From Pseudomonadota bacterium (GTDB taxonomy: Bacteria; Desulfobacterota; Desulfobulbia; Desulfobulbales; SURF-16): a stretch of DNA of 64,000 nt. Shown one piece after another: positions 1-64,000 of the stretch. Numbering within the stretch: the stretch's first letter is position 1; every line of letters begins with the position of its first letter. The DNA lies in contig JAHIVT010000039.1 of assembly GCA_018816555.1 (NCBI GenBank), forward strand, positions 1 to 64,000, in the 5' to 3' direction. Under the pieces are notes generated by a model. It had not been told where the DNA came from, ran no database searches, and saw only the letters and a program-made list of their open reading frames with translations. Position numbers and translations under genes: made by a program.

Positions 1-585
1 ACAGTCATGCCCGGCAGGCACAACTGTTTGAACGGTCTGGCCGTTATAGCGGTGCTGGAACGTCTGGGGGTGCCCCCTGATGTCATCTCCCGCGAGCTGC
101 AACTCTTTAAGGGAGTAAGACGACGCCAGGAGGTGCGGGGGGTTGTCGGGGGCGTGACCGTCATCGATGATTTTGCCCATCACCCGACCGCGGTACGGGA
201 GACTCTTGCCGCCCTCAGAACCGCATATGAGGGGCAGCGGCTGCTTGCTGTATTTGAGCCGCGCACCAATTCGAGCAGGAGGCGGGTTTTTCAGCAGGAT
301 TATCTGAGTGTCTTTGGTGCTGCCGACGTGGTGGTGGTCAAGGAGCCTGATGTCCTGACCGCGGTGCCGGAAGAGCAGCGTTTTTCCGCAAAAGAACTGG
401 TCACCGGCCTGCGGGAAAGAGGATTGAACGGCTATTACTTCCCCAATACCGACCTGATTCTCGATTACCTTTCTGATATCATCCGTCCGGATGATGTTGT
501 TGCCATATTGTCCAATGGTGGATTTGACAATATTCATGTCCGCCTGCTGAACAGGCTCAGCCAGCTTTTCCCTGCAAAGAAATAA
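1..585 (+). CDS. mpl: UDP-N-acetylmuramate:L-Ala-gamma-D-Glu-meso-Dap ligase (Mpl), 3' part
   Basis: The reading frame is open from the first base of the window, so the 5' end lies outside. The visible 194 residues are the end of the central domain and the C-terminal domain of a Mur ligase. They include the substrate-domain motif MPGRHNCLNGLA near the left edge and the Mur C-terminal signature DDFAHHPTAV around residue 54, followed by FEPRTNSSRR, the form typical of Mpl rather than MurC. Mpl re-attaches recycled murein tripeptide to UDP-MurNAc in the cytoplasm (family knowledge). It is followed by a promoter-bearing gap, so it is not part of the nuo operon. Confidence 0.88.
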   Translation, partial: TVMPGRHNCLNGLAVIAVLERLGVPPDVISRELQLFKGVRRRQEVRGVVGGVTVIDDFAHHPTAVRETLAALRTAYEGQRLLAVFEPRTNSSRRRVFQQDYLSVFGAADVVVVKEPDVLTAVPEEQRFSAKELVTGLRERGLNGYYFPNTDLILDYLSDIIRPDDVVAILSNGGFDNIHVRLLNRLSQLFPAKK

Positions 586-741
586 AAAAAAGCCCTAACC
601 CCGTATTTCTACTGACTTATGGATCTTCTTCGCGCATAAATTGTTTTGTGCATATGCGCAAAATAATCATCGTGCTGCGGGTGTGAATTGTTACATGAAA
701 TTAGGGTGATATCCTGTTCTGCTCTATGAAATATGCACCAA

Positions 742-777
742 TGAATGGTTATTCATAATTGTGTGAATAGTCATTCA
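742..777. promoter_or_regulatory. Pair of palindromic operator-like sites upstream of the nuo promoter
   Basis: Two 14-bp near-palindromes, TGAATGGTTATTCA (742-755) and TGAATAGTCATTCA (764-777), start 22 bp apart, about two helical turns, so they face the same side of DNA. Each has TGAAT/ATTCA half-sites, and the two copies are also inverted relative to each other with 2 mismatches. The second ends 8 bp before the -35 box. TGAATG-type palindromes are typical of TetR/FadR-family operators (family knowledge). No TetR gene is in the window, so the regulator is unknown. Confidence 0.55.
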
Positions 778-785
778 TTTTTTGC

Positions 786-814
786 TTGACATAGAAAAAC
801 CTATGGGATAATAA
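786..814 (+). promoter_or_regulatory. Sigma-70 promoter of the nuo operon
   Basis: TTGACA (786-791) and TAATAA (809-814) are separated by 17 bp. The first gene, nuoA, begins about 150 bp downstream, leaving a leader in which I see no known riboswitch. The 386-bp gap between mpl and nuoA otherwise holds only the operator pair at 742-777 and AT-rich sequence. Confidence 0.65.
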
Positions 815-971
815 CGCCTGAAAGTATGTATTTTTATTATGCAATGCACGGTTATGAGTTGGCATTTTGAGGTCACATAAACAATTTTTTTAAAGTGCTG
901 ATCAGTTGGAACTGAGACGCGCTTTATCGTCCTCCCGATAATTGACGCGGATGGGCAAAGGAGCTGAAACT

Positions 972-1370
972 GTGGAACAACAAGCTCTCCTTGATCTTCT
1001 CTATATTGCCGCTTTTACACTTTGCGGTCTCGCCTTCGGCTTCGGCCCCCTCCTCATTGTATATCTCTTTTCACCGCGAGGAACACGGCAAATCGTCAAC
1101 AAGACAAGGATCCCTATTGAATGCGGCATGTTGACCATTGGTCCTGCCTGGATTCGCTACGGAATTCTCTATTATCTTTATGCCTTGATGTTTCTGGCTT
1201 TTGATGTGGATGTGCTGTTTCTTTTCCCGGTGGCCGCAGTTTATAACGATTTTCCGGGTATTCGGGGATTTGTCGAGATTCTCTTATTTGTCGCGATTCT
1301 TTCGCTGGCGATTGTTTATGCATGGAAAAAGGGAGTGTTCAAGTGGGAACGGAAAGTTTACCAACAATAG
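972..1370 (+). CDS. nuoA: NADH-quinone oxidoreductase subunit A
   Basis: A 132-aa membrane subunit of respiratory complex I with three transmembrane helices. The conserved loop contains the ECG motif near residue 50 and the acidic helix [10 protein letters not shown] near residue 80, both diagnostic of NuoA/NdhC. The chosen start is GTG at 972 because AAAGGAG lies 8 bases upstream. An in-frame ATG at 951 and a TTG at 942 lack a ribosome site. NuoA sits at the quinone-site end of the membrane arm beside NuoH and NuoJ. It is the first gene of a tightly packed operon and its 3' end overlaps nuoB. Confidence 0.93.
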
Positions 1371-1876
1371 AAAGTGCTATACCGTCTGCATTACTGCAGT
1401 TTCATCAGCTGGATCAACTGCGGATGCTGGCCAGGGCAAACTCGTTGTGGCCTTTGACCTTCGGCTTGGCCTGCTGCGCCATCGAAATGCTGTCAAGCGG
1501 TTGTGCACGCTTTGACCTGTCGCGTTTTGGCGCGGAGGTTTTCCGCCCGTCACCACGGCAAAGTGATGTGATGATCGTTGCCGGTACAATCAATAAAAAG
1601 ATGTTGCCGGCCGTTAAAATTCTCTATGACCAGATGCCGGAACCCAAGTGGGTTATCGCCATGGGAAACTGTGCTATTTCCGGTGGTCCCTTTGCCTATC
1701 CGGGTCAATATAATGTAGTTGAAGGAGCGGACACCTTTCTGCCGGTTGACGTTTATATTCCCGGTTGTCCTCCGCGTCCCGAGGCCCTGATTGAGGGATT
1801 GTTGGAACTTGAGGAAAAGATTACCGGTAAACGGCGCTGGCCGCGGGTTAAACCGGAAACTATGGTCAAGGGTTAA
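1343..1876 (+). CDS. nuoB: NADH-quinone oxidoreductase subunit B
   Basis: A 177-aa subunit that carries the terminal [4Fe-4S] cluster N2 of complex I next to the quinone site. The ligand cysteines are visible in CCAIEM (tandem Cys), GNCAISGG and PGCPPRPE. The start is placed at GTG 1343, seven bases after GGGAG. An in-frame ATG at 1322 would add seven residues and deepen the overlap with nuoA from 28 to 49 bases. An 81-base gap separates it from nuoC. Confidence 0.94.
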
Positions 1877-1957
1877 GCCAGACCGGCATTTACCACTCAC
1901 AAATCCGGTAAGAATTATTACTGTTGATTTTTGTGAGTCCACCTTCATGGTAACGTT

Positions 1958-2518
1958 ATGGATCGAGCTAAAATAAAAAGAGAACTGGAGAATTTGGCTG
2001 CTGAAAGTCTTCCTGCTGAGCCACCACAGGAAGAGGCGCCGGTGGAAGTCCAAGCTGAAGCAGAAGGTGAGGACAAGGCAAAGGCCAAAGCCAAGAAAGA
2101 GGATGATGCCCCGCGGAAAAATGGCCTGATTGAAACTGAATATGCAAAACGGGGAACTCATCTTGATGTGCAGATCAACCCGGATCAGGTTGTCAAGGCG
2201 GCAGAAATTCTTGATGGCGAAGGAATGACCCTGGAAATGGTGACCGGCGTTGACTGGCTTAAAGAAGGTCAGCTTGAGGTCATCTATGATTATTCCTATC
2301 CCGGTGGTCAATTGTTCCGCGTGGTGGTGAGAGCTAGGGTTGACCGAAACAATCCGGATATTCCCACTGTTTGTCATCTTTATGGTGGCGCGAACTGGCA
2401 TGAGAGGGAGACCTGGGAAATGCTGGGCATCAATTTTGTCGGTCATCCACAGCTTGAGCACTTCCTGCTGCCGGAAGATGCTGATTTCTATCCATTACGT
2501 AAGGATTTTAAATCATGA
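1958..2518 (+). CDS. nuoC: NADH-quinone oxidoreductase subunit C
   Basis: A 186-aa 30-kDa-type subunit of the hydrophilic arm. The C-terminal half carries the family signature around HERETWEMLGINFVGH and ends in PLRKDF, which is normal for NuoC. Residues 15-55 are unusual: a low-complexity, charged stretch rich in Ala, Glu and Lys precedes the folded domain and is probably disordered. The stop codon overlaps the nuoD start (ATGA), which indicates translational coupling. NuoC is a separate gene here, not the NuoCD fusion of enterobacteria. Confidence 0.93.
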   Translation: MDRAKIKRELENLAAESLPAEPPQEEAPVEVQAEAEGEDKAKAKAKKEDDAPRKNGLIETEYAKRGTHLDVQINPDQVVKAAEILDGEGMTLEMVTGVDWLKEGQLEVIYDYSYPGGQLFRVVVRARVDRNNPDIPTVCHLYGGANWHERETWEMLGINFVGHPQLEHFLLPEDADFYPLRKDFKS

Positions 2519-3633
2519 GTTCATTAGCCCAAAGCCATTTGCGTGAGACCTTTGAGCTGAATATAGGTCCACAGCATCCTGCCACCCACGGCGTATTGCG
2601 AATCAAGGTCGTCATGGATGGTGAATATATCGACCGGGCGGAGCCGATCCTTGGCTATATTCACCGTATGCATGAAAAGATGGGTGAAAATAGGACCTGG
2701 AATCAGTTCTGGCCCAATATGGGTCGGCTCGATTATTTGTCCGCCATGGCATACAACCATTGCTATGCCGGTCTTATGGAGCGGGCCGCTGGGATTGAGG
2801 TGCCGGAGCGGGCTGAGTACATTCGTGTCATTACCGCGGAATTGAATCGGATACAAAGTCATCTCCTGGGCTTCGGCGCCTATATCATGGATCTTGGCGG
2901 CTTTACCCCGCTGATGTATGCCATGGATGAGCGCGAGCAGATCCTCGATCTGCTGGAGTCGGTCACCGGTTCCCGGCTCACCTACTGTTATTTTCGATTT
3001 GGTGGTGTGTATAACGATATCGATGACGACTTCATTACCGGAACCCGGGCTTTTCTCAAGCGCTTTCGTCCGCAGATACCCATGTATCATAAGCTCGTTA
3101 CCGGCAACGCCATCCTGATGGATCGTCTTATTGGTGTAGGCCCCGTATCAGCTGAAATGTGCCGGAAATACGGCGCCACCGGCCCTGTTCTGCGTGGCTC
3201 AGGCGTCAATTATGATATACGCAGGAATGAACCCTACAGCGTTTATCCTGAATTGGATTTTGACATTCCGGTGTATAAAGAATGCGATTCCATGGCTCGT
3301 TATATGGTGAGAATGGATGAAATGGTCCAATCCTGCCGTATCATAGAAAATGCCTTGAATAAACTGCCGGAAGGACCGGTAATGGCCGAGAAAGTTCCGA
3401 AGGCCCTGAAACCACCTAATGGTGATTATCATTATGCCGTTGAAGCTGCCCGCGGTACATTTTCAATGCGGACAGTCAGTGACGGCACCAATACCTCGTA
3501 CCGCATGAGGCTGAGGTCTCCAACCTATTCCAATGTCAGTCTGTTCGAGGAGGCAAGCCGCGGTATGCTGCTATCCGACGCCCTGGCGTTTTTGGGAAGT
3601 CTTGATCCCGTTATACCCGAGATGGACCGGTAA
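2515..3633 (+). CDS. nuoD: NADH-quinone oxidoreductase subunit D
   Basis: A 372-aa 49-kDa subunit that with NuoB forms the quinone-reducing cavity. The sequence shows GPQHPATHGVLR at the N terminus (quinone-site histidine loop), GRLDYLSAM and a C terminus ending DPVIPEMDR. The family descends from the large subunit of [NiFe] hydrogenase, but the metal-binding cysteines are absent, as expected for NuoD. It overlaps nuoC by four bases and is followed by nuoH after 12 bases. Confidence 0.95.
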   Translation: MSSLAQSHLRETFELNIGPQHPATHGVLRIKVVMDGEYIDRAEPILGYIHRMHEKMGENRTWNQFWPNMGRLDYLSAMAYNHCYAGLMERAAGIEVPERAEYIRVITAELNRIQSHLLGFGAYIMDLGGFTPLMYAMDEREQILDLLESVTGSRLTYCYFRFGGVYNDIDDDFITGTRAFLKRFRPQIPMYHKLVTGNAILMDRLIGVGPVSAEMCRKYGATGPVLRGSGVNYDIRRNEPYSVYPELDFDIPVYKECDSMARYMVRMDEMVQSCRIIENALNKLPEGPVMAEKVPKALKPPNGDYHYAVEAARGTFSMRTVSDGTNTSYRMRLRSPTYSNVSLFEEASRGMLLSDALAFLGSLDPVIPEMDR

Positions 3634-3645
3634 GGAGCAAGCACG

Positions 3646-4629
3646 ATGAATGAATTAATACGATTACTCAGTTACATGATATGCATCGCCGCCTTTCTTG
3701 GTCTGAATCTCGCCTATCTTGGCTGGGTCGAGAGGAAGGGTGCCGGTCATATTCAGCGGCGGACCGGCCCTAAGGATGTTGGCCCCTATGGTCTGCTGCA
3801 GCCACTCGCCGATGGTCTCAAGCTGATGTCAAAGCAGCTGATTGTGCCCGCCAATGCCGATAGACCGTTGTATATGTGTGCTCCGATTCTCACCATGGTT
3901 CCCGCTGTCCTGTTATTTGTGGCGATCCCCTTTGGCGAGCATCTGGTACCCCGGGAATTTAATTTCGGTCTGTTAATGATGTTTGCCTTTGCCTCGGTGG
4001 GTGGCATGTCCATCCTGATCGGCGGCTGGGGTTCCGGTAATAAGTATTCACTCATCGCCGGGGCCAGGGCGGTTTCCCAGAATGTTGCCTATGAAATTCC
4101 CATGCTGATCACGGCAATCACCATAGTGATGATCACCGGATCCATGGATCTTAATGAAATTGTCCGGCAGCAGGGTGGATTTTTCTGGAACTGGAATGTT
4201 TTCCGGCTCGATAAATCCATACTCATGCCTGTTTCCTTCCTGGTTTTCTTTATCTGTTCCCTGGCCGAGACGAATCGTACACCATTTGATATGGGTGAGT
4301 GCGAAGGCGAACTGGTTGCCGGTTATCATACAGAATACGGCGGTATGGGCTTCGGTCTTTTCATGATGGCGGAGTATGCCAACCTTGTTATCGGCTGCAG
4401 TTTGACCACCGTTCTCTTTCTCGGTGGCTGGCAGTGTCCCTTCGGCTTATTCCCGGGACCGCACTGGTTTCTGCTCAAGATGTATTTTCTCATCTGGTGT
4501 TTTGTCTGGATTCGCTGGACCTATCCTCGCACCACATTCTGGGGATTGCTGAATCTTTCCTGGAAATACCTCATTCCGTTTTCATTGGTTAACTTGTTGC
4601 TAACAGCCTTATTTATAAAGGTATTTTGA
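3646..4629 (+). CDS. nuoH: NADH-quinone oxidoreductase subunit H
   Basis: A 327-aa membrane subunit with about eight helices that links the peripheral arm to the proton-pumping arm and lines the quinone tunnel. Recognisable features are the first-loop motif WVERKGAGHIQRRTGP (residues 28-43), GPYGLLQPLADGLKL and the acidic loop LAETNRTPFDMGECEGELVAGY (residues about 206-227). It begins after an AAGGAG site and ends just before nuoI. Confidence 0.95.
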   Translation: MNELIRLLSYMICIAAFLGLNLAYLGWVERKGAGHIQRRTGPKDVGPYGLLQPLADGLKLMSKQLIVPANADRPLYMCAPILTMVPAVLLFVAIPFGEHLVPREFNFGLLMMFAFASVGGMSILIGGWGSGNKYSLIAGARAVSQNVAYEIPMLITAITIVMITGSMDLNEIVRQQGGFFWNWNVFRLDKSILMPVSFLVFFICSLAETNRTPFDMGECEGELVAGYHTEYGGMGFGLFMMAEYANLVIGCSLTTVLFLGGWQCPFGLFPGPHWFLLKMYFLIWCFVWIRWTYPRTTFWGLLNLSWKYLIPFSLVNLLLTALFIKVF

Positions 4630-4631
4630 TT

Positions 4632-5237
4632 ATGTCCGGATACTTTAAAGATATCATCACAGGATTGAAGAGTCTCGCCGTCGGGTTGCAGATTACCAAT
4701 AAAGAGTTTCTGACGAAACCCATCACTCTGCTGTATCCCCATGAGTCGGTAAAAATGTATCCCCGTTATCGGGGCCACATCGAACTGGTCAAGGATCCTG
4801 AAACTGGAATGAACAGCTGTATATGCTGTGGCATGTGTGAGAAGGGCTGCCCTTCCGGATCTATCTCCGTCAAATCCGAAAAGCGTCCAGGGGTTAAGGG
4901 CAAGGTGCTTACTGCCTATATTCTTAACTTTACCACCTGCAGCCTCTGCGGACAGTGCGTTGAGAACTGTAAGCCAGGAGCGATTAGGTTTTCCAATGAG
5001 TATAATCTGGCCAGCACCAGGCGCGAAGATTATATTTTTAATCTGCTGGAAAAGCTTCATCCTGAAGGCATTCCGGAGCCCGAAGTTGATCCGGAATTGC
5101 TGAAGAAAGAACTCGAAAAGGCAGAAGCTGCGAAGAAAGCAGCAGCTGCGAAGAAAGAAGCTGCGGCAAAGCAAGAAGCCGCAAAAAAAGAACCTGCTAA
5201 GGAAGGCGGGGAATCAAAAGCAGAGGAAAAAAGCTGA
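4632..5237 (+). CDS. nuoI: NADH-quinone oxidoreductase subunit I (2x[4Fe-4S] ferredoxin)
   Basis: A 201-aa ferredoxin-like subunit. Two cluster motifs are visible, CICCGMCEKGCP and CSLCGQCVENCKP, holding clusters N6a and N6b that pass electrons to NuoB. The start ATG at 4632 lies three bases after the nuoH stop. The last ~50 residues are an Ala/Lys/Glu-rich tail of near-repeats (KKAAAAKKEAAAKQ style) not found in typical NuoI. It is probably a disordered or helical extension. In an enzyme without NuoEFG, this surface would be close to where an alternative electron donor docks (inference). Confidence 0.94.
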   Translation: MSGYFKDIITGLKSLAVGLQITNKEFLTKPITLLYPHESVKMYPRYRGHIELVKDPETGMNSCICCGMCEKGCPSGSISVKSEKRPGVKGKVLTAYILNFTTCSLCGQCVENCKPGAIRFSNEYNLASTRREDYIFNLLEKLHPEGIPEPEVDPELLKKELEKAEAAKKAAAAKKEAAAKQEAAKKEPAKEGGESKAEEKS

Positions 5238-5767
5238 TGAATCCTTCACTGTTTTCACCCGAAGGTTTAGCCGGAGTTATTTTCCTGATCCTCATTGGCG
5301 TCACAATGATCGGGGCGATAATTGCAACGTGTACAAAAAGATTGATCAGAAGCGTCAGCGGACTTGCAGTATGCTTCGTGGGCGTTGCCGGACTCTATTA
5401 TTTCCTGAACAGTCCTTTTGTCGCCATGATGGAGCTCCTTATTTATGTAGGTGCGGTTTGTGTCACCATAGCCTTTGCCATCATGCTTGCCGAGCCCGAT
5501 GAGGCCAAATTGGCCAGAAAGATGAGCGGATTAAGCGGCGGGCTGGCCGCGGTTTGTGGCGGCGCCGTATCATTTGCACTTGGTTATGCAGCTGTTAACG
5601 GTCAATGGATGGCCCCTGCAACTCAAGTCAATGACGGTTCTTTAAAGATGATAGGTGCATCCCTGCTGACCAAGTACAGCATGGTATTTGAACTCATCTC
5701 CATTGTACTTCTGGCTGCCATCATAGGCTCAGTGGCGCTTGCCCGTGCCGGAAGGAGGGGTAATTAA
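5237..5767 (+). CDS. nuoJ: NADH-quinone oxidoreductase subunit J
   Basis: A 176-aa membrane subunit with five predicted helices. The third helix contains MMELLIYVGAVCVTIAF, the glycine/glutamate-bearing segment that undergoes the pi-bulge transition in complex I (family knowledge). The start overlaps the nuoI stop (TGATGA) and the end overlaps the nuoK start (TAATG), so the three are translationally coupled. Confidence 0.93.
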   Translation: MNPSLFSPEGLAGVIFLILIGVTMIGAIIATCTKRLIRSVSGLAVCFVGVAGLYYFLNSPFVAMMELLIYVGAVCVTIAFAIMLAEPDEAKLARKMSGLSGGLAAVCGGAVSFALGYAAVNGQWMAPATQVNDGSLKMIGASLLTKYSMVFELISIVLLAAIIGSVALARAGRRGN

Positions 5768-6090
5768 TGATGTTAACTCTCAGCACACAACTCAATACAT
5801 ATCTTATTATAGGCGCTATACTTTTTGGTTTTGGTATTTTCGGTCTTGTACGCAGACCAAGTCTCATAGGAATGCTGATTGCAGTAGAGCTCGTTTTAAG
5901 CGGCGCCTCCGTCAATTTTATGGCCTTTAACCGTTTTCTTGCACCTGATCCCACGGTGGGACAAATAATAACATTGTTTATCATGGCCATTGCCGCTGCC
6001 GAGGCAGCCATATCGTTGAGCATAGTTATAGCTGTTTATCGGAATTACAAGTCCATTGAAGTTGAAGACCTGGTAGAACTTAAAGGATAG
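5767..6090 (+). CDS. nuoK: NADH-quinone oxidoreductase subunit K
   Basis: A 107-aa, three-helix subunit homologous to MrpC. It retains the two conserved membrane glutamates, one in IAVELVLSGASVNFMAF (helix 2) and one in AAAEAAISLSIVIAVYRN (helix 3), which form part of the proton channel chain. It overlaps nuoJ by one base and precedes an MrpA/NuoL-like gene. Confidence 0.94.
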   Translation: MMLTLSTQLNTYLIIGAILFGFGIFGLVRRPSLIGMLIAVELVLSGASVNFMAFNRFLAPDPTVGQIITLFIMAIAAAEAAISLSIVIAVYRNYKSIEVEDLVELKG

Positions 6091-6104
6091 CATTGAGGAT
6101 TATC

Positions 6105-7604
6105 ATGGAAACCGTCAGCGCCGCCACCGGCGATATCGTCACCACAAGTAGATTAGTATGGGCTTTGCTTGTCCCATTGCTTGGCTCCTTCCTTGTTTCC
6201 TTGTCCGGGAAAAAGCCAAATGTACGAGAGAGCTTCTCTGTCGTATCTGCAGTCATACTTTTTTCAATGGTTTTATCAATGGTTTCTCCGGTACTTGCCG
6301 GGAAAACATTTTATTATCAGCTTTTTAAAATACTGCCTGGTGTCACGGTCACCCTGAGGGCTGATGCCTTTTCCATGATTTTCGCGCTTGTCGCCTCATC
6401 ATTGTGGATAGCCGCTGCTTTCTATTCCATGGGCTATATGCGGGGGCTGCATGAACATGCCCAGACCCGGTTTAATACCTGTTTTGCCATAGCGATATTC
6501 GGTGCCATAGGCGTTGCCTTTTCTGACAATCTCTTCACCATGTATCTCTTTTATGAGATCGTCAGTGTCTGCACCTACCCGCTGGTTGCTCATCATCAGG
6601 ATGAAGAGGCCTATGAAGGTGCCAAGAAGTATATCGTATATTTGACCACGACCGCCAAAGCCTTTCTGTTGCCGTCCCTGGCACTTATATATGTAATGAC
6701 CGGTTCCCTTGATTTCCCCTATAACATCTATACCGGCATGTTCCCGGCTGATGCAAATTCAGCTCTCGTGACCATGCTGTTTATTTTCTGCCTCTTCGGG
6801 TTTGCTAAGAACGGCGTGATGCCGTTCCATCATTGGCTCCCTGGCGCCATGGTTGCACCGACTCCGGTCAGTGCGCTCCTCCATGCAGTTGCCGTTGTTA
6901 AGGTCGGTGTCTTCTGCACCACCCGCATGATGCTGTATGGTTTCGGGGTTGATCTAATGGGTTTGCTGAACCTGGGAATACCCACTGCCTACTTTGTCGG
7001 TTTCACCATAGTCATGGCCTCAGTCATCGCTTTGACCAAAGACAATCTAAAAGCCCGGCTTGCCTATTCCACAGTCAGTCAGCTTTCCTATATTATTCTC
7101 GGTGTGTGTCTGCTTACACCCCACGGTATTACCGGCGGACTTATCCATATAGCCAATCATGCCTTTTCCAAGATCACCCTCTTCTTCTGTGCCGGTGCAA
7201 TCTATGTTGCTACCCATAAAAAGAATATTTCCGAAATGGGCGGGTTGGCCAGGACAATGCCGTTTACCTTCGGCGCCTTTGCCGTGGCGACGCTGAGTAT
7301 GATTGGCGCGCCTCCGGTTGCCGGTTTTGTTACCAAATGGGAACTGCTGATCGGCACGATCGAGTCCGGATCATTCGGCATTATTCTTATACTTCTTGCC
7401 AGTACGCTCCTCAATGTCGGTTATTTTGCCCCGGTTACCTATAAGGCCTTTTTCGGCAAACGTCCGCCAGGAGAAGTATATGAGGGGATCAAAGAGGCTC
7501 CCCTCGCTATGGTTATTCCCCTCTGTACGGCCTCTCTTATTTCAGTCATTATTGGTATCTACCCGAATTTTTTCATGAATCTTGTTAAGGCGGTGATAGG
7601 ATGA
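6105..7604 (+). CDS. NuoL/MrpA-like antiporter subunit (first of four antiporter-type subunits)
   Basis: A 499-aa polytopic protein of the complex I/Mrp antiporter family (about 14 helices). The signature APTPVSALLHAVAVVKVGVF is of the NuoL/MrpA type. The helix-5 glutamate (LFYEIVSVCTYPLV), the helix-7 lysine (FAKNGVMPFHHWLPGAM) and the helix-8 lysine (VVKVGVF) are all kept, so it should be pump-competent. It is shorter than E. coli NuoL (613 aa) and lacks the long lateral helix. The start is ATG 6105 after TGAGGA; an in-frame TTG at 6093 is less likely. It overlaps the next small gene by four bases. Confidence 0.85.
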   Translation: METVSAATGDIVTTSRLVWALLVPLLGSFLVSLSGKKPNVRESFSVVSAVILFSMVLSMVSPVLAGKTFYYQLFKILPGVTVTLRADAFSMIFALVASSLWIAAAFYSMGYMRGLHEHAQTRFNTCFAIAIFGAIGVAFSDNLFTMYLFYEIVSVCTYPLVAHHQDEEAYEGAKKYIVYLTTTAKAFLLPSLALIYVMTGSLDFPYNIYTGMFPADANSALVTMLFIFCLFGFAKNGVMPFHHWLPGAMVAPTPVSALLHAVAVVKVGVFCTTRMMLYGFGVDLMGLLNLGIPTAYFVGFTIVMASVIALTKDNLKARLAYSTVSQLSYIILGVCLLTPHGITGGLIHIANHAFSKITLFFCAGAIYVATHKKNISEMGGLARTMPFTFGAFAVATLSMIGAPPVAGFVTKWELLIGTIESGSFGIILILLASTLLNVGYFAPVTYKAFFGKRPPGEVYEGIKEAPLAMVIPLCTASLISVIIGIYPNFFMNLVKAVIG

Positions 7605-7849
7605 TTGGTTTGATTGAATTCTTCCGCGCACGCCTGAAGATCGTTATTGTTGCCTGTCTGATATTGATAGGTGTGATAGGTCTTTGGGGGTCATTTATGA
7701 TTGATTTGAGCCATGCTCATTTGAAGATGGAAAAAATCCCTTTTTTCTGGAGTTTCTTTGGACTGATCGGTGGCGCACTGCTCATTCTCGTGTCCAGGTT
7801 CCTTGGACGCCTGGGAATCATGACCCGTGAGGATTATTACGATGAATAA
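7601..7849 (+). CDS. Small two-helix membrane protein between the antiporter-like genes
   Basis: An 82-aa protein with two hydrophobic segments (about residues 13-32 and 47-66) and a conserved-looking acidic end, REDYYDE. The start overlaps the preceding stop (ATGA) and its end overlaps the next gene by eight bases, so it is clearly translated as part of the operon. I do not recognise a named family. It could be an accessory subunit that packs between the MrpA-like and MrpD-like subunits, by analogy with the small Mrp subunits (inference from position and topology only). Confidence 0.75.
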   Translation: MIGLIEFFRARLKIVIVACLILIGVIGLWGSFMIDLSHAHLKMEKIPFFWSFFGLIGGALLILVSRFLGRLGIMTREDYYDE

Positions 7850-9620
7850 TTTCTGGCTGCATCCCGCACTTATCCTTATTATAGGCGGATTGATTCTGCC
7901 CTTTATGAAAGGGCCAATCAGGAAACCCTTCCTTCTCATTGTGCCGGTTCTGACATTTCTGTCCGTGCTGATAATGACTAAGGGTGTTCATGGTGTCGTG
8001 CAATTCATTGACTGGCAACTGATCTTCGGCAGGGTTGACAGTCTCAGTCAGATTTTCGGCTATATCATGTCGCTCATGTGTATCATCGGCACCTTGTTTG
8101 CCTTGAATGTTGAAGAGGACGCGCAGCATATTGCCGCCTGGTTTTATGTGGCCGGTTCCCTTGGTGTTATATTCTGCGGAGACTATGTTGTTCTCTTCCT
8201 CTTTTGGGAAGTCATGGCCTTTGCCTCTGTTTTTCTTGTCTGGTTCCGGCGCGGACCCCAGTCCCTTGCCACCGGTTATCGGTATTTGCTCATTCATACC
8301 TTGGGCGGTCTCTTTCTGCTGGCCGGATTTGTGCTCCGTTATTATAACACGGGCGGTGATCTTTCCTTTGGACCGATTGGCGTAGATACCCCTAATCTCT
8401 CCACATATTTGATCCTGCTTGGCTTTATTGTTAATGCAGCTGTTCCGCCTTTTCATTCCTGGCTGCAGGATGCCTATGCCGAGGCCAGCGTCGCTGGTGC
8501 AGTATTCATGTGCGCCTTTACCACCAAAACCGCCATTTACGTTCTGGCACGCGGTTTTGCCGGAATGGAGATTCTCATCGTCCTGGGCGCCATCATGGCC
8601 CTGTATGGTGTTGTCTATGGTGTCATTGAAAACGACGGCAGGCGCATTTTCGCTTGGGATACGATAAGTCAGGTCGGCTATATGGTAGTGGGTGTTGGTA
8701 TCGGGACAAATCTCGCCATTAACGGCGCATGCGCTCATGCCTTTGCACACATCCTCTATAATGGCCTGCTGTTTATGGGGACAGGTTCAGTACTTTACAT
8801 GACCGGCACCTGTAAGCTCAATGAATTGGGCGGACTGTATAAAAAAATGCCCCGCACCTTCATTTTTACCCTGATTGGTGGTCTATCAATCGCCGGTTTT
8901 CCCTTATTCAGCGGTTTTGTCAGCAAATCAATGATCATATCCGCAGGACTTGCTGAACATCATTACTGGGCCGGCTTTGCCCTTCTGCTCGCTTCAGGCG
9001 GTACCTTCCTGCTGGCCGGACTCAAGGTGCCCTACTATATCTGGTTCGGTAAAAACAACTGTTCCAATGAAGTATGGGAAAAGGCCGCAGATCCGCCCTG
9101 GAACATGCAGGCAGCCATGGTTATTGCTGCCGCCATGTGTGCTTTCATCGGCTGCTATACCCCTTATCTGTATAATATGTTGCCGTTTCCCGTGGAATAC
9201 CATCCCTATACCGCTTACCATCTGTCCGAGACCTTTCAGATTATCGGTGGCACAGGAATTATGTTCTTTGTTTTGAAAAGGTTCATGGAGCCCACTGCTA
9301 CCATCAGTCTGGATCTCGACTGGTTCTACAGAATGGCTGGCCGCGGCTTCATGTGGGTTGACTCCCGGATTTTCCAGACCATTGATGGCTGGGTTGGCGA
9401 AATATATCGTTATATCGGTTTGTTCCCTCTGATGACAATTTCCCGCTTCTGGTCATGGTTTGACTGGAATGCCATTGATGGTGTGGTGGACGGTACGGCC
9501 AGATCAGTCCGTTCCCTTGGTGGTGTGGTGAGAAAGGTTCAGGCTGGAAATATGCAGTACAATATATTCTTTGCTGCGTCGGTTGCTGCAGCGGCAGTGC
9601 TGGTCTTCGTCTTTGTTTGA
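7842..9620 (+). CDS. MrpD/NuoL-like antiporter subunit with long C-terminal extension
   Basis: A 592-aa member of the NuoL/M/N-MrpD family. Helix 5 keeps its glutamate (FLFWEVMAFASVFLVW) and helix 8 its lysine (CAFTTKTAIYVLAR). The usual helix-7 lysine is replaced by asparagine (GFIVNAAVPPFHSWL). After the 14-helix core it runs on with LDLDWFYRMAGRG and ends in a hydrophobic helix, so it could supply a lateral connecting element (inference). The start ATG 7842 lies eight bases after TGAGGA; an earlier in-frame GTG at 7827 overlaps that ribosome site. Confidence 0.85.
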   Translation: MNNFWLHPALILIIGGLILPFMKGPIRKPFLLIVPVLTFLSVLIMTKGVHGVVQFIDWQLIFGRVDSLSQIFGYIMSLMCIIGTLFALNVEEDAQHIAAWFYVAGSLGVIFCGDYVVLFLFWEVMAFASVFLVWFRRGPQSLATGYRYLLIHTLGGLFLLAGFVLRYYNTGGDLSFGPIGVDTPNLSTYLILLGFIVNAAVPPFHSWLQDAYAEASVAGAVFMCAFTTKTAIYVLARGFAGMEILIVLGAIMALYGVVYGVIENDGRRIFAWDTISQVGYMVVGVGIGTNLAINGACAHAFAHILYNGLLFMGTGSVLYMTGTCKLNELGGLYKKMPRTFIFTLIGGLSIAGFPLFSGFVSKSMIISAGLAEHHYWAGFALLLASGGTFLLAGLKVPYYIWFGKNNCSNEVWEKAADPPWNMQAAMVIAAAMCAFIGCYTPYLYNMLPFPVEYHPYTAYHLSETFQIIGGTGIMFFVLKRFMEPTATISLDLDWFYRMAGRGFMWVDSRIFQTIDGWVGEIYRYIGLFPLMTISRFWSWFDWNAIDGVVDGTARSVRSLGGVVRKVQAGNMQYNIFFAASVAAAAVLVFVFV

Positions 9621-9672
9621 GGGATCGAACGGTATACTCTCTCTGTAATATATTGAATAGAGGATAGTGGGA

Positions 9673-11178
9673 ATGGATTTTCTAATATTGAATGAAGGGT
9701 TTCCCCTTTTGAGCACCATCGTATTTCTCCCGTTGGCAGGGGCGCTGGTCCTGCTTTTTCTTCCGGGTGAAAATGTGCAGCGAATCTGGGCAATGGCCGT
9801 CACTTCTGTTACCGCGGTTATCTCTCTCCCTCTCTATTCTCGGTTTGATTTAACCACAGCCAAGTATCAGTTCGGGGAGCATGTCAGCTGGATACCGTCG
9901 TTAAATATCAATTATACCCTTGGCATTGACGGCATCAGCCTGCTGCTGGTGTTACTGACCACCCTGATTATGCCCTTATGCGTTCTCGGCTCCTGGACAT
10001 ATATCAAGACAAGAATCAAAGAATTCATGATCTGCCTGATGATCATGGAAACTGCCATGCTCGGGGTATTCATGGCCCTTGACTTTGTGCTCTTCTATAT
10101 TCTCTGGGAAGCCATGCTGATACCGATGTATCTGCTGATTGGCGTCTGGGGCGGACCGCGAAAGATCTATGCATCCATCAAGTTCTTTCTCTATACCCTG
10201 GCAGGGTCGGTCATGCTTCTTGTTGCCATTATCGCCCTTTACCTCAAGAACGGTTCCTTCAGTATTCCCATGATGATGGGGCAGGATTATAGCTCCACCT
10301 TTCAGATCTGGGTATTTTTGGCCTTCTTCCTGGCCTTTGCCATCAAGGTGCCCATGTTTCCTTTCCATACCTGGTTGCCTGCCGCCCATGTCGAGGCGCC
10401 TACAGCAGGCAGTGTGATCCTGGCCAGTATCCTCCTGAAGATGGGTACCTATGGTTTTCTCCGCTTCTGTCTGCCCATAACCCCTTTGGCAACACTGACC
10501 CTGGGGCCATATGTCTTGTGGATGTCGGTGGTCGCCATCCTCTATGGTGGCTTTACCGCACTGGCCCAGTCCGACATGAAGAAATTGATTGCTTACTCCA
10601 GTGTGGGACATATGGGATTCGTCACCTTGGGCATTTTCTTCCTGAACAAACAGGGAATGGAAGGGGCGATACTGCAGATGATCAATCATGGCGTGACCAC
10701 AGGTGCACTCTTCCTCTGTGTCGGTATGATGTACGAAAGAACACATAGCAGGGAGATAGCCGATCATTCGGGTATAGCCCAGAATCTGCCGATATTTGTC
10801 TCATTTCTGACGATTTTTTCGCTGTCATCCTTGGCTTTTCCGGCAACAAACAGTTTTGTCGGCGAATTTCTCGTGCTTGCCGGGGCCTTCAGTGTCAATA
10901 AGATCATCGCCGGTGCGGCCATTCCCGGCGCAATACTCGCAGCAGCTTACATGATGCGTCTGCTGCAGCATGTGCTTTTCAGAGGTCCGGGAAGGCCGGA
11001 TCTTGCTGATCTCAATATTCGTGAGATTGCAACTCTTGCTCCGTTCCTCTGCTTTGTATTCTGGATCGGTCTGGCTCCGGAGCCCTTTTTAAACGTCATG
11101 CATACAAGTGTTGAATATTTGATACAGCAGGTGGATGTAGCCAAAACGGCACAGATTGCTATGAACATTGTGCCGTAG
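9673..11178 (+). CDS. nuoM: NADH-quinone oxidoreductase subunit M
   Basis: A 501-aa proton-pumping subunit. The core residues are present: glutamate of helix 5 (ILWEAMLIPMYLLIGVWG), lysine of helix 7 (FAIKVPMFPFHTWLPAAHVEAP) and lysine of helix 8 (ASILLKMGTYGFLRF). The AHVEAPTAGS motif is characteristic of NuoM. The start is ATG 9673, eight bases after AGAGGA; a GTG six bases earlier is too close to that site. A 79-base spacer separates it from nuoN. Confidence 0.95.
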   Translation: MDFLILNEGFPLLSTIVFLPLAGALVLLFLPGENVQRIWAMAVTSVTAVISLPLYSRFDLTTAKYQFGEHVSWIPSLNINYTLGIDGISLLLVLLTTLIMPLCVLGSWTYIKTRIKEFMICLMIMETAMLGVFMALDFVLFYILWEAMLIPMYLLIGVWGGPRKIYASIKFFLYTLAGSVMLLVAIIALYLKNGSFSIPMMMGQDYSSTFQIWVFLAFFLAFAIKVPMFPFHTWLPAAHVEAPTAGSVILASILLKMGTYGFLRFCLPITPLATLTLGPYVLWMSVVAILYGGFTALAQSDMKKLIAYSSVGHMGFVTLGIFFLNKQGMEGAILQMINHGVTTGALFLCVGMMYERTHSREIADHSGIAQNLPIFVSFLTIFSLSSLAFPATNSFVGEFLVLAGAFSVNKIIAGAAIPGAILAAAYMMRLLQHVLFRGPGRPDLADLNIREIATLAPFLCFVFWIGLAPEPFLNVMHTSVEYLIQQVDVAKTAQIAMNIVP

Positions 11179-11257
11179 TAATTGTTGAGGCGACGTTGGT
11201 GATTTGACCGCGTAGTAAATTATTAAGGCAGGCGATTTTACAGTATAAGGATTACAC

Positions 11258-12673
11258 ATGTTGTTCGCACCAGAGTTATTAATGCTGATTGGGAGTCTGG
11301 TACTCTTCTGTCTCAGTCTAGGGCAGGGGAAAGTAAATCTTGCGAGATATGCGTCGCTGGTGCTGGCCATTGCTTCATGCTTTTTGAGCCTTGCCACCCT
11401 GCAGATGAGCGGCAATCTGTTTTACGATGCCTACCATATTGATACGTTCTCGCAGCTCTTTAAGCTGGCCATCTCCATCGGTCTTGTCATTGTCCTGCTT
11501 TTCAGCGGTGAATTGAAAGGTGTGGACGATCGTTTGCGGCCTGAATATTTTCTCTTCATGATTCTCAGCACCCTGGGGCTTATGATGCTGGTCAGCAGTG
11601 TAGAGCTTCTCACCCTCTTTATTGCCCTTGAGCTCTCATCCTATTCGCTCTATCTGATGGTGCCGATGCGTGATGATCATGGCGGCATGAAGATGCAGAT
11701 GGAAGCGGCGATCAAATACATCCTTTTCGGTGTGGTTGCCACCGGTACCATGCTTTACGGCATGAGTTTTATTTTCGGTATGACAGGCACTACTTACTTC
11801 AGTGAACTGGTACCCAAGATGCATGAGTTGGCTTCTACTCCAACAGCATTGTTGGCTATTGCCCTTTTCATGTCGGGTTTCTTTTATAAACTTGCGGTTT
11901 TCCCCTTTCACTTCTGGGTACCGGATGTTTACCAGGGCGCGTCCAATGCCACTACAGCCTTCATCGCTTCCGTGCCAAAACTCGGTGCAGTGGCTATTCT
12001 CATCCGCATCACCACGCTGGTTGCCCCTACAGGTGGAGAGGCGGTAGTCAATATGCTCATGATTCTGGCCGTCTGTTCCATGTTTTATGGGAACCTGTGC
12101 GCGCTGGTGCAAAAAGATATCAAACGCATGCTCGGTTTTTCCGGTATATCCCATGCCGGTTTTGTTCTCCTTGGCCTGCTTACCTTGAAAGATACCGGTT
12201 ACGCCACATCAATGTACTATATTGCCGGTTATGTTGTTATGAATCTTGCCTGTTTTCTGGTTATCTGCAAGGTGTCAAAGAATGGCGAAAACGTCTCTAT
12301 TGACGATATGAGCGGTCTGTATAAACGAGCTCCGATCCTTGCATTGACCCTGCTGGTCGGTATGATGGCCTTGGCCGGAATCCCGCCTTTTGTCGGGTTC
12401 ATGGGTAAATTCATGTTGCTTACCGGCGCTCTCCGGGACGGTCATCTGGCCCTGGTCATTCTCGCCGCGCTGAATACTGCCATTGCGATTTATTACTACT
12501 TGTCAGTGGTTCGCGTAGCGTTCTGCAGTCCTCCTGAAGATCGACCGGATGTTCCTGTGGATCTGACGACCCGTTGCGTCAGCATTGCTTTAATTGCCGT
12601 CATCATCTTTATGGGTGTTGCTCCCAAGCAGCTTCTTGCATTTGCCGAGACTGCCGTACGTAACATTTTCTAA
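11258..12673 (+). CDS. nuoN: NADH-quinone oxidoreductase subunit N
   Basis: A 471-aa antiporter-like subunit that contacts NuoK at the inner end of the pump chain. Diagnostic segments are ALELSSYSLYLMVPM (helix 5 glutamate), FFYKLAVFPFHFWVPDVYQGA (helix 7 lysine; the VPDVYQGAS form is NuoN-specific) and ASVPKLGAVAIL. It is the last gene of the operon and is followed by an intrinsic terminator. Confidence 0.95.
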   Translation: MLFAPELLMLIGSLVLFCLSLGQGKVNLARYASLVLAIASCFLSLATLQMSGNLFYDAYHIDTFSQLFKLAISIGLVIVLLFSGELKGVDDRLRPEYFLFMILSTLGLMMLVSSVELLTLFIALELSSYSLYLMVPMRDDHGGMKMQMEAAIKYILFGVVATGTMLYGMSFIFGMTGTTYFSELVPKMHELASTPTALLAIALFMSGFFYKLAVFPFHFWVPDVYQGASNATTAFIASVPKLGAVAILIRITTLVAPTGGEAVVNMLMILAVCSMFYGNLCALVQKDIKRMLGFSGISHAGFVLLGLLTLKDTGYATSMYYIAGYVVMNLACFLVICKVSKNGENVSIDDMSGLYKRAPILALTLLVGMMALAGIPPFVGFMGKFMLLTGALRDGHLALVILAALNTAIAIYYYLSVVRVAFCSPPEDRPDVPVDLTTRCVSIALIAVIIFMGVAPKQLLAFAETAVRNIF

Positions 12674-12687
12674 TTCGCATATCATGC

Positions 12688-12731
12688 GGCAGAGTGAATC
12701 TGGTAGATTGATTGCTCTGCCTTTTTTTTTG
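12688..12731 (+). terminator. Rho-independent terminator of the nuo operon
   Basis: GGCAGAG (12688-12694) pairs with CTCTGCC (12715-12721) and is followed by a run of nine T residues. It lies 15 bases after the nuoN stop. Confidence 0.85.
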
Positions 12732-12846
12732 TTATTATCCTTTCAGCTCCGCAGGTTAATACCCCTCGACCCCCAGCCGATTATTGTTTTCAAAGCCACT
12801 GTTGAAATCTAAAGCGTTCGGTAACTTGCCCCTCCCGACTGTCTGC

Positions 12847-12874
12847 TTGACAAGTTGAAAAAATTGAGTATAGT
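12847..12874 (+). promoter_or_regulatory. Probable promoter of tRNA-Gly
   Basis: TTGACA (12847-12852) and TATAGT (12869-12874) with 16 bp spacing, 17 bases before the tRNA 5' end. The surrounding sequence is AT-rich. Confidence 0.65.
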
Positions 12875-12891
12875 ATAAAATTAACCTATGA

Positions 12892-12967
12892 GCGGACATA
12901 GCTCAGTTGGTAGAGTACAAGCTTCCCAAGCTTGGTGTCGCGGGTTCGAACCCCGTTGTCCGCTCCA
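12892..12967 (+). tRNA. tRNA-Gly (anticodon CCC)
   Basis: A 76-nt cloverleaf. The acceptor stem GCGGACA pairs with TGTCCGC. The D arm contains GCTCAGTTGGTAGAGT, the anticodon stem is CAAGC/GCTTG with loop TTCCCAA (anticodon CCC at 12925-12927, reading GGG), and the T arm is CGGGTTCGAACCCCG. The discriminator base is T, as in bacterial tRNA-Gly, and CCA is encoded. No intron. Confidence 0.96.
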
Positions 12968-13165
12968 ATAATGTTCGTTATTCCTGTGGGTTACCGCCGG
13001 AACAATTCTTGTGCATGGTTAATGGATGGTTCTTCCATCACTGTGCACGCCTTGGTCGAAGCACAAAGAGTACAGGGTTTCATGTCTGCTTCTTTGATTG
13101 CCAGTTGATGACCGAGTACTGAAACTTTGAGACTGGATGGCCATTCCTGCAGCCATCTGAAGATA

Positions 13166-13190
13166 AAGTGGGCTATGCCCGCTTTTTTTA
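13166..13190 (+). terminator. Rho-independent terminator downstream of tRNA-Gly
   Basis: A nine-pair stem (13165-13173 with 13177-13185, including one G-U pair) around loop TAT merges into a T run. About 200 nt of transcribed trailer separate it from the tRNA end. That trailer contains two self-complementary segments, GTGCA...TGCAC around TGGATGG/CCATCA near 13010-13050 and GATGGC/GCCATC near 13136-13157. Confidence 0.75.
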
Positions 13191-13222
13191 TTTTTGACAT
13201 AGGTAGATTGTGCCGGGTTGGT

Positions 13223-13687
13223 ATGCCTTCACTGAAAGATCATATAGTTGAAGAAGTCGAACGATTGATAGAGCCAGTTCTGTCAGAAAATTTCCTGGAA
13301 CTGGTTGAGGTGCAATTCCGCCAGGAACCGGTCGGTTGGGTACTCAGGCTTATTATTTATAAACAGGGTGGTACTTCGGTTGATGATTGTGCGAAAGTAA
13401 GCCGGGAGTTGAGCCATATCCTGGATGTGGAGGATTTGATCCCGCAAAAGTACTCCCTGGAAGTCTCATCTCCGGGCCTTGACCGCCCCTTGAAGTCAGA
13501 AAATGATTTCCTGCGCAACAAGGGCGAAAAGGTCAAGATCACAGTTGAAACTGATGGCAAACATTTTACCCAGATAGGAATTATTCAGGATGTGCAGAAC
13601 GGCTTACTCTTATTGCAGAGTGATACCGGTATTATGTCGTATCCTTTGAGCGGGATAAGTAAAGCAAGGCTCGAAATTGAATTTTAA
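13223..13687 (+). CDS. rimP: Ribosome maturation factor RimP
   Basis: A 154-aa protein of the normal RimP length, needed for 30S subunit maturation. It shows the N-terminal alpha/beta domain (VEEVERLIEPVLSENFLELVEVQF), the SVDDCAKVSRELSHILD segment and the family signature YSLEVSSPGLDRPL, followed by an SH3-like C-terminal domain. ATG 13223 gives the standard N terminus. The frame stays open upstream to 13127, but that part crosses the tRNA terminator. First gene of the nusA-infB cluster. Confidence 0.92.
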   Translation: MPSLKDHIVEEVERLIEPVLSENFLELVEVQFRQEPVGWVLRLIIYKQGGTSVDDCAKVSRELSHILDVEDLIPQKYSLEVSSPGLDRPLKSENDFLRNKGEKVKITVETDGKHFTQIGIIQDVQNGLLLLQSDTGIMSYPLSGISKARLEIEF

Positions 13688-13771
13688 ACAAGCCTCTGCA
13701 GTTTTCAATATATTTTTGCCGGTTTCACCCGTTTTAAAAGCCTCTATGGGTTGAAATCGTGGAGAATGATG

Positions 13772-15070
13772 ATGTTATCAGATTTAAAAAGAATTATTGA
13801 CCAGATCAGCCGTGACAAGGGAATTGACAGGCAGCTTCTCATTGAGGCGCTGGAAGAGGCTGTGCTTTCTGCCGCAAAAAAAAGGTATGGGTTGCGGCGT
13901 GATATAGAAGTCAAATTTAATGAAGAATTTGGCGAAGTTGAACTTTTTCAGTTCCGCAAAGTTGTAGAGCGTGTCGAGGATGAACAGACCGAGGTTTCAA
14001 TTCTTGAGGCAATGCGGCTTGATCCCGAGGTGGAACTCGGCGACGAGTTGGGCTCCAAGATGGAAAATGTTTCGGATCTCGGTCGTATCGCGGCCCAGTC
14101 TGCGAAACAGGTAATCATTCAGAAAATGAAGGATGCTGAGCGGGACGTTATCTTTGATATGTACCGGGACCGCAAGGGTGACATAGTTAACGGTATTGTT
14201 CAGCGCTTCGAGCGCGGCAACATGATCATCAATCTTGGCAGAACCGATGCATTGCTGCCCAAAAAAGAACAGATGCCCAGACGCTCTTACCGGCAGGGAG
14301 ATCGTATACGCGCGTTTCTCATGGAGGTTCGTCAGGATGTCCGTGACCATCAATTGATTTTAAGCCGCACCTGCAATGAATTTCTCGTGAAACTCTTTGA
14401 GATGGAAGTGCCGGAAATCGCCGAAGGCATTGTCAAGATTATCAATGCCTGCCGCGAACCGGGTTCTCGGGCAAAAATTGCCGTTGCCTCGGCAGAACCT
14501 GATGTCGATCCGGTGGGCGCCTGTGTGGGCATGAAGGGGTCCAGGGTTCAGAATGTGGTGCAGGAGCTGCAGGGCGAAAAGATAGATATTGTTCCCTGGA
14601 GCCCTGATCCTGCCAAGTATGTATCAAACGCCTTGGCTCCGGCTCAGGTTTCCATGGTTGTGGTTGACGAGGACAAAAAGACATTGCTTGTTGTCGTGCC
14701 GGATGATCAGCTCTCGCTTGCTATCGGTAGGCAGGGGCAGAATGTCAGGCTGGCCTCTCAATTACTTGGCTGGCGAATTGATGTAAAGAGCGAGCAGAAA
14801 TATGCCAAGATGACGGAGGCGGGTTTTCAGTCAATGATGCGTATTCGCGGCATGAATGAAAGACTGGTGGAAACACTTTATGATGGAGGAATAACCTCGG
14901 CGCAGGAACTGGTAAATGCTGAGGTGGCTGAGGTTGTCGAGCTGTCAGGACTTGCTGAAGAGACAGTGCAGATTCTCCAGGAAGAGGCCGGCAGAACTCT
15001 AAGTGCTGCAGAACCTCAAGAAACTGAGTCGGAAGAGTCTTTTGATCCGATGATGGACGACAAGCTGTAA
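13772..15070 (+). CDS. nusA: Transcription termination/antitermination factor NusA
   Basis: A 432-aa protein. It has an N-terminal RNA polymerase-binding domain (residues 1-125), an S1 domain (from about 130; DIVNGIVQRFERGNMIINLG) and two KH domains (about 225-345; DPVGACVGMKGSRVQNV and LAIGRQGQNVRLAS). A helix-hairpin-helix-like acidic C-terminal part follows (about 350-432). NusA modulates pausing, termination and antitermination. Three consecutive ATG codons (13766, 13769, 13772) follow GGAG; 13772 has the best spacing. Confidence 0.95.
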   Translation: MLSDLKRIIDQISRDKGIDRQLLIEALEEAVLSAAKKRYGLRRDIEVKFNEEFGEVELFQFRKVVERVEDEQTEVSILEAMRLDPEVELGDELGSKMENVSDLGRIAAQSAKQVIIQKMKDAERDVIFDMYRDRKGDIVNGIVQRFERGNMIINLGRTDALLPKKEQMPRRSYRQGDRIRAFLMEVRQDVRDHQLILSRTCNEFLVKLFEMEVPEIAEGIVKIINACREPGSRAKIAVASAEPDVDPVGACVGMKGSRVQNVVQELQGEKIDIVPWSPDPAKYVSNALAPAQVSMVVVDEDKKTLLVVVPDDQLSLAIGRQGQNVRLASQLLGWRIDVKSEQKYAKMTEAGFQSMMRIRGMNERLVETLYDGGITSAQELVNAEVAEVVELSGLAEETVQILQEEAGRTLSAAEPQETESEESFDPMMDDKL

Positions 15071-15074
15071 GCCG

Positions 15075-15368
15075 GTGAATCGGCAGCAAGAGAAAAGAGT
15101 GCCGATCAGGACGTGTCTCGGGTGCGGGAAAAAGACTGAGAAACATTGTTTCCTACGATTTGCAGTATTTAATGGACAAATAGTTGTTGATAGCGAATTC
15201 AGGATTGCAGGTCGGGGAGCATACTGCTGCAGGCAGGAAAAGTGTTTACGCAATCTGTTGAAAAAAGAAAGAAAACTGGCCAGGGCCCTGCACTGTGAGA
15301 GCCTGCTGTGGCAAGATGATAGAACGTCCTTGATGAACAACTTTATGAAAAGTTTAGCTGTAAAATAG
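15075..15368 (+). CDS. YlxR/RnpM family RNA-binding protein
   Basis: A 97-aa basic protein of the DUF448/YlxR family, normally located between nusA and infB, as here. The signature RTCLGCGKKTEKHCFLRF and the GRGAYCC segment followed by a second cysteine are present. Family members in Firmicutes modulate RNase P (reported for RnpM); the role in this lineage is not established. It starts with GTG four bases after the nusA stop. Confidence 0.85.
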   Translation: MNRQQEKRVPIRTCLGCGKKTEKHCFLRFAVFNGQIVVDSEFRIAGRGAYCCRQEKCLRNLLKKERKLARALHCESLLWQDDRTSLMNNFMKSLAVK

Positions 15369-15396
15369 AGCAGAAGGGAAGTTTCAGGAGCATATA

Positions 15397-18255
15397 ATGG
15401 GAAAAATCCGGGTATACGAGTTGGCGAAAGAAGCAGGTGTTGAAAGTAAGACTTTGACCGCACAACTCATTGAATTAGGCTACAATGTTCGAGCCTATAA
15501 CTCCACTCTTGAAGATGATATGGCTGAGGAAATCCGCACCAGACTTGGGTTTAAAAAAGTCGAGGTACAAGAAAAAAGAATTGAGAGCAAGGGTCGTACA
15601 ACGATTATTCGCAGGCGGACCCAAGCAGTTCCAGATGTAGCTGACGAAATCTCCGAACAGGAAGCTGCTGAGGGTTTTGTTCTGGAAACAAATATTGAAC
15701 CGGAAATTGAACTCAAACAGCAGCCGGCCGAGCCGATAGTGCCTGAGATTGCTTCGGTAATCGATGAAAAGGCAGTTCCGGAAGTGGCTGCGGGCTCGTT
15801 TGAGGACAAAGAGGTTGCTGATTCGACTGTTGTGGCTGAAGACAAGGAAGGGAAACATCCTGAGCCACCGTTCGAAGCGGAGCAGCCGGCTGCAGCTGTA
15901 GAGCAGATCCCGGAAAATATAGCGGAAACTCCACAAAGTGTAGAAGATGTTGTCACCGAAACGGCAGCTCCAGAAACGGGAAGTTCCGCAGAGCATGTAC
16001 CCCTGGAATCAATGTCGAAAGAGTCTGAGATAGCAAAAACAGCTGAGCAGATTCCTCAGGGAGAACCGGAACCGAAAAAAGAAGAAATAGCTCCATTGCC
16101 GAAACGGAAAAAGGGTTTGGCCAAGATCATCGGGCGCACGGAAATACCCCTTCCTGTTGAAGAAACCAAGCTTCGCGCCAAAAAGATTGAGAAGCCAAAA
16201 AAACCAAAAGTTGTCTTGCGCCCGGAAGTTGAAACTGTTGAAGTCGCTGATGAAGATGCCGGAAAAGGCAAAGGCAAAGCGAAGAAGGGCAAGCGCTTTG
16301 TGAAGTTCACTACGGAACCAGGCCTTGCCCGTTTCAAGAAAGGCGCCAAAAGGAAAGACGGTGTTGATGTGGATGTAGAAGAAATTGGTCAGCTTGGCGC
16401 ACGTATCGCCTCTGGGGTGCGCGTTATGCGTGGGCATAGGGGTGGCGGCCACAAGAAGAAGAAACGCGAAGAGGCCGAGCTGGTCAGCGAAACAAAAGCC
16501 ATTAAGAAGCGCATCAAGGTGCTGGAGACTATTTCCGTAGGCGACCTTGCCCATAGAATGGGGGTTAAGGCCAATGAGATTATCGCCAAACTCATCGGAC
16601 TCGGTATCATGGCCACGGTCAATCAGGCCCTTGATGTGGATACGGCAATGCTGGTGGCCAACGATTTCGGTTTTGAGGTGGAGCAGGGCGTGACTGAAGA
16701 ACAGTCCATCCTCAATCTTGAAGAGTCTGAAAGCGGCGGTATGGAGTTGCCTCGTCCTCCGGTTGTCACGGTTATGGGCCATGTTGATCACGGCAAGACA
16801 TCCATTCTTGACGCCATACGCAATACGGATGTCGCAGCCGGTGAGGCAGGCGGCATTACCCAGCATATTGGTGCCCATTATGTGCGCTCACTGAAGGGAG
16901 ATCTTGTCTTTCTTGACACGCCGGGCCATGCGGCGTTTACCGAAATGCGTTCCCGCGGTGCCCAAGTTACCGATGTGGTTGTGTTGGTGGTTGCCGCAGA
17001 CGACGGGGTCATGGATCAGACCAAGGAGGCAATCAACCATGCCAAGGCGGCGGGTGTTCCTATTCTTGTCGCCGTTAATAAGATAGATAAGCCTAATGCC
17101 GACCCGGCCAGGGTGAAGCGTGAGCTGGCTGAACTTAATCTGGTGCCGGAAGAGTGGGGCGGTGAGACAATTTATTGTGAAACATCTGCCAAACAGGGTA
17201 TGGGCATTGATGAGCTAGTGGAAAGCATCATCCTGCAAACCGAGATTCTGGAACTGAAGGCGGACCCGAAGCGGCGGGCCAAGGGCTGGGTAATTGAGGC
17301 CCAGCTTCACAAAGGTCGTGGTCCCGTTGCGACAGTACTTATTCAACATGGGACATTGCGGGTCGGTGATCATTTTGTCGCCGGAATTTATCACGGCAAG
17401 GTAAGGTCGCTGACGGATGACAAAGGGCGCAAGATCGATGAAGCCGGTCCGTCCATGCCGGTTGAAATACAGGGTTTGAGCGGTGTGCCCAAGGCCGGTG
17501 ACGAATTTGTGGTTGTGCCTGATGAGAAAATGGCACGAAGCGTCAGCAGCGATAGGCAGTTGAAGAGCCGTGAGTCGGAGCTTGGCAGCAGCACGAAGAT
17601 TTCCCTTGAAAATCTCTTTGAGAAGCTGCAGGAAGGTGAAATGAAAGAGCTGCGGGTTGTTCTCCGCGCTGATGTGCAGGGCACCCTGGAGGCCTTTGGC
17701 AAGGCTATTCAGGAGTTGAGCACGGATGCGATCAAGGTGAAGCTCCTGCATTCCGGCACCGGGACGATCATCGAATCGGACGTTCTGCTGGCCGCTGCTT
17801 CAGATGCCCTGATCATCGGCTTTAATGTCCGGCCGAGCGGCAAGGTAGCTGATCTGGCCAAATCCGAAAATGTTGATCTGCGTTTCTATGATGTTATTTA
17901 TCATGCCTTGGATGATATAAGGAAGGCGATGGTCGGCCTGCTTGAACCGACCTTTGAGGAAAAGGTCATTGGCAAGGTTGAAGTGAGAGAGACATTCCAT
18001 GTCCCCAAAATCGGCACAATTGCCGGCTGCTATGTCACGGATGGCAGGATCGAGCGCAATGCCCATGTGCGTCTTCTGCGGGATGGTATTGTTGTCTTTA
18101 CCGGCAGGATTTCATCCCTCAAGCGCTTCAAAGATGATGCAAAAGAAGTCCAGTCAGGTTATGAATGCGGTTTGGGCATCGAAAACTACAATGACATCAA
18201 GGTGGGCGACCAGCTTGAGGCTTTTATAATGGAGAAGACAGAGGCGGAGCTGTAA
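15397..18255 (+). CDS. infB: Translation initiation factor IF-2
   Basis: A 952-aa GTPase that places fMet-tRNA on the 30S subunit. Order: IF2-N domain at residues 1-52 ([19 protein letters not shown]), a ~300-residue charged and probably disordered linker rich in Glu, Pro and Lys, and a second IF2-N domain at about 370-420 ([19 protein letters not shown]). The G domain then has G1 GHVDHGKT near 460, DTPGH (G3) and NKID (G4), followed by the beta-barrel domains and the C-terminal fMet-binding domain. The G motifs are intact. Confidence 0.97.
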
Positions 18256-18279
18256 AGCTTCCTCTGCAAGAGAAACACA

Positions 18280-18690
18280 ATGGTCGCAGCAAAGGATAGA
18301 TCGCGCTTCAAGTTGCCGGACGGGTTGGCTTCCACGCCCAAGAGGCGGCCCGTCAGGGTGGCGGATGCGATCAGAAATGAGTTGGCCAACCTGCTCCTCT
18401 TCAAAGTGAAAGATCCGGCTCTGCAGCATGTCACCCTTGTTCATGTTGAGATGAGCAATGATTTGAGCCGAGCCAAGATCTATTATGCCTGTGCTCCGGA
18501 AATGGCTGGCAAGGTCAGTTCGGGTTTGCAGAGGGCAAAAGGTTTTATGCGCAGCTATCTGGCCAAGGAACTGCGGTTGCGCTATGCCCCGGAATTAGTA
18601 TTTTTTTCTGACCCATCAATAGAGTATGATGATAAGATGCAAAAAATCTTTCAGGAGATAGCCAGCGAAAATGAACCAGGCTCTGTCTGA
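18280..18690 (+). CDS. rbfA: 30S ribosome-binding factor RbfA
   Basis: A 136-aa KH-fold protein that binds immature 30S subunits during 16S maturation and cold adaptation. It shows RPVRVADAIRNELANLL near the N terminus and the family pattern SRAKIYYACAPE...LQRAKGFMRSYLAKELRLRYAPELVFFSD. Its end overlaps the following DHH gene by 20 bases. Confidence 0.93.
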   Translation: MVAAKDRSRFKLPDGLASTPKRRPVRVADAIRNELANLLLFKVKDPALQHVTLVHVEMSNDLSRAKIYYACAPEMAGKVSSGLQRAKGFMRSYLAKELRLRYAPELVFFSDPSIEYDDKMQKIFQEIASENEPGSV

Positions 18691-19648
18691 AATAATTCCG
18701 GTTCTCCGTGAGGCCGGAAACGTACTCATTGCAACGCATGTTTTCCCTGACGCCGACGCGCTGGGAGCCCAGCTCGCCTTGGGGAATATTTTGCGGTCCA
18801 TGGGCAAGGGAGTGTATCTTTACTGCGAGGAACCGGCGCATTACATACTTGAGTTCCTGCCCGGCTCCGACAGACTGAACATCGGCCTGCCGGAAGTGGA
18901 TCAATTTGACTGCGGCGTGGCGCTCGATTGCGGAGATGACATGAGGCTGGGCAAGGTGAAGGATGATCTTCTCAATATTCATCCCTTTGTTGTTATAGAT
19001 CATCATACCGGCCATAAGAATTTCGGCGATATCCGCTGGGTTGACGCCGGCAAATCATCAACAGGCGAGATGGTGTACGAATTGGCCCAGGCCATGGGTG
19101 CTGATATTGACTATGACACAGCCTATTGTCTTTATTCCGCCATTGTATCGGATACCGGTTCATTCAAGTATGCGTCAACAACCGCCGATACACTCCGCAT
19201 TGCCGGAGATCTGATCGCAAAGGGTGTGAAGCCGGCCGAGATATCAGGCAAGATTTTTGATAATTTTACCCGGAACCGTTTACAGCTTCTCCAGGAAGTA
19301 CTGGCTACATTGGCGCTTTATGAGGATGAACAGCTGGCGGTTATTACGGTGAGCCGCGAAATGTATGAAAAAACCGGCACGACAGCCGCTGATACTGAGT
19401 TATTTATCAATTACCCCCGCTCTCTTGAAAGGGTGAAAGTTGCGGCTTTTATTAAAGAGGCCAAAGAATATATCGGCGTGAGTTTGCGTTCCAAAGGATT
19501 GTATGATGTATCGCAGGTTGCCAGAATGTTTGGCGGGGGTGGGCACCGGAATGCCGCCGGCTTTAAGTTGCGTGAAAAAGACTTAGCCGGAGTGCAGAAG
19601 GAGCTTCTGACGGAGTTGCATGCCCTGCTGTTGACCCCACAGAACTAG
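18671..19648 (+). CDS. nrnA: DHH/DHHA1 phosphoesterase, NrnA-like (oligoribonuclease / pAp phosphatase)
   Basis: A 325-aa cytoplasmic phosphoesterase. Metal-binding motifs run in order: ATHVFPDADALGAQLAL (residues about 21-37), the central DCGD, VVIDHHTG (about 98-105) and a C-terminal DHHA1 domain with the GGGGHRNAAGFKL substrate loop. NrnA-type enzymes degrade nano-RNA and pAp. The usual order rbfA-nrnA-truB is kept. The start overlaps rbfA and the stop abuts truB. Confidence 0.9.
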   Translation: MNQALSEIIPVLREAGNVLIATHVFPDADALGAQLALGNILRSMGKGVYLYCEEPAHYILEFLPGSDRLNIGLPEVDQFDCGVALDCGDDMRLGKVKDDLLNIHPFVVIDHHTGHKNFGDIRWVDAGKSSTGEMVYELAQAMGADIDYDTAYCLYSAIVSDTGSFKYASTTADTLRIAGDLIAKGVKPAEISGKIFDNFTRNRLQLLQEVLATLALYEDEQLAVITVSREMYEKTGTTAADTELFINYPRSLERVKVAAFIKEAKEYIGVSLRSKGLYDVSQVARMFGGGGHRNAAGFKLREKDLAGVQKELLTELHALLLTPQN

Positions 19649-20383
19649 ATGCAAGCTGTTCCACCGGGAGTTTTCCTGATTGATAAACCTGTTGGCCCTA
19701 CCTCCTTTAGAATGGTACAGTTGGTCAAACGGGCATTGCAGGTAAAGAAAGTGGGTCACTCCGGTACCCTTGATCCTTTTGCTTCCGGGCTGCTTGTCAT
19801 CTGTGCCGGCCGGCCGGCAACCAGGATCATTCCTCAGCTCATGGATGGCGAAAAGGAGTACACCGCCACCTTGAAGCTCGGGGTGGAGACTGACAGCCAG
19901 GATCTGACCGGGACGGTAATCGGCCAGCATGACATCATCGGTCTGAGCAAGACGAGGATTGATGACTGTGTGGCGTCGTTTGTCGGCGAACAGATTCAGC
20001 AGCCGCCGCAGTTCTCTGCTTTGAAACATCAGGGAAAGCCCCTGTATTATTATGCGCGGAAGGGCATAAAGGTGGAAAAGGAGCCGAGGCAGGTTTTTGT
20101 CAGGGAGATTGAAGTGCTTGACTGGCAGAATGATCTGCTGCGTATCCGGGTGGTATGCGGCAAGGGTACGTATGTCCGTACATTGGCGGCAGATATCGGC
20201 ACCGCCCTGGGCTGCGGCGCACATCTCGTCGAGCTGAGAAGATTGTGTAACGGTTGTTTTAACGTAAAGGATGCCCTGCCGGGTGATGCCCTGATGCAGG
20301 ATCGGCTGGCCGTTTTTGCACTTTTGTTGGAATATATGCTTCCTGTTGATGGTGTGATCGCAGGATGTTTGAATAACGTGTAA
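19649..20383 (+). CDS. truB: tRNA pseudouridine(55) synthase TruB
   Basis: A 244-aa enzyme that makes pseudouridine 55 in the T loop of tRNAs. It contains the catalytic-aspartate motif HSGTLDPFASGLL (Asp near residue 41), YTATLKLGVETDSQDLTG and the C-terminal RVVCGKGTYVRTLAADIG. It is shorter than the ~310-aa E. coli enzyme because the C-terminal PUA-like part is mostly missing. The start codon directly follows the nrnA stop. Confidence 0.94.
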   Translation: MQAVPPGVFLIDKPVGPTSFRMVQLVKRALQVKKVGHSGTLDPFASGLLVICAGRPATRIIPQLMDGEKEYTATLKLGVETDSQDLTGTVIGQHDIIGLSKTRIDDCVASFVGEQIQQPPQFSALKHQGKPLYYYARKGIKVEKEPRQVFVREIEVLDWQNDLLRIRVVCGKGTYVRTLAADIGTALGCGAHLVELRRLCNGCFNVKDALPGDALMQDRLAVFALLLEYMLPVDGVIAGCLNNV

Positions 20384-20429
20384 TATCTTAATGTAACGAA
20401 TGTCTATTATTTTGTAGGAGGATATAATC

Positions 20430-20699
20430 GTGTCGCTGGAACCTGTTCAGAAACAAGAAATTATTGAGAAATTTGCAACCCATAAAGATGATACCGGCTC
20501 GCCTGAGGTACAGGTCGCCCTGCTCAGCGCCCGGATTACCTATCTGACCGAACATTTTCAAACCCACAAGAAGGACCACCATTCACGCCGTGGTCTGTTG
20601 AAGCTTGTCGGTCAGAGAAGAAGGTTGCTGAACTACCTGAAAGGGAAAAATTTGGATAGATACCGTCAGGTCATCAAGGAACTCGGTATCCGCAAATAA
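20430..20699 (+). CDS. rpsO: 30S ribosomal protein S15
   Basis: An 89-aa protein matching S15 along its entire length: [26 protein letters not shown] and [22 protein letters not shown], the helices that bind 16S rRNA. It starts at GTG 20430 after TAGGAGG. It is followed by the structured region and terminator at 20736-20899, then pnp. Confidence 0.97.
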
Positions 20700-20735
20700 G
20701 CTCTTTATTGGTGCAGACGATAAAAACAGACCCCA

Positions 20736-20899
20736 CAAAAGGCGCGAGAAATTTGCTTATCTCTCCGCGCCTTTCAGTGGAGAGTCCGCCGATGTGATGG
20801 CAATTTTTCGGAGCAATATCTTAAGCATCCGCCACATGGCAGGTGAGAGATATTGTCAATGGTCCAGGATTCCTATGAATCCTGGACTTTTATTATTTT
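20736..20899 (+). ncRNA. Structured RNA region between rpsO and pnp (3' UTR or small RNA)
   Basis: The 368-base gap between rpsO and pnp holds at least four potential helices in a row. They are AAAGGCGCG/CGCGCCTTT (20738-20775), TCCG...CGGA (about 20788-20813), CAATATCT/AGATATTG (about 20814-20858, enclosing a small GCC/GGC hairpin) and a long terminator stem at 20862-20887. I do not match it to a known riboswitch. It could be the rpsO 3' UTR, an RNase-processing site or an independent small RNA. Confidence 0.45.
20862..20899 (+). terminator. Strong intrinsic terminator before pnp
   Basis: A perfect 11-bp stem, GTCCAGGATTC (20862-20872) with GAATCCTGGAC (20877-20887), loop CTAT, followed by TTTTATTATTTT. 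It implies that pnp (start 21068) has its own promoter in the next 170 bases, or depends on read-through. Confidence 0.85.
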
Positions 20900-21067
20900 A
20901 AAAAGGGTTACGAATTAGGCCTGAGTGATGAAGCGCAGTGCAGGCGACTCGGAACAAGTTTACGCAGGCTATCTTTAGGGTGCCTTGCAGATTTTGGACT
21001 TGCGTTTCCGGGTGCTTAAATTGTTCTTTATTGTTCAGGCGTAGTTCGTAATCCGAAAGGTGAAAGA

Positions 21068-23161
21068 ATGTATAAAAAAGTTGAAGTAGAAATAGGTGGG
21101 CGCATATTATCCATTGAAACCGGGAAAATCGCCAAGCAGGCAAATGGCGCGGTTGTCGTAGCCTACGGGGAAAGCGTTGTTCTTGTCACGGCAACTGCCG
21201 CAAAAGAGCCGAAGGCTGATATTGATTTTTTCCCGCTCACCGTGGAATATCAGGAGCGCTTTTACGCAGTGGGGAGAATTCCCGGCAGTTACTTCCGCCG
21301 GGAAATCGGCCGTCCCACTGAGAAGGAAACATTGACCTGCCGTTTTATTGATCGGCCTTTGCGACCGCTGTTTGCCCCAGGTTACACCAATGAAACGCAG
21401 ATCATTGCCATGGTACTTTCGGCCGACAAGGAGAATGATCCTGATATTATGGCCATGGTAGGCGCCTCCGCCGCCTTGACCGTATCTGACATTCCCTTCC
21501 TCGGCCCGATTGCCGGGGTGCGGGTCGGCTATATTGATGGGGAGTACGTACTCAATCCCTCCAAGGAACAGCTGACCAAGTCCCGTATGGATCTGATCGT
21601 GGCCGGCAGTCGCAATGCGGTTGTCATGGTCGAGGGTGGTGCCGACAACCTTTCCGAGGAAGAGGTGCTGTCCGGTATTTATTTCGGTCATCAAGGTCTG
21701 CAGCCACTCCTTGACATTCAGGAGGCCCTGCGTCAGGAGGTTGGCCGTGAGTTGATCAAAGTGGAAGTACCTGTACTGGATGAGGCCCTGCAGAAGAAGG
21801 TCGCCGAGATCGCCACCGCCGGCATGCAGCAGGTGATTACCACCGCCGATAAACTGAAGCGAGGGGAACTCTATCAGGAACTGGAGAAACAGGTTCTTGC
21901 GGAACTGGAAAAGGACGAGGGCTTTGCCGGTCATCGTGCGGCCAAGGCACTCTTCCATGACCTGCAAAAAGTCATGATGCGTGACATGATCGTCAAGCAA
22001 GGCAAGCGTATTGACGGTCGCGGTTTTGCGGATATCCGGTCCATCACCAGCGAAATCGCCATCCTGCCGCGCGCCCATGGTTCCGCCCTGTTTACCCGCG
22101 GCGAAACCCAGGCCCTTGTTTCCACCACCCTGGGCAGCGGTGAGGATGAACAGAGGGTGGAGACCTTGGGGGGCATGGAAAATCTGCCCTTCATGCTCCA
22201 CTACAACTTTCCTCCCTTCTGTGTCGGCGAGGTCCGCTTCATGCGCGGACCCAGCAGAAGGGATATCGGTCATGGCGCCTTGGCCACCCGTGCCATCCAG
22301 GCGGTGTTGCCGGATGTGGGCAATTTTCCTTATACGATCCGCATTGTTTCCGATGTGATGGAGTCCAACGGCTCCTCCTCCATGGCCACGGTGTGCGGCG
22401 GCTGCCTTTCCCTGATGGATGCAGGCGTTCCCATCAAGAAGCCGGTTTCCGGCGTTGCCATGGGTTTGATCAAGGACGGGGAGACCATTGCCGTACTTTC
22501 CGACATTTTAGGTGATGAAGATCATCTCGGCGATATGGATTTCAAGGTGTGCGGCACAGCGGACGGCATCACCGCCCTGCAGATGGACATCAAGATTGAA
22601 GGGATATCCCGGGAGATCATGACCAAGGCCCTGGAGCAGGCCAAGGCCGGTCGCCTGCACATCCTGGAGAAGATGGCCGAGGCTATTCAGGCACCACGCG
22701 AGGAATTGCCCGAGCATGCGCCGAAAATTTTCAACATGCAAATCAATCCTGACAAGATCAGGGATCTTATCGGCCCCGGGGGTAAAATGATTAAGGCGAT
22801 TACCGCTGAATACGGCGTGAAGATCGATGTTGAAGATTCCGGTAAGGTGATGATTTTCGCCCCGGACGGTATTGTCGGCCAGCAGGTCTATGACCGGGTG
22901 CATGAGATCACGGCAGAGGTGGAGATCGGCAAGATCTACAAAGGCACAGTGCAGAAGATTGTTGATTTCGGCGCTTTTGTCGAGATTCTGCCCGGGACCG
23001 ACGGTCTGGTTCATATCTCTGAACTGGAAGACAAGAGAGTGGAGAAGGTGTCGGATATCCTGAAGGAAGGTGACGAGGTCATGGTCAAGGTTCTCAACGT
23101 GGACCAGCGGGGCAAGATCCGCCTCAGCCGCAAGGCCGCCATTGCCGAGCTTGCAGGTTAA
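21068..23161 (+). CDS. pnp: Polyribonucleotide nucleotidyltransferase (PNPase)
   Basis: A 697-aa 3'-5' phosphorolytic exoribonuclease. It has two RNase PH-like core domains (about 1-230 and 315-540, the second with the FMRGPSRRDIGHGALA catalytic segment), a KH domain (about 555-610; GPGGKMIKAI) and an S1 domain (about 620-690; GKIYKGTVQKIVDFGAFVEIL). It ends soon after S1, so it has no long C-terminal tail. Start at ATG 21068 after GAAAGGTGAAAG. Confidence 0.97.
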   Translation: MYKKVEVEIGGRILSIETGKIAKQANGAVVVAYGESVVLVTATAAKEPKADIDFFPLTVEYQERFYAVGRIPGSYFRREIGRPTEKETLTCRFIDRPLRPLFAPGYTNETQIIAMVLSADKENDPDIMAMVGASAALTVSDIPFLGPIAGVRVGYIDGEYVLNPSKEQLTKSRMDLIVAGSRNAVVMVEGGADNLSEEEVLSGIYFGHQGLQPLLDIQEALRQEVGRELIKVEVPVLDEALQKKVAEIATAGMQQVITTADKLKRGELYQELEKQVLAELEKDEGFAGHRAAKALFHDLQKVMMRDMIVKQGKRIDGRGFADIRSITSEIAILPRAHGSALFTRGETQALVSTTLGSGEDEQRVETLGGMENLPFMLHYNFPPFCVGEVRFMRGPSRRDIGHGALATRAIQAVLPDVGNFPYTIRIVSDVMESNGSSSMATVCGGCLSLMDAGVPIKKPVSGVAMGLIKDGETIAVLSDILGDEDHLGDMDFKVCGTADGITALQMDIKIEGISREIMTKALEQAKAGRLHILEKMAEAIQAPREELPEHAPKIFNMQINPDKIRDLIGPGGKMIKAITAEYGVKIDVEDSGKVMIFAPDGIVGQQVYDRVHEITAEVEIGKIYKGTVQKIVDFGAFVEILPGTDGLVHISELEDKRVEKVSDILKEGDEVMVKVLNVDQRGKIRLSRKAAIAELAG

Positions 23162-23176
23162 ATATCATTGCAGCCA

Positions 23177-24448
23177 ATGCAACATAAAACGGTTTTTGCC
23201 AATGGGGTACGTGTGGTCAGTGAGCATATACCCCATGCCAGGACGGTCTGTGTCGGTATTTGGGTGGATGTCGGGGCGCGGGATGAGCATGATCTGACCA
23301 ACGGCTGTTCCCACTTTGTCGAACATATGCTTTTTAAAGGCACCCCGAGCCGCTCTGCCAGTCAGATTGCCATGGAGCTCGATGTGCTTGGCGGTATGTC
23401 CAATGCTTTTACCAGCAAGGACGTCACCTGCTATTACGGCATGGTGCTCGACAGTCAGCTGCCCCGGCTGGTCGACCTGTTAGCCGATTTTTTCCTCAAT
23501 TCTCTCTTTGCCGATGAGGAGATAGAGCGGGAACGCCAGGTTATCATGCAGGAAATCAGCATGGTGGAAGACACCCCTGAAGAGCAGGTGCATGAGCTGT
23601 TTGAGGGGCTGCTCTGGGGCCATCACCCTTTGGGTAATACCATTCTTGGGCCGATGGAGGTTGTTTCCCGCATGGACCGGCAGAAACTGCTTGACCATGT
23701 GAAAACATTCTATACCCCTGACCGTATAGTTTTTGCCGCAGCGGGCAATGTGCAACATCAGGACTTCTGTGATCTTGTAGTCTCCTCCTTTGCATCTCTG
23801 CAGCAACAGGACGGTGAGCTGCGTAAACGCCGGGAACCCCATGAGTTGCCGTTGACCCGGAAGATATTCACCAAACCCCTGGAGCAGGTGCATGTGACAA
23901 TGGGCACCTATGGTATGCCCATCACCAGCGAAGAACGCTACCGGCTGATGCTGCTCAATATTCTGTTGGGCGGTAATATGAGTTCCAGGCTTTTTCAGGA
24001 GATACGGGAAAAGCGGGGGCTGGCCTATTCGGTGCATTCCTATCTTGACGCATACTCAGACAGCGGCTATCTGGGCATTTATCTGGGTGTTAATCCTGAT
24101 AACGTGAACAGGTCTCTGGCGGTCATCAGAGATGAACTCGACAAGTTGCGTCATGGCCCGGTAACGGATGCAGAGCTGGCCAATGCCAAGGATTATGCCT
24201 GCACCGGTCTTTTTCTTGCTGCCGATAATCTGGAGATGCGGATGACCAGAATCGCCAGAAATGAGCTCTATTTCGGGCGTGATGTTGATTTTGATGAGGT
24301 CGTGGCCGGTCTGACCCAGGTAACTGCTGCAGATGTCTGCCAGCTTGCCGGGAACCTTTTCGGCAGAGGAATGACCAGCGCGGTGCTTGGTCCCGTAGCC
24401 GATAAGGATGTAGAGTGGAATCTCCTTACCGGCCGAGCCGGCTCGTAG
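23177..24448 (+). CDS. M16 family zinc peptidase (processing-peptidase-like)
   Basis: A 423-aa inverzincin. The zinc motif HFVEH (HxxEH, about residues 46-50) is intact, with the downstream acidic region EEIERERQVIMQEISMVEDTPEEQVHE supplying the third ligand. The second half contains the EIREKRGLAYSVHSYLDAYSD motif of the non-catalytic domain. It lies 15 bases after pnp, the arrangement often seen in bacteria (pnp-M16 peptidase-dut). No signal peptide is visible, so it is probably cytoplasmic. The substrate is unknown. ATG 23177 is preferred over TTG 23168. Confidence 0.88.
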   Translation: MQHKTVFANGVRVVSEHIPHARTVCVGIWVDVGARDEHDLTNGCSHFVEHMLFKGTPSRSASQIAMELDVLGGMSNAFTSKDVTCYYGMVLDSQLPRLVDLLADFFLNSLFADEEIERERQVIMQEISMVEDTPEEQVHELFEGLLWGHHPLGNTILGPMEVVSRMDRQKLLDHVKTFYTPDRIVFAAAGNVQHQDFCDLVVSSFASLQQQDGELRKRREPHELPLTRKIFTKPLEQVHVTMGTYGMPITSEERYRLMLLNILLGGNMSSRLFQEIREKRGLAYSVHSYLDAYSDSGYLGIYLGVNPDNVNRSLAVIRDELDKLRHGPVTDAELANAKDYACTGLFLAADNLEMRMTRIARNELYFGRDVDFDEVVAGLTQVTAADVCQLAGNLFGRGMTSAVLGPVADKDVEWNLLTGRAGS

Positions 24449-24498
24449 CGGAGCCAGCCGGGGAGTAGCCGCATCGACACAGCGGAATAACCAGGATT

Positions 24499-24957
24499 AT
24501 GCAACAACAGATTACTCTTTCATTACGCTGGCTCGATCCCGAGCAAAGCGTTGATCTTCCTTTACCTGCCTATCACTCGGACTTGGCCGCCGGTATGGAT
24601 GTGGCCAGTGCGGTGCGCGAACCTTTGCACCTGGCACCGGGGGATATCTGCATGGTGCCCACGGGTTTTGCCGTGGCCATTCCGCCGGGATTTGAGCTGC
24701 AGGTGCGGCCCCGCAGCGGTCTTGCCATCAAGCATGGCATCACAGTGATTAACAGCCCAGGCACCATTGATGCGGATTACCGAGGAGAGGTGAAAGTGGG
24801 GCTGATCAATCTCGGCAGGAAAACATTTACCATCAACCGGGGGGACCGGATTGCCCAGCTGGTATTGGCTCCTGTCTGCCAAGCCCAGATTCTTGCGGTA
24901 GCGGCCTTGGACGAGACCGGGCGGGGCGATGGCGGATTCGGCCATTCCGGTATCTGA
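24499..24957 (+). CDS. dut: Deoxyuridine 5'-triphosphate nucleotidohydrolase (dUTPase)
   Basis: A 152-aa trimeric dUTPase that converts dUTP to dUMP and pyrophosphate. All five family motifs are visible: [46 protein letters not shown] and the C-terminal Gly-rich arm [11 protein letters not shown]. Located 50 bases after the M16 peptidase. Confidence 0.95.
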
Positions 24958-25013
24958 TTGCCCGGTCAACTGTTTGGTTGGACCGGCCCCGCAGATTCAG
25001 CAGGGAATGATTG

Positions 25014-25814
25014 ATGCAGTTTTGCGTACTTGGCAGCGGCAGTAAGGGCAATGCAACCTATGTTGCGTCCCAGGGCAGGGCCTTTCTCATTGACAACGGC
25101 TTCTCCGGGGTGGAGATAGAGAGAAGGCTTGCTGCCATCGGTGTGGAAACCTCCTCCCTGACTGCCATTCTGCTCACCCATGCGCACAGCGATCATATCA
25201 AAGGGGCTGCTGTTCTGGCCCGTAAATACAAGCTGCCCATCTATGCCAATAAAGGTACTCTTGATGTGGCTGCAAAAAGTCTCGGCGCTGTTCCTGCCAT
25301 TCACGAGTTTCACACCGGCATAAGCTTTGATCTCCATCATTTCCATATTCATCCCTTTGCCATCTGCCATGATTGTGCCGATCCCGTCGGCTTTGTCATT
25401 GAAAATGGCTTCTGCACACTTGGTTACTGCACAGACACCGGTATGGTGTCACGGCTGATCCAGCACCGTCTGGCAGGTTGCAACGGCTTGATTATCGAAT
25501 GCAACCATGATCCCGCCATGCTGAAAAACGGACCCTATCCTCTTTATCTGCAGCAGAGGGTTCGTTCCAACCAGGGGCATCTGGCCAATGAGGAGGCCGC
25601 TCGTTTTGTGGCCGATCTCCTGCATGACGGCCTTCAACATGTTGTCCTTGCCCATATCAGCGAAACCAATAATCATCCTGCCTTGGCCTATGATACGATT
25701 TCCGCCGTCTTGAAATCAGGGAAAGAGGCCTTGACCGGTATCTCTCTGGCATGGCAGGACAGGGCCGGTGAATTGATCACCCTGAAGGACTGTATCGGAC
25801 ATGGTGAAGATTAA
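25014..25814 (+). CDS. MBL-fold metallohydrolase, YycJ/WalJ-like
   Basis: A 266-aa metallo-beta-lactamase-fold protein. It opens with FCVLGSGSKGNATYVASQG and has the metal motif LTHAHSDHIKGA (HxHxDH, about residues 54-60), with further histidines in ICHDCADPVGF, CTDTG and HISETNNH. YycJ-type members are reported as DNA exonucleases, but the activity here is not shown. The start is ATG 25014 after CAGGGA; the preceding TTG is unlikely. It overlaps cbiR by 14 bases, so it is co-expressed with the cobamide genes. Confidence 0.85.
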   Translation: MQFCVLGSGSKGNATYVASQGRAFLIDNGFSGVEIERRLAAIGVETSSLTAILLTHAHSDHIKGAAVLARKYKLPIYANKGTLDVAAKSLGAVPAIHEFHTGISFDLHHFHIHPFAICHDCADPVGFVIENGFCTLGYCTDTGMVSRLIQHRLAGCNGLIIECNHDPAMLKNGPYPLYLQQRVRSNQGHLANEEAARFVADLLHDGLQHVVLAHISETNNHPALAYDTISAVLKSGKEALTGISLAWQDRAGELITLKDCIGHGED

Positions 25815-26595
25815 AGGGCGCTATCCTTGGAGAATGGGCGCCACCTCGTTTGTCATCCCCGCCGGCATTGAGGAGAATGTCAGCTACCTGGCAGACAAGG
25901 TTGATGACATCCAGCTTCTTTTTTTTGAATCTCCCAGTCAATGCCACATGCCGCAACAGGTCGATGTCCACCTGCTGCAAGGACTTGCGCAAGAGCATGA
26001 TCTCAGTTATACCGTTCATCTCCCCTCTGATATCCAGCCCGGCAGCAGTGATGAAGGCGTAAGGCAACTGGCGGTTGCTGAAATTATCCGCCTGATGGAT
26101 GATCTTGCGCCGCTTAACCCGCTTTGTTATGATATGCATCTTGCCTTGCAGTTGGAGCTTGCCATGGAGCAATGGCTTGCTAACATCGATGATTTCCTTG
26201 GCCAACTCAGAAAGGCCCTGGGCCGGGAAAGGGCGGTAGTGGCCATAGAAAATATTGACTACCCTTTCAGCTCTGTGCGACCACTGGTGCAAGAGCACGG
26301 TTTTGCGCTTTGCGCGGACATCGGCCATGGTCTTTTGTATGGCGAGGATCAGAATGCTCTTTTTGCCGATATCGCCAAGGCTGCCCATATCCATTATCAC
26401 GGGGTAAGAGGCGGCCGGGACCATCAGGCATTGGGTGCGGAACAGCAGGCGTGCTCCAACCGTCTCGGCCATGTTTTGCATTCCGCAGGCTTTACCGGGG
26501 TGGTAACACTTGAGGTTTATCGCAGCGAAGATCTGCGGGCTTCCTTGCAGCATATTGAAGAATGTTGGATTCACTATCAACAGCAAAAAAGATAA
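25801..26595 (+). CDS. cbiR: Probable cobamide-remodelling phosphodiesterase CbiR (AP endonuclease 2-type TIM barrel)
   Basis: A 264-aa TIM-barrel protein of the xylose isomerase/AP endonuclease 2 superfamily. The order of metal-site segments fits: YTVHLPSDIQPGS, VVAIENIDYPF, CADIGHGLLYG, HIHYHGVRGGRDHQAL and VVTLEVYRSEDL. CbiR, described in Akkermansia, hydrolyses the nucleotide loop of imported cobamides so that a different lower ligand can be attached (family knowledge). The assignment rests on overall similarity and on its place directly before cobT and cobS, which rebuild that loop. If not CbiR, it is a related sugar-phosphate isomerase/epimerase-like protein. Confidence 0.75.
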   Translation: MVKIKGRYPWRMGATSFVIPAGIEENVSYLADKVDDIQLLFFESPSQCHMPQQVDVHLLQGLAQEHDLSYTVHLPSDIQPGSSDEGVRQLAVAEIIRLMDDLAPLNPLCYDMHLALQLELAMEQWLANIDDFLGQLRKALGRERAVVAIENIDYPFSSVRPLVQEHGFALCADIGHGLLYGEDQNALFADIAKAAHIHYHGVRGGRDHQALGAEQQACSNRLGHVLHSAGFTGVVTLEVYRSEDLRASLQHIEECWIHYQQQKR

Positions 26596-26603
26596 GAGGG
26601 AAT

Positions 26604-27665
26604 ATGGTACTGACGAGCAGGGAAGATTTGACCGCGTTGTTACAGGAAATTCAGCCGGTAGACCGGCTAATGATGGTGCAGGCTCAGGCCCGCCTCGACA
26701 ATCTGACCAAACCCAGGGGAAGCCTGGGGGAGCTTGAAGTTCTGGCCAGGAGGATATGCGCGATCCAGAATACTATCACGCCGGATCTGGGCCGCAAGGT
26801 TATTCTGACCTTTGCCGCGGATCATGGGGTGGCGGAGGAGGGGGTGAGCAGTGTGCCCCAGGATGTGACCCGGCAGATGGTTTATAATTTTTTGCGGGGT
26901 GGGGCCGGGGTCAATGTGCTGGCGCGCCATGTGGGCGCGGAGGTGTGGGTTATTGATGTGGGCGTGGCCGCGGAGATGAACGAAGTTGGTTTGGTCTCGC
27001 GTAAGGTGAAAGCCGGTACGGCAAACCTGGCCAAAGGCCCGGCCATGGGAATTGGTGAGGCATTGCAGGCCATTGGCGTTGGCGTGGAAACCGCCCGTGA
27101 GGCCATCAGCAAAGGGGCAAGGATTCTGGGCACAGGTGAGATGGGGATAGCCAACACAACCCCGTCGGCCGCCCTTTTTGCCGCCTTCCTTAATGTCGAA
27201 GTGGAAGAGATTACCGGTAGGGGTACCGGCATCGATGATGCCACGTTCAATCATAAGATCGAGGTGATCAAGAGAGGCCTTGAGATCAATAAAGAGCATC
27301 TCCATGGTCCTCTGGAAATACTGGCCGCCCTGGGTGGGCTTGAGATCGCCGCCATCTGTGGTATGATTCTCGAGTGTGCCCGCAGCCGGGTTGCCGTGGT
27401 GATTGATGGTTTTATTTCAACTGCCGGAGCTCTGGTTGCTTTGCAGCTTGCAGAAAATGTGGCTGATTATTGTTTTTTCAGCCATATGTCGGCTGAACAG
27501 GGACACCGCATTTTTTTTGAAAAACTTGGTCTTTCTCCCATCCTTAACTTGGATATGCGACTCGGTGAAGGAACCGGAGCAGCCCTTGCCATGGGCATCA
27601 TCGAGGCCGGGGTGAAAATTATCAACGAGATGGCCACATTTGCCGAGGCCGGGGTGAGCGCCTGA
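26604..27665 (+). CDS. cobT: Nicotinate-nucleotide–dimethylbenzimidazole phosphoribosyltransferase
   Basis: A 353-aa enzyme that activates the lower-ligand base of cobamides by forming its alpha-ribotide. It shows TKPRGSLGELEVLARRICAIQ (N-terminal signature), FAADHGVAEEGVS, the loop FLRGGAGVNVLARHVGAEV, EMGIANTTPSAAL and the catalytic-glutamate motif LDMRLGEGTGAALAM near residue 320. The start is ATG 26604 after AGAGGG; an upstream in-frame ATG at 26562 lies inside cbiR without a ribosome site. Confidence 0.95.
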   Translation: MVLTSREDLTALLQEIQPVDRLMMVQAQARLDNLTKPRGSLGELEVLARRICAIQNTITPDLGRKVILTFAADHGVAEEGVSSVPQDVTRQMVYNFLRGGAGVNVLARHVGAEVWVIDVGVAAEMNEVGLVSRKVKAGTANLAKGPAMGIGEALQAIGVGVETAREAISKGARILGTGEMGIANTTPSAALFAAFLNVEVEEITGRGTGIDDATFNHKIEVIKRGLEINKEHLHGPLEILAALGGLEIAAICGMILECARSRVAVVIDGFISTAGALVALQLAENVADYCFFSHMSAEQGHRIFFEKLGLSPILNLDMRLGEGTGAALAMGIIEAGVKIINEMATFAEAGVSA

Positions 27666-27695
27666 TAATCTCGAGATGAGACAAGGAAGAAGCCC

Positions 27696-28478
27696 ATGAT
27701 TCGCTCCATTGCCGTTGCCATATCTTTTTTGACTATTATTCCTGTAAAACTTACTTGCGTGACGCAGGAAGATATCGCGAAAAGCGGGGCATTTTTCCCC
27801 CTGACCGGCTGGATAATCGGGATGGCCATGGCCTGCTGCGGCTGGCTGATGCTGGCTGCCGGGCTTGCGCCTTTAGCAGCAGCCGTATTGCTTGTTGCCT
27901 TTGAAGCCTGGTTGACCAGGGGGCTGCATCTTGATGGCGTAGCGGATCTGTTTGACGGCATGGGAGGTAGCTTTGAGGCGGAAAAAAGATTGGCCATCAT
28001 GAAGGATTCAGCCACCGGTGCTTTCGGGGTGGTGGGTATTGTGGTGGTCCTGCTGTTAAAAACCGCCGGTCTTTCTACCCTGCTCACTTTTGTGCAGACC
28101 TGGCAGGATTTATCCACTTTTGTTCTTTTTATCTGCATTGCCTTTGTACCGGCAGCTTCCCGTTGGGCCATGATGACCCTGGCCTGGAAAAGCCGTTATC
28201 CCCGCAAAAACGGGACAGGGCAGATGTTTGTCGGACACATAACGGTAAAGGAGATCCTGATCGGCTTTCTGTTTCTGCTGCCTGTTCTGGCTGCGGTCAG
28301 CTCGCAGACCCGCATATTGATAGGTATTGCCGCAGTTTTTTACGTCACAATGGTGCCGTCATTCTGGCTGCGGTATCGTGCCCATGAATTGCTGGGCGGG
28401 GTCACAGGAGATGTGCTGGGCGCAAGCTGCGAGTTTGGTGAGGCCCTGGGCTGGCTAGCCGTTACACTATTTATTTAA
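27696..28478 (+). CDS. cobS: Adenosylcobinamide-GDP ribazoletransferase (cobalamin synthase)
   Basis: A 260-aa membrane enzyme (five to seven helices) that joins adenosylcobinamide-GDP to the alpha-ribazole made through CobT. The acidic metal-binding motif LTRGLHLDGVADLFDGMGG and the later KDSATGAFGVVGIV are intact. It lies 30 bases after cobT and ends the cobamide cassette. The GDP-activating enzyme (CobU/CobY) is not in this window. Confidence 0.94.
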   Translation: MIRSIAVAISFLTIIPVKLTCVTQEDIAKSGAFFPLTGWIIGMAMACCGWLMLAAGLAPLAAAVLLVAFEAWLTRGLHLDGVADLFDGMGGSFEAEKRLAIMKDSATGAFGVVGIVVVLLLKTAGLSTLLTFVQTWQDLSTFVLFICIAFVPAASRWAMMTLAWKSRYPRKNGTGQMFVGHITVKEILIGFLFLLPVLAAVSSQTRILIGIAAVFYVTMVPSFWLRYRAHELLGGVTGDVLGASCEFGEALGWLAVTLFI

Positions 28479-28521
28479 GGGTGGACGGCAAAATTAGATT
28501 TTCGTCTCTGAAAGATGGGTT

Positions 28522-30558
28522 TCAGATGAGGATTCTGTATTCACCCATATCATTATTTTCCGGGATGATCGGCAGGGTGATGGTAAAGACGCTGCCCTTC
28601 TGCAGTTCGGAATTCACCGAGATCGTTCCTTCATGCTTTTCAATAATGCCCAGCGAAACGGCAAGTCCCAATCCAGTTCCGGAAAGCTCCTGTTTGGTGG
28701 TGAAAAAGGCTTTGAATATCTTGTGCAGATGATCAGGCTCAATACCGCAGCCGTTGTCTTCCACGCTGATGGCCACCTGTTTGTCGAGCACTTCTGTACT
28801 GATTTTGATGGCCCCGCCGTTTTTACAGGCATCGCGGGCATTGGTCAGGAGATTGAGGAGTACCTGGCAGATCTGGTCTTTTACCACCAGGATCGCCGGC
28901 ATGTTGACGGCGAAATTCTTTTCAACCATAATTTTTCTGTCGGTGAATTCTTTTTTGCATAGCAGCAGCATGTTGTCGATGGTCTGGTGGATGTCGGTGG
29001 CTACATGCACTCCGGTGGACGGACGATTAAAATCACGCAGGTTCTGGATCAGCATCTTCATCCTGTCGCACTCCTGAATAGCCAGTTCAAGCATCCTCTC
29101 ATTCTGCGGGGAGAGGGTTTCGTGTTGTTGCACACCGCTGAGAATATTCATGACAGCAAAAAGAGGATTGTTGAACTCATGGGCGATTGAGGCAGAGAGT
29201 TTGCCGATGGCACTGAGTTTTTCGGCGTGCAGAAGTTGATGCTGGGTCTGGAAAAGTGCCTCCTCGGCCTTGATGCGGTTTGATATTTCGTACTGCAGTT
29301 CATCGATAAATCTTTTCAGTACGATGGTTCTTTGCTCAACTTTCTGCTCCAGTTCCTCATTGGCTTTATACAGGGCATTTTCCGCCTCTTTCTGATCGGT
29401 GATATCACGGGCTATATGCACGGAACCGATGAGCTCCCCTTCACGATTGAACAGGGGGGAAACGGAAATTTCAAAGAAAATACCGAAAAGATCCATGAAT
29501 TTAACGGTTTTGTGTTCTCTTTGATCATTGATCAGCAAAGAATGTGGGCAATATGAAGGGGGGGCGTCAGTCCCGTGCATCACCTGATAACATTTCAAGC
29601 CGACACATTGCGCCACTGGTTTGCCCACCAGCGATGCCATGGCTTTGTTGAGACGGATAATGCGGTGTTCTCTGTCAAGGAGAACAATGGGGTCCGGGAC
29701 TGCATCAAATGTCCGTTCCCACTCCTGTTTCGCCCTGCTGATGAGATCTTCGGCCTGTCCTTTTTCAAGGATTTCCTGCTGCAGTTTTTTGTTGATGGAG
29801 AGAATCTTCTGGGCCAGCACAAAAAACAAGGTGAAGGTGAGGGTAAAGATTGAAATAAAAATCGCCAATTCTACCTTCTGGTATTTCCTGGCAAGAGCTT
29901 TTTCCTCTATATCCAGTTCATGTAGTCGTTTAGTATTGATAAAATAGATACTTTTACCCGCTTCGCTGATTTTGTTGAAAAGGGGCTCCGTATTTTTAAG
30001 AAATCGATGAAGTTCCTGTTGGATCTGGAACTGATCATTGTTTTGACTGGCTGATTGCTGCAGTTCATCACGTTTGTGCAGCAGATTTTCCAGTATGATC
30101 ATTTTCTCTTCAATTTCAGTAAGAAGGGGGTTGATCTCCAGCAATTCAATCAGATACCTCTCCTTGTCGGTCTTTTTGTAAGGGATTTCGTCAATCAGTT
30201 TTTCTTCTGGCGAAAAATTCAGTTGGATTGCCTTATGAAAAACACCGCCAACTTCAATAACCTTGAGGGCGGAGCGTATATCAGCAAGTTCCTGCTGGAT
30301 GAGGTTTTGGGTAAATTTACGTTTTTCCATCCGTACTTCAGCAAGCATCTGATAAAATTGGGCGCTTGCCTGATGCAGGTCGCTGACTATCTGTTCCCCG
30401 ATGATACGTCTTGCCCTTTCATTGGCCGTGGTTTTTTCAAGCTGCGTTAAAAGATGATGGAAATAGAAATGGGTGGACATCAACAGAAAAGCCCCTGTCA
30501 GCATGACGGCAACAAGGGCAAAGAGAGATGTAAGTGGATAGTGGGGAGATGATTTCAC
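28522..30558 (-). CDS. PAS-containing membrane sensor histidine kinase (orphan)
   Basis: A 678-aa sensor kinase. A first transmembrane helix at about 12-32 is followed by a ~190-residue mostly helical extracytoplasmic domain (coiled-coil four-helix type) and a second helix near 228-250. A PAS domain follows at about 280-395 (DAVPDPIVLLDREHRIIRLN), then a coiled coil, HisKA with phospho-acceptor SIAHEFNNP (about 450) and HATPase_c (NLLTNARDA, EDNGCGI, GTGLGLAVS). The PAS domain carries the KCYQVMHG...PPSYCPHS cysteine pair common in this lineage. No response regulator is adjacent. Convergent with cobS. Confidence 0.88.
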   Translation of the reverse strand: MKSSPHYPLTSLFALVAVMLTGAFLLMSTHFYFHHLLTQLEKTTANERARRIIGEQIVSDLHQASAQFYQMLAEVRMEKRKFTQNLIQQELADIRSALKVIEVGGVFHKAIQLNFSPEEKLIDEIPYKKTDKERYLIELLEINPLLTEIEEKMIILENLLHKRDELQQSASQNNDQFQIQQELHRFLKNTEPLFNKISEAGKSIYFINTKRLHELDIEEKALARKYQKVELAIFISIFTLTFTLFFVLAQKILSINKKLQQEILEKGQAEDLISRAKQEWERTFDAVPDPIVLLDREHRIIRLNKAMASLVGKPVAQCVGLKCYQVMHGTDAPPSYCPHSLLINDQREHKTVKFMDLFGIFFEISVSPLFNREGELIGSVHIARDITDQKEAENALYKANEELEQKVEQRTIVLKRFIDELQYEISNRIKAEEALFQTQHQLLHAEKLSAIGKLSASIAHEFNNPLFAVMNILSGVQQHETLSPQNERMLELAIQECDRMKMLIQNLRDFNRPSTGVHVATDIHQTIDNMLLLCKKEFTDRKIMVEKNFAVNMPAILVVKDQICQVLLNLLTNARDACKNGGAIKISTEVLDKQVAISVEDNGCGIEPDHLHKIFKAFFTTKQELSGTGLGLAVSLGIIEKHEGTISVNSELQKGSVFTITLPIIPENNDMGEYRILI

Positions 30559-30841
30559 AGCTTTGGCGCAGTGATTTGATTAAGAAAAGGAAAATGTAGG
30601 TATATAGGGTGTTTTTGAGTTGAAGCAGGATCTCGGCATAAGCTGAACCTCGCTGTCAAAAATGATGGCTCCGTGAAAAGTCCCGACTCCGAATTTTCTT
30701 GACGATAAATCATTAAGTATCATGCACTGTACGGCTGTCATAGGGGGTTGTGAGACAGTCAAAAGTGACCACGCTTTTTTGCTATCCCAATACCTTACTA
30801 TAGCAATTACAGATTATTTAGGAAACTTTTTTAAGAATTGG

Positions 30842-30872
30842 AGAAAATCAGAGCAGCAGAGCTGCTCTGATT
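30842..30872 (-). terminator. Terminator-like hairpin after the TPR gene
   Basis: A perfect 12-bp palindromic stem, 30846-30857 with 30861-30872, loop of three. On the minus strand it is followed by TTTTCTCC, so it would stop transcription of the TPR gene. The rest of the 337-base gap 30559-30895 is AT-rich and shows no gene; it must hold the promoter of the histidine kinase. Confidence 0.7.
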
Positions 30873-30895
30873 CGGAGAAGGGGGCTTGCCTGGGA

Positions 30896-31510
30896 TTATT
30901 GCTGTTCTTTGACCGTGGTGATGATTTCGGTGACAGGTTGTCCATTCGGCGCCTTGGCGTCAGGGTGAAGTTTCACCAGCTCCTCCCATGTCTTGATTGC
31001 TCCGTCACGATCTTTCAGGTCATAGAGCTGCACGATGCCCCGGTTAAACCTGGCGGTGGGATGCTCCGGATTGACTGCTATGGCCCGATCAAAAGCTGCA
31101 ATCGCATCTTTGGGGTTGGCATTGCGGCGATACATGACGCCCAGATCGGTCAAAACGTCGGCATTATTTGGGTTTAATGTAAGTGATTTATTGTAGGCCT
31201 CAATGGCCTTGCCAAAATTGTTGCTGTCAAAATAATAATTGCCCAACTGGGTCCACGCCTCAACGTTGTCCGGGTGGGCAATCACCTCTTTTTCCAGGGC
31301 CAGAATAGTCTGGGATGTCTGCGCGTCAACAGCCGGGATCTGGCTTTGCTGCGGAACGGCCTGCTGGCTGACGGGTGCCGGAGCCGGACCGGATTTATAA
31401 ACGCTGAAAACAATTCCTGCCAGAAAGCCGAAGGCAAGCGCTACCAATACAACGAACCACATTGTTTCTTTCTTGATATATCCGTCAGGAATACTCGTGT
31501 TGTTTGTCAA
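30896..31510 (-). CDS. Membrane-anchored TPR protein
   Basis: A 204-aa protein with one N-terminal transmembrane helix (about 17-39), a Pro/Gln/Ala-rich linker (about 40-65) and three or more tetratricopeptide repeats (AWTQLGNYYFDSNNFGKAIEAYNKSL, ADVLTDLGVMYRRNANPKDAIAAFDRAI and the next unit). The topology suggests the repeats are periplasmic, acting as a protein-interaction scaffold. The family resembles TPR proteins that accompany CcmH/NrfG-type functions, but no partner gene is present, so the role is unknown. Confidence 0.82.
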   Translation of the reverse strand: MTNNTSIPDGYIKKETMWFVVLVALAFGFLAGIVFSVYKSGPAPAPVSQQAVPQQSQIPAVDAQTSQTILALEKEVIAHPDNVEAWTQLGNYYFDSNNFGKAIEAYNKSLTLNPNNADVLTDLGVMYRRNANPKDAIAAFDRAIAVNPEHPTARFNRGIVQLYDLKDRDGAIKTWEELVKLHPDAKAPNGQPVTEIITTVKEQQ

Positions 31511-31794
31511 GTGTCTTACCTCTCTGTTACCTGATGATCAGCTTAGTTATGGGCGGAAGGAGACCCCAAAGAAAAATTTACGCAGTTCTTATATGAAAAA
31601 ACATTATTCGCAATGTGCAGGGCGGTCAAGCTGAAAAGTTCAAAAAATTGAATTATGCAACAGATCTGGGGTAGAAAAAAATTGATTTGTTTGCGTAACG
31701 TGTCAAGCGGCATAAACGACTTTATAACGAGATAACGACTGGTTGTGATTATGGAGCAGAAAAGGGGTGCGGATGGCATATAACTTGTAATTAA

Positions 31795-32049
31795 TCACGA
31801 CACCGTTGCCATGATGGGAGGGAAGTTTTTTCTCCATTCCCTGGGCTGCAATTTGTGGGAGAAAGGGTCTCAGAGCCATTTTTTGCCGAGTTTTTTGATC
31901 GAGATATGTGTGAATGGATCGCCGATATTATCCAGGATTGCCAGAAAGTCTATATGGCTACCATCTGCAAGGCTGCGGAAAGGGCTATTGCCAGCCGTGG
32001 CATTACCCCGGTAATCTATCAGGGGCCCATAGATCAGATTGTCCTTTAA
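31795..32049 (+). pseudogene. Possible remnant of a NifX/dinitrogenase-cofactor-family protein
   Basis: An 84-codon frame without a good ribosome site. Its C-terminal half (IIQDCQKVYMATICKAAERA then ASRGITPVIYQGPI) resembles the end of NifX/NafY-like proteins, in which a DC-V...G..A...L...GI pattern is usual; HDGREVF near its start fits the same fold. The conserved core is shortened, and no nif genes are nearby. I read it as a decayed fragment; a short functional protein starting at GTG 31855 is the alternative. Confidence 0.35.
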
Positions 32050-32070
32050 CCCGGTTGTGTTTTCTCTCCA

Positions 32071-32119
32071 GGTTGTTAAAAGTGCCCAGGCAGTTGGCCA
32101 TTGCTTTATTTTAACAACC
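32071..32119. terminator. 11-bp inverted repeat, possible bidirectional terminator
   Basis: GGTTGTTAAAA (32071-32081) and TTTTAACAACC (32109-32119) form a perfect stem with a 27-base loop. It lies just after the NifX-like fragment and could be its old terminator. Confidence 0.4.
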
Positions 32120-32163
32120 TTGGTCTTTTCCCTGCCTTCCTGCTCAGAATCATTTTCGTCAAT

Positions 32164-32340
32164 AAACAGTACATCAATGTCGTTAACTTAAGACCGGGAG
32201 ACAGATTTAATTTTTCTTCCAGACTGAGGGGACTGAATTTTTTTCGCGGTTTTTTCGAAAATCATTCTGTCCCCGGCTTTGGCAAAGGAAAAATAAAATC
32301 AGTCCACTCTGCCACTCACTTAAGTCATTAAACAGTACAT
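32164..32340. repeat. Small REP/MITE-like element bounded by 11-bp direct repeats
   Basis: The 11-bp sequence AAACAGTACAT occurs at 32164-32174 and again at 32330-32340. Between them are inverted CTTAAG boxes and an inverted repeat, CCGGGAGACAGA (32194-32205) with TCTGTCCCCGG (32266-32276), enclosing AT-rich DNA. The motif GGAGACAGATTTA inside it recurs at 61620 in the window. No protein is encoded. The rest of the gap 31511-32550 shows no gene. Confidence 0.45.
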
Positions 32341-32550
32341 AGTGAAATTTATACCGATTTGTGGAAAGTAATCGGACAGATGTTCTCCCGGGCATACTTA
32401 CGTTAAAATCTGCAAAGCGCCTTGCCATGGGTAAAATTCTTGAATGAATAAGTTGCATTGGCGGTTATAAAGAAGCATGTGAATGGTTTATTTAATAAAA
32501 ATGTTATCAGACAATAAACAGTGCTTTCCGCAGGGCAATTTTGACCGGCC

Positions 32551-33015
32551 GTGAAAAAGAAAATAACAAGACATAAGGGCGGACTGCCCCACTTAACTGA
32601 TGATGATTTTCATTTCGGCGGTGATTTGCCGGATAGAGAACAGACGTCCTTTGCCGAACTGTTTGATCCCACCTCTTTTGACAGGGAAGCTTTGGCAGTA
32701 ATGACCAGCAAACGGGGAGGAAAGCCCGGCAAAAAATTTATCTACCCCTCGCCTCAGGAATACTTGGATCTGCATGGATTAACCGCGCCGGAAGCCGAGC
32801 GGAAAGTGGCGAATTTTCTTTTGACAGCTCGTAAAAAAAGGCTCAGGACAGTTGCCGTAATCACCGGTAAGGGCCTTCATTCCCAAGGGCTTCCCGTGCT
32901 GCGGGATCTGGTGGAAGGCATGGTAAAGGCCATGAAGGCCGGCAGGGAAATCAGAAATTATGTATGGGAAAACGGGCAACGGGAAAAAAGCGGGGCCATC
33001 ATCATCTATTTATAG
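32551..33015 (+). CDS. Smr (small MutS-related) domain protein
   Basis: A 154-aa protein. The C-terminal Smr domain (about 72-154) shows the LDLHGLTAPEAERKVANFL motif and VAVITGKGLHSQGLPVLRD, the nuclease-type TGxGxxSxG...L loop. Stand-alone Smr proteins are DNA or RNA nicking endonucleases; in E. coli SmrB acts on collided ribosomes, but which role applies here is not evident. The start is GTG 32551. Its 3' end overlaps the convergent nuclease gene by six bases. Confidence 0.85.
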   Translation: MKKKITRHKGGLPHLTDDDFHFGGDLPDREQTSFAELFDPTSFDREALAVMTSKRGGKPGKKFIYPSPQEYLDLHGLTAPEAERKVANFLLTARKKRLRTVAVITGKGLHSQGLPVLRDLVEGMVKAMKAGREIRNYVWENGQREKSGAIIIYL

Positions 33016-33849
33016 GGATAGATGCATCATCTCCCGGATTTTCGTGATGATCTCCTTGTCCGGATAAAAGGGCGAGGCAGGATTCTTCGGCAGCGGGATG
33101 TAGTTGTTGAGGGCAAAGGGAGTGGGGGCAATGTTCAGATTGTAGGCATGAACCAGCAGGGGTTCCAGATTGACAGCGTCGGCAATATTGTAGGCAAGCA
33201 GGGTTTGCAGCGCCCTGTCATTGCCGCTGCGGGCAAATTCCTGCCAGAGAAGCACTGCCCAGTAGCCGTCAACTCCATCCAGTTCCATTCTGTTGATCCC
33301 CAGTTGTCTTTCGCACCCTTTCAGACCTCCTCTGTAGCCGAGCTTAGCCAGAATGTATCGTAAATCGATATGCACCTGTTCGAGCCTGGTATGCAGGCAT
33401 GATTCTATCACCGGCACATCGAAATTTTTGCCGCTGTAGGTAACGATAACCTCATAATCATCAATGTCCCGGGTGAACTGTTCCAGATTGCGTCCCTGGA
33501 CGTAGGTGCGGATTGTCCTGCCATCGTATAGGGCAATGGTGGTGATTTCACACTGGTCCAAACCCATGCCGTTTGTCTCGATATCAAGAAAGGCTGTCCT
33601 GTCCCGAAAATGGGGGAAAAGGCGCCAGTGATGAGCCGGCTGCAGGAGTTTGGCGTAAAATGAGGCGGAGCCGTCCTGCTGCTTAAGATAGTGTTCCAGA
33701 TGATACGTGATGAGATTGATTTTTGCCTGGGGCAGGTTGGGAGGATAGGGTGGTTGCCATTGATCCCAGGTATGAATGCCGGAATGCCAGATCTGGTTTT
33801 CCGTTTTTTCTCCGATGCCCGGTATGTGGATGAAGGTGTTGTAAAGCAT
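33010..33849 (-). CDS. YprB-like RNase H-fold 3'-5' exonuclease
   Basis: A 279-aa protein with an RNase H-like exonuclease domain (Pfam RNase_H_2 type). Acidic catalytic motifs are visible: FLDIETNG (about residues 87-94), VTYSGKNFDVPVIES (about 137-151) and the late YNIADAVNLEPL (Asp near 222). The first 80 residues include a helix-hairpin-helix-like IPGIGEKTENQIW. Family members are putative DNA/RNA exonucleases with no settled substrate. Confidence 0.82.
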   Translation of the reverse strand: MLYNTFIHIPGIGEKTENQIWHSGIHTWDQWQPPYPPNLPQAKINLITYHLEHYLKQQDGSASFYAKLLQPAHHWRLFPHFRDRTAFLDIETNGMGLDQCEITTIALYDGRTIRTYVQGRNLEQFTRDIDDYEVIVTYSGKNFDVPVIESCLHTRLEQVHIDLRYILAKLGYRGGLKGCERQLGINRMELDGVDGYWAVLLWQEFARSGNDRALQTLLAYNIADAVNLEPLLVHAYNLNIAPTPFALNNYIPLPKNPASPFYPDKEIITKIREMMHLSL

Positions 33850-33879
33850 ACGATCTCAGAGAATTGAGATAAGTGAATG

Positions 33880-33912
33880 AAAAAAGCCCGGGATTCTCAG
33901 CGAACCTCGGGC
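33880..33912 (-). terminator. Rho-independent terminator of glnN
   Basis: On the minus strand GCCCGAGG pairs with CCCGGGC (one mismatch, 33886-33912) and runs into six T residues (33880-33885). A second hairpin, CCCCACA/TGTGGGG, lies at 33925-33943 between it and the glnN stop. Confidence 0.75.
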
Positions 33913-34007
33913 CGTATTGGCGATCCCCACACAAGCTGTGGGGCGGCAACAGAGGAGAATTGGACTGCCCTCCCCCGCTGCTGCCGCGGTTTTATCCTGT
34001 CTGCGAA

Positions 34008-36143
34008 TTACAGTTTGAACAGCATATCGCTGTAAACCGGCACTGGCCAGAGATCGCTGGGCATAAGCACCTCAATTGCGTCAATGTCTGCCCGCAGGTC
34101 GTTTAAACAGGGCCGCACTTTGTCACGGAAGGCGACGGCCTGTTTGTCCACCTTGTCAATGGCTTGAGACTTAATTGTCTCTTCTTCGAGTTTTTTAAGT
34201 TTTTTGTTTGCCGAGGTAAGCAGACTACCGATGGATTCCAGCAGTTCCTTCTGCACTGTGGCTGACTTGCCCGCCACGGCCATGGAATTGCCGAGCTCTG
34301 TCATGTAGCGGATCGCAGCGGGGAAATAAAGTCTGCGCACCATCTGCATGGCGGTCTGCGCCTCGATATTGATATGCTTGGAGAACTGTTCGGTGTAGAT
34401 GTCGTAGCGGGAGTGCAGCTCTTCCTTGCTGAGGACATTGTATTTGGCAAACAACTTGAAGGCCTTTGGAGTGACCAGGGATTTCAGGGCGTCAACAGTG
34501 GTCTTGATGTTTGGCAGACCCCGCTTCTCGGCCTCTTTTTCCCATTCCTGGCTGTAGTTGTTGCCGTTGAAGATGATTTTCTCATGATTTTTTACGGTGT
34601 CTTTGATGATGTTGAGGATCTCGGCGTTGACGTCCTTGGCCTTCTCCAGTCGGGTGGCAATTTCGTCAAGGGCCTCGGTAGCGATGGTGTTCAGCGCCAC
34701 GTTGTGGCCGGAAATCGACTGGGATGAGCCGACCATGCGGAATTCGAATTTGTTGCCGGTAAAGGCAAAGGGTGAGGTGCGGTTCCGGTCGGTGTTGTCC
34801 TTGGGCAGCTCGGGGAGGGAGTCAACGCCGATTTTCAGCATCCTGCATCCTGCTGCAGAGCAGATCTTCTCTCCCTTGGCCAGGCCGGAGAGAATGTTGG
34901 TCAGTTCTTCGCCGAGAAACACCGATATAATGGCCGGCGGTGCCTCGTTGGCGCCCAGGCGATGATCATTGCCGGAACTGCCGCAGGTGGCGCGCATGAT
35001 GTCGGCATGGGTGTTCACAGCTTTCAGCAGGGCGCAGAGGAAAACCAGGAACTGGGCATTGTCCTCGGGGGTGTTGCCGGGTTCAAGCAGGTTGATGCCG
35101 TCATCGGTGCTCAATGACCAGTTGTTGTGTTTGCCGGAACCGTTGACTCCGGCATAGGGCTTTTCATGCAGCAGGCAGACCATGCCGTGGCGCAGGGCAA
35201 CCTTCTGCATGGTTTCCATGACCAACTGGTTGTGGTCGGCGGCGATGTTGGTGGTGGCGAATACCGGCGCCATTTCGTACTGGGCCGGGGCAACCTCGTT
35301 ATGCTTGGTCTTGGAGGTGATGCCCATCTTCCACAGTTCAATGTCGAGATCCTTCATGAAGGCGGATACACGATCCTTGATGGCGCCGAAATACTGGTCT
35401 TCAAGTTCCTGTCCCTTGGGGGCGGGTGCGCCGAAAAGTGTTCTGCCGCAGGTAATGAGATCAAGGCGTTTCAGAAAGTACTCCTTTTCCACGAGGAAAT
35501 ACTCCTGCTCGGCGCCGACGGTAGAGGTGACTCGCTTGGAGGTGGTGTTGCCGAGCGCCTGCAGAACACGCAGGGCCTGGGTGGATACTGCGGCCATGGA
35601 GCGGAGCAGTGGTGTTTTTTTATCCAGGGCTTCGCCTTTATAGGAGCAGAAGGCGGTGGGAATGCACAGGGTGACGTTGCCGGCGGCGTCTTCTTTCAGG
35701 AAGGCCGGCGAGGTGCAGTCCCAGGCGGTATAACCTCTTGCCTCAAAGGTGGCGCGCAGTCCTCCGCTGGGGAAGGATGAAGCATCCGGCTCACCCTGAA
35801 TGAGCTGTTTGCCGGAAAACTCCATGATGACGCTGCCATCCTCGGTCGGCGCAATAAAGGAATCATGTTTTTCCGCGGTTGAGCCGGTGAGAGGGTGAAA
35901 CCAGTGCGTATAGTGGGTGGCGCCTTTCTCGATGGCCCAGTCTTTCATGGCATTGGCGACAACGGCCGCTGTCTCCGGTTTCAGGGAGGCGCCCATTTCG
36001 ATGGTTTTTTTCAGTGCTTTGTAGGTCTCCTTGGGCAGCCTCTCTTTCATGATTTTTTCGCTGAAAACATTGGAGGCGAAAAGCTCCGGCACATTGATGT
36101 TGATAAGATCAGGGCAGCTTCCGTAGTTACATTCGGTACACAT
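34008..36143 (-). CDS. glnN: Glutamine synthetase type III
   Basis: A 711-aa GSIII enzyme (ATP + glutamate + ammonia to glutamine). It carries the GSIII-specific signature [18 protein letters not shown], the active-site segments [23 protein letters not shown] and [10 protein letters not shown], and a long C-terminal region absent from GSI. The adenylylation-loop tyrosine of GSI is not expected in this family. The start is ATG 36143 after AAGGAGA; the frame upstream to 36188 lacks a site. It lies 3' of glnD in the amtB-glnK-glnD-glnN block, with its own 318-base upstream region. Confidence 0.96.
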
Positions 36144-36309
36144 TGTTGTTTTCTCCTTGCATAATGATTGCTGAATAAAGATCCCCACTGCAGGGAATAT
36201 TCATGTTCTCAGGATGGTTTCGCGGCAAGTTCTCCCATGCCTTTGCCTGGGTTCTTGCTCGAATAATCGCAGTATGTCCATATGTCTCATTCAAATTCTG
36301 TTACGGTTT

Positions 36310-36425
36310 GTACAAAAGTGTAACCATAAGCTCTCTGTTGAACTCCAAGTTACATTACTGAGCAGGTCTTAATTTTCCATATTCCGCGGCGGGTGGCAAG
36401 TTTTTTATTTGTTACAAAAATGTAA
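36310..36425. promoter_or_regulatory. Two TTACA-N4-TGTAA-type palindromes upstream of glnN
   Basis: TTACA-AAAA-TGTAA is perfect at 36412-36425. A one-mismatch copy, GTACA-AAAG-TGTAA, is at 36310-36323, and a half-site lies near 36350. They lie 167-282 bases upstream of the glnN start in the only intergenic DNA between glnD and glnN. The same motif stands twice upstream of amtB (40824-40867). I find no convincing sigma-54 promoter before glnN. Confidence 0.55.
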
Positions 36426-36461
36426 TAAATAAAACGAAAATGTATTCATTTAGGTAACCCA

Positions 36462-38987
36462 TCAGGCGGCGGCATGAAGCAGGCCGTTTTTTATCTCATT
36501 CTTAAAGGACGGCTCCTCGATTTTAAGCCCTTGGTGATCCAGTACATAAAACACATCCACGACCTGGTCCGCCTTGGTGCCGATTTTGGCACGGAAGGTG
36601 TTGATGCCGAAATCAGACAGGGTGCGGGTAATGTCGTACAGCAGGCCCGGCCTGTTTACGGCATAGACTTCAATAACCGTGAAATTATCAGAGGCCACCG
36701 GATCAATGACGACCTTGGCCGGCGGGCGCTGGCCCAATTGGGTGGGAGTAGCGCCCAGGGCGGTCAGTTTCTGGTGGAGGCGATGGGTGAGCCCGATTCT
36801 GAAATGGATTGCCTTGCCAAGGTCATCCTCCAGGGTCTGCCAGTTCTGGTCCTCGAATTGATTGTCCAGCATCGATGTAACATGAAGGATATCAACAATC
36901 GTGCCATCAAGCCAGGTGTAGATCTGCGCGGCCAGAACTTTCAGATTGTGCAGGGCCATCACCCCGCAGATTTTGCTTAAGATTCCAGGTCTGTCCTGGG
37001 CCATTATCAGAATCGACCAGTGACCTTTTTCCTGGCTCGGTTTGACGATGACCTCATGCTTCTTCAATTCTTCATGCAGGCGTATATGCCGGACAACTTC
37101 GTCAGGAGAGTTGCCGAGCAGATAATCGTCCGGCAGGATTTTCAAGGGAACGGCAGGGCTTTCGCCGAGCAGGGCGGCCACCTGTCCTCTCATCCAGGTA
37201 ATCTCCTCGCGGGGATCAGGCAGGGTGAGGTCGTCACGACTTAAGGTGTTGGCTACCTTCAGGTAAAGTTCGAGAAGAAGGGCCGCCTTCCAGTCCGACC
37301 AGGCGGAGGGGCCTGTGGCTTTTGCATCGGCGATGGTCAGCAGGTAAAGCATGGTCAGCCGGTCCGGGTCGTTGAGCTGTTTGGCACAACGGAGAATGAG
37401 TGCCTCATCTTCCAGGTCCCGGCGTTGGGCAATTTCCGCTAAAAAAAGATGTTCACGAACGAGGAAGGTGAGACAGTTGATGTCGGCCTCGGGCATTCCC
37501 AGCCGTTTACCGATATCACCAGCCAGTTCAGCCCCGTATTCCGCATGGTTTTTCCCGAAACCCTTGCCGATATCATGCAGCAGGGCCGCAAGAAAAAGGA
37601 TATACGGGGAAGGGACAGTGATAAAAAGCGAATGCTCAAGCGAGCGGAGCAGATTGATTTCCTCAACCGTTTGCAGCAGATGCCGGTCGACAGTGAAAAC
37701 ATGATAGATGTCATGCTGGGCCAGGGATTTCAGGTGAAGAAATTCAGGGATATAGGTGTAAAGCAGGCCGCTTTCCAGCATGTCGGTGAGGGCCGGAAGT
37801 GGATTTGGCCCCTGGATGGTTTCCAGAAAGGCCTTGTTCATCCTTTTGGAATTCCGTGTTTTTGCTTCAATAAGATGCAGATTCCCGCTGACGAGTTTTT
37901 TAGTGCGGTGGTGCAGGGGGGCGCCGGTCTGGGCAACATGGGTGAAGGCCCGCATGAGTAAATAGGGGCGCTTGGCCGCCAGGGCGATGTCCGTCAGGTG
38001 GATGCGTCGCTGGCGAAGGGTAATGCCCTTTTCCAGTTCCTTGTCCTGAGGTTGCTTTCCGGTTTGCACAAGCCCCAGCACCTCGGTGGCATGCTCGAAG
38101 AAGAGGTCTGAGGTCAGGGCGATGGTCTGCAGGTGGGCATGAATGTCGCGCATGAAGCGCTCGACTCCGAGCATGCCCTGTTGGTTCTTATAGCCGAAGG
38201 CCTTGGTCATTTCCTCCTGGTGCTCGAAAAAGAGCTGGTCGTTTTTGCGGCCGCTGATGTAATGGAGACGGTTTCTTATTTTGATCAGGGTGTCACAGGC
38301 CTTTTCAAACGACTGCAGCTCTTCTGTTGATATCAAACCGGCCCTCTCCAGATCTTGAGGTTGTTTGAGGTTGAATAGAACCTGGGCGGACCAGAGCATG
38401 GCCTGGATGTCGCGGAAACCGCCTCGGCTCTCCTTGATATGGGGCTCAAGCAGATAGGTATGGTTGCCGAAGCGCTCATGCCGTTTCTGCCGATGGAAAA
38501 GCATGTCCTGTAAAAAGGTTGTGCGCTGGCCCTTCACAAATGTCTTTTGAAAATCCGCATGCAGGGCGGTGAGAAGATCACTGGAGCCGGCAATGAGCCT
38601 TGAGTCAAGCAGGGAGACCAGCAGAAAAAAATCTTTGCCGGCCTCTTCGATGCAGGTGGCCGGCGTTCTCACCCCGTGCCCCACTTCAAGTCCGGCATCC
38701 CACAGTGGATAAAATATGGCTTCAGCTACATCGTTAAGCTGCTTTTCCGCCTCAGGGCGATAAAGCAGCATGAGATCGATATCCGAGTAAGGGAAAAGTT
38801 CTTTTCTGCCGTATCCTCCCAAGGCAACCAGGCACATGTTTTCCTGGTCTGCGCCGCTCTCCCTGAAATATTCTGCCAGGGCAGCATCCATGAGGCTGGT
38901 GTGTTTTTCCAGCAGGGCATGCCCGCTCAAGCCCTGGCGCCACAATGTCTCCAGGGCGTCACGTCTGGCGCGCAGTTCCGTCACCAT
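36462..38987 (-). CDS. glnD: [Protein-PII] uridylyltransferase/uridylyl-removing enzyme
   Basis: An 841-aa bifunctional nitrogen sensor. It has a nucleotidyltransferase domain with GGYGRKELFPYSDIDLMLLY (about residues 57-76), a PII-uridylyltransferase middle region, an HD domain (ALLHDIGKGFGKNHAEYG near 465) for deuridylylation, and two C-terminal ACT domains for glutamine sensing (WSILIMAQDRPGILSKICGVM near 660 and EVYAVNRPGLLYDITRTLSDFG near 765). Slightly shorter than the 890-aa E. coli protein. Its ATG follows the glnK stop directly. Confidence 0.95.
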   Translation of the reverse strand: MVTELRARRDALETLWRQGLSGHALLEKHTSLMDAALAEYFRESGADQENMCLVALGGYGRKELFPYSDIDLMLLYRPEAEKQLNDVAEAIFYPLWDAGLEVGHGVRTPATCIEEAGKDFFLLVSLLDSRLIAGSSDLLTALHADFQKTFVKGQRTTFLQDMLFHRQKRHERFGNHTYLLEPHIKESRGGFRDIQAMLWSAQVLFNLKQPQDLERAGLISTEELQSFEKACDTLIKIRNRLHYISGRKNDQLFFEHQEEMTKAFGYKNQQGMLGVERFMRDIHAHLQTIALTSDLFFEHATEVLGLVQTGKQPQDKELEKGITLRQRRIHLTDIALAAKRPYLLMRAFTHVAQTGAPLHHRTKKLVSGNLHLIEAKTRNSKRMNKAFLETIQGPNPLPALTDMLESGLLYTYIPEFLHLKSLAQHDIYHVFTVDRHLLQTVEEINLLRSLEHSLFITVPSPYILFLAALLHDIGKGFGKNHAEYGAELAGDIGKRLGMPEADINCLTFLVREHLFLAEIAQRRDLEDEALILRCAKQLNDPDRLTMLYLLTIADAKATGPSAWSDWKAALLLELYLKVANTLSRDDLTLPDPREEITWMRGQVAALLGESPAVPLKILPDDYLLGNSPDEVVRHIRLHEELKKHEVIVKPSQEKGHWSILIMAQDRPGILSKICGVMALHNLKVLAAQIYTWLDGTIVDILHVTSMLDNQFEDQNWQTLEDDLGKAIHFRIGLTHRLHQKLTALGATPTQLGQRPPAKVVIDPVASDNFTVIEVYAVNRPGLLYDITRTLSDFGINTFRAKIGTKADQVVDVFYVLDHQGLKIEEPSFKNEIKNGLLHAAA

Positions 38988-39428
<441 letters not shown>

Positions 39429-39441
39429 TCAATACATTGCA

Positions 39442-40668
39442 TTACATGTTGTACGCTGTTTCGGTGTGCACGCTCTGGTCGAGGCCCAGCAACTCGTTTT
39501 CACGGCTCACCCTGAGTCCGCCACAGGTGATGTCGATGATTTTCAACAGGATAAAGCTGACCGTAAATGCGTAGGCGCCGACAACCGCCACACCGAAGAG
39601 CTGGGTGGTTAGAAATGCCGCATTGCCGGCAAAAAGACCGTCGGCGCCACCTGGATTGACGGACTTGGTAGCAAAAAGGCCGAGGCAGATCGTGCCGATA
39701 ATACCGCCCAGACCGTGGATGCCCACCACGTCCAGGCTGTCGTCAAAGCCGATTTTGTTTTTCAGGTTGACTGCCAGATAGCAGGAAAGGCCTGCTATGA
39801 TGCCGATGATGATGGCGGAATTGGGGGTGATGAAGCCGGCGCCGGGAGTAACGGTGGCGAGACCGGCAATTGCCCCTGATGCGGCTCCGAGAGTTGTCGG
39901 TTTTTTTCGATGAACCCATTCAACCAGCAGCCACATCCCCATGCCGGCCATGCCGGCAAGATGGGTGGAGATAAAAGCGGTTGCGGCAATGCCGTTGGCC
40001 GCCAGAGCGCTGCCGCCGTTAAAGCCGAACCAGCCGAACCACAGCAGTCCGGTGCCGAGCAGGGTCAGGGGCAGGCTGTGGGGCATGAAGCTTTCCCGGC
40101 CAAGGCCTTTGCGGGGGCCGAGAACAATGACCGACGCCAGGGCGGCCATGCCGGAGGTGAGATGCACGACAAGGCCGCCGGCAAAATCAAGCACGCCCCT
40201 GGCGGCGAGCCAGCCGCCATTGCCCCAGATCCAGTGGCAGACCGGGTTGTACACCAGGATGGTCCAGGCCAGGCCGAAGATGAGAAAAGGGCCGAAGCGC
40301 ATGCGTTCGGCAAAGGCGCCGGTGATCAGTGCCGGGGTGATAATGGCAAACATGCACTGATAGATCATGAAGACGTTCTGGGGGATGGTGGTGGCGTAAA
40401 TCTCGCTTGGGGCGCTGGTCACCCCGTGCAAGGAGAAAAAAGACAGGTCGCCGATAAATCCGCCGATATCAGGGCCAAAGGACATGCTGTAGCCGATATA
40501 AACCCATTCGATGCTGATGACCGAAATCATGATAAAAGATTGCAGGATGGTGGCAAGGACGTTTTTGCCCCGCACCATGCCGGCATAGAAAATAGCCAGT
40601 CCCGGTGTCATCAGCAGGACAAGTGCCGCGGAAACAAGGATAAAAGCGGTATCGGCTCCGGAGATCAT
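39442..40668 (-). CDS. amtB: Ammonium transporter AmtB
   Basis: A 408-aa, 11-helix ammonium channel without a cleaved signal peptide. It shows GAFAERMRFGPFLIF, the first pore histidine in VVHLTSGMAALASV, the phenylalanine-containing GLLWFGWFGFNGGSAL and the second histidine in DVVGIHGLGGIIGT. The C-terminal cytoplasmic tail keeps the PII-interaction region (SRENELLGLDQSVH). It is the first gene of the nitrogen operon, driven by the sigma-54 site at 40736-40751. Confidence 0.96.
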   Translation of the reverse strand: MISGADTAFILVSAALVLLMTPGLAIFYAGMVRGKNVLATILQSFIMISVISIEWVYIGYSMSFGPDIGGFIGDLSFFSLHGVTSAPSEIYATTIPQNVFMIYQCMFAIITPALITGAFAERMRFGPFLIFGLAWTILVYNPVCHWIWGNGGWLAARGVLDFAGGLVVHLTSGMAALASVIVLGPRKGLGRESFMPHSLPLTLLGTGLLWFGWFGFNGGSALAANGIAATAFISTHLAGMAGMGMWLLVEWVHRKKPTTLGAASGAIAGLATVTPGAGFITPNSAIIIGIIAGLSCYLAVNLKNKIGFDDSLDVVGIHGLGGIIGTICLGLFATKSVNPGGADGLFAGNAAFLTTQLFGVAVVGAYAFTVSFILLKIIDITCGGLRVSRENELLGLDQSVHTETAYNM

Positions 40669-40735
40669 TTGTTGTGGTTCCTCCCTGTGGAAATCTCATT
40701 GTATGCTAAGATGATTAAAGGCCTTTACGCACGTA

Positions 40736-40751
40736 AGCAAACAATGTGCCA
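40736..40751 (-). promoter_or_regulatory. Sigma-54 (RpoN) promoter of amtB-glnK
   Basis: On the minus strand the sequence TGGCAC-ATTGT-TTGCT matches the sigma-54 consensus TGGCAC-N5-TTGCW at every position. It lies 68 bases upstream of the amtB start. It implies control by an NtrC-like enhancer-binding protein, which is not encoded in the window. Confidence 0.9.
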
Positions 40752-40823
40752 GATATCTTTGCTGCTATCTTGTTGATTTTATGTCAGAAAAAAAGTCTGC
40801 ACAGCAAAGGTGTCGTGATTTTA

Positions 40824-40867
40824 TTACATAATTGTAATAAAGATGATGGGCGTTTACAAAATTGTAT
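40824..40867. promoter_or_regulatory. Candidate enhancer sites upstream of the amtB sigma-54 promoter
   Basis: TTACA-TAAT-TGTAA (40824-40837, perfect) and TTACA-AAAT-TGTAT (40854-40867, one mismatch) are spaced 30 bp start to start, three helical turns. They lie about 75-130 bp upstream of the sigma-54 promoter, the normal position for activator sites. They differ from the enterobacterial NtrC consensus (TGCACY-N5-GGTGCA). Confidence 0.6.
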
Positions 40868-40884
40868 TATTGTCCGGCGGGATT

Positions 40885-41802
40885 TTAATTAAGAATCTGA
40901 TAGCGATCAAACATGATGGAGGCAATGGGATTATGGGGCCATTCCTTTTGCAGCCAGGATTCAAGGTTGCGGATCATTTCACCTCTGGCAAGGGAATAGC
41001 GGCGTAATTCTTCAGGAGGGCGGTTTACAAAAAACTGAAATATGGTATCCCGGACAAAAGCACGTTTTTCTTCGGGAATATTGGTGGACGGGTCAAGAAG
41101 AAGGATCAGATTTAAATCAATTCTGACCAGGACTCCCTCTGTGCTGTCTTTTGGCTGGACAGCAATAAAAAAAGCCCGCATGGGCCATTTCTTTCTGATT
41201 TGAGCAGGTACTGGAGTTGTTACCTCAGGTTGCTGGAGAGTCTGCGGAGGCGAAGAGGAAGCAAGTCCCGGCTGATTTTTCTGGTCTGCAGGTACCTTTG
41301 TTTCAACGGGTGGCGCCAGAGCAGCAGGTTGTTTCTCGGCAAGTTGCTGGTTGGTGGAGCGGAAAAAAAGAACTGCGCAGAGAAAGATAATGGAGACAAC
41401 AGCAAGGCTTGGGAAAAGGATTTTCTGGTAAAATGGCCGGGATTGAAACCATCCGGTATATCTGGCCAGGAAGGCCAGGAGAGCGGCTGGCAGAAAAGAG
41501 GGCAGGCTGAAGGCTTTTTTGCTGTGCTCTTCGCCTTCGCCTGTTTCCGCTGCCGCGGCTGCCGGGGAGAGGGGGGCGGCATGTTTCGGTTGTGAATCCT
41601 CGCCTTCCAGCAGAGAGGCCAGGTCAAGCTCGTCACCGTCGGTTCCCGCCTCTTTTTCAAAGAAAACCTCGGCCTCGTCTTCAGGCGTGAGCATAAAATC
41701 CTCTGCCTGAAAAGCAGATTCCCAGTCACCTCCTAGGTCATCGTCCAGACCTTCCGGCAGATCAAAGTCAAATAAATCTTTTGAATCAGAGTCGTTTGCC
41801 AT
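40885..41802 (-). CDS. FliL-like single-pass membrane protein at the end of the flagellar cluster
   Basis: A 305-aa protein. It has an acidic, probably disordered N-terminal cytoplasmic part (residues 1-90, many Asp/Glu), one transmembrane helix (about 128-148), a Pro-rich periplasmic linker and a C-terminal domain resembling FliL (VRIDLNLILLLD...KRAFVRDTIFQFFVNRPPEEL...IMFDRYQIL). A canonical FliL is encoded at 52716-53216, so this would be a divergent paralogue with a long added N terminus. It follows cheY in the same direction. The FliL assignment is by pattern only. Confidence 0.55.
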   Translation of the reverse strand: MANDSDSKDLFDFDLPEGLDDDLGGDWESAFQAEDFMLTPEDEAEVFFEKEAGTDGDELDLASLLEGEDSQPKHAAPLSPAAAAAETGEGEEHSKKAFSLPSFLPAALLAFLARYTGWFQSRPFYQKILFPSLAVVSIIFLCAVLFFRSTNQQLAEKQPAALAPPVETKVPADQKNQPGLASSSPPQTLQQPEVTTPVPAQIRKKWPMRAFFIAVQPKDSTEGVLVRIDLNLILLLDPSTNIPEEKRAFVRDTIFQFFVNRPPEELRRYSLARGEMIRNLESWLQKEWPHNPIASIMFDRYQILN

Positions 41803-41891
41803 TTATTGTTCATGTAAAAAAAACAGGGTGGCGCATCAGGTGCCTGATCGAGATTTCGTCGGCTGGCAGGGGATCATTGCTGCGCCAGAGA

Positions 41892-42272
41892 TTACTTGCC
41901 TAAAACCTTATCAATTTTTTCGCCAAGTGTTTCGGCGGTGAAGGGTTTGACGATATACTGGCTTACCTTGGCCTTAACGGCAAGAATGATGTTGTCCTGC
42001 TGTGCCTCGGCCGTAACCATGATAAAGGGAATGTTGGCCAGCTTGGCATCACCCCGAACATGCTTGAGCAGGTCGAGACCTGTCATCTTGGGCATGTTCC
42101 AGTCTGAAATAATCATGTCTACCTTTTCGCTCTTGAGCAGATCAACCGCGGTTGTGCCGTCATCAGCCTCGACAATATTTTTATAGCCGAGCTGCACCAG
42201 GATGTTTTTGACAATTCTCCTCATGGTGGCAAAATCATCAACAACAAGAACTTTTATATTGGTATCTGCCAT
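41892..42272 (-). CDS. cheY: Chemotaxis response regulator CheY
   Basis: A 126-aa stand-alone receiver domain. It shows the acidic pair in VLVVDDFATMRRIVKNIL (Asp 11-12), the phospho-acceptor Asp in MIISDWNMPKMTGLDLL (about 56), Thr in FIMVTAEA and Lys in YIVKPF. The residues after the acidic pair (FATMRRIVKN) are those of chemotaxis CheY. It binds the FliM N terminus to switch rotation. The start is ATG 42272 after a GAGGGGG site; a longer frame to 42377 runs through a palindromic repeat and is rejected. Confidence 0.93.
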   Translation of the reverse strand: MADTNIKVLVVDDFATMRRIVKNILVQLGYKNIVEADDGTTAVDLLKSEKVDMIISDWNMPKMTGLDLLKHVRGDAKLANIPFIMVTAEAQQDNIILAVKAKVSQYIVKPFTAETLGEKIDKVLGK

Positions 42273-42308
42273 ATCATCCCCCTCTGATGAAAAAACGGCT
42301 TTGGGAAA

Positions 42309-42457
42309 CCTTGAAAAATTGCCCTCTGGCCCGATTACTGCGTCGCGGCAAAAAGAAAAATGCTCACATATACCCAATATGCGGAGTTTATACTCCTTGG
42401 GGTGCTTTTTATTTTTACCGCTCCTTGTCCTCGAACCAGATTCCTAATTTTTCAAGG
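42309..42457. repeat. 149-bp palindromic (MITE-like) element between fliA and cheY
   Basis: Perfect 12-bp terminal inverted repeats, CCTTGAAAAATT (42309-42320) and AATTTTTCAAGG (42446-42457), enclose a second imperfect inverted pair, GCGGCAAAAAGAAAAA against TTTTTATTTTTACCGC. The whole element can fold into one long hairpin. It sits 36 bases upstream of cheY. No coding potential. The rest of the 336-base gap, 42458-42608, is AT-rich with nothing else evident. Confidence 0.6.
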
Positions 42458-42608
42458 CACCCGTTACTGCATTGATCTTAATAATGGCCAGAAAAATTTC
42501 GTAAGCAAATAAATTCCACTTGATATCGCAGAACAAAATGGATTTTTCGTGAAAAATAATTACAAACAAAAAATATTATATGATTTTATAGGTTACGTAA
42601 AGTTTGAA

Positions 42609-43430
42609 TCAACTGGCAAGTGCTTTTTTCAGTTTTGTGCGCAGACGCAACATGGCCTTGCTGTGCATTTGCGAGATGCGTGACTCGGTATAACCGAGAA
42701 CATGACCTATTTCCTTCATGGTCAGTTCATTATAATAATAAAGGGATACGGTTAATCGTTCCTTTTCCGGTAATTCCTCAATGGCCTTGGCCACCAGATC
42801 CCTTATCTGGGCGAGATTGATTGCTGAAAAGGGATCGGTTTCAATGCCTGAGAAAGGCTCGAGCAGGGAGTCTGACAAATTGCCGTCGGTGTTTCTCTGG
42901 CGCAGAAGCTCTATGTCCAGAAAGGTTACGGATTTGGTCTCGTCCAGCAGTTTATGGAAATTGCCCAGGGTCATCTTGAGTTGCTGTGCCATCTCTTCAT
43001 CGGTTGCCGGACGGCCAAGTTTTTTTTCCAGCAGCGAGCAGGTCTGTTCCAGATCGGTGATTTTACGGCGGATCGAGCGGGGAACCCAGTCAAGTGAGCG
43101 AAGTTCATCGAGCATTGCCCCTTTGATGCGGAATTCCGCATAGGTTTTGAACTGGACATTTTTGCTCATATCAAATTTGTCAATGGCGTCGATGAGTCCG
43201 ATAATGCCGGAGCTGATCAGGTCATCAATGGACACCTGAGACGGCAGGCGGCTGGCAAGGCGACTGGCGATATATTTGATCAGGGGCGTATAGGTCAGGA
43301 TCAGTTCATTGCGCTTTTCCGGGGATAGTTCGGAGGAAGGGCTGAAGTAAGCCTTGGTATAATCCTTGAATTTTGGTGATTGTTGCTTGTTCATGTCGCT
43401 GGTTGAATTGGTCCCTTGCTGAATGGTCAT
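42609..43430 (-). CDS. fliA: Flagellar sigma factor FliA (sigma-28)
   Basis: A 273-aa group 3 sigma factor. Region 2 shows YTPLIKYIASRLASRLPSQVSIDDLISSGIIGLIDAIDKFD and FKTYAEFRIKGAMLDELRSLDWVPRSIRRK. Region 4 shows LPEKERLTVSLYYYNELTMKEIGHVLGYTESRISQMHSKA. It transcribes late flagellar and chemotaxis genes. The start is ATG 43430; a TTG three codons upstream and an internal ATG at 43394 are alternatives. It is followed by cheY. Confidence 0.94.
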   Translation of the reverse strand: MTIQQGTNSTSDMNKQQSPKFKDYTKAYFSPSSELSPEKRNELILTYTPLIKYIASRLASRLPSQVSIDDLISSGIIGLIDAIDKFDMSKNVQFKTYAEFRIKGAMLDELRSLDWVPRSIRRKITDLEQTCSLLEKKLGRPATDEEMAQQLKMTLGNFHKLLDETKSVTFLDIELLRQRNTDGNLSDSLLEPFSGIETDPFSAINLAQIRDLVAKAIEELPEKERLTVSLYYYNELTMKEIGHVLGYTESRISQMHSKAMLRLRTKLKKALAS

Positions 43431-43469
43431 TTCCGCCAAGACGGCTGAATGCTTTACTCACCTACTATA

Positions 43470-44354
43470 TTATAAATCAAGCAGTCGTTGCCAGAAAAAT
43501 TTAATATTTCCATCACTCTGGGCGACTTTGTCTTCTTGGGCAATAAACTTGGCAAGCTTGTGAAACATGGCGGATGCCGGGCAGTGAGGGGCGAGTTCCG
43601 TGACAAGACGTTGAGCCCTGACAGCCTGGGGAAGTTTTTTGTCATAGGGGATGTAGCCGAGATAATCAAGCGAAAGTGTTTCCAGGAAACGGTCGGCAAC
43701 AAGGGCGAGCTGCCGGAAAACGGCAACCGCCTCCTTTTCCGAATGGGCCGAATTGACCAGGATACGGAATTTTTTTACGTCATGGCGGGTGGAGAGGACC
43801 TTGATCATGGCATAAGCGTCGGTAAGAGATGTGGGTTCCGGCGTGAGAACGATCACGCGCTCCTCGGCAGCCAGGGTAAAATAGATGACATTTTTGTTGA
43901 TGCCTGCGGCGGTGTCTATCAGGAGGATATCGATATCTTCGCCCAGTTCTGACATTTCGGCGAGGAAGTAGAGCTTTTGCTCCTCGGTCAGGTCGGAGAG
44001 CTCGAGAATTCCCGAGCTTGCCGGCAGAATGGAGATGCCTCCCGGCCCTTTCACCAGGATTTCTTTCAGCGTTTTTTCGCCCAGAAAAACATGGTGCAGA
44101 TTATGGCGGGGGGTAAGTCCCAGCAGAACGTCCACATTGGCCAGGTTGAGATCCGCATCCAGCACCACGACTTTTTTCCCCAGTTGCGCCAGGCTGTAAG
44201 CCAGATTAACGACAATGTTGGTTTTGCCCACTCCTCCCTTGCCGCTGGTAACACAAATGACCCTGGGAACCTTTGCTGATGCCGACATGGCATAACGCCC
44301 GCGTGAGTTGTGATTCTGATCCATGATTTTTTCCAAGGTTTCTGCCTGATGCAT
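43470..44354 (-). CDS. flhG: Flagellar number regulator FlhG (MinD-like ATPase)
   Basis: A 294-aa SIMIBI ATPase. It has a deviant Walker A motif in CVTSGKGGVGKTNIVVNLA (about residues 34-52), LDADLNLANVDVLLGL (Walker A') and DILLIDTAAGI (Walker B). FlhG/FleN limits flagellar number and partners with FlhF, encoded immediately upstream (14-base gap). The N-terminal ~30 residues may carry the FlhF-activating segment (QAETLEKIM; inference). Confidence 0.9.
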   Translation of the reverse strand: MHQAETLEKIMDQNHNSRGRYAMSASAKVPRVICVTSGKGGVGKTNIVVNLAYSLAQLGKKVVVLDADLNLANVDVLLGLTPRHNLHHVFLGEKTLKEILVKGPGGISILPASSGILELSDLTEEQKLYFLAEMSELGEDIDILLIDTAAGINKNVIYFTLAAEERVIVLTPEPTSLTDAYAMIKVLSTRHDVKKFRILVNSAHSEKEAVAVFRQLALVADRFLETLSLDYLGYIPYDKKLPQAVRAQRLVTELAPHCPASAMFHKLAKFIAQEDKVAQSDGNIKFFWQRLLDL

Positions 44355-44368
44355 AGTAAGTTTCCTTA

Positions 44369-45523
44369 TTAAGAGCCGCTGGCGGAGTACGAATTTTCAT
44401 TGCCGAGAACGGCATTCCATCCCTGTTTGAACAGTTTTTCCAGGAAGGGTTTTGAGGCGATGATAAAATCTTCCGGTACCCTTTGCCCGGTTGCAATATA
44501 GGAGATGGGAATTTCAACTCCGGCAATCTGCTGGCACAGAGCTGCGTAGGCCCTTGTTTCATCCAGTTTTGTCAGGATAAGGCCTGTCGGCCCCAGAGAG
44601 GCATAGGCTTCGATGATGTGTTTCAGGTCTTCTTTCTTGGTGGTGGCGCTTAAAACAAGCTGCGGCTGGGTGCCCTCAATGTCAGAGAGCCAGCTGGCCA
44701 GTTCATCTATGTGCGCCATATCATACGGGCTCTTGCCCGCCGTATCAATGATGATGAGATCGCAATCGCGATGCCGGTCAACCGCCTTGCGCAAATCGTT
44801 CTTGCGCAGGACGATCTCGCAGGGGATCTGCATGATACGGGCGTAGGTTCTGATCTGATCGGTTGCGCCGATGCGGTAACAGTCCATGGAAAGAAGGGCC
44901 ACCTTGCAGTTTTCCCGTAATTTGTACCAGGCGGCAATTTTGGCCGAGGTGGTGGTCTTGCCTACCCCGGTTGGTCCTGTGAGCACCAGTATCACCGGCT
45001 CTTTTGCCTTGTTTATGGCCGGCGGCCTGATCTGCAGCTGCTCAATGAGCTGATTGCGCCAGCGGCTGACCTCTTCCGGGTCGGGACGTGTTTTGGCCTT
45101 GGGTAAAGGAGATACGACCGGCGGCTTCGGCTGATTTCTGGCAGGTGGTTCAATTCCCTTTTGGCGCAGGAGACTTGCAAAGCGCAGGCGAAGGTCATTG
45201 GCCTCAAAAGAGATTTCATTGTTCTTTGCCGGCTGCTGCGCTTTTTGCGGGGTTGCCTGGGAACCCTCGGCTTTTTTCCTGCGGAACGATTCATAGCCGT
45301 AAATTGCCGGTTGCCCGCCTGCCGGTGAGCCGGCACTGTTTTCTGAGGCAACGGCAATGGCTTCAAGGTCATAATCCATAGCCGCCACCACCTCATAACG
45401 CTGGTTGGCCGTGCCGGCATCAAGGGTTTTGTTGGCCAGGATAACGGCCTCTTCGCCGAGTTCTTTTTTAACCATGGCAAAGGCTGTTCTGCTGTCCGGT
45501 GCTTCGAATCTTTTTATACGCAT
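44369..45523 (-). CDS. flhF: Flagellar placement GTPase FlhF
   Basis: A 384-aa SRP-type GTPase. The N-terminal B domain begins RIKRFEAPDSRTAFAMVKKELGEEAVILANK, followed by a variable Lys/Pro-rich linker (about 75-140). The NG domain carries the P-loop LTGPTGVGKTTTSAKIAAWY (about 180-199), LLSMDCYRIGATDQIRTYA, IIIDTAGKSPYD and LTKLDET. It recruits the first flagellar parts to the cell pole. A small hairpin (AGAGCTT/AAGCTCT, 45547-45570) lies between it and flhA. Confidence 0.93.
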   Translation of the reverse strand: MRIKRFEAPDSRTAFAMVKKELGEEAVILANKTLDAGTANQRYEVVAAMDYDLEAIAVASENSAGSPAGGQPAIYGYESFRRKKAEGSQATPQKAQQPAKNNEISFEANDLRLRFASLLRQKGIEPPARNQPKPPVVSPLPKAKTRPDPEEVSRWRNQLIEQLQIRPPAINKAKEPVILVLTGPTGVGKTTTSAKIAAWYKLRENCKVALLSMDCYRIGATDQIRTYARIMQIPCEIVLRKNDLRKAVDRHRDCDLIIIDTAGKSPYDMAHIDELASWLSDIEGTQPQLVLSATTKKEDLKHIIEAYASLGPTGLILTKLDETRAYAALCQQIAGVEIPISYIATGQRVPEDFIIASKPFLEKLFKQGWNAVLGNENSYSASGS

Positions 45524-45584
45524 GAGTTCAGTCGCTAGTTTGCCTTAGAGCTTATTTGCGAACAAGCTCTTAGTTGGTTAACGG

Positions 45585-47693
45585 TTATTTTTTAGTTTTC
45601 ATATCAACAGTGCCCAGAGACTGGATCTTTGACTGGTTGGTCAGTTCATTATGGGACAATACCACCACCTGGGGCATAAATCTCTCTATAAGCCTGCGGA
45701 GATGGCGCCGCACCACCGGTGAGGTTATGACGATCGGCTGATAGCCTTCCTGGGCAATTTTATCCACATTGGTCTGGATTGCTTCGATTATTTTCTGGCC
45801 CAGATTCGGGTCAAGTGCGAGAAATGATCCCTGTTCCGTGGCTTGCACGGATTCACGGATAAGATCCTCGATCTGGGTGGTAAGTGTCAGAACCGACAGG
45901 GTGCCTGTTTCATCTGTCATGGTGCTGACGATGGAGCGGGACAGTTTCTGTCGCACATACTCGGTGAGAATTTCCGGATCTTTTCCCATGGGGGCATAGT
46001 CAGCCAGGGTTTCGACGATGGTCAGCAGATTTCTGATGGAAACCCGTTCCCGCAGCAGATTCTGCAGAACTTTCTGGAGTTTTCCCAAGGGGAGGAGCCC
46101 GGGCACCAGCTCTTCCACAACCTTTGGATGATTTTTCGCCAGATTGTCGAGAAGCTTCTGGGTATCCTGACGTCCCAGGAGTTCGTCCGCATGGGTGCGG
46201 AGGACCTCGGTCAGATGGGTGGCAACCACGGTGGAGGGGTCCACAACCGTGTAGCCGGCCAGCTGGGCCTCATCCTTTTTATCGTCGGCAATCCACAGGG
46301 CGGGCAGTTTGAAGGCGGGTTCCACCGTGGGAATTCCCTCAATCGTTCTTTTGGCGGCACCGGAGTCCATGGCCAGAAAGTAGCCCATCATCAGTTCACC
46401 CCGGGCAATTTCAACCCCTTTGAGCAGCAGTACATATTCATCGGGTTTAATCTGCAGGTTATCCCGGACATGCAAGGGGGGGATGATAAGGCCCATGTCA
46501 ATGGCAAACTGGCGGCGGATTCCCCGAATACGTTCCAGCAGATCACCCTCCTGGGATTCATCCACCAGGGGAATCAGGCCGTAGCCCACCTCAAGTTCCA
46601 GGGTGTCAAGGGGAAGCAGTGCTTCCACCGTTTCGGGCGAACCCAGGGGCGGGGCTGTTTCCTTTCTTTTTTCCGCGGCAATTTCATCTTCTGTCAGTTC
46701 GGCGGCCATTGACTGAAAGGCAATCCAGGCAAGCCATCCCATGCCTACACCAAGGATGAGAAAGGGGATGTGGGGCAGGCCGGGGATCAGGCCGAAAATC
46801 AAGATGATGCCGGAAGACACGGCCAGGGCCTGGGGCTGCCTGCCGAACTGTTTGATCAGCTCCTTGCCCATGCTGTCTTCGGATGCGGCACGGCTGACAA
46901 TGATACCGGCTGAGGTGGAAATGATCAGCGATGGTATCTGAGAAACAAGCCCATCACCGATGGTCAGCAGGGTATATGTTTCAGCAGCCTGGGCGATGGC
47001 CATTTTCTGCAGAAAGATGCCGATGAAAAGTCCGCCCAGGATATTGATGATCATGATGACGATACTGGCAACCGCCTCACCGCGGACAAATTTGCTGGCA
47101 CCATCCATGGAGCCGTAAAACTCGGATTGCTGGCTGATCTCCGCCCTTCTTTTTTTGGCCATTTCCTCATTGATGAGGCCGGCGTTGAGGTCGGCGTCAA
47201 TGGCCATCTGCTTGCCCGGCATGGCGTCCAAAGTGAATCTGGCCGCAACTTCAGCGATACGGCCGGAGCCTTTGGTGATAACGATGAAGTTGATGAGCAC
47301 CATGATGAGAAAGATGATGAGTCCCACCGCAAAGCTCCCGCCCACAACAAAGTTGCCGAATGACTGGATAACCTTGCCCACGGCACCGGGCCCTTCGTGG
47401 CCATGGAGCAGAATAAGCCGGGTTGAGGCGATATTGAGCGACAATCGGTAGAGGGTGGTCAGCAGCAGCAGGGAGGGAAAGGCGGAAAATTCCAACGGGT
47501 CTGTGTTGTACATGGACATCAGCAGAATAACCAGGCTCATGGTGATGCCGAGGGACAGGAGCAGGTCAAGCATCATGGTGGGCAGCGGCAGGATCATGAC
47601 CATCAGGATGCCCACAAGGCCTACCGCCACCAGGAGGCTTGACGGTTCGATGTTGATGGCTGCTAGTCCGAGTCTGTCAGTTTTTTCCGCCAT
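45585..47693 (-). CDS. flhA: Flagellar export gate protein FlhA
   Basis: A 702-aa protein of normal length. The N-terminal half has eight transmembrane helices and the FHIPEP cytoplasmic loop (GSGRIAEVAARFTLDAMPGKQMAIDADLNAG region, about residues 140-170). The C-terminal ~350 residues form the cytosolic nonameric ring that docks export substrates. It couples proton motive force to type III export. It follows flhB with a 72-base gap. Confidence 0.96.
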   Translation of the reverse strand: MAEKTDRLGLAAINIEPSSLLVAVGLVGILMVMILPLPTMMLDLLLSLGITMSLVILLMSMYNTDPLEFSAFPSLLLLTTLYRLSLNIASTRLILLHGHEGPGAVGKVIQSFGNFVVGGSFAVGLIIFLIMVLINFIVITKGSGRIAEVAARFTLDAMPGKQMAIDADLNAGLINEEMAKKRRAEISQQSEFYGSMDGASKFVRGEAVASIVIMIINILGGLFIGIFLQKMAIAQAAETYTLLTIGDGLVSQIPSLIISTSAGIIVSRAASEDSMGKELIKQFGRQPQALAVSSGIILIFGLIPGLPHIPFLILGVGMGWLAWIAFQSMAAELTEDEIAAEKRKETAPPLGSPETVEALLPLDTLELEVGYGLIPLVDESQEGDLLERIRGIRRQFAIDMGLIIPPLHVRDNLQIKPDEYVLLLKGVEIARGELMMGYFLAMDSGAAKRTIEGIPTVEPAFKLPALWIADDKKDEAQLAGYTVVDPSTVVATHLTEVLRTHADELLGRQDTQKLLDNLAKNHPKVVEELVPGLLPLGKLQKVLQNLLRERVSIRNLLTIVETLADYAPMGKDPEILTEYVRQKLSRSIVSTMTDETGTLSVLTLTTQIEDLIRESVQATEQGSFLALDPNLGQKIIEAIQTNVDKIAQEGYQPIVITSPVVRRHLRRLIERFMPQVVVLSHNELTNQSKIQSLGTVDMKTKK

Positions 47694-47765
47694 GGTTCAC
47701 ATTGGGTATAAGGTTAAAGTTGCTGATTCAAAGTTGTTGCGTGGCAACTCTTTTTCAAATCTGTT

Positions 47766-48836
47766 TTACGCGCTTTTCTTTTTAAGCCCGTAGACATAGG
47801 CCAGGATCTCCGCCACTGCCTGGAAGAGGTTCTCCGGAATCTGTTCGTTTATCTCAACCGCTTTATAAAGGGCCTGGGCCAGAGGCTTATCTTCAACAAT
47901 CGGGATGTTATGGGCCCGGGCCACTTCCTTGATTTTTCCGGCAATGACGCCCGCTCCCTTGGCAATCACCGTCGGCGCGATCATGGTTTCCTTGTCATAG
48001 GCCAGGGCGAGGGCCAGGTGCGTCGGGTTGGTGATGATGACATCGGCCTTTGGTACTTCCGTCATCATGCGTTTGCGGGCCATCTGCATCTGGATGGAGC
48101 GGATCCGTCCTTTGACATGGGGGTCACCTTCCGTCATTTTTGCCTCTTCTTTCACTTCCTGTTTGGTCATCTTCATTTTCGTCATGAACTGCCAGCGTTG
48201 AAAGGCATAGTCCAAAGCGGCCAAGACGGCGATGATGAGTGCTGCTTTCAGGAAAATCCAGAATGAAACCTTGGCATAAAAAACCAGGATGGCATAGGCA
48301 TCCTGGTCCATGAGGGGCGCGATGCCGGCCAGGTTTTTCATGATTTCTTTATAGGCCACAAAGCCGACTATGGCCAGCTTGGCGATTGACTTGACTGTAT
48401 TTGCCAGGGTCTGCAGAGAAAAGATACGGCCGAACCCTTTGATCGGATCAATTTTCTCCATCTTTGGCTCTATTTTTTCCGTGGTAAAGATCACGCCGAC
48501 CTGGGCATAATTGGCAACAAGTGCGGTGATGAACAGGATGAGCATAAGCGGCCCGGTGAGAAGAGCGAAGTCTTGCATGGACTCCCTGGTGATCACCGTC
48601 ATGTTGCCCGGTATAATATTAATCGTATGCAGATGGGTGAGATAATGGCGCAGCAGGTTGAGAAAATTCTCCAGCATATAGCCGCTGAGCAGGTAGATGG
48701 TCAGCAGCCCCATCAGCAGAACCGCGGCTGATGGAATCTCCATGCTTTTTGCCACATCACCTTTTTTCCGGGCGTCCTGGAGTCTTCTGGCGGTTGGTTC
48801 TTCGGTTTTTTCCTGGCCGCTCTGTTCTTCAGCCAT
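47766..48836 (-). CDS. flhB: Flagellar export switch protein FlhB
   Basis: A 356-aa protein with four transmembrane helices and a cytosolic domain bearing the autocleavage site NPTH (in DVIITNPTHLALAL, about residue 270). Cleavage switches export from rod/hook to filament substrates. The N terminus EKTEEPTARRLQDARKKGDVAKS is characteristic. It sits three bases after fliR. Confidence 0.96.
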   Translation of the reverse strand: MAEEQSGQEKTEEPTARRLQDARKKGDVAKSMEIPSAAVLLMGLLTIYLLSGYMLENFLNLLRHYLTHLHTINIIPGNMTVITRESMQDFALLTGPLMLILFITALVANYAQVGVIFTTEKIEPKMEKIDPIKGFGRIFSLQTLANTVKSIAKLAIVGFVAYKEIMKNLAGIAPLMDQDAYAILVFYAKVSFWIFLKAALIIAVLAALDYAFQRWQFMTKMKMTKQEVKEEAKMTEGDPHVKGRIRSIQMQMARKRMMTEVPKADVIITNPTHLALALAYDKETMIAPTVIAKGAGVIAGKIKEVARAHNIPIVEDKPLAQALYKAVEINEQIPENLFQAVAEILAYVYGLKKKSA

Positions 48837-48839
48837 CTG

Positions 48840-49631
48840 TTATCCTCCCAAGCCTTGGGCAAGTTTGGGCAGAATTCTCCCCAGCATGTCGAACTGGCTG
48901 ATCATGAGAGGGAGAAAATAACCAAGGGACAAGCCGACAAAAATAAAACCCACCCCGATATTAAGCGGCATGCCCACAATGAGAATGGGAATCTGCGGCA
49001 CGGTTTTGGCGATGATGCCCATGGCGATGTGGGAAAAGAAAACAGCTGCCGAGGCCGGGGCCATAATCTTGACGGACATCAAAAACATTCTTCCGGCACC
49101 CTGCATCATGCCCTCAAAGGTGGCCTGGCTGACATGCAGGGTTCCCGGTTCAACCCACCGGAAACTTTCCTGTAGGGTTCTGATATAGAGATGATGTCCG
49201 TCAATGCCTAAAAAGATGAGAATGGCAATGAGGTTCCAGAATTGGCCGATCAGTGAGACCTGGGTACCGAACTGGGGGTCCATGACCCCGGCCATGCCCA
49301 TACCCATCTGAATGCCCACCATCTGGCCGGCAATCTGCACAGCGTCAAAAATCAGGCGGGCAAACACCGCCAGTATGCCGGCAAAGCATACCTCGCTAGC
49401 CATGAAGATGAGAAAACCGAGCATCGTTGTCGGCAGTTGTCCGGCATGGACCGGGACAACAGGCAGCAGGACCAGGGAGGTGGCCACCGTCAGCAGAATC
49501 TTGATTTGGGCAGGAACATTGCGCGAACCGGTAATCGGCATGAAAAAAAGCAAGGGCCCCACTCTGATCATGATAATGACCAGGGCCAGGAATTGATTCA
49601 GTGTCCAGTTCAGCAAATTGGCATCAACCAT
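48840..49631 (-). CDS. fliR: Flagellar biosynthesis protein FliR
   Basis: A 263-aa membrane protein of the export gate. Recognisable segments are FMPITGSRNVPAQIKILLTVATSLVLLPV, the MVGIQMGMGMAGVMDPQFGTQVSLIGQF motif and the C-terminal PQIPILIVGMPLNIGVGF. With FliP and FliQ it forms the helical 5:4:1 pore (family knowledge). Confidence 0.95.
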   Translation of the reverse strand: MVDANLLNWTLNQFLALVIIMIRVGPLLFFMPITGSRNVPAQIKILLTVATSLVLLPVVPVHAGQLPTTMLGFLIFMASEVCFAGILAVFARLIFDAVQIAGQMVGIQMGMGMAGVMDPQFGTQVSLIGQFWNLIAILIFLGIDGHHLYIRTLQESFRWVEPGTLHVSQATFEGMMQGAGRMFLMSVKIMAPASAAVFFSHIAMGIIAKTVPQIPILIVGMPLNIGVGFIFVGLSLGYFLPLMISQFDMLGRILPKLAQGLGG

Positions 49632-49644
49632 CTTTGTCTCCCCG

Positions 49645-49914
49645 TCATCTGATGAGATTCGGGATGCTGAGAAAGAGATCCTGGGTGTAATCGGTCATTT
49701 TGATCAGCATCCAGGAGGAAAAAAAGAGCAGGGCAAGCATGACCGCAACGATTTTGGGCACAAAGGTCAGGGTCATTTCCTGAATCTGGGTGGTGGCCTG
49801 GAAAATGGCGATCAGCAGGCCCACCGCCATACCAACCAGCAGCAGCGGGGCGGAGAGCAGCAGGGCCAGGGTGATGGCATTCTGACCTAATGTGACGGCT
49901 TGCATGGGAACCAT
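49645..49914 (-). CDS. fliQ: Flagellar biosynthesis protein FliQ
   Basis: An 89-aa, two-helix protein of the export gate, full length. The central segment LLVGMAVGLLIAIFQATTQIQEMTLTFVPKI is diagnostic. It is placed between fliP (two bases away) and fliR. Confidence 0.95.
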   Translation of the reverse strand: MVPMQAVTLGQNAITLALLLSAPLLLVGMAVGLLIAIFQATTQIQEMTLTFVPKIVAVMLALLFFSSWMLIKMTDYTQDLFLSIPNLIR

Positions 49915-49916
49915 AG

Positions 49917-50666
49917 CTATACTCCAAAACTTTTAACCAGCGAACCGACGATGAGATACCACCCGTCAACCAGAACGAAAAGAAGCAGTTTAAAGGGCAG
50001 AGAAACCATGACCGGGGGCAGCATCATCATACCCATGGAGAGCAGGACGCTGGCAACTACCATGTCAATGACCAGAAAGGGCAGAAAGAGGATGAAGCCT
50101 ATCTGGAAGGCGGTTTTCAGCTCACTGATGACAAAGGCGGGCATCAGTATCGTGGTGGGGACCTCGTCCTTGTTGGCAGGTTTCTGCATTTTGGCGATGC
50201 CGAGAAAAAGGGCGAGATCCTTTTCCCTTGTCTGTTTGAACATAAAAGCGCGCAGGGGCTTAATGCCTTGGGTAAAGGCCTGCTGCAGATCAATTTGTTG
50301 ATTCATGTACGGCGTGACCGCTGTCTCGTTCATTTCTTTCAGGACCGGGGTCATGATGAAAATGGTCAGAAACAGGGAAAGGCCTATGAGCAGCTGGGCA
50401 GGGGGCATCTGCTGCGTACCCAGGGCATTTCTCAGAAAGGAGAAGGCAACGACAAGTCTGGTGAAACAGGTGGTCATTAATATAATGGCCGGGGCAATGG
50501 ACAAAACGGTGAAAATGAGCAGGATCTCGATGAGTACGGAAACCTGTTTGGGGTCGTTGGTATCCGCCATGCCGATCTGTACCGTCGGCAGGGTGACGGC
50601 CTGGCAGTCCACCGTTACCATGAGCAGCAAAAGCAAAGGAGCGAGCAGCAGCAGAAATTTTTTCAT
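49917..50666 (-). CDS. fliP: Flagellar biosynthesis protein FliP
   Basis: A 249-aa protein with a cleavable signal peptide (MKKFLLLLAPLLLLLMVTVDCQA) and then the gate domain: SIAPAIILMTTCFTRLVVAFSFLRNALGTQQMPPAQ, FVISELKTAFQIGFILFLPFLVIDMVVASVL and SMGMMMLPPVMVSLPFKLLLF. It overlaps fliO by four bases. Confidence 0.96.
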   Translation of the reverse strand: MKKFLLLLAPLLLLLMVTVDCQAVTLPTVQIGMADTNDPKQVSVLIEILLIFTVLSIAPAIILMTTCFTRLVVAFSFLRNALGTQQMPPAQLLIGLSLFLTIFIMTPVLKEMNETAVTPYMNQQIDLQQAFTQGIKPLRAFMFKQTREKDLALFLGIAKMQKPANKDEVPTTILMPAFVISELKTAFQIGFILFLPFLVIDMVVASVLLSMGMMMLPPVMVSLPFKLLLFVLVDGWYLIVGSLVKSFGV

Positions 50667-51169
50667 TGGCCGCCCCTTTTGACCACCTTGGAGAGCAGGG
50701 TGGCGAAAGATGTCTGCTGAGGGCTTTCTTCCTGGCTTTCATGGACTTGGGTTGCGCCCGTCTCAAGTTTGGTAAGCATGGTGATCTGCTGGTCAGTAAT
50801 GCCAAGAGCCAGGGTTTGATCTGCCACCTGCACCACGGCGACATACTTTTTCGGGGCGATCATCTTTGTATCGATGATGCTGATAAGCCTTCCCTGTCGC
50901 AGCCCTGCCCGGCTCAGACCGAGTTTTCTGAACCAGACGGCAAGCAGCAGCATGATCCCCACCGTCAGTATCAGGGCGCCCGTTACCTTCATGATGGTAA
51001 GGGCAAGCGAGGTTGTCTGGGCAATATCCAGCACCGGGTCGGTTACCGATTTTACTGCCGGTTCGTCCGCCGCCCAGGCGGGTATGGTGGAAACCGCCAG
51101 GGTTACCAGCATTGCCCGGAGCATCCGTCCGGTTCTCTGTGCTGATCTGTGCAGAATGGAACCTCTCAT
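50663..51169 (-). CDS. fliO: Flagellar biosynthesis protein FliO
   Basis: A 168-aa protein. It has an N-terminal signal-like segment ending IPAWA, one transmembrane helix (about residues 62-84; VTGALILTVGIMLLLAVWF) and a cytoplasmic domain with LISIIDTKMIAPKKYVAVVQVADQTLALGIT, the FliO pattern. It assists FliP assembly. The start is ATG 51169; the frame is open upstream to 51193 without a better site. Confidence 0.85.
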   Translation of the reverse strand: MRGSILHRSAQRTGRMLRAMLVTLAVSTIPAWAADEPAVKSVTDPVLDIAQTTSLALTIMKVTGALILTVGIMLLLAVWFRKLGLSRAGLRQGRLISIIDTKMIAPKKYVAVVQVADQTLALGITDQQITMLTKLETGATQVHESQEESPQQTSFATLLSKVVKRGGQ

Positions 51170-51220
51170 AAGTCTCAACCCAATCAATACCATGAAGTGG
51201 AAGGGAAAGTTGATCAGCTT

Positions 51221-51658
51221 CTATGCCATGTTTTTAATGCGGTCCGCCTGGCTGATTATTTCCGTGATCCGCACGCCGAACCGGTCATTGACCACAATGA
51301 CCTCGCCTTTGCCCAGCAGCTTTCTGTTGACATATATTTCCACCGGTTCACCGGCCGCTTTGTCCAGTTCGACCACCGACCCCTGGGTCAACTGCAGCAT
51401 CTTGTCGATGATCATGCTGGTGCGCCCCAGTTCCACCGTGACATCCAGCGGGATGTCCAGCAGAAAATCAAGGTTGTGGCTGGAGGTATGGGGGGCGCCG
51501 CTATCCTCAAGTTCATTGAAGCTGGCGGGTCGGGAGTCTGCCCCGTTTTTGGCCAGGGTGTCCCAGTCGTCTCCGCCGGCGGCATCAGCAGCTCCGTTTT
51601 TCGGCTTCGCCTCTTCCAGGGCGTTTGCCCAAGCATCATCCAAAGATTCATCAGCCAT
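51221..51658 (-). CDS. fliN: Flagellar motor switch protein FliN
   Basis: A 145-aa C-ring protein. The C-terminal SpoA domain (about 68-145) contains FLLDIPLDVTVELGRTSMIIDKMLQLTQGSVVELDKAAGEPVEIYVN and ends KGEVIVVNDRFGVRITEII. The N-terminal ~60 residues are Ala/Glu-rich and probably flexible. The start is ATG 51658 after GGAGA, not the upstream in-frame start at 51691. Confidence 0.95.
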   Translation of the reverse strand: MADESLDDAWANALEEAKPKNGAADAAGGDDWDTLAKNGADSRPASFNELEDSGAPHTSSHNLDFLLDIPLDVTVELGRTSMIIDKMLQLTQGSVVELDKAAGEPVEIYVNRKLLGKGEVIVVNDRFGVRITEIISQADRIKNMA

Positions 51659-51671
51659 TTCCGTTTCTCCG

Positions 51672-52661
51672 TTAATCTCTTTCCCGGTCAAAAACCTTGC
51701 GTTTGATTAAAAAGGCCTTGTTGCCCCGGTGAATTCCGGGTGATCCCATATATTTTCTGATGCCGCCGACAAAGGCCGGCAGCATTTCATCTTTTCTTTT
51801 ATCAAGCTGGATAATATCCCCCACATCCAGGCTGAGAATGTCTCCGGCAGGGAGGATTGTCCTGCCCAATTCGGCCCTGAAGTCAACGGAAACACTTTTT
51901 ATATTTTCGGTGAGTATCCGTTTGAGACTGATGTCCTCGTCACTCTGCTCCCGCTGGAAAGTGGTCATCAGCTTCTGTTTGACGGATTCCAGGTTGGTGA
52001 GCGGGATGCAGGCGGTAATGCTGCCCACTGCCCGGTCCATATCCACTTCGTAGCGATTAATGATGACCACGTCTTCAGGTTCGCAGATTTTGGCGAATTG
52101 CGGGTTGATTTCGCTGCGAATATGCTGAACCTTGATGGGCTGCAGCGAGTACCATGCCTTTTCCAGATCACTGAGGATGAGGTTGACAATGCGCTGGATC
52201 AGCCGCTGCTCAATGCCGGTGAAATCCCGCCCCTCAATCCTTACATTTCGGGTGCCGCTGCCGCCCAGAAAGCTTTCCACAAAGGCGAAGACCAGTTTCG
52301 GCTCAATGACGAACAGGGCGTGGCCGCGAAAAGGATCCATTTTAAAGATCTGCAGACTGCTGGGCACCGGCAGGGTACGGACAAAGGCGCCGAAGCGTTC
52401 CAGTTCCATGGGAACCGCGGTGATATCCAGGATGCGTCGCAGCGAGGCGGAGATCGATGACCGGATGGAACGAAGAAACACATCGTTGATTGCCTCCATG
52501 GCCGGCATTTTGATCTGGACGATACGTTCCTGCCGGGTGAAATCATAGGAAGAGTATTCGAGGGCCTCCTCGTCAAGCTGCTCTTCCGGTTCTTCAATGT
52601 CGCCCCCTGCAATTCCCTTTAATAGGGCGTCAACTTCGTCTTGGCTGAGGATTTGTTCCAT
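51672..52661 (-). CDS. fliM: Flagellar motor switch protein FliM
   Basis: A 329-aa C-ring protein. The N-terminal CheY-P-binding peptide (ILSQDEVDALLKGI) is present, followed by the CheC-like middle domain (FVRTLPVPSSLQIFKMDPFRGHALFVIEPKLVFAFVESFLGG) and the C-terminal SpoA domain (GRTILPAGDILSLDVGDIIQLDK). It should respond to the CheY encoded at 41892-42272. Confidence 0.96.
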   Translation of the reverse strand: MEQILSQDEVDALLKGIAGGDIEEPEEQLDEEALEYSSYDFTRQERIVQIKMPAMEAINDVFLRSIRSSISASLRRILDITAVPMELERFGAFVRTLPVPSSLQIFKMDPFRGHALFVIEPKLVFAFVESFLGGSGTRNVRIEGRDFTGIEQRLIQRIVNLILSDLEKAWYSLQPIKVQHIRSEINPQFAKICEPEDVVIINRYEVDMDRAVGSITACIPLTNLESVKQKLMTTFQREQSDEDISLKRILTENIKSVSVDFRAELGRTILPAGDILSLDVGDIIQLDKRKDEMLPAFVGGIRKYMGSPGIHRGNKAFLIKRKVFDRERD

Positions 52662-52715
52662 GGAGATCTATAGGCTTTCAGTTAGTGGCAAAATGCCGGT
52701 TCTGTTGTGGATGCA

Positions 52716-53216
52716 TTACTGCACGACGAATTCGGAAAAGTAGATATTTTTGACTTTGTCGGGACGAGTTACCCGGTTGAAACGTTCGAGAAGCTCATCC
52801 CTGATGCGCAGTTTGCCCTCCGGCGTCATCACCTCTTCAAAGGAGAGGCTGGTCAGCATCATGATCACGAGGTCCCTGAGCTTGGGCGTTACCTTCTGCA
52901 CTCTCTCCGACGCCTCCAGTGTGTCAAGCTCCAGGCTGATTTTCATTTTCAGGTAGCGGTTTCCCTTCGGGTCGGCCAGATTGACCACAAAAGGCTCCAG
53001 GGTGACGATTTCGCCCACGGTTTCAGGCATGTCTGCCGGGTTGACCGGGACCGGCACGGCCGGTGGCGGCTTCGGGGCCAGAAACTGGGTGTAGGCGAAA
53101 TAGCCGCCGGCGCCCAGAAGGAGGATGGCCACTCCCAGAATAATAAAGAGAATTTTTTTGGACTTCTTGGTGGGCTCTACCGTCCCTTCTCCGGCCTTGG
53201 CCTGCTCATCTGCCAT
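52716..53216 (-). CDS. fliL: Flagellar basal body-associated protein FliL
   Basis: A 166-aa single-pass membrane protein. It has a Lys-rich cytoplasmic N terminus, a helix at about 21-43 and a periplasmic domain (VGEIVTLEPFVVNLADPKGNRYLKMKISLEL, then LRDLVIMMLTSLSFEEVMTPEGKLRIRDELL and VKNIYFSEFVVQ), typical of stator-associated FliL. It is the first gene of the flagellar operon, behind a sigma-54-like site. Confidence 0.95.
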   Translation of the reverse strand: MADEQAKAGEGTVEPTKKSKKILFIILGVAILLLGAGGYFAYTQFLAPKPPPAVPVPVNPADMPETVGEIVTLEPFVVNLADPKGNRYLKMKISLELDTLEASERVQKVTPKLRDLVIMMLTSLSFEEVMTPEGKLRIRDELLERFNRVTRPDKVKNIYFSEFVVQ

Positions 53217-53273
53217 TGTATTGTCTCCCCAAAAAGAAAAAATCAGATGTTATAGTTGTCTGTCCATGCCCAC

Positions 53274-53289
53274 TGCGAGTATTATGCCA
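53274..53289 (-). promoter_or_regulatory. Probable sigma-54 promoter of the fliL operon
   Basis: On the minus strand TGGCAT-AATAC-TCGCA keeps the invariant GG-N10-GC spacing and the TGGCA element, with two departures from consensus. It lies 58 bases before fliL. Sigma-54 control of middle flagellar genes is common in polarly flagellated Proteobacteria. Confidence 0.5.
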
Positions 53290-53522
53290 CACTTGCCGGC
53301 AATAGTAAATCTGAGGATAACAGGCTGTTATTATTTGGTTTGCCATTGGAAATCCTAACCTGTTGTCTTTTCAGGGCGGACAGGAGAGGGTGGCAATGGT
53401 CATTTTTCTGACTGCCAGCAGGGTGAAGAGTCAAAAAAATGAAGGTTCTTATGGCCATGAATATAAAGGTCTGGGCGATGACAAAATTGACCATTTATGG
53501 TAAAGGGCAACGACAATTTATG

Positions 53523-53567
53523 AAAGTGTCTAAAATGCCTAGAGTACTTAAAGTGCCTAAAGTTAAA
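53523..53567 (+). repeat. 9-bp tandem repeat, five units
   Basis: Five consecutive 9-bp units: AAAGTGTCT, AAAATGCCT, AGAGTACTT, AAAGTGCCT, AAAGTTAAA. Since 9 is a multiple of 3, the array is open in the frame of an ATG at 53520 and would encode a 29-residue peptide of KVP/KVL type ending at 53609, but no ribosome site is evident. The rest of the 445-base gap 53217-53661 shows no gene beyond the fliL promoter and, presumably, the acn promoter. Confidence 0.6.
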
Positions 53568-53661
53568 GGAGTTGTCCGGCCAAGTTCTGCTGCGCAATGC
53601 ATGACCTGATGACAGTTTTCAAAGTTTCCATGATATCAGCAAAATAACAGGAGTTAGACAA

Positions 53662-55581
53662 ATGGGTAAAACCGTTACGGAAAAAATACTTGAGGCTCAC
53701 CTGGTTGAAGGTGAGATGATTAAAGGCAGGGAGATCGGTATCCGCATTGATCAGACCTTGACCCAGGATGCCACAGGGACCATGGCTTATCTGGAATTCG
53801 AATCCATCGGCATCCCGCGGGTGCAGACCGATTGTTCCGTCTGCTACGTTGACCACAATCTGGTGCAATCGGATTTCAAGAATGCCGATGATCACCGTTT
53901 TCTGCAAACCATTGCCAGAAAATACGGTCTCTATTTTTCCCCTCCGGGTAACGGCATTTCCCATCAGATCAATCTGGAGAGGTTCGGCAAGCCGGGCAAG
54001 ACCCTGCTCGGTTCGGACAGCCATACCCCCACCGGCGGCGGACTCGGCATGCTGGCCATCGGCGCCGGCGGGCTTGATGTGGCCATGGCCATGGCCGGGA
54101 AACCGTTTTATCTGGTCATGCCCAAGGTTTTCGGGGTGAAGCTCACCGGAAAATTTTCTCCCTGGGTGTCGGCCCGGGACGTGCTGCTGGAACTGCTTCG
54201 CCAGCTTTCCGTCAAAGGCGGGGTGGGCTACATCATTGAATATTTCGGGCCGGGGGTGAAAGAGCTTTCCGCCACGGACCGTGCCTCGATCACCAATTTC
54301 GGGGCGGAACTCGGGGCCACCACCTCGGTGTTTCCTTCGGATGAGAATACCCAGAAATTCTTGAAAAGCCAGGGCCGGGAGGATTGCTGGAAGGAGATCG
54401 TTGCCGATGCGGATGCCCAGTATGACGAGATTATTGAAATTGACCTGTCCACCCTGGAGCCCATGATCGCCTGTCCCTCATCCCCTGATAATGTGGTGAA
54501 GGTGAGCGAGGTGGCCGGGCGGCCCGTTTCCCAGGTGCTGGTAGGCTCCTGTTCTAACTCTTCCCTGCGGGATCTGCTGGTGGTGGCCAAAACCCTGGCA
54601 GACAGACCAGTGAGCAACGAGGTGAGTTTCGAGATTAACCCGGGCAGCCGCCAGGTGCTGGAGAATCTCACCGCCATGGGTGAAATGCTGCCCTTGATTC
54701 ATGCCGGGGCCAGGGTGCATCAGGCCGGTTGCCTCGGCTGTATCGGCATGGGCCAGGCACCGGCAACCGGCACCATCTCCCTGCGCACTTTTCCTCGCAA
54801 TTTCCCCGGTCGCAGCGGCACGGTGAACGATCAGGTCTATCTCTGCAGTCCCGAGGTGGCCGTTGCTTCAGCCATTAGCGGCAAAATCACCGATCCCCGC
54901 GATCTGGGCGACTATCCGGCTTTCACCCTGCCGGATAAATATCTGCCCGGGGACTCCCGGATTGAGCCGCCGATTGCCGATGGCAGCGGGGTAGAGATCA
55001 TCCGCGGGCCGAATATCGCCCCGTTCCCGACCTTTGCCCCCATGCCGGAAACCTGGCAGGGCACGGTGCTGCTCAAGGCCGGCGATAACATCACCACGGA
55101 TCATATCATGCCGGCCGGAGCCCAGATACTGCCCCTGCGCAGCAATATCCCGGCGATCAGCGAATTTGTCTTCAAGGCCCTGGATGAGCATTTCAGCCGG
55201 CATGCCAAGGAGGCGGGCACCGGTATGATAGTGGGCGGCGAGAACTACGGGCAGGGCTCTTCCCGGGAGCACGCGGCCCTGGCTCCCCGCTATCTCGGGG
55301 TGGAGGTGAAACTGGTGAAAAGTTTTGCCCGCATCCATAAAGCCAATCTGATCAACTTCGGCATCCTGCCCCTGACCTTTGCCGATACCGCTGATTATGA
55401 CCGGATCAGGCAGGGCGCCAAGGTGGTCATCTCCGGCTTGCGCAAGTCCCTTGAGGGTGGTGCGAAAACCCTTTCCGTGGAGATCGATGGCGAGAGCATT
55501 CAGGCGGTTCTCGATGTTTCCGAGCGCCATCGGCAGATCCTACTGGCAGGCGGCTTGCTCAATTGGGCCAAGGGAAATTAA
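53662..55581 (+). CDS. Aconitate hydratase (short bacterial/archaeal type)
   Basis: A 639-aa aconitase converting citrate to isocitrate. The large-subunit part carries SHTPTGGGLGMLAIGAGG and the three cluster-ligand cysteines, in VGSCSNSSLRDL and HQAGCLGCIGMGQ. The swivel domain follows with GDNITTDHIMPAG, NYGQGSSREHAAL and SFARIHKANLINFGILPL. It is the ~640-residue form seen in many Desulfobacterota and archaea, not the 890-residue AcnA. Start at ATG 53662. Confidence 0.94.
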   Translation: MGKTVTEKILEAHLVEGEMIKGREIGIRIDQTLTQDATGTMAYLEFESIGIPRVQTDCSVCYVDHNLVQSDFKNADDHRFLQTIARKYGLYFSPPGNGISHQINLERFGKPGKTLLGSDSHTPTGGGLGMLAIGAGGLDVAMAMAGKPFYLVMPKVFGVKLTGKFSPWVSARDVLLELLRQLSVKGGVGYIIEYFGPGVKELSATDRASITNFGAELGATTSVFPSDENTQKFLKSQGREDCWKEIVADADAQYDEIIEIDLSTLEPMIACPSSPDNVVKVSEVAGRPVSQVLVGSCSNSSLRDLLVVAKTLADRPVSNEVSFEINPGSRQVLENLTAMGEMLPLIHAGARVHQAGCLGCIGMGQAPATGTISLRTFPRNFPGRSGTVNDQVYLCSPEVAVASAISGKITDPRDLGDYPAFTLPDKYLPGDSRIEPPIADGSGVEIIRGPNIAPFPTFAPMPETWQGTVLLKAGDNITTDHIMPAGAQILPLRSNIPAISEFVFKALDEHFSRHAKEAGTGMIVGGENYGQGSSREHAALAPRYLGVEVKLVKSFARIHKANLINFGILPLTFADTADYDRIRQGAKVVISGLRKSLEGGAKTLSVEIDGESIQAVLDVSERHRQILLAGGLLNWAKGN

Positions 55582-55902
55582 AAAAATTGTACTTTTGCTC
55601 TGCCATACATGTCTAAACAATCACTTGTAGCTGTTTTTTGCTGCAGCAATGGGGGACAGGGGCGGTACAAAAAATTGGACTTGTTGTAATGTGCTGATTT
55701 TATTTAATAATTTTGTTTTGTTTTGGCAAAATGGTCAGGAGTATAAAAAATTGTATTTTTTGAGGGAGGATTCAGTTTTGAGAAAAAATTTTATTTCCTT
55801 ATGCTGCAAGGGATTGAAGAGAAATTTTTTTTTCTGAGCTGTTTGGCACGCCTGTTGCTTTTATCACAAATCAAGATAACAACTCTTATCTCCTTTCTCC
55901 AG

Positions 55903-55940
55903 AAAAAGGCCTATCCTGTCCCCCCAGGATCGGCCTTTTT
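55903..55940. terminator. Intrinsic terminator after aconitase
   Basis: AAAAAGGCC-TATCCTG (55903-55918) pairs with CAGGAT-CGGCCTTTTT (55925-55940), a strong stem closed by a six-base loop and flanked by A and T tracts, so it can work in both directions. The preceding AT-rich stretch 55582-55902 shows no credible gene. Confidence 0.85.
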
Positions 55941-55994
55941 CGTTTTGTGGCCCCAACCCTTTGCTTCTCCTCCTGTTTTCTCGACTGACAAACC

Positions 55995-56930
55995 ATGGAA
56001 ATTTCATCGAAACATGTAGGCATCCAGCGCTGCCCCGCCTATGACCGGCGGGTTATCAAGGAGCAGGCTGCCACCATTGCTGCGGCCCTGGGTTTTCGCC
56101 TTGCGCCGGCAAGCAGGGTGCTGCTGAAGCCGAACCTGGTATCCGGCCGCGGCCATAATGGCCTCGCCTGCACCCACCCGGAATTTGTGGCAGCGGTTGC
56201 CGAGTGGTGCCTGGATTGCGGGGCCAGGGTAGCCATCGGCGATTCCCCTGCCTTTGGCCGGGCTCCCTCGGTGATGCGGGCCTGCGGCATTGCCCAAAGT
56301 CTTAAGGGGCTGCCGGTTGAACTGATCCATTTCGGCCCGGCTCGGCAGGTGAGGCTTGCCTGCGGCGAGCGGCTCACCTTGGCCGCCGAGGCGCTGGATT
56401 GCGATATTCTCGTCAATCTCCCCAAGTTCAAGGCCCATTCCCAGACCCTGATCACCCTGGCAGTGAAAAATTATTTCGGCACGGTGAAAGGATTCGGCAA
56501 GGCCCTGCTCCACCAGAAACTGGGGGAGGATGAGCAGGCTTTCTGCCGTATGCTGGTGGATCTGCTTGCGGTTTTGCCAGGTGGTATTAGTTTGATCGAT
56601 GGGGTGCAGGCCATGCACCGGAAAGGCCCGATGAACGGGGAAATGTTTCCCCTGGGGATGGTGGCGGGCTCGGTCAATCCCGTGGCCCTGGATACCGCCA
56701 TGCTGCTCATGCTCGGCATGAAGCCTGAACAGAGCATGATCTGGCGGGAGACAGAGAGGCAAAAACTTGCAGGGGCCAGGCCGGAGGAGCTTCTCTTTCC
56801 GTTACTTCAGCCCTTGGATATAGCGGCGAATGGCTTTGTCCTGCCGTCAGCATTGAAACCGATACCCTTCCGGCCCCTGCAGGTTTTCAACAGTATGGTC
56901 AAACGGGTCCGGCTGTTGTTGCATTCGTAA
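55995..56930 (+). CDS. DUF362 domain protein
   Basis: A 311-aa protein of the DUF362 family. It shows VLLKPNLVSGRGHNGLACTHPEFVAAVAEW, IGDSPAFGRAPSVMRACGI, CDILVNLPKFKAHSQTLITLAVKNYFGTVKGF and SLIDGVQAMHRKGPMNGEMFPLG. No ferredoxin cysteine motifs are present, unlike the longer family members fused to 4Fe-4S domains. The function of the family is unknown. It starts 54 bases after the terminator, with ATG 55995. Confidence 0.8.
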   Translation: MEISSKHVGIQRCPAYDRRVIKEQAATIAAALGFRLAPASRVLLKPNLVSGRGHNGLACTHPEFVAAVAEWCLDCGARVAIGDSPAFGRAPSVMRACGIAQSLKGLPVELIHFGPARQVRLACGERLTLAAEALDCDILVNLPKFKAHSQTLITLAVKNYFGTVKGFGKALLHQKLGEDEQAFCRMLVDLLAVLPGGISLIDGVQAMHRKGPMNGEMFPLGMVAGSVNPVALDTAMLLMLGMKPEQSMIWRETERQKLAGARPEELLFPLLQPLDIAANGFVLPSALKPIPFRPLQVFNSMVKRVRLLLHS

Positions 56931-57052
56931 GGGGTTGGTGTGGTCCTGCCGGAAGTATTTTTTCCTATGATTTTCTGTCTGCATAGGGAGCTGGGAATGT
57001 GTTGCAGGTATTAGACTGATATCTTGGCTATTAAAAATAACCCTGTCCATTT

Positions 57053-57610
57053 TCATGGCTCTATCAGATTGTTGATTCCAGACAAGAGCACGTTGAAACT
57101 TTTGGAGCAGTTGGATTTTAAATTCAAATAGGGCGCGATCGCACGGGATCCCGACACTTTATCATAGGTATTACTGGTAAGTCTGAATAACTCAACGGCT
57201 GGATTACCCAGAGCATCGGGGTTCCGAAACTTCTTTCCCAGTTGCTTTTTTTTAAGCCCTTTGAGGCCAAGCCCCTTTTCCACGGCAGCCAGATCGCCCA
57301 GATAAAAACTCTCTAATTCCCGACAAACAACGCGAACCAGTACTCCATCCTTTCCAGCCTCGCGGCAGAGTCCGACCAACTTTGTTTTTATTGCCCTGCA
57401 ATCACCTGAATCCTGATCACGCATTACAACAAAGATGGAGTCCGGCAGCATCCAGCCCTGCAATTTCGCTTTTAGGTTTTTCTCCAGGTCCTGCTTTCCC
57501 TGAAACACAACATAGCGAATAGGCATATCATCAGGGAGAATACGTGGAAGAATCCCTGCAAGCATTTCTCGCGCTGATGGCTCTTCAAGAAAAAACACAA
57601 TGGTTTTCAT
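57053..57610 (-). CDS. DUF4276/RloB-like (Toprim-fold) protein, partner of the AAA ATPase
   Basis: A 185-aa protein with an early acidic motif FFLEEPSAREML (residues 6-17), a DQD motif in FVVMRDQDSGDCRAIKTKL (about 60-78) and a conserved ELESFYLGD segment (about 98-106). This layout (Glu, then DxD) resembles Toprim-like nucleases of the DUF4276/RloB group (inference). Its start overlaps the stop of the ATPase gene by four bases. In PARIS- and AbiL-like defence systems, an ATPase paired with such a nuclease-like protein acts against phages. Confidence 0.72.
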   Translation of the reverse strand: MKTIVFFLEEPSAREMLAGILPRILPDDMPIRYVVFQGKQDLEKNLKAKLQGWMLPDSIFVVMRDQDSGDCRAIKTKLVGLCREAGKDGVLVRVVCRELESFYLGDLAAVEKGLGLKGLKKKQLGKKFRNPDALGNPAVELFRLTSNTYDKVSGSRAIAPYLNLKSNCSKSFNVLLSGINNLIEP

Positions 57611-58794
57611 CGAGGATCGGCTCCTTCAAGAAAGCCTTGCTCCCAGAGGTACCCCATCTGATCGCCTTGGGCCATATACGCTGTGAGCTGTTCGTCATCC
57701 TTTGCTCGCCGGATTTGGGAATAACCATCTTTTTTTACCAGCCAGAACACCTCATCAATTCTTGCCGCGTTCAAGAAATCTGGGGAATGTGTTGAGACAA
57801 AAACCTGCCCACCTCGATTGGCATAAGCTCGGAATTCCTCGGCAAGTTCCCATAAAAGTTTCGGATAGAGCTGGTTCTCCGGCTCTTCCACGCACAGCAA
57901 CGGATGGGGGGTTGGGTCATAAAGCAGAGTTAAGTAAGCAAGCATCTTGATGGTGCCGTCGGAAACGTACCGGGCGAGAAAAGGATCTTCAAACACGCCG
58001 TCCTGGAATTTCAGTAGGACTCGGCCCTCTTCAGTAGTTTTAGAATCGACATAGGAAATGCCGGGTACTCTTTTTTTAAGAAGATCGAGAATTTTTTTAA
58101 AAATCTTTTCATGATGATTGTGCAGGTATTGAATAACCAAGGACAGGTTTTCGCCTTCGCGGGACAGATGTTCAGCATATCCTGCTTCCTGTTCCGGCCG
58201 CGCCTTACTGATATGAAAATCGGAAACATGCCAATTTTCGATGAGATTGCCGAGTGCCATAACTGCCGGAAATCTCGCAAACTGCGCTAATCCTTTGACG
58301 GCGAGGATGTCGGTTGATTTCAGCGTTTGTTCTTCCCGGTTCAATTCCTTCACATCAGATACGGAATCAAGTTCATTTGTAACTGCTGTACCCTTGCCTC
58401 GGGTAAAATTAAGAAAGTGCCAAGGCTGCCCGCTGCTTCCCCTTCTGTATTTAAGAACCTCCCGTTCCACTAATGCCTTGCCTTTCTTTTCACCAATCTG
58501 CAGGAAGTAAGTGGTTAAAGGACTATCGGGTTTTGCACGGAATTTCAGCTCTATTTCAATTGGACCTTTGGAATTACGACTACGTACTTCTTGAAATCCC
58601 CGACTTCCACCGAGCTTCATTAAGGCAGTATTCACATTAGTAGTGAGCGCATCGCGGAGAAAACCAAACACACTGAAAATGGTACTTTTTCCAGTACCAT
58701 TAGCGCCGACAACAACACAGAAATTAGGCAGATCCGTCAGTTCAGCGTCTTGAAAGGCCTTAAAATTCTTTAACCTTATTGACTCGATTTTCAT
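57607..58794 (-). CDS. AAA (ABC/SMC-like, AAA_21) ATPase of a two-gene defence-like pair
   Basis: A 395-aa ATPase of the RecF/OLD-like group. It shows IRLKNFKAFQDAEL at the N terminus, Walker A GANGTGKSTIF (about 31-41), an internal helical insertion, the VSDGTIKMLAYLTLL signature-like region (about 280-294), Walker B LLCVEEPENQLYP (about 302-314) and the switch histidine FVSTHSPDFL (about 335-344). It has no Toprim domain of its own; the downstream partner supplies it. The upstream gap 58795-59357 holds no gene I can support; its AT-rich first part should carry the promoter. Confidence 0.82.
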   Translation of the reverse strand: MKIESIRLKNFKAFQDAELTDLPNFCVVVGANGTGKSTIFSVFGFLRDALTTNVNTALMKLGGSRGFQEVRSRNSKGPIEIELKFRAKPDSPLTTYFLQIGEKKGKALVEREVLKYRRGSSGQPWHFLNFTRGKGTAVTNELDSVSDVKELNREEQTLKSTDILAVKGLAQFARFPAVMALGNLIENWHVSDFHISKARPEQEAGYAEHLSREGENLSLVIQYLHNHHEKIFKKILDLLKKRVPGISYVDSKTTEEGRVLLKFQDGVFEDPFLARYVSDGTIKMLAYLTLLYDPTPHPLLCVEEPENQLYPKLLWELAEEFRAYANRGGQVFVSTHSPDFLNAARIDEVFWLVKKDGYSQIRRAKDDEQLTAYMAQGDQMGYLWEQGFLEGADPR

Positions 58795-59357
58795 TCGCTA
58801 TTTCCTCGCTGCTTAACCGCATTGCATGCATCCAAATTAATTATTTGAGAGGTACGCTTAACTTTCAAATCACCACTTCTCTTAGTTTAGGCTGAAATTA
58901 ACAGTGTATTTACGATGAGATATCCTGATTACCCTCGGATTAAACAGATAGGATAATTAATAGGGAAAAGTCAACATATTTCCCAAAAACTTGTTTCCCC
59001 CACTTGCCAAGAATGCAAAGCTGATTTTTTCATCCTGCAATTTGTTGTTAAAGCGATAAAGCTGAATCCGCAAGAAAAATCAATCTACTATCCGTTTTTG
59101 CCACAATCAACCTGCAGCCTCGCCTGCTAAATATCTTATCCTTAAATTTCAACCTGTTGCCATTTTCGAACAGAGCTGGATTACCGTGGGGAATGCCGCT
59201 TTTGATTGTCTCGTAACCCCCCCCTCGACAGCCGTCCAGAGCATGATAAATAACTGATTTATCGTCACCCAAAAGCGGTGCTGGGAGTTATTGAGAAGCC
59301 ATCAATTTTCATTGGAAGGTGGAGGACTTTTTGGTAAAGTGACATTCCTTAGTTAGA

Positions 59358-59550
59358 ATAAACAGGCAGGAAGTTCTTGTGGGCAAGCGAAGCGCGACCC
59401 GGAATCGGCATGCCGGACTCGAAGTCTACGCTCCGCTTCGTTATCTGATACGGCCTCCAGGAATCGTCCGGATAGCATAAACACTGGATTCTTCCTGGAC
59501 TTGATCCAGGATCTACCGGAATGACGAGCGGAAATATTGTTATATGCTTC
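59358..59550. repeat. Dispersed ~200-bp repeat, copy 1
   Basis: It shares with 61943-62155 the left end ATAAACAGGCAGGA, a ~60-bp near-identical core (59387-59446, including GCATGCCGGACTCGAAG and CGCTCCGCTTCG), the CGGAATGACGA motif and the right end GTTATAT. It contains inverted AAGCGAAGCG/CGCTTCG arms. No coding potential in a consistent frame. The CCGGAATGACG motif is a common hallmark of intergenic repeats in several bacterial groups. Confidence 0.75.
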
Positions 59551-59675
59551 ATTGTTTCAATATGTTATGCAAACTTCGGAAGTTGAATTTTTTTATAAAA
59601 TTAGAATCATTGACAGTTTTGCAGGGGGCTTATGCCTAAAATTATAAAAAAAGAACATAAAAGGAGGAGTTGAAA

Positions 59676-60794
59676 ATGAAGAGACTACAATCGCTATGGA
59701 TTTTATTTCTCATCGGCTTTCTTGCCGGCTGTGCGCCCATGGCGTCAGAAACCGCTTTTACCCCTACTGATCTTTCAGGCAAGCTGGGGCAGGGTTACAA
59801 GCAAAAGGTTGATAATGCCGTGATCATCCTGGATGCCTCGTCATCCATGTATGACAAGGAAAATGGAAAACAAAAAGTTGAACAGGCCAAGAACGTCGTT
59901 CTGCATATGAACGATACCCTGCCGCCCCTTAAAATGCAGGCCGGCCTGCATGTGTTCGGCCCCACCCTGGGACCAAACATGGATGACAGCAAGCTGATCT
60001 ACGGTATGACGGACTATAATGCCGCAGATCTCGCGGCAGCGGTCAAAACCGTACAGGTTGCCGGCGTGACCCCGCTCGCCAAACCTCTGCTGAAAAGTAT
60101 AGACGACCTGAAAAACAGTCAGGGACAAATTGCCGTCATTGCCGTCAGCGATGGAATAAATACCGCTACCCAATCCCCGGTTGAGGCTGCCGAAGCTCTG
60201 AAAAATGCCTTTGGTGAGAGAATCTGTATCTATACGATCCTGATTGGCAGCAACCCGGTAGGTAAAAAGGTGCTGGAAGATGTCGCCGCCGCCGGAAAAT
60301 GCGGATTCGCGACCACGGAAGGCGATGTTGCCACAAGCGAGGGCATGGCGGATTTTGTGGAAAAGGTCTTCTTTGAAAAAGAGGTCGTTAAGCCAGTTGT
60401 TCAGAAGGTCGTTCCGGCACCCGTTATGGAAAAAACCATCACCATGGATCTGAAGGTGCTGTTTGATTTTGATAAAACCACCATCCGTCCCCGGGAGCAA
60501 GACCAGCTTGATGAGTTTGCCGCCTTTATGAAATCACACCCGCAGACCACCGCGGTTCTTGAAGGCCATACTGACAATATTGGTTCGGCAGCCTACAATG
60601 ACGGTCTGTCACAGCGCAGAGCGGAAAGTGTGAAAAAATATCTGGTGAAACAATTAGGCCTTGAAGAAGCACGGCTCACCACAAAGGGCTATGGTTTCTC
60701 ACAGCCCATAGCCACAAACAAGACAAAGGCGGGACGTCAGGAAAACCGCCGGGTTGTGGCTGTCATTTCAGCAACTATAACTGTAAAAGAATAA
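59676..60794 (+). CDS. Lipoprotein with VWA-like and OmpA domains
   Basis: A 372-aa outer-membrane lipoprotein. It has a lipobox LAGC at residues 18-21, a von Willebrand factor A domain with a MIDAS-type DASSSM motif (about 51-56) extending to about 225, and a C-terminal OmpA/Pal domain (about 265-370). The last includes LFDFDKTTIRPREQDQLDEF and LEGHTDNIGSAAYNDGLSQRRAESVKKYL, which binds peptidoglycan diaminopimelate. The start ATG 59676 follows AAGGAGGA at 7 bases. It is followed by a strong terminator and sits alone between two repeat copies. Confidence 0.87.
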   Translation: MKRLQSLWILFLIGFLAGCAPMASETAFTPTDLSGKLGQGYKQKVDNAVIILDASSSMYDKENGKQKVEQAKNVVLHMNDTLPPLKMQAGLHVFGPTLGPNMDDSKLIYGMTDYNAADLAAAVKTVQVAGVTPLAKPLLKSIDDLKNSQGQIAVIAVSDGINTATQSPVEAAEALKNAFGERICIYTILIGSNPVGKKVLEDVAAAGKCGFATTEGDVATSEGMADFVEKVFFEKEVVKPVVQKVVPAPVMEKTITMDLKVLFDFDKTTIRPREQDQLDEFAAFMKSHPQTTAVLEGHTDNIGSAAYNDGLSQRRAESVKKYLVKQLGLEEARLTTKGYGFSQPIATNKTKAGRQENRRVVAVISATITVKE

Positions 60795-60819
60795 GTAAAG
60801 GGTGTTTGCATCCGTAACC

Positions 60820-60857
60820 AAAAAGCATGTCAGGCGTCAAGACCTGGCATGCTTTTT
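60820..60857 (+). terminator. Terminator of the OmpA/VWA lipoprotein gene
   Basis: AAAAAGCATGTCAGG (60820-60834) pairs with CCTGGCATGCTTTTT (60843-60857) with one mismatch; the T run is part of the stem end. It works in either direction, so it may also serve the facing pliI gene. Confidence 0.8.
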
Positions 60858-60939
60858 GGGCGTTTAAGGCCTTTATCCTTTTTTGTGGTTTTGCATTCTT
60901 TCGCAGGGAAATAATTAAAAGAAGGAAACAGGCGACCGA

Positions 60940-61389
60940 TCAATTCCGCTTCCCAGTGGCTTTTCGAAGGGCTGCGATGGGATCCGCGTCAGGTGGGAGG
61001 GCCTCGACCACAGCACAAAAACTCAGAAGTTGTTTGTCAAAGGCGAATGCATGGGCTGAGAGATATCCTCCCGTCCCAGTGGAACGCACAATTACGATGA
61101 TCTCGGGTTGCTGGTCGCCAAAGACATCGGCGAGCACGACTTTTTCAATCCCTCCATCCCGTGCGCGAACAACGCCTGCGCTGAAGAAGGTGGTTTCATC
61201 CCCGGGTGGTGCGGCGTCATAAAGCCGCACGCTGAAGCTGCCGATGGAGCGAGCCTCAAAATCCCCTTCCGCGACCACGACCGTCTGCTTCGAGGGGAGT
61301 GCAACCTGCGTGACAAAACGCTCTAACTCTGCAGCATGCAGCGTTCTGGACGCAAGCAATGCTATAGCGAGTGCAAAGAATTTGTTCAT
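60940..61389 (-). CDS. pliI: PliI-family inhibitor of i-type lysozyme
   Basis: A 149-aa protein with a signal peptide (MNKFFALAIALLASRTLHA) and a mature domain matching PliI: LPSKQTVVVAEGDFEARSIGSFSVRLYD, VLADVFGDQQPEIIVIVRSTGTGGYLSAHAFAFD and LPPDADPIAALR. The SGxxxxY/SVGSGSY-type inhibitory loop corresponds to RSTGTGGYLSAH. PliI is a periplasmic inhibitor of invertebrate-type lysozyme (family knowledge). It is a single gene facing the lipoprotein gene, inside the repeat-bounded segment. Confidence 0.8.
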   Translation of the reverse strand: MNKFFALAIALLASRTLHAAELERFVTQVALPSKQTVVVAEGDFEARSIGSFSVRLYDAAPPGDETTFFSAGVVRARDGGIEKVVLADVFGDQQPEIIVIVRSTGTGGYLSAHAFAFDKQLLSFCAVVEALPPDADPIAALRKATGKRN

Positions 61390-61475
61390 GTGTCACCTGC
61401 TTTATGAGGCTTTATCCGAATATGAGCTACCGCAGGCCATGGCTGTTAGGGAACCACTTGACCGAAGAATGACCT

Positions 61476-61604
61476 TCAAGGTAAATAAATTTTCTGAACC
61501 GGAAAAAGTCGATGGGATTCAAACACGGTCAGGATCGATATTCTATCAGAGTGGACTTGGTAGACGATCCGATGCAGTTTCATCAAGAGCGCCTGGCACT
61601 CTGC
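61476..61604 (-). pseudogene. C-terminal remnant of a RelE/ParE-family toxin
   Basis: On the minus strand the last ~40 codons before the stop at 61476 read LMKLHRIVYQVHSDRISILT then VFESHRLFP. This fits the final beta strands of ParE/RelE toxins (RIVY.V..D.I.IL.V...R). Upstream the frame runs into the motif GGAGACAGATTTA and the intron fragment, so the N-terminal half and any antitoxin are gone. Confidence 0.45.
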
Positions 61605-61634
61605 CGAATAAATGTAAAAGGAGACAGATTTATT

Positions 61635-61942
61635 GTGCGGCCGGGCAAGGTCGAGTTCAGCGGGTGTGAATCCCGCCCCGGAAGGTTGGCCAACCACAGG
61701 GTAGCAAGTCCTTGGAGGCTGTATGGTAACATACAGCTTTAAGCGTAGGACAGCGAGCAGACAGGCCGTAAGCCGAAAGGTTGAAGGGATTGAGCCACGT
61801 AATTGTCGCGTTGGGAAGGACAACTCTGTAATAAAAGTGGAAGTCAACACAGGTATCGCCGCTAACGGCAAGGTGATGCTTGCTTCCTCGGGGTCAGAGA
61901 CCATTGAAGATGGAGAACTTTTTTGTACAGTAACGCTCTTTA
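61635..61942 (+). mobile_element. Truncated group II intron (5' RNA domain only)
   Basis: It begins with GTGCGGCCGGGCAAGG, a group II intron 5' end (GUGYG). It continues with GGGTGTGAATCCCGCC and the CTTTAAGCGTAGGACAGCGA and AAGGGATTGAGCCACG segments, as in the domain I of bacterial introns that encode reverse transcriptases. A hairpin GCTGTATG/CATACAGC is inside. No reverse transcriptase frame follows; the sequence gives way to the dispersed repeat at 61943. It is therefore a 5' fragment, unable to splice. Confidence 0.6.
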
Positions 61943-62155
61943 TTGATAAACAGGCAGGATTATTCGAACTTGCAGCCAGGACGTCCTTGCCGGCAAGCGA
62001 AGCGCGACCTGGAATCGTCATGCCGGACTCGAAGTCTACGCTCCGCTTCGCTATCTGCTCCGGCATCCAGAAAACTCCAGGACTTGGATAAAGAGTGGAT
62101 TCCGGCCAAAAACATGTCGGAATGACGACCTGCGATAGTGTTATATAATTTGCGA
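61943..62155. repeat. Dispersed ~200-bp repeat, copy 2
   Basis: A second copy of the element at 59358-59550 in the same orientation, with the same ends and core (GGCAAGCGAAGCGCGACC, then CATGCCGGACTCGAAGTC). The two copies differ in the interior, where indels replace about 40 bases. They bracket the lipoprotein gene, pliI, the toxin remnant and the intron fragment (2.4 kb). Confidence 0.75.
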
Positions 62156-62190
62156 TCTCCAGCCATTATGCGCCTATGATAGTTTCGGGG

Positions 62191-62262
62191 GTAGGAGTGG
62201 GCCATGCCCGCGACTTTTGGCAATGCGGAAATAATGGTATCGCGGGCATGACCCACTCCTAC
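62191..62262. repeat. REP doublet (BIME-like inverted repeat)
   Basis: 23-bp arms at 62191-62213 (GTAGGAGTGGGCCATGCC then CGCGA) and 62240-62262 are inverted with one mismatch, loop 26. GTAGGAG...GCCCGCGA sequences are typical of REP elements mobilised by RAYT-type Y1 transposases (family knowledge); no such transposase gene is in the window. The remaining gap to htpX holds nothing else I can name. Confidence 0.75.
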
Positions 62263-62396
62263 GGCAGGAAGTCATGTCGCGACGGGAAGACCAACCTGAA
62301 ATGGAAGAGAACAGCACAGTGTAAATGATGACATTGAGTGGTAAACGAAAATTAAAATGACGAACACGTTTGCACGAGACTTTATGGAGGATTGTT

Positions 62397-63245
62397 ATGA
62401 CAAGTATGATTAAAACCGGCATCCTGATGGCTGCCTTGACCGGACTTTTTCTGGTGGCCGGCCAGGCCCTGGGCGGCCAAAGCGGCATGACCTTTGCCCT
62501 GGTGATGGCGCTGGGTATGAATTTTTTTGCCTACTGGTTCAGCGATAAAATGGCGCTGGCCATGAGCCGGGCCAGGGAGGTCAGTGAAGCTGAGGCGCCT
62601 GATCTGCATCAGATGGTGAGTTACCTGGCCGACAGGGCTGAACTTCCCAAGCCGCGGGTCTATATCATCAACGACCATACACCCAACGCCTTTGCCACGG
62701 GCCGCAATCCCCAGCATGCGGCGGTGGCGGTAACCAGCGGTTTGATGCAGCTCCTCAGCCGGGATGAGCTGGAAGGGGTACTGGCCCATGAGCTGGGCCA
62801 TGTCAAAAACCGGGATATCCTTATCAGCTCCATTGCCGCGGTCATGGCCGGAGCCATCAGTTACCTGGCCACCATGGCCCAATGGGCCATGCTTTTCGGC
62901 GGCTTGCGCGGCGATGACGACGAAGGCGGCGGAAACATGCTGGCAGGTCTGGCCATGATGATCATCGCCCCGCTGGCAGCAACCATCATCCAACTGGCGA
63001 TTTCCCGCAGCAGGGAATTCCAGGCGGATGCCAGCGGCGCCGCCATCTGCGACCGTCCCCATTCCCTGGCCAATGCCTTGGCCAAGCTGGAGCAGGGCAA
63101 TCGCCGCCAGCCCATGAATGTGAACCCGGCCACGGCACAGATGTATATCGTCAATCCCCTTTCCGGCGGCCAGATCGCCGGCCTGTTCGCCACCCATCCG
63201 CCGATCAGGGAGCGTATCGAACGTCTGCTGGCGATCCGTAATTGA
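62397..63245 (+). CDS. htpX: Membrane zinc metalloprotease HtpX
   Basis: A 282-aa M48 peptidase. It has two N-terminal helices, the zinc motif [14 protein letters not shown] (HExxH, about residues 130-140), two more membrane segments and the third ligand in [13 protein letters not shown] (about 203-215). HtpX removes damaged membrane proteins alongside FtsH. The start is ATG 62397, seven bases after GGAGG; an earlier TTG at 62370 includes that ribosome site. Confidence 0.95.
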
Positions 63246-63282
63246 TCCCGGGGTTCGCGCCTTTCCGCGTTAAAGGGAAACC

Positions 63283-63303
63283 GGGCGGGCATGAAACCCG
63301 CCC
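63283..63303. repeat. GC-rich hairpin after htpX (REP-like)
   Basis: GGGCGGG (63283-63289) and CCCGCCC (63297-63303) form a perfect 7-bp stem with loop CATGAAA, followed by CCTATTGTTT. It resembles a second class of REP unit and may also end htpX transcription. The rest of 63246-63544 shows no supported gene. Confidence 0.5.
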
Positions 63304-63544
63304 CTATTGTTTGGATTCTTCCAGCACAATGGCCCGGGAGGTAAATGAAATGCCCTGCTGCCGTGGTGCCGATCATCACGGTTTCCTGCATCAGGGCATT
63401 GACCATTACTGCCGCTTTTCCCCCGACGGTTATGATAAATGCCAGAAGAATCGTGAAGATATCTTTACAATCTTTCGTGAAAACTTTATCATTTTATATT
63501 CTGAAAATCATTATCCAATTCCGTAAATGAAGGAGTCTTTATAA

Positions 63545-64000
63545 ATGTATAATCTTGAAGGAAAGGTTGCCCTGGTAACCGGAAGCTCCCGGGGCATAGG
63601 CCGGGCGATTGCCAAGCGTTTTGCCGAAAACGGCATCAACCTGGTGGTAAACTATGTCCGCCACAGGCGGGATGCTGAGGATACGGCCAAGGACATTGAA
63701 AGTTCCGGGGTAAAATGCCTGGTGGTCAAGGCCAACGTGGCAAATGATGAGGATGTGCTGGCCATGTTCGAGCGGATAAAAGAAGAGTTCGGTCGTCTCG
63801 ATATTCTGGTGAGCAATGCCGCCTCCGGTGTGCTCAAGCCGGTTATGGAGTTGAGCACCCGGCACTGGAACTGGGCCATGGATATCAATGCCAGGGCGCT
63901 GCTCACCCTGGCCCAGCAAGCTGTTCCCTTAATGCCGCACGGTGGACGGATATTGGCCGTTTCCAGTCTCGGGTCTGTCAGGGCGGTGGAAAATTACACG
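63545..64000 (+). CDS. fabL: Short-chain dehydrogenase, FabL-type enoyl-ACP reductase, 5' part
   Basis: The first 152 residues of an SDR enzyme, cut by the window end. It shows the cofactor motif VTGSSRGIGRAIAKRF (TGxxxGIG, residues 12-20), NVAND, and then SNAASGVLKPVMELSTRHWNWAMDINARALL. The NAASGVL...HW.W.M.IN pattern and SSLGSVRAVENYT are features of FabL (enoyl-ACP reductase III, NADPH-dependent) rather than FabG. Start at ATG 63545 after AAGGAG. The catalytic Tyr/Lys lie beyond the window. Confidence 0.8.
   Translation, partial: MYNLEGKVALVTGSSRGIGRAIAKRFAENGINLVVNYVRHRRDAEDTAKDIESSGVKCLVVKANVANDEDVLAMFERIKEEFGRLDILVSNAASGVLKPVMELSTRHWNWAMDINARALLTLAQQAVPLMPHGGRILAVSSLGSVRAVENYT

Follow-up and report, generated by a model that had tools for sequence, protein, structure and literature searches.

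Known two-part ATPase–Toprim systems

HEC-01, a catalogued candidate defence system, reportedly entered PADLOC-DB from a 2024 preprint by Payne et al., and PADLOC carries no domain description for it. A literature search whose reach did not extend to the founding preprint returned no paper assaying HEC-01. HEC stands for Hma-embedded candidate; in one paper several HECs are reported to be antiviral, with HEC-06 named (PMC12988326). HEC-04 is active against T4 and T5 according to a second paper (PMC12111858), and a third, on Desulfovibrio piger, mentions HEC-01 (PMC12724379).

Better characterised systems combine similar parts. In PARIS, the ATPase senses a phage anti-restriction protein and activates a tRNA-cutting Toprim nuclease, as outlined in two papers (PMC12839542, PMC12409363). 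The detection rule for PARIS calls for a DUF4435 (PF14491) partner beside an AAA_15/AAA_21 ATPase (PMC9122126). Aravind and colleagues, according to PMC12839542, described a class of TOPRIM-linked OLD-ABC operons. OLD nucleases of class 2 (B. pseudomallei, X. campestris) and class 1 (T. scotoductus) contain the same two parts, joined in a single chain. In OLD of B. pseudomallei, metal is bound by E400, E404, D455xD457, T506 and E508, and K562 is also catalytic (PMC6755086). The pairs that we describe below as HEC-01-type join this ATPase-plus-Toprim class, to which PARIS, OLD and Gabija belong.

Gene layout and family assignment

The window (the entire 64,000-nt stretch of contig JAHIVT010000039.1 under analysis) encodes two adjacent genes on the minus strand, both with intact reading frames. 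The first is an OLD/SMC-type ABC ATPase gene (57607–58794, 395 aa), and the second encodes a DUF4276 protein (57053–57610, 185 aa) that is a predicted OLD-type Toprim nuclease. The last four nucleotides of the ATPase gene are the first four of the nuclease gene (ATGA, 57607–57610, minus strand). This confirms the four-base overlap given in the first-pass annotation, and from it we infer translational coupling of the two genes. The ATPase matches Pfam AAA_21 (E 7e-29) and AAA_15 (E 6e-21), and the 185-aa protein exceeds the family cut-off for DUF4276 (E 3.5e-9).

A PADLOC search, as the first-pass annotation had suggested, matched both genes to HEC-01 over their full length: the ATPase to PDLC04144 (684.9 bits, residues 1–394) and the 185-aa protein to PDLC04143 (272.8 bits, residues 1–183), two models whose A/B suffixes are swapped relative to the remaining HEC-01 models. 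The adjacency expected of HEC-01 is present, in the same two-gene order. Other PADLOC families score much lower against the ATPase (AriA 96, AbiLi 91 and mad3 89 bits). Because both genes match HEC-01 full length, the combination is already catalogued, and the earlier suggestion of an under-described variant is not supported. Relatives of the pair lie amid Hma genes and genes of type III restriction, whereas the window copy is solitary and does not lie between Hma genes; we do not take the Hma-embedded founding context as a requirement for membership. The observation is confirmed, and the pair is an ordinary member of the catalogued system. We consider it quite probable that the host acquired this lone copy of the HEC-01 candidate defence system recently and that it works as an ATPase-switched Toprim nuclease. 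The ATPase likely serves as sensor, scaffold and switch and the DUF4276 protein as effector.

The proposed parallel with PARIS (AriA and AriB) holds for the two-part design, in which an OLD-type ABC ATPase is encoded next to a Toprim nuclease, but not for membership. The partner here is DUF4276 rather than DUF4435: a Pfam search at E up to 1 found no DUF4435 in the pair, and none occurs in the whole genome of the host at E 1e-8. The ATPase matches the AriA models at 96 bits versus 685 for HEC-01, and the nearest solved folds listed for the small protein are those of OLD. MADS was likewise considered and rejected. Its MAD3 ATPase is homologous to the window ATPase, which scores 117.2 bits against the NCBIfam MAD3 model (cut-off 420), and no MADS genes lie alongside.

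The DUF4276 protein

Structure prediction points to a Toprim fold for the DUF4276 protein, for which a literature search found no paper containing the word DUF4276. The AlphaFold2 model, built with 69 homologues (mean pLDDT 96.1, pTM 0.90), has strands at residues 3–8, 31–35, 58–65 and 91–95 that alternate with helices, followed by a helical tail. Among solved structures, its five top matches all come from the Toprim region of OLD nucleases, led by 6nk8 (Z 11.4, rmsd 3.9, 168 residues aligned) and followed by 6njv, 6p74, 6njw and 6njx (Z 10.6 to 9.6). The sixth is 2p62 (PH0156; Z 9.3), after which come unrelated lumazine synthases (Z ≤8.4). The Z gap between OLD and unrelated structures in these model-based comparisons is modest, yet ranking, coverage and motifs agree. 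Foldseek returned 6nk8 as the sole match at E < 0.001. AriB was not among the 50 structure matches listed, which does not exclude a likeness.

Sequence comparisons detect the relationship less readily. A profile of the 69 homologues found no relative among PDB sequences, only two chance rows (E 0.44 and 0.81). Profile–profile comparison with 10 OLD Toprim regions gave a weak match (probability 2.8%, E 0.016) with the motifs in register, a result that we count against the ATPase-switched nuclease reading.

The acidic residues are conserved across the 69 homologues: E9, D67, E98 and E100 in 69/69 and D65 in 68/69. The structural match places residue 1 on OLD residue 392, an offset that aligns E9 with OLD E400, and D65xD67 and E98xE100 follow the same order as OLD D455xD457 and T506xE508; on this mapping by offset and order, E98xE100 may stand in for T506xE508. 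The invariant Glu and DxD of OLD are represented by E9, D65 and D67, the residues behind the earlier description of a small protein with Glu and DxD motifs. Two features differ: E98xE100 takes the place of T506xE508, and the position equivalent to the metal-B ligand E404 (position 13 by the same offset) is Ala in 64/69 homologues and E in one. Because of this alanine, the active site is Toprim-like and not identical to that of OLD, and the lack of an acidic counterpart to E404 also weighs against our preferred reading. From the model, the 185-aa protein is predicted to correspond, as a protein in its own right, to the C-terminal part of OLD nucleases (Toprim plus helical region), which it matches over most of its length, with E9, D65, D67, E98 and E100 as its predicted acidic metal site. 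In OLD, ATPase and Toprim domains share one chain, whereas here they are two separate proteins. The expectation of a Toprim fold in the first-pass annotation is borne out at the level of the predicted structure. Since the OLD-type Toprim assignment of DUF4276 names individual residues, point mutants offer a direct way to test the mechanism.

The ATPase

The ATPase carries Walker A (GANGTGKST, residues 30–38), the ABC signature (VSDGT, 277–281), Walker B (LLCVEEPE) and the switch histidine H336. All four are intact, as the earlier description of an OLD/SMC-like ATPase with intact Walker motifs would have it, and they are almost invariant across 71 homologues. These comprise the window and 70 of the 79 full-length ATPase loci; L039, L040, L045, L064, L073, L074, L078, L085 and L102 are omitted from the alignment. 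The ATPase model (mean pLDDT 88.7) resembles SMC/Rad50 heads as well as PtuA, the ATPase found in Septu and retron systems (Z 19–21).

Conservation and pairing of the two genes

A protein scan of genome contigs found ATPase relatives at 80 loci (60–88% identity), in bacteria of many phyla and the archaeon Methanogenium. The 185-aa protein is matched in 23 of 193 related genomes. A full-length ATPase gene and the small gene are adjacent at 87 loci and overlap by exactly 4 nt in 71 of them, so the pairing is not chance. These 87 include the window itself and some loci fetched twice via different tools; within the genome-contig subset, the exact overlap is found in 55 of 68. At 11 of the 79 full-length ATPase loci in genome contigs no full-length nuclease gene was found, a point against our preferred reading; some of these loci lie at contig ends and some do not. 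Fusion of the two proteins was not seen: of 210 matching ORFs at these loci, none corresponds to both.

Two loci, L068 and L102, have a full-length HEC-01 ATPase with no recognisable small partner downstream and do not lie at contig ends. Downstream, L068 instead has a 97-aa protein that reads as GIY-YIG-like from its sequence, and a ResIII helicase.

The ATPase is more conserved than the small protein in 82/87 loci (median identity 72.6% versus 56.8%). Phyla are mixed in the tree of 71 ATPases: Thermodesulfobacteriota (12 rows) require nine changes, at least seven of which are forced by starred branches. Fourteen loci have divergent ATPases. Thirteen of these form a well-supported clade in the ATPase tree, with the fourteenth weakly joined, and the same 14 are scattered in the small-protein tree (ten changes, three forced by starred branches). 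Because the bootstrap of the small-protein tree had not settled, partner exchange is a lead only. At L096, L100, L104 and L011 the small protein is nearer to that of the window than the ATPase is, the opposite of most loci; partner exchange is a possible explanation for this sequence pattern.

Genomic context of homologues

Relatives of the pair often sit among restriction genes. Among immediate upstream neighbours of at least 250 aa, 13 of 47 contain a DNA methyltransferase motif (72 proteins examined). Immediate downstream neighbours of the same length contain a methyltransferase motif in 1/37 and a helicase motif in 3/37 (62 examined). Control proteins of at least 250 aa gave 0/53 for either motif (123 examined); they come from fixed positions in 11 regions of three same-order genomes, without matching to the genomes in which the homologues occur. 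Both neighbour sets exclude L044, L085 and L111, which are near-copies of other loci; four loci have no upstream ORF, and the downstream set also drops L033, L039 and L055, where the neighbour is a fragment of the small gene itself. PADLOC matched HmaB (4), MTase_III (4) and MTase_I (3) among the 72 upstream proteins, tallies that may overlap, and gave single matches among the 62 downstream. Because the 123 control ORFs also include methyltransferase matches (MTase_II 2, PglX 2), these tallies amount to a moderate excess only, and the motif count is the clearer indication of a methyltransferase context.

Individual loci illustrate this setting. Matches to HmaA, HmaB and HmaC lie beside relatives of the pair; at L037 the pair stands between MTase_III and REase_III of a type III system, and at L042 a SNF2-type helicase follows it. 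On the Synechocystis plasmid pSYSM_M, the pair is near a phosphorothioation-associated methyltransferase gene and toxin–antitoxin genes. A scan of viral sequences with a single sequence as query found nothing, and with the alignment as query it found one locus, a viral contig with the pair between repressor and integrase genes. The phage on this contig looks P2-like, judging from its tail, replication and CII-like genes. In phage GenBank records the 185-aa protein was unmatched. Positions behind restriction-operon methyltransferases and between repressor and integrase are typical of defence cargo. With many homologues in such contexts, the first-pass proposal of a phage-defence module is likely correct, as far as gene neighbourhoods can indicate.

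A toxin–antitoxin or addiction pair, with the ATPase as antidote to the Toprim nuclease and no specific antiviral role for a unit that persists selfishly on mobile DNA, would also be an overlapping two-gene unit that moves as a minimal cassette. The toxin–antitoxin genes on the Synechocystis plasmid and the title of Pfam AAA_21, which names the AbiEii type IV toxin–antitoxin system, fit this alternative. Against it stand the recurrence of the pair behind restriction-operon methyltransferases and its place inside a P2-like prophage, flanked by repressor and integrase; an antitoxin ATPase that is more conserved than its toxin would be unusual. We regard it as improbable.

Transfer unit and chromosomal site

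The pair has moved between genomes as a discrete unit. The comparison covered the last 14 kb of the window (50001–64000) and 18 kb surrounding the copy at L131, whose host belongs to another genus of the same family. The two are 96.1% identical over 1,943 bp (57046–58988), with both edges abrupt. This transferred unit consists of both genes, 7 bp past the second stop and 194 bp upstream. The upstream region (58795–58988, minus strand), an inferred promoter region, moved with the pair and also stands beside the copy in another genus. A promoter scan found promoter-like sites at chance level (5 versus 4.1 expected; the best at 58868–58840), and a terminator scan found one terminator-like site versus 3.2 expected. 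The G+C content is 45% in the transferred unit and 54% in the left flank.

In the window, 5,466 bp (56931–62396) separate a DUF362 gene from htpX, where the sister species G005 has only 149 bp; G005 carries its own HEC-01 copy on another contig (L134). In G004, different genes come next on the DUF362 side. Among them is a distinct pair of an ATPase and a small Toprim-like protein, oriented the same way (L132), which matches the HEC-01 models PDLC04180 (463 bits) and PDLC04194 (180 bits); similarity to the right flank resumes only within htpX (window position 63069). From these two comparisons, one chromosomal site holds no pair, the pair of the window or another HEC-01-type pair, which offers a natural comparison between sister species. 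By sequence comparison, the pair behaves as a mobile defence cassette that is horizontally moved as a unit. Beyond the existing catalogue entry, this analysis contributes an OLD-type Toprim assignment down to specific residues, the precise limits of the two-gene transfer unit and a site occupied by different pairs in sister species.

Within the 5.5-kb stretch there are also a dispersed repeat and two genes, one OmpA-like (OmpA/VWA) and one PliI-like. The PliI-like gene (60940–61389; Pfam PliI, E 7e-39) encodes a putative periplasmic lysozyme inhibitor and adjoins the OmpA/VWA gene. Copies of the ∼180-bp repeat at 59363–59545 and 61973–62102 flank the OmpA-like/PliI-like stretch; with one copy as query, the repeat is found at 13 places in its own genome, several of them short, and has many partial matches in sister species. 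The placement of the pair at the border of a repeat-rich accessory region was partly right: the pair does lie in a stretch that is absent from the sister species G005 and contains the repeat. Its immediate neighbours in the window include no defence genes and are housekeeping genes, which we count against a defence role.

A DNA repair or recombination accessory pair in a housekeeping role, with a RecF/SbcCD-like ATPase and a Toprim protein acting as RecF and RecR do, would agree with the SMC/Rad50-head fold of the ATPase, and RecR and RNase M5 contain Toprim domains (PMC6755086). The patchy distribution of the small protein, horizontal movement, phylum mixing in the ATPase tree, the deviating G+C content and a site that is nearly empty or differently filled in sister species make this very unlikely.

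Both genes are under purifying selection since their split from the nearest copy (G011), as codon changes are mostly silent and dN/dS is 0.07 and 0.09 for the two genes. A decayed or neutral passenger without present function, a reading that the solitary position without defence genes alongside might invite, is the least probable of all given this selection, the intact frames and the intact predicted catalytic residues.

Proposed mechanism

For the preferred HEC-01 reading, an ATP-dependent switch that restrains and then frees or stimulates a nuclease can be proposed by analogy with the systems above. The ATPase would dimerise or oligomerise with ATP and keep the nuclease inactive. A phage-made trigger would then release or activate the nuclease; because the pair often sits among restriction genes, interference with restriction is one possible trigger. 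The metal-dependent Toprim nuclease would cut nucleic acid, either phage or host DNA or, as AriB does, tRNA, and this cutting would stop the phage from multiplying, probably through abortive infection. A guard that responds when restriction fails would fit the pair's many positions among restriction genes. A broader conjecture, which we hold to be doubtful, is that the DUF4276 proteins of HEC-01 are the split-off catalytic half of OLD with a remodelled metal-B site; the pair would serve as a portable restriction guard that fires once restriction is blocked, its two genes would at times swap partners, and chromosomal sites such as that between DUF362 and htpX would trade one HEC-01 subtype for another.

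Further pairs in the same genome

The host genome encodes three further ATPase and small-protein pairs, at L136 (contig C60), L137 (C34) and L138 (C88), two of which match HEC-01 models for both genes. HEC-01-type pairs thus look common and mobile. At L138, HEC-01 is a weak match for the ATPase (147 bits), and a search at E 1e-15 found no PADLOC model for the 230-aa partner; this pair is possibly an undescribed subtype.
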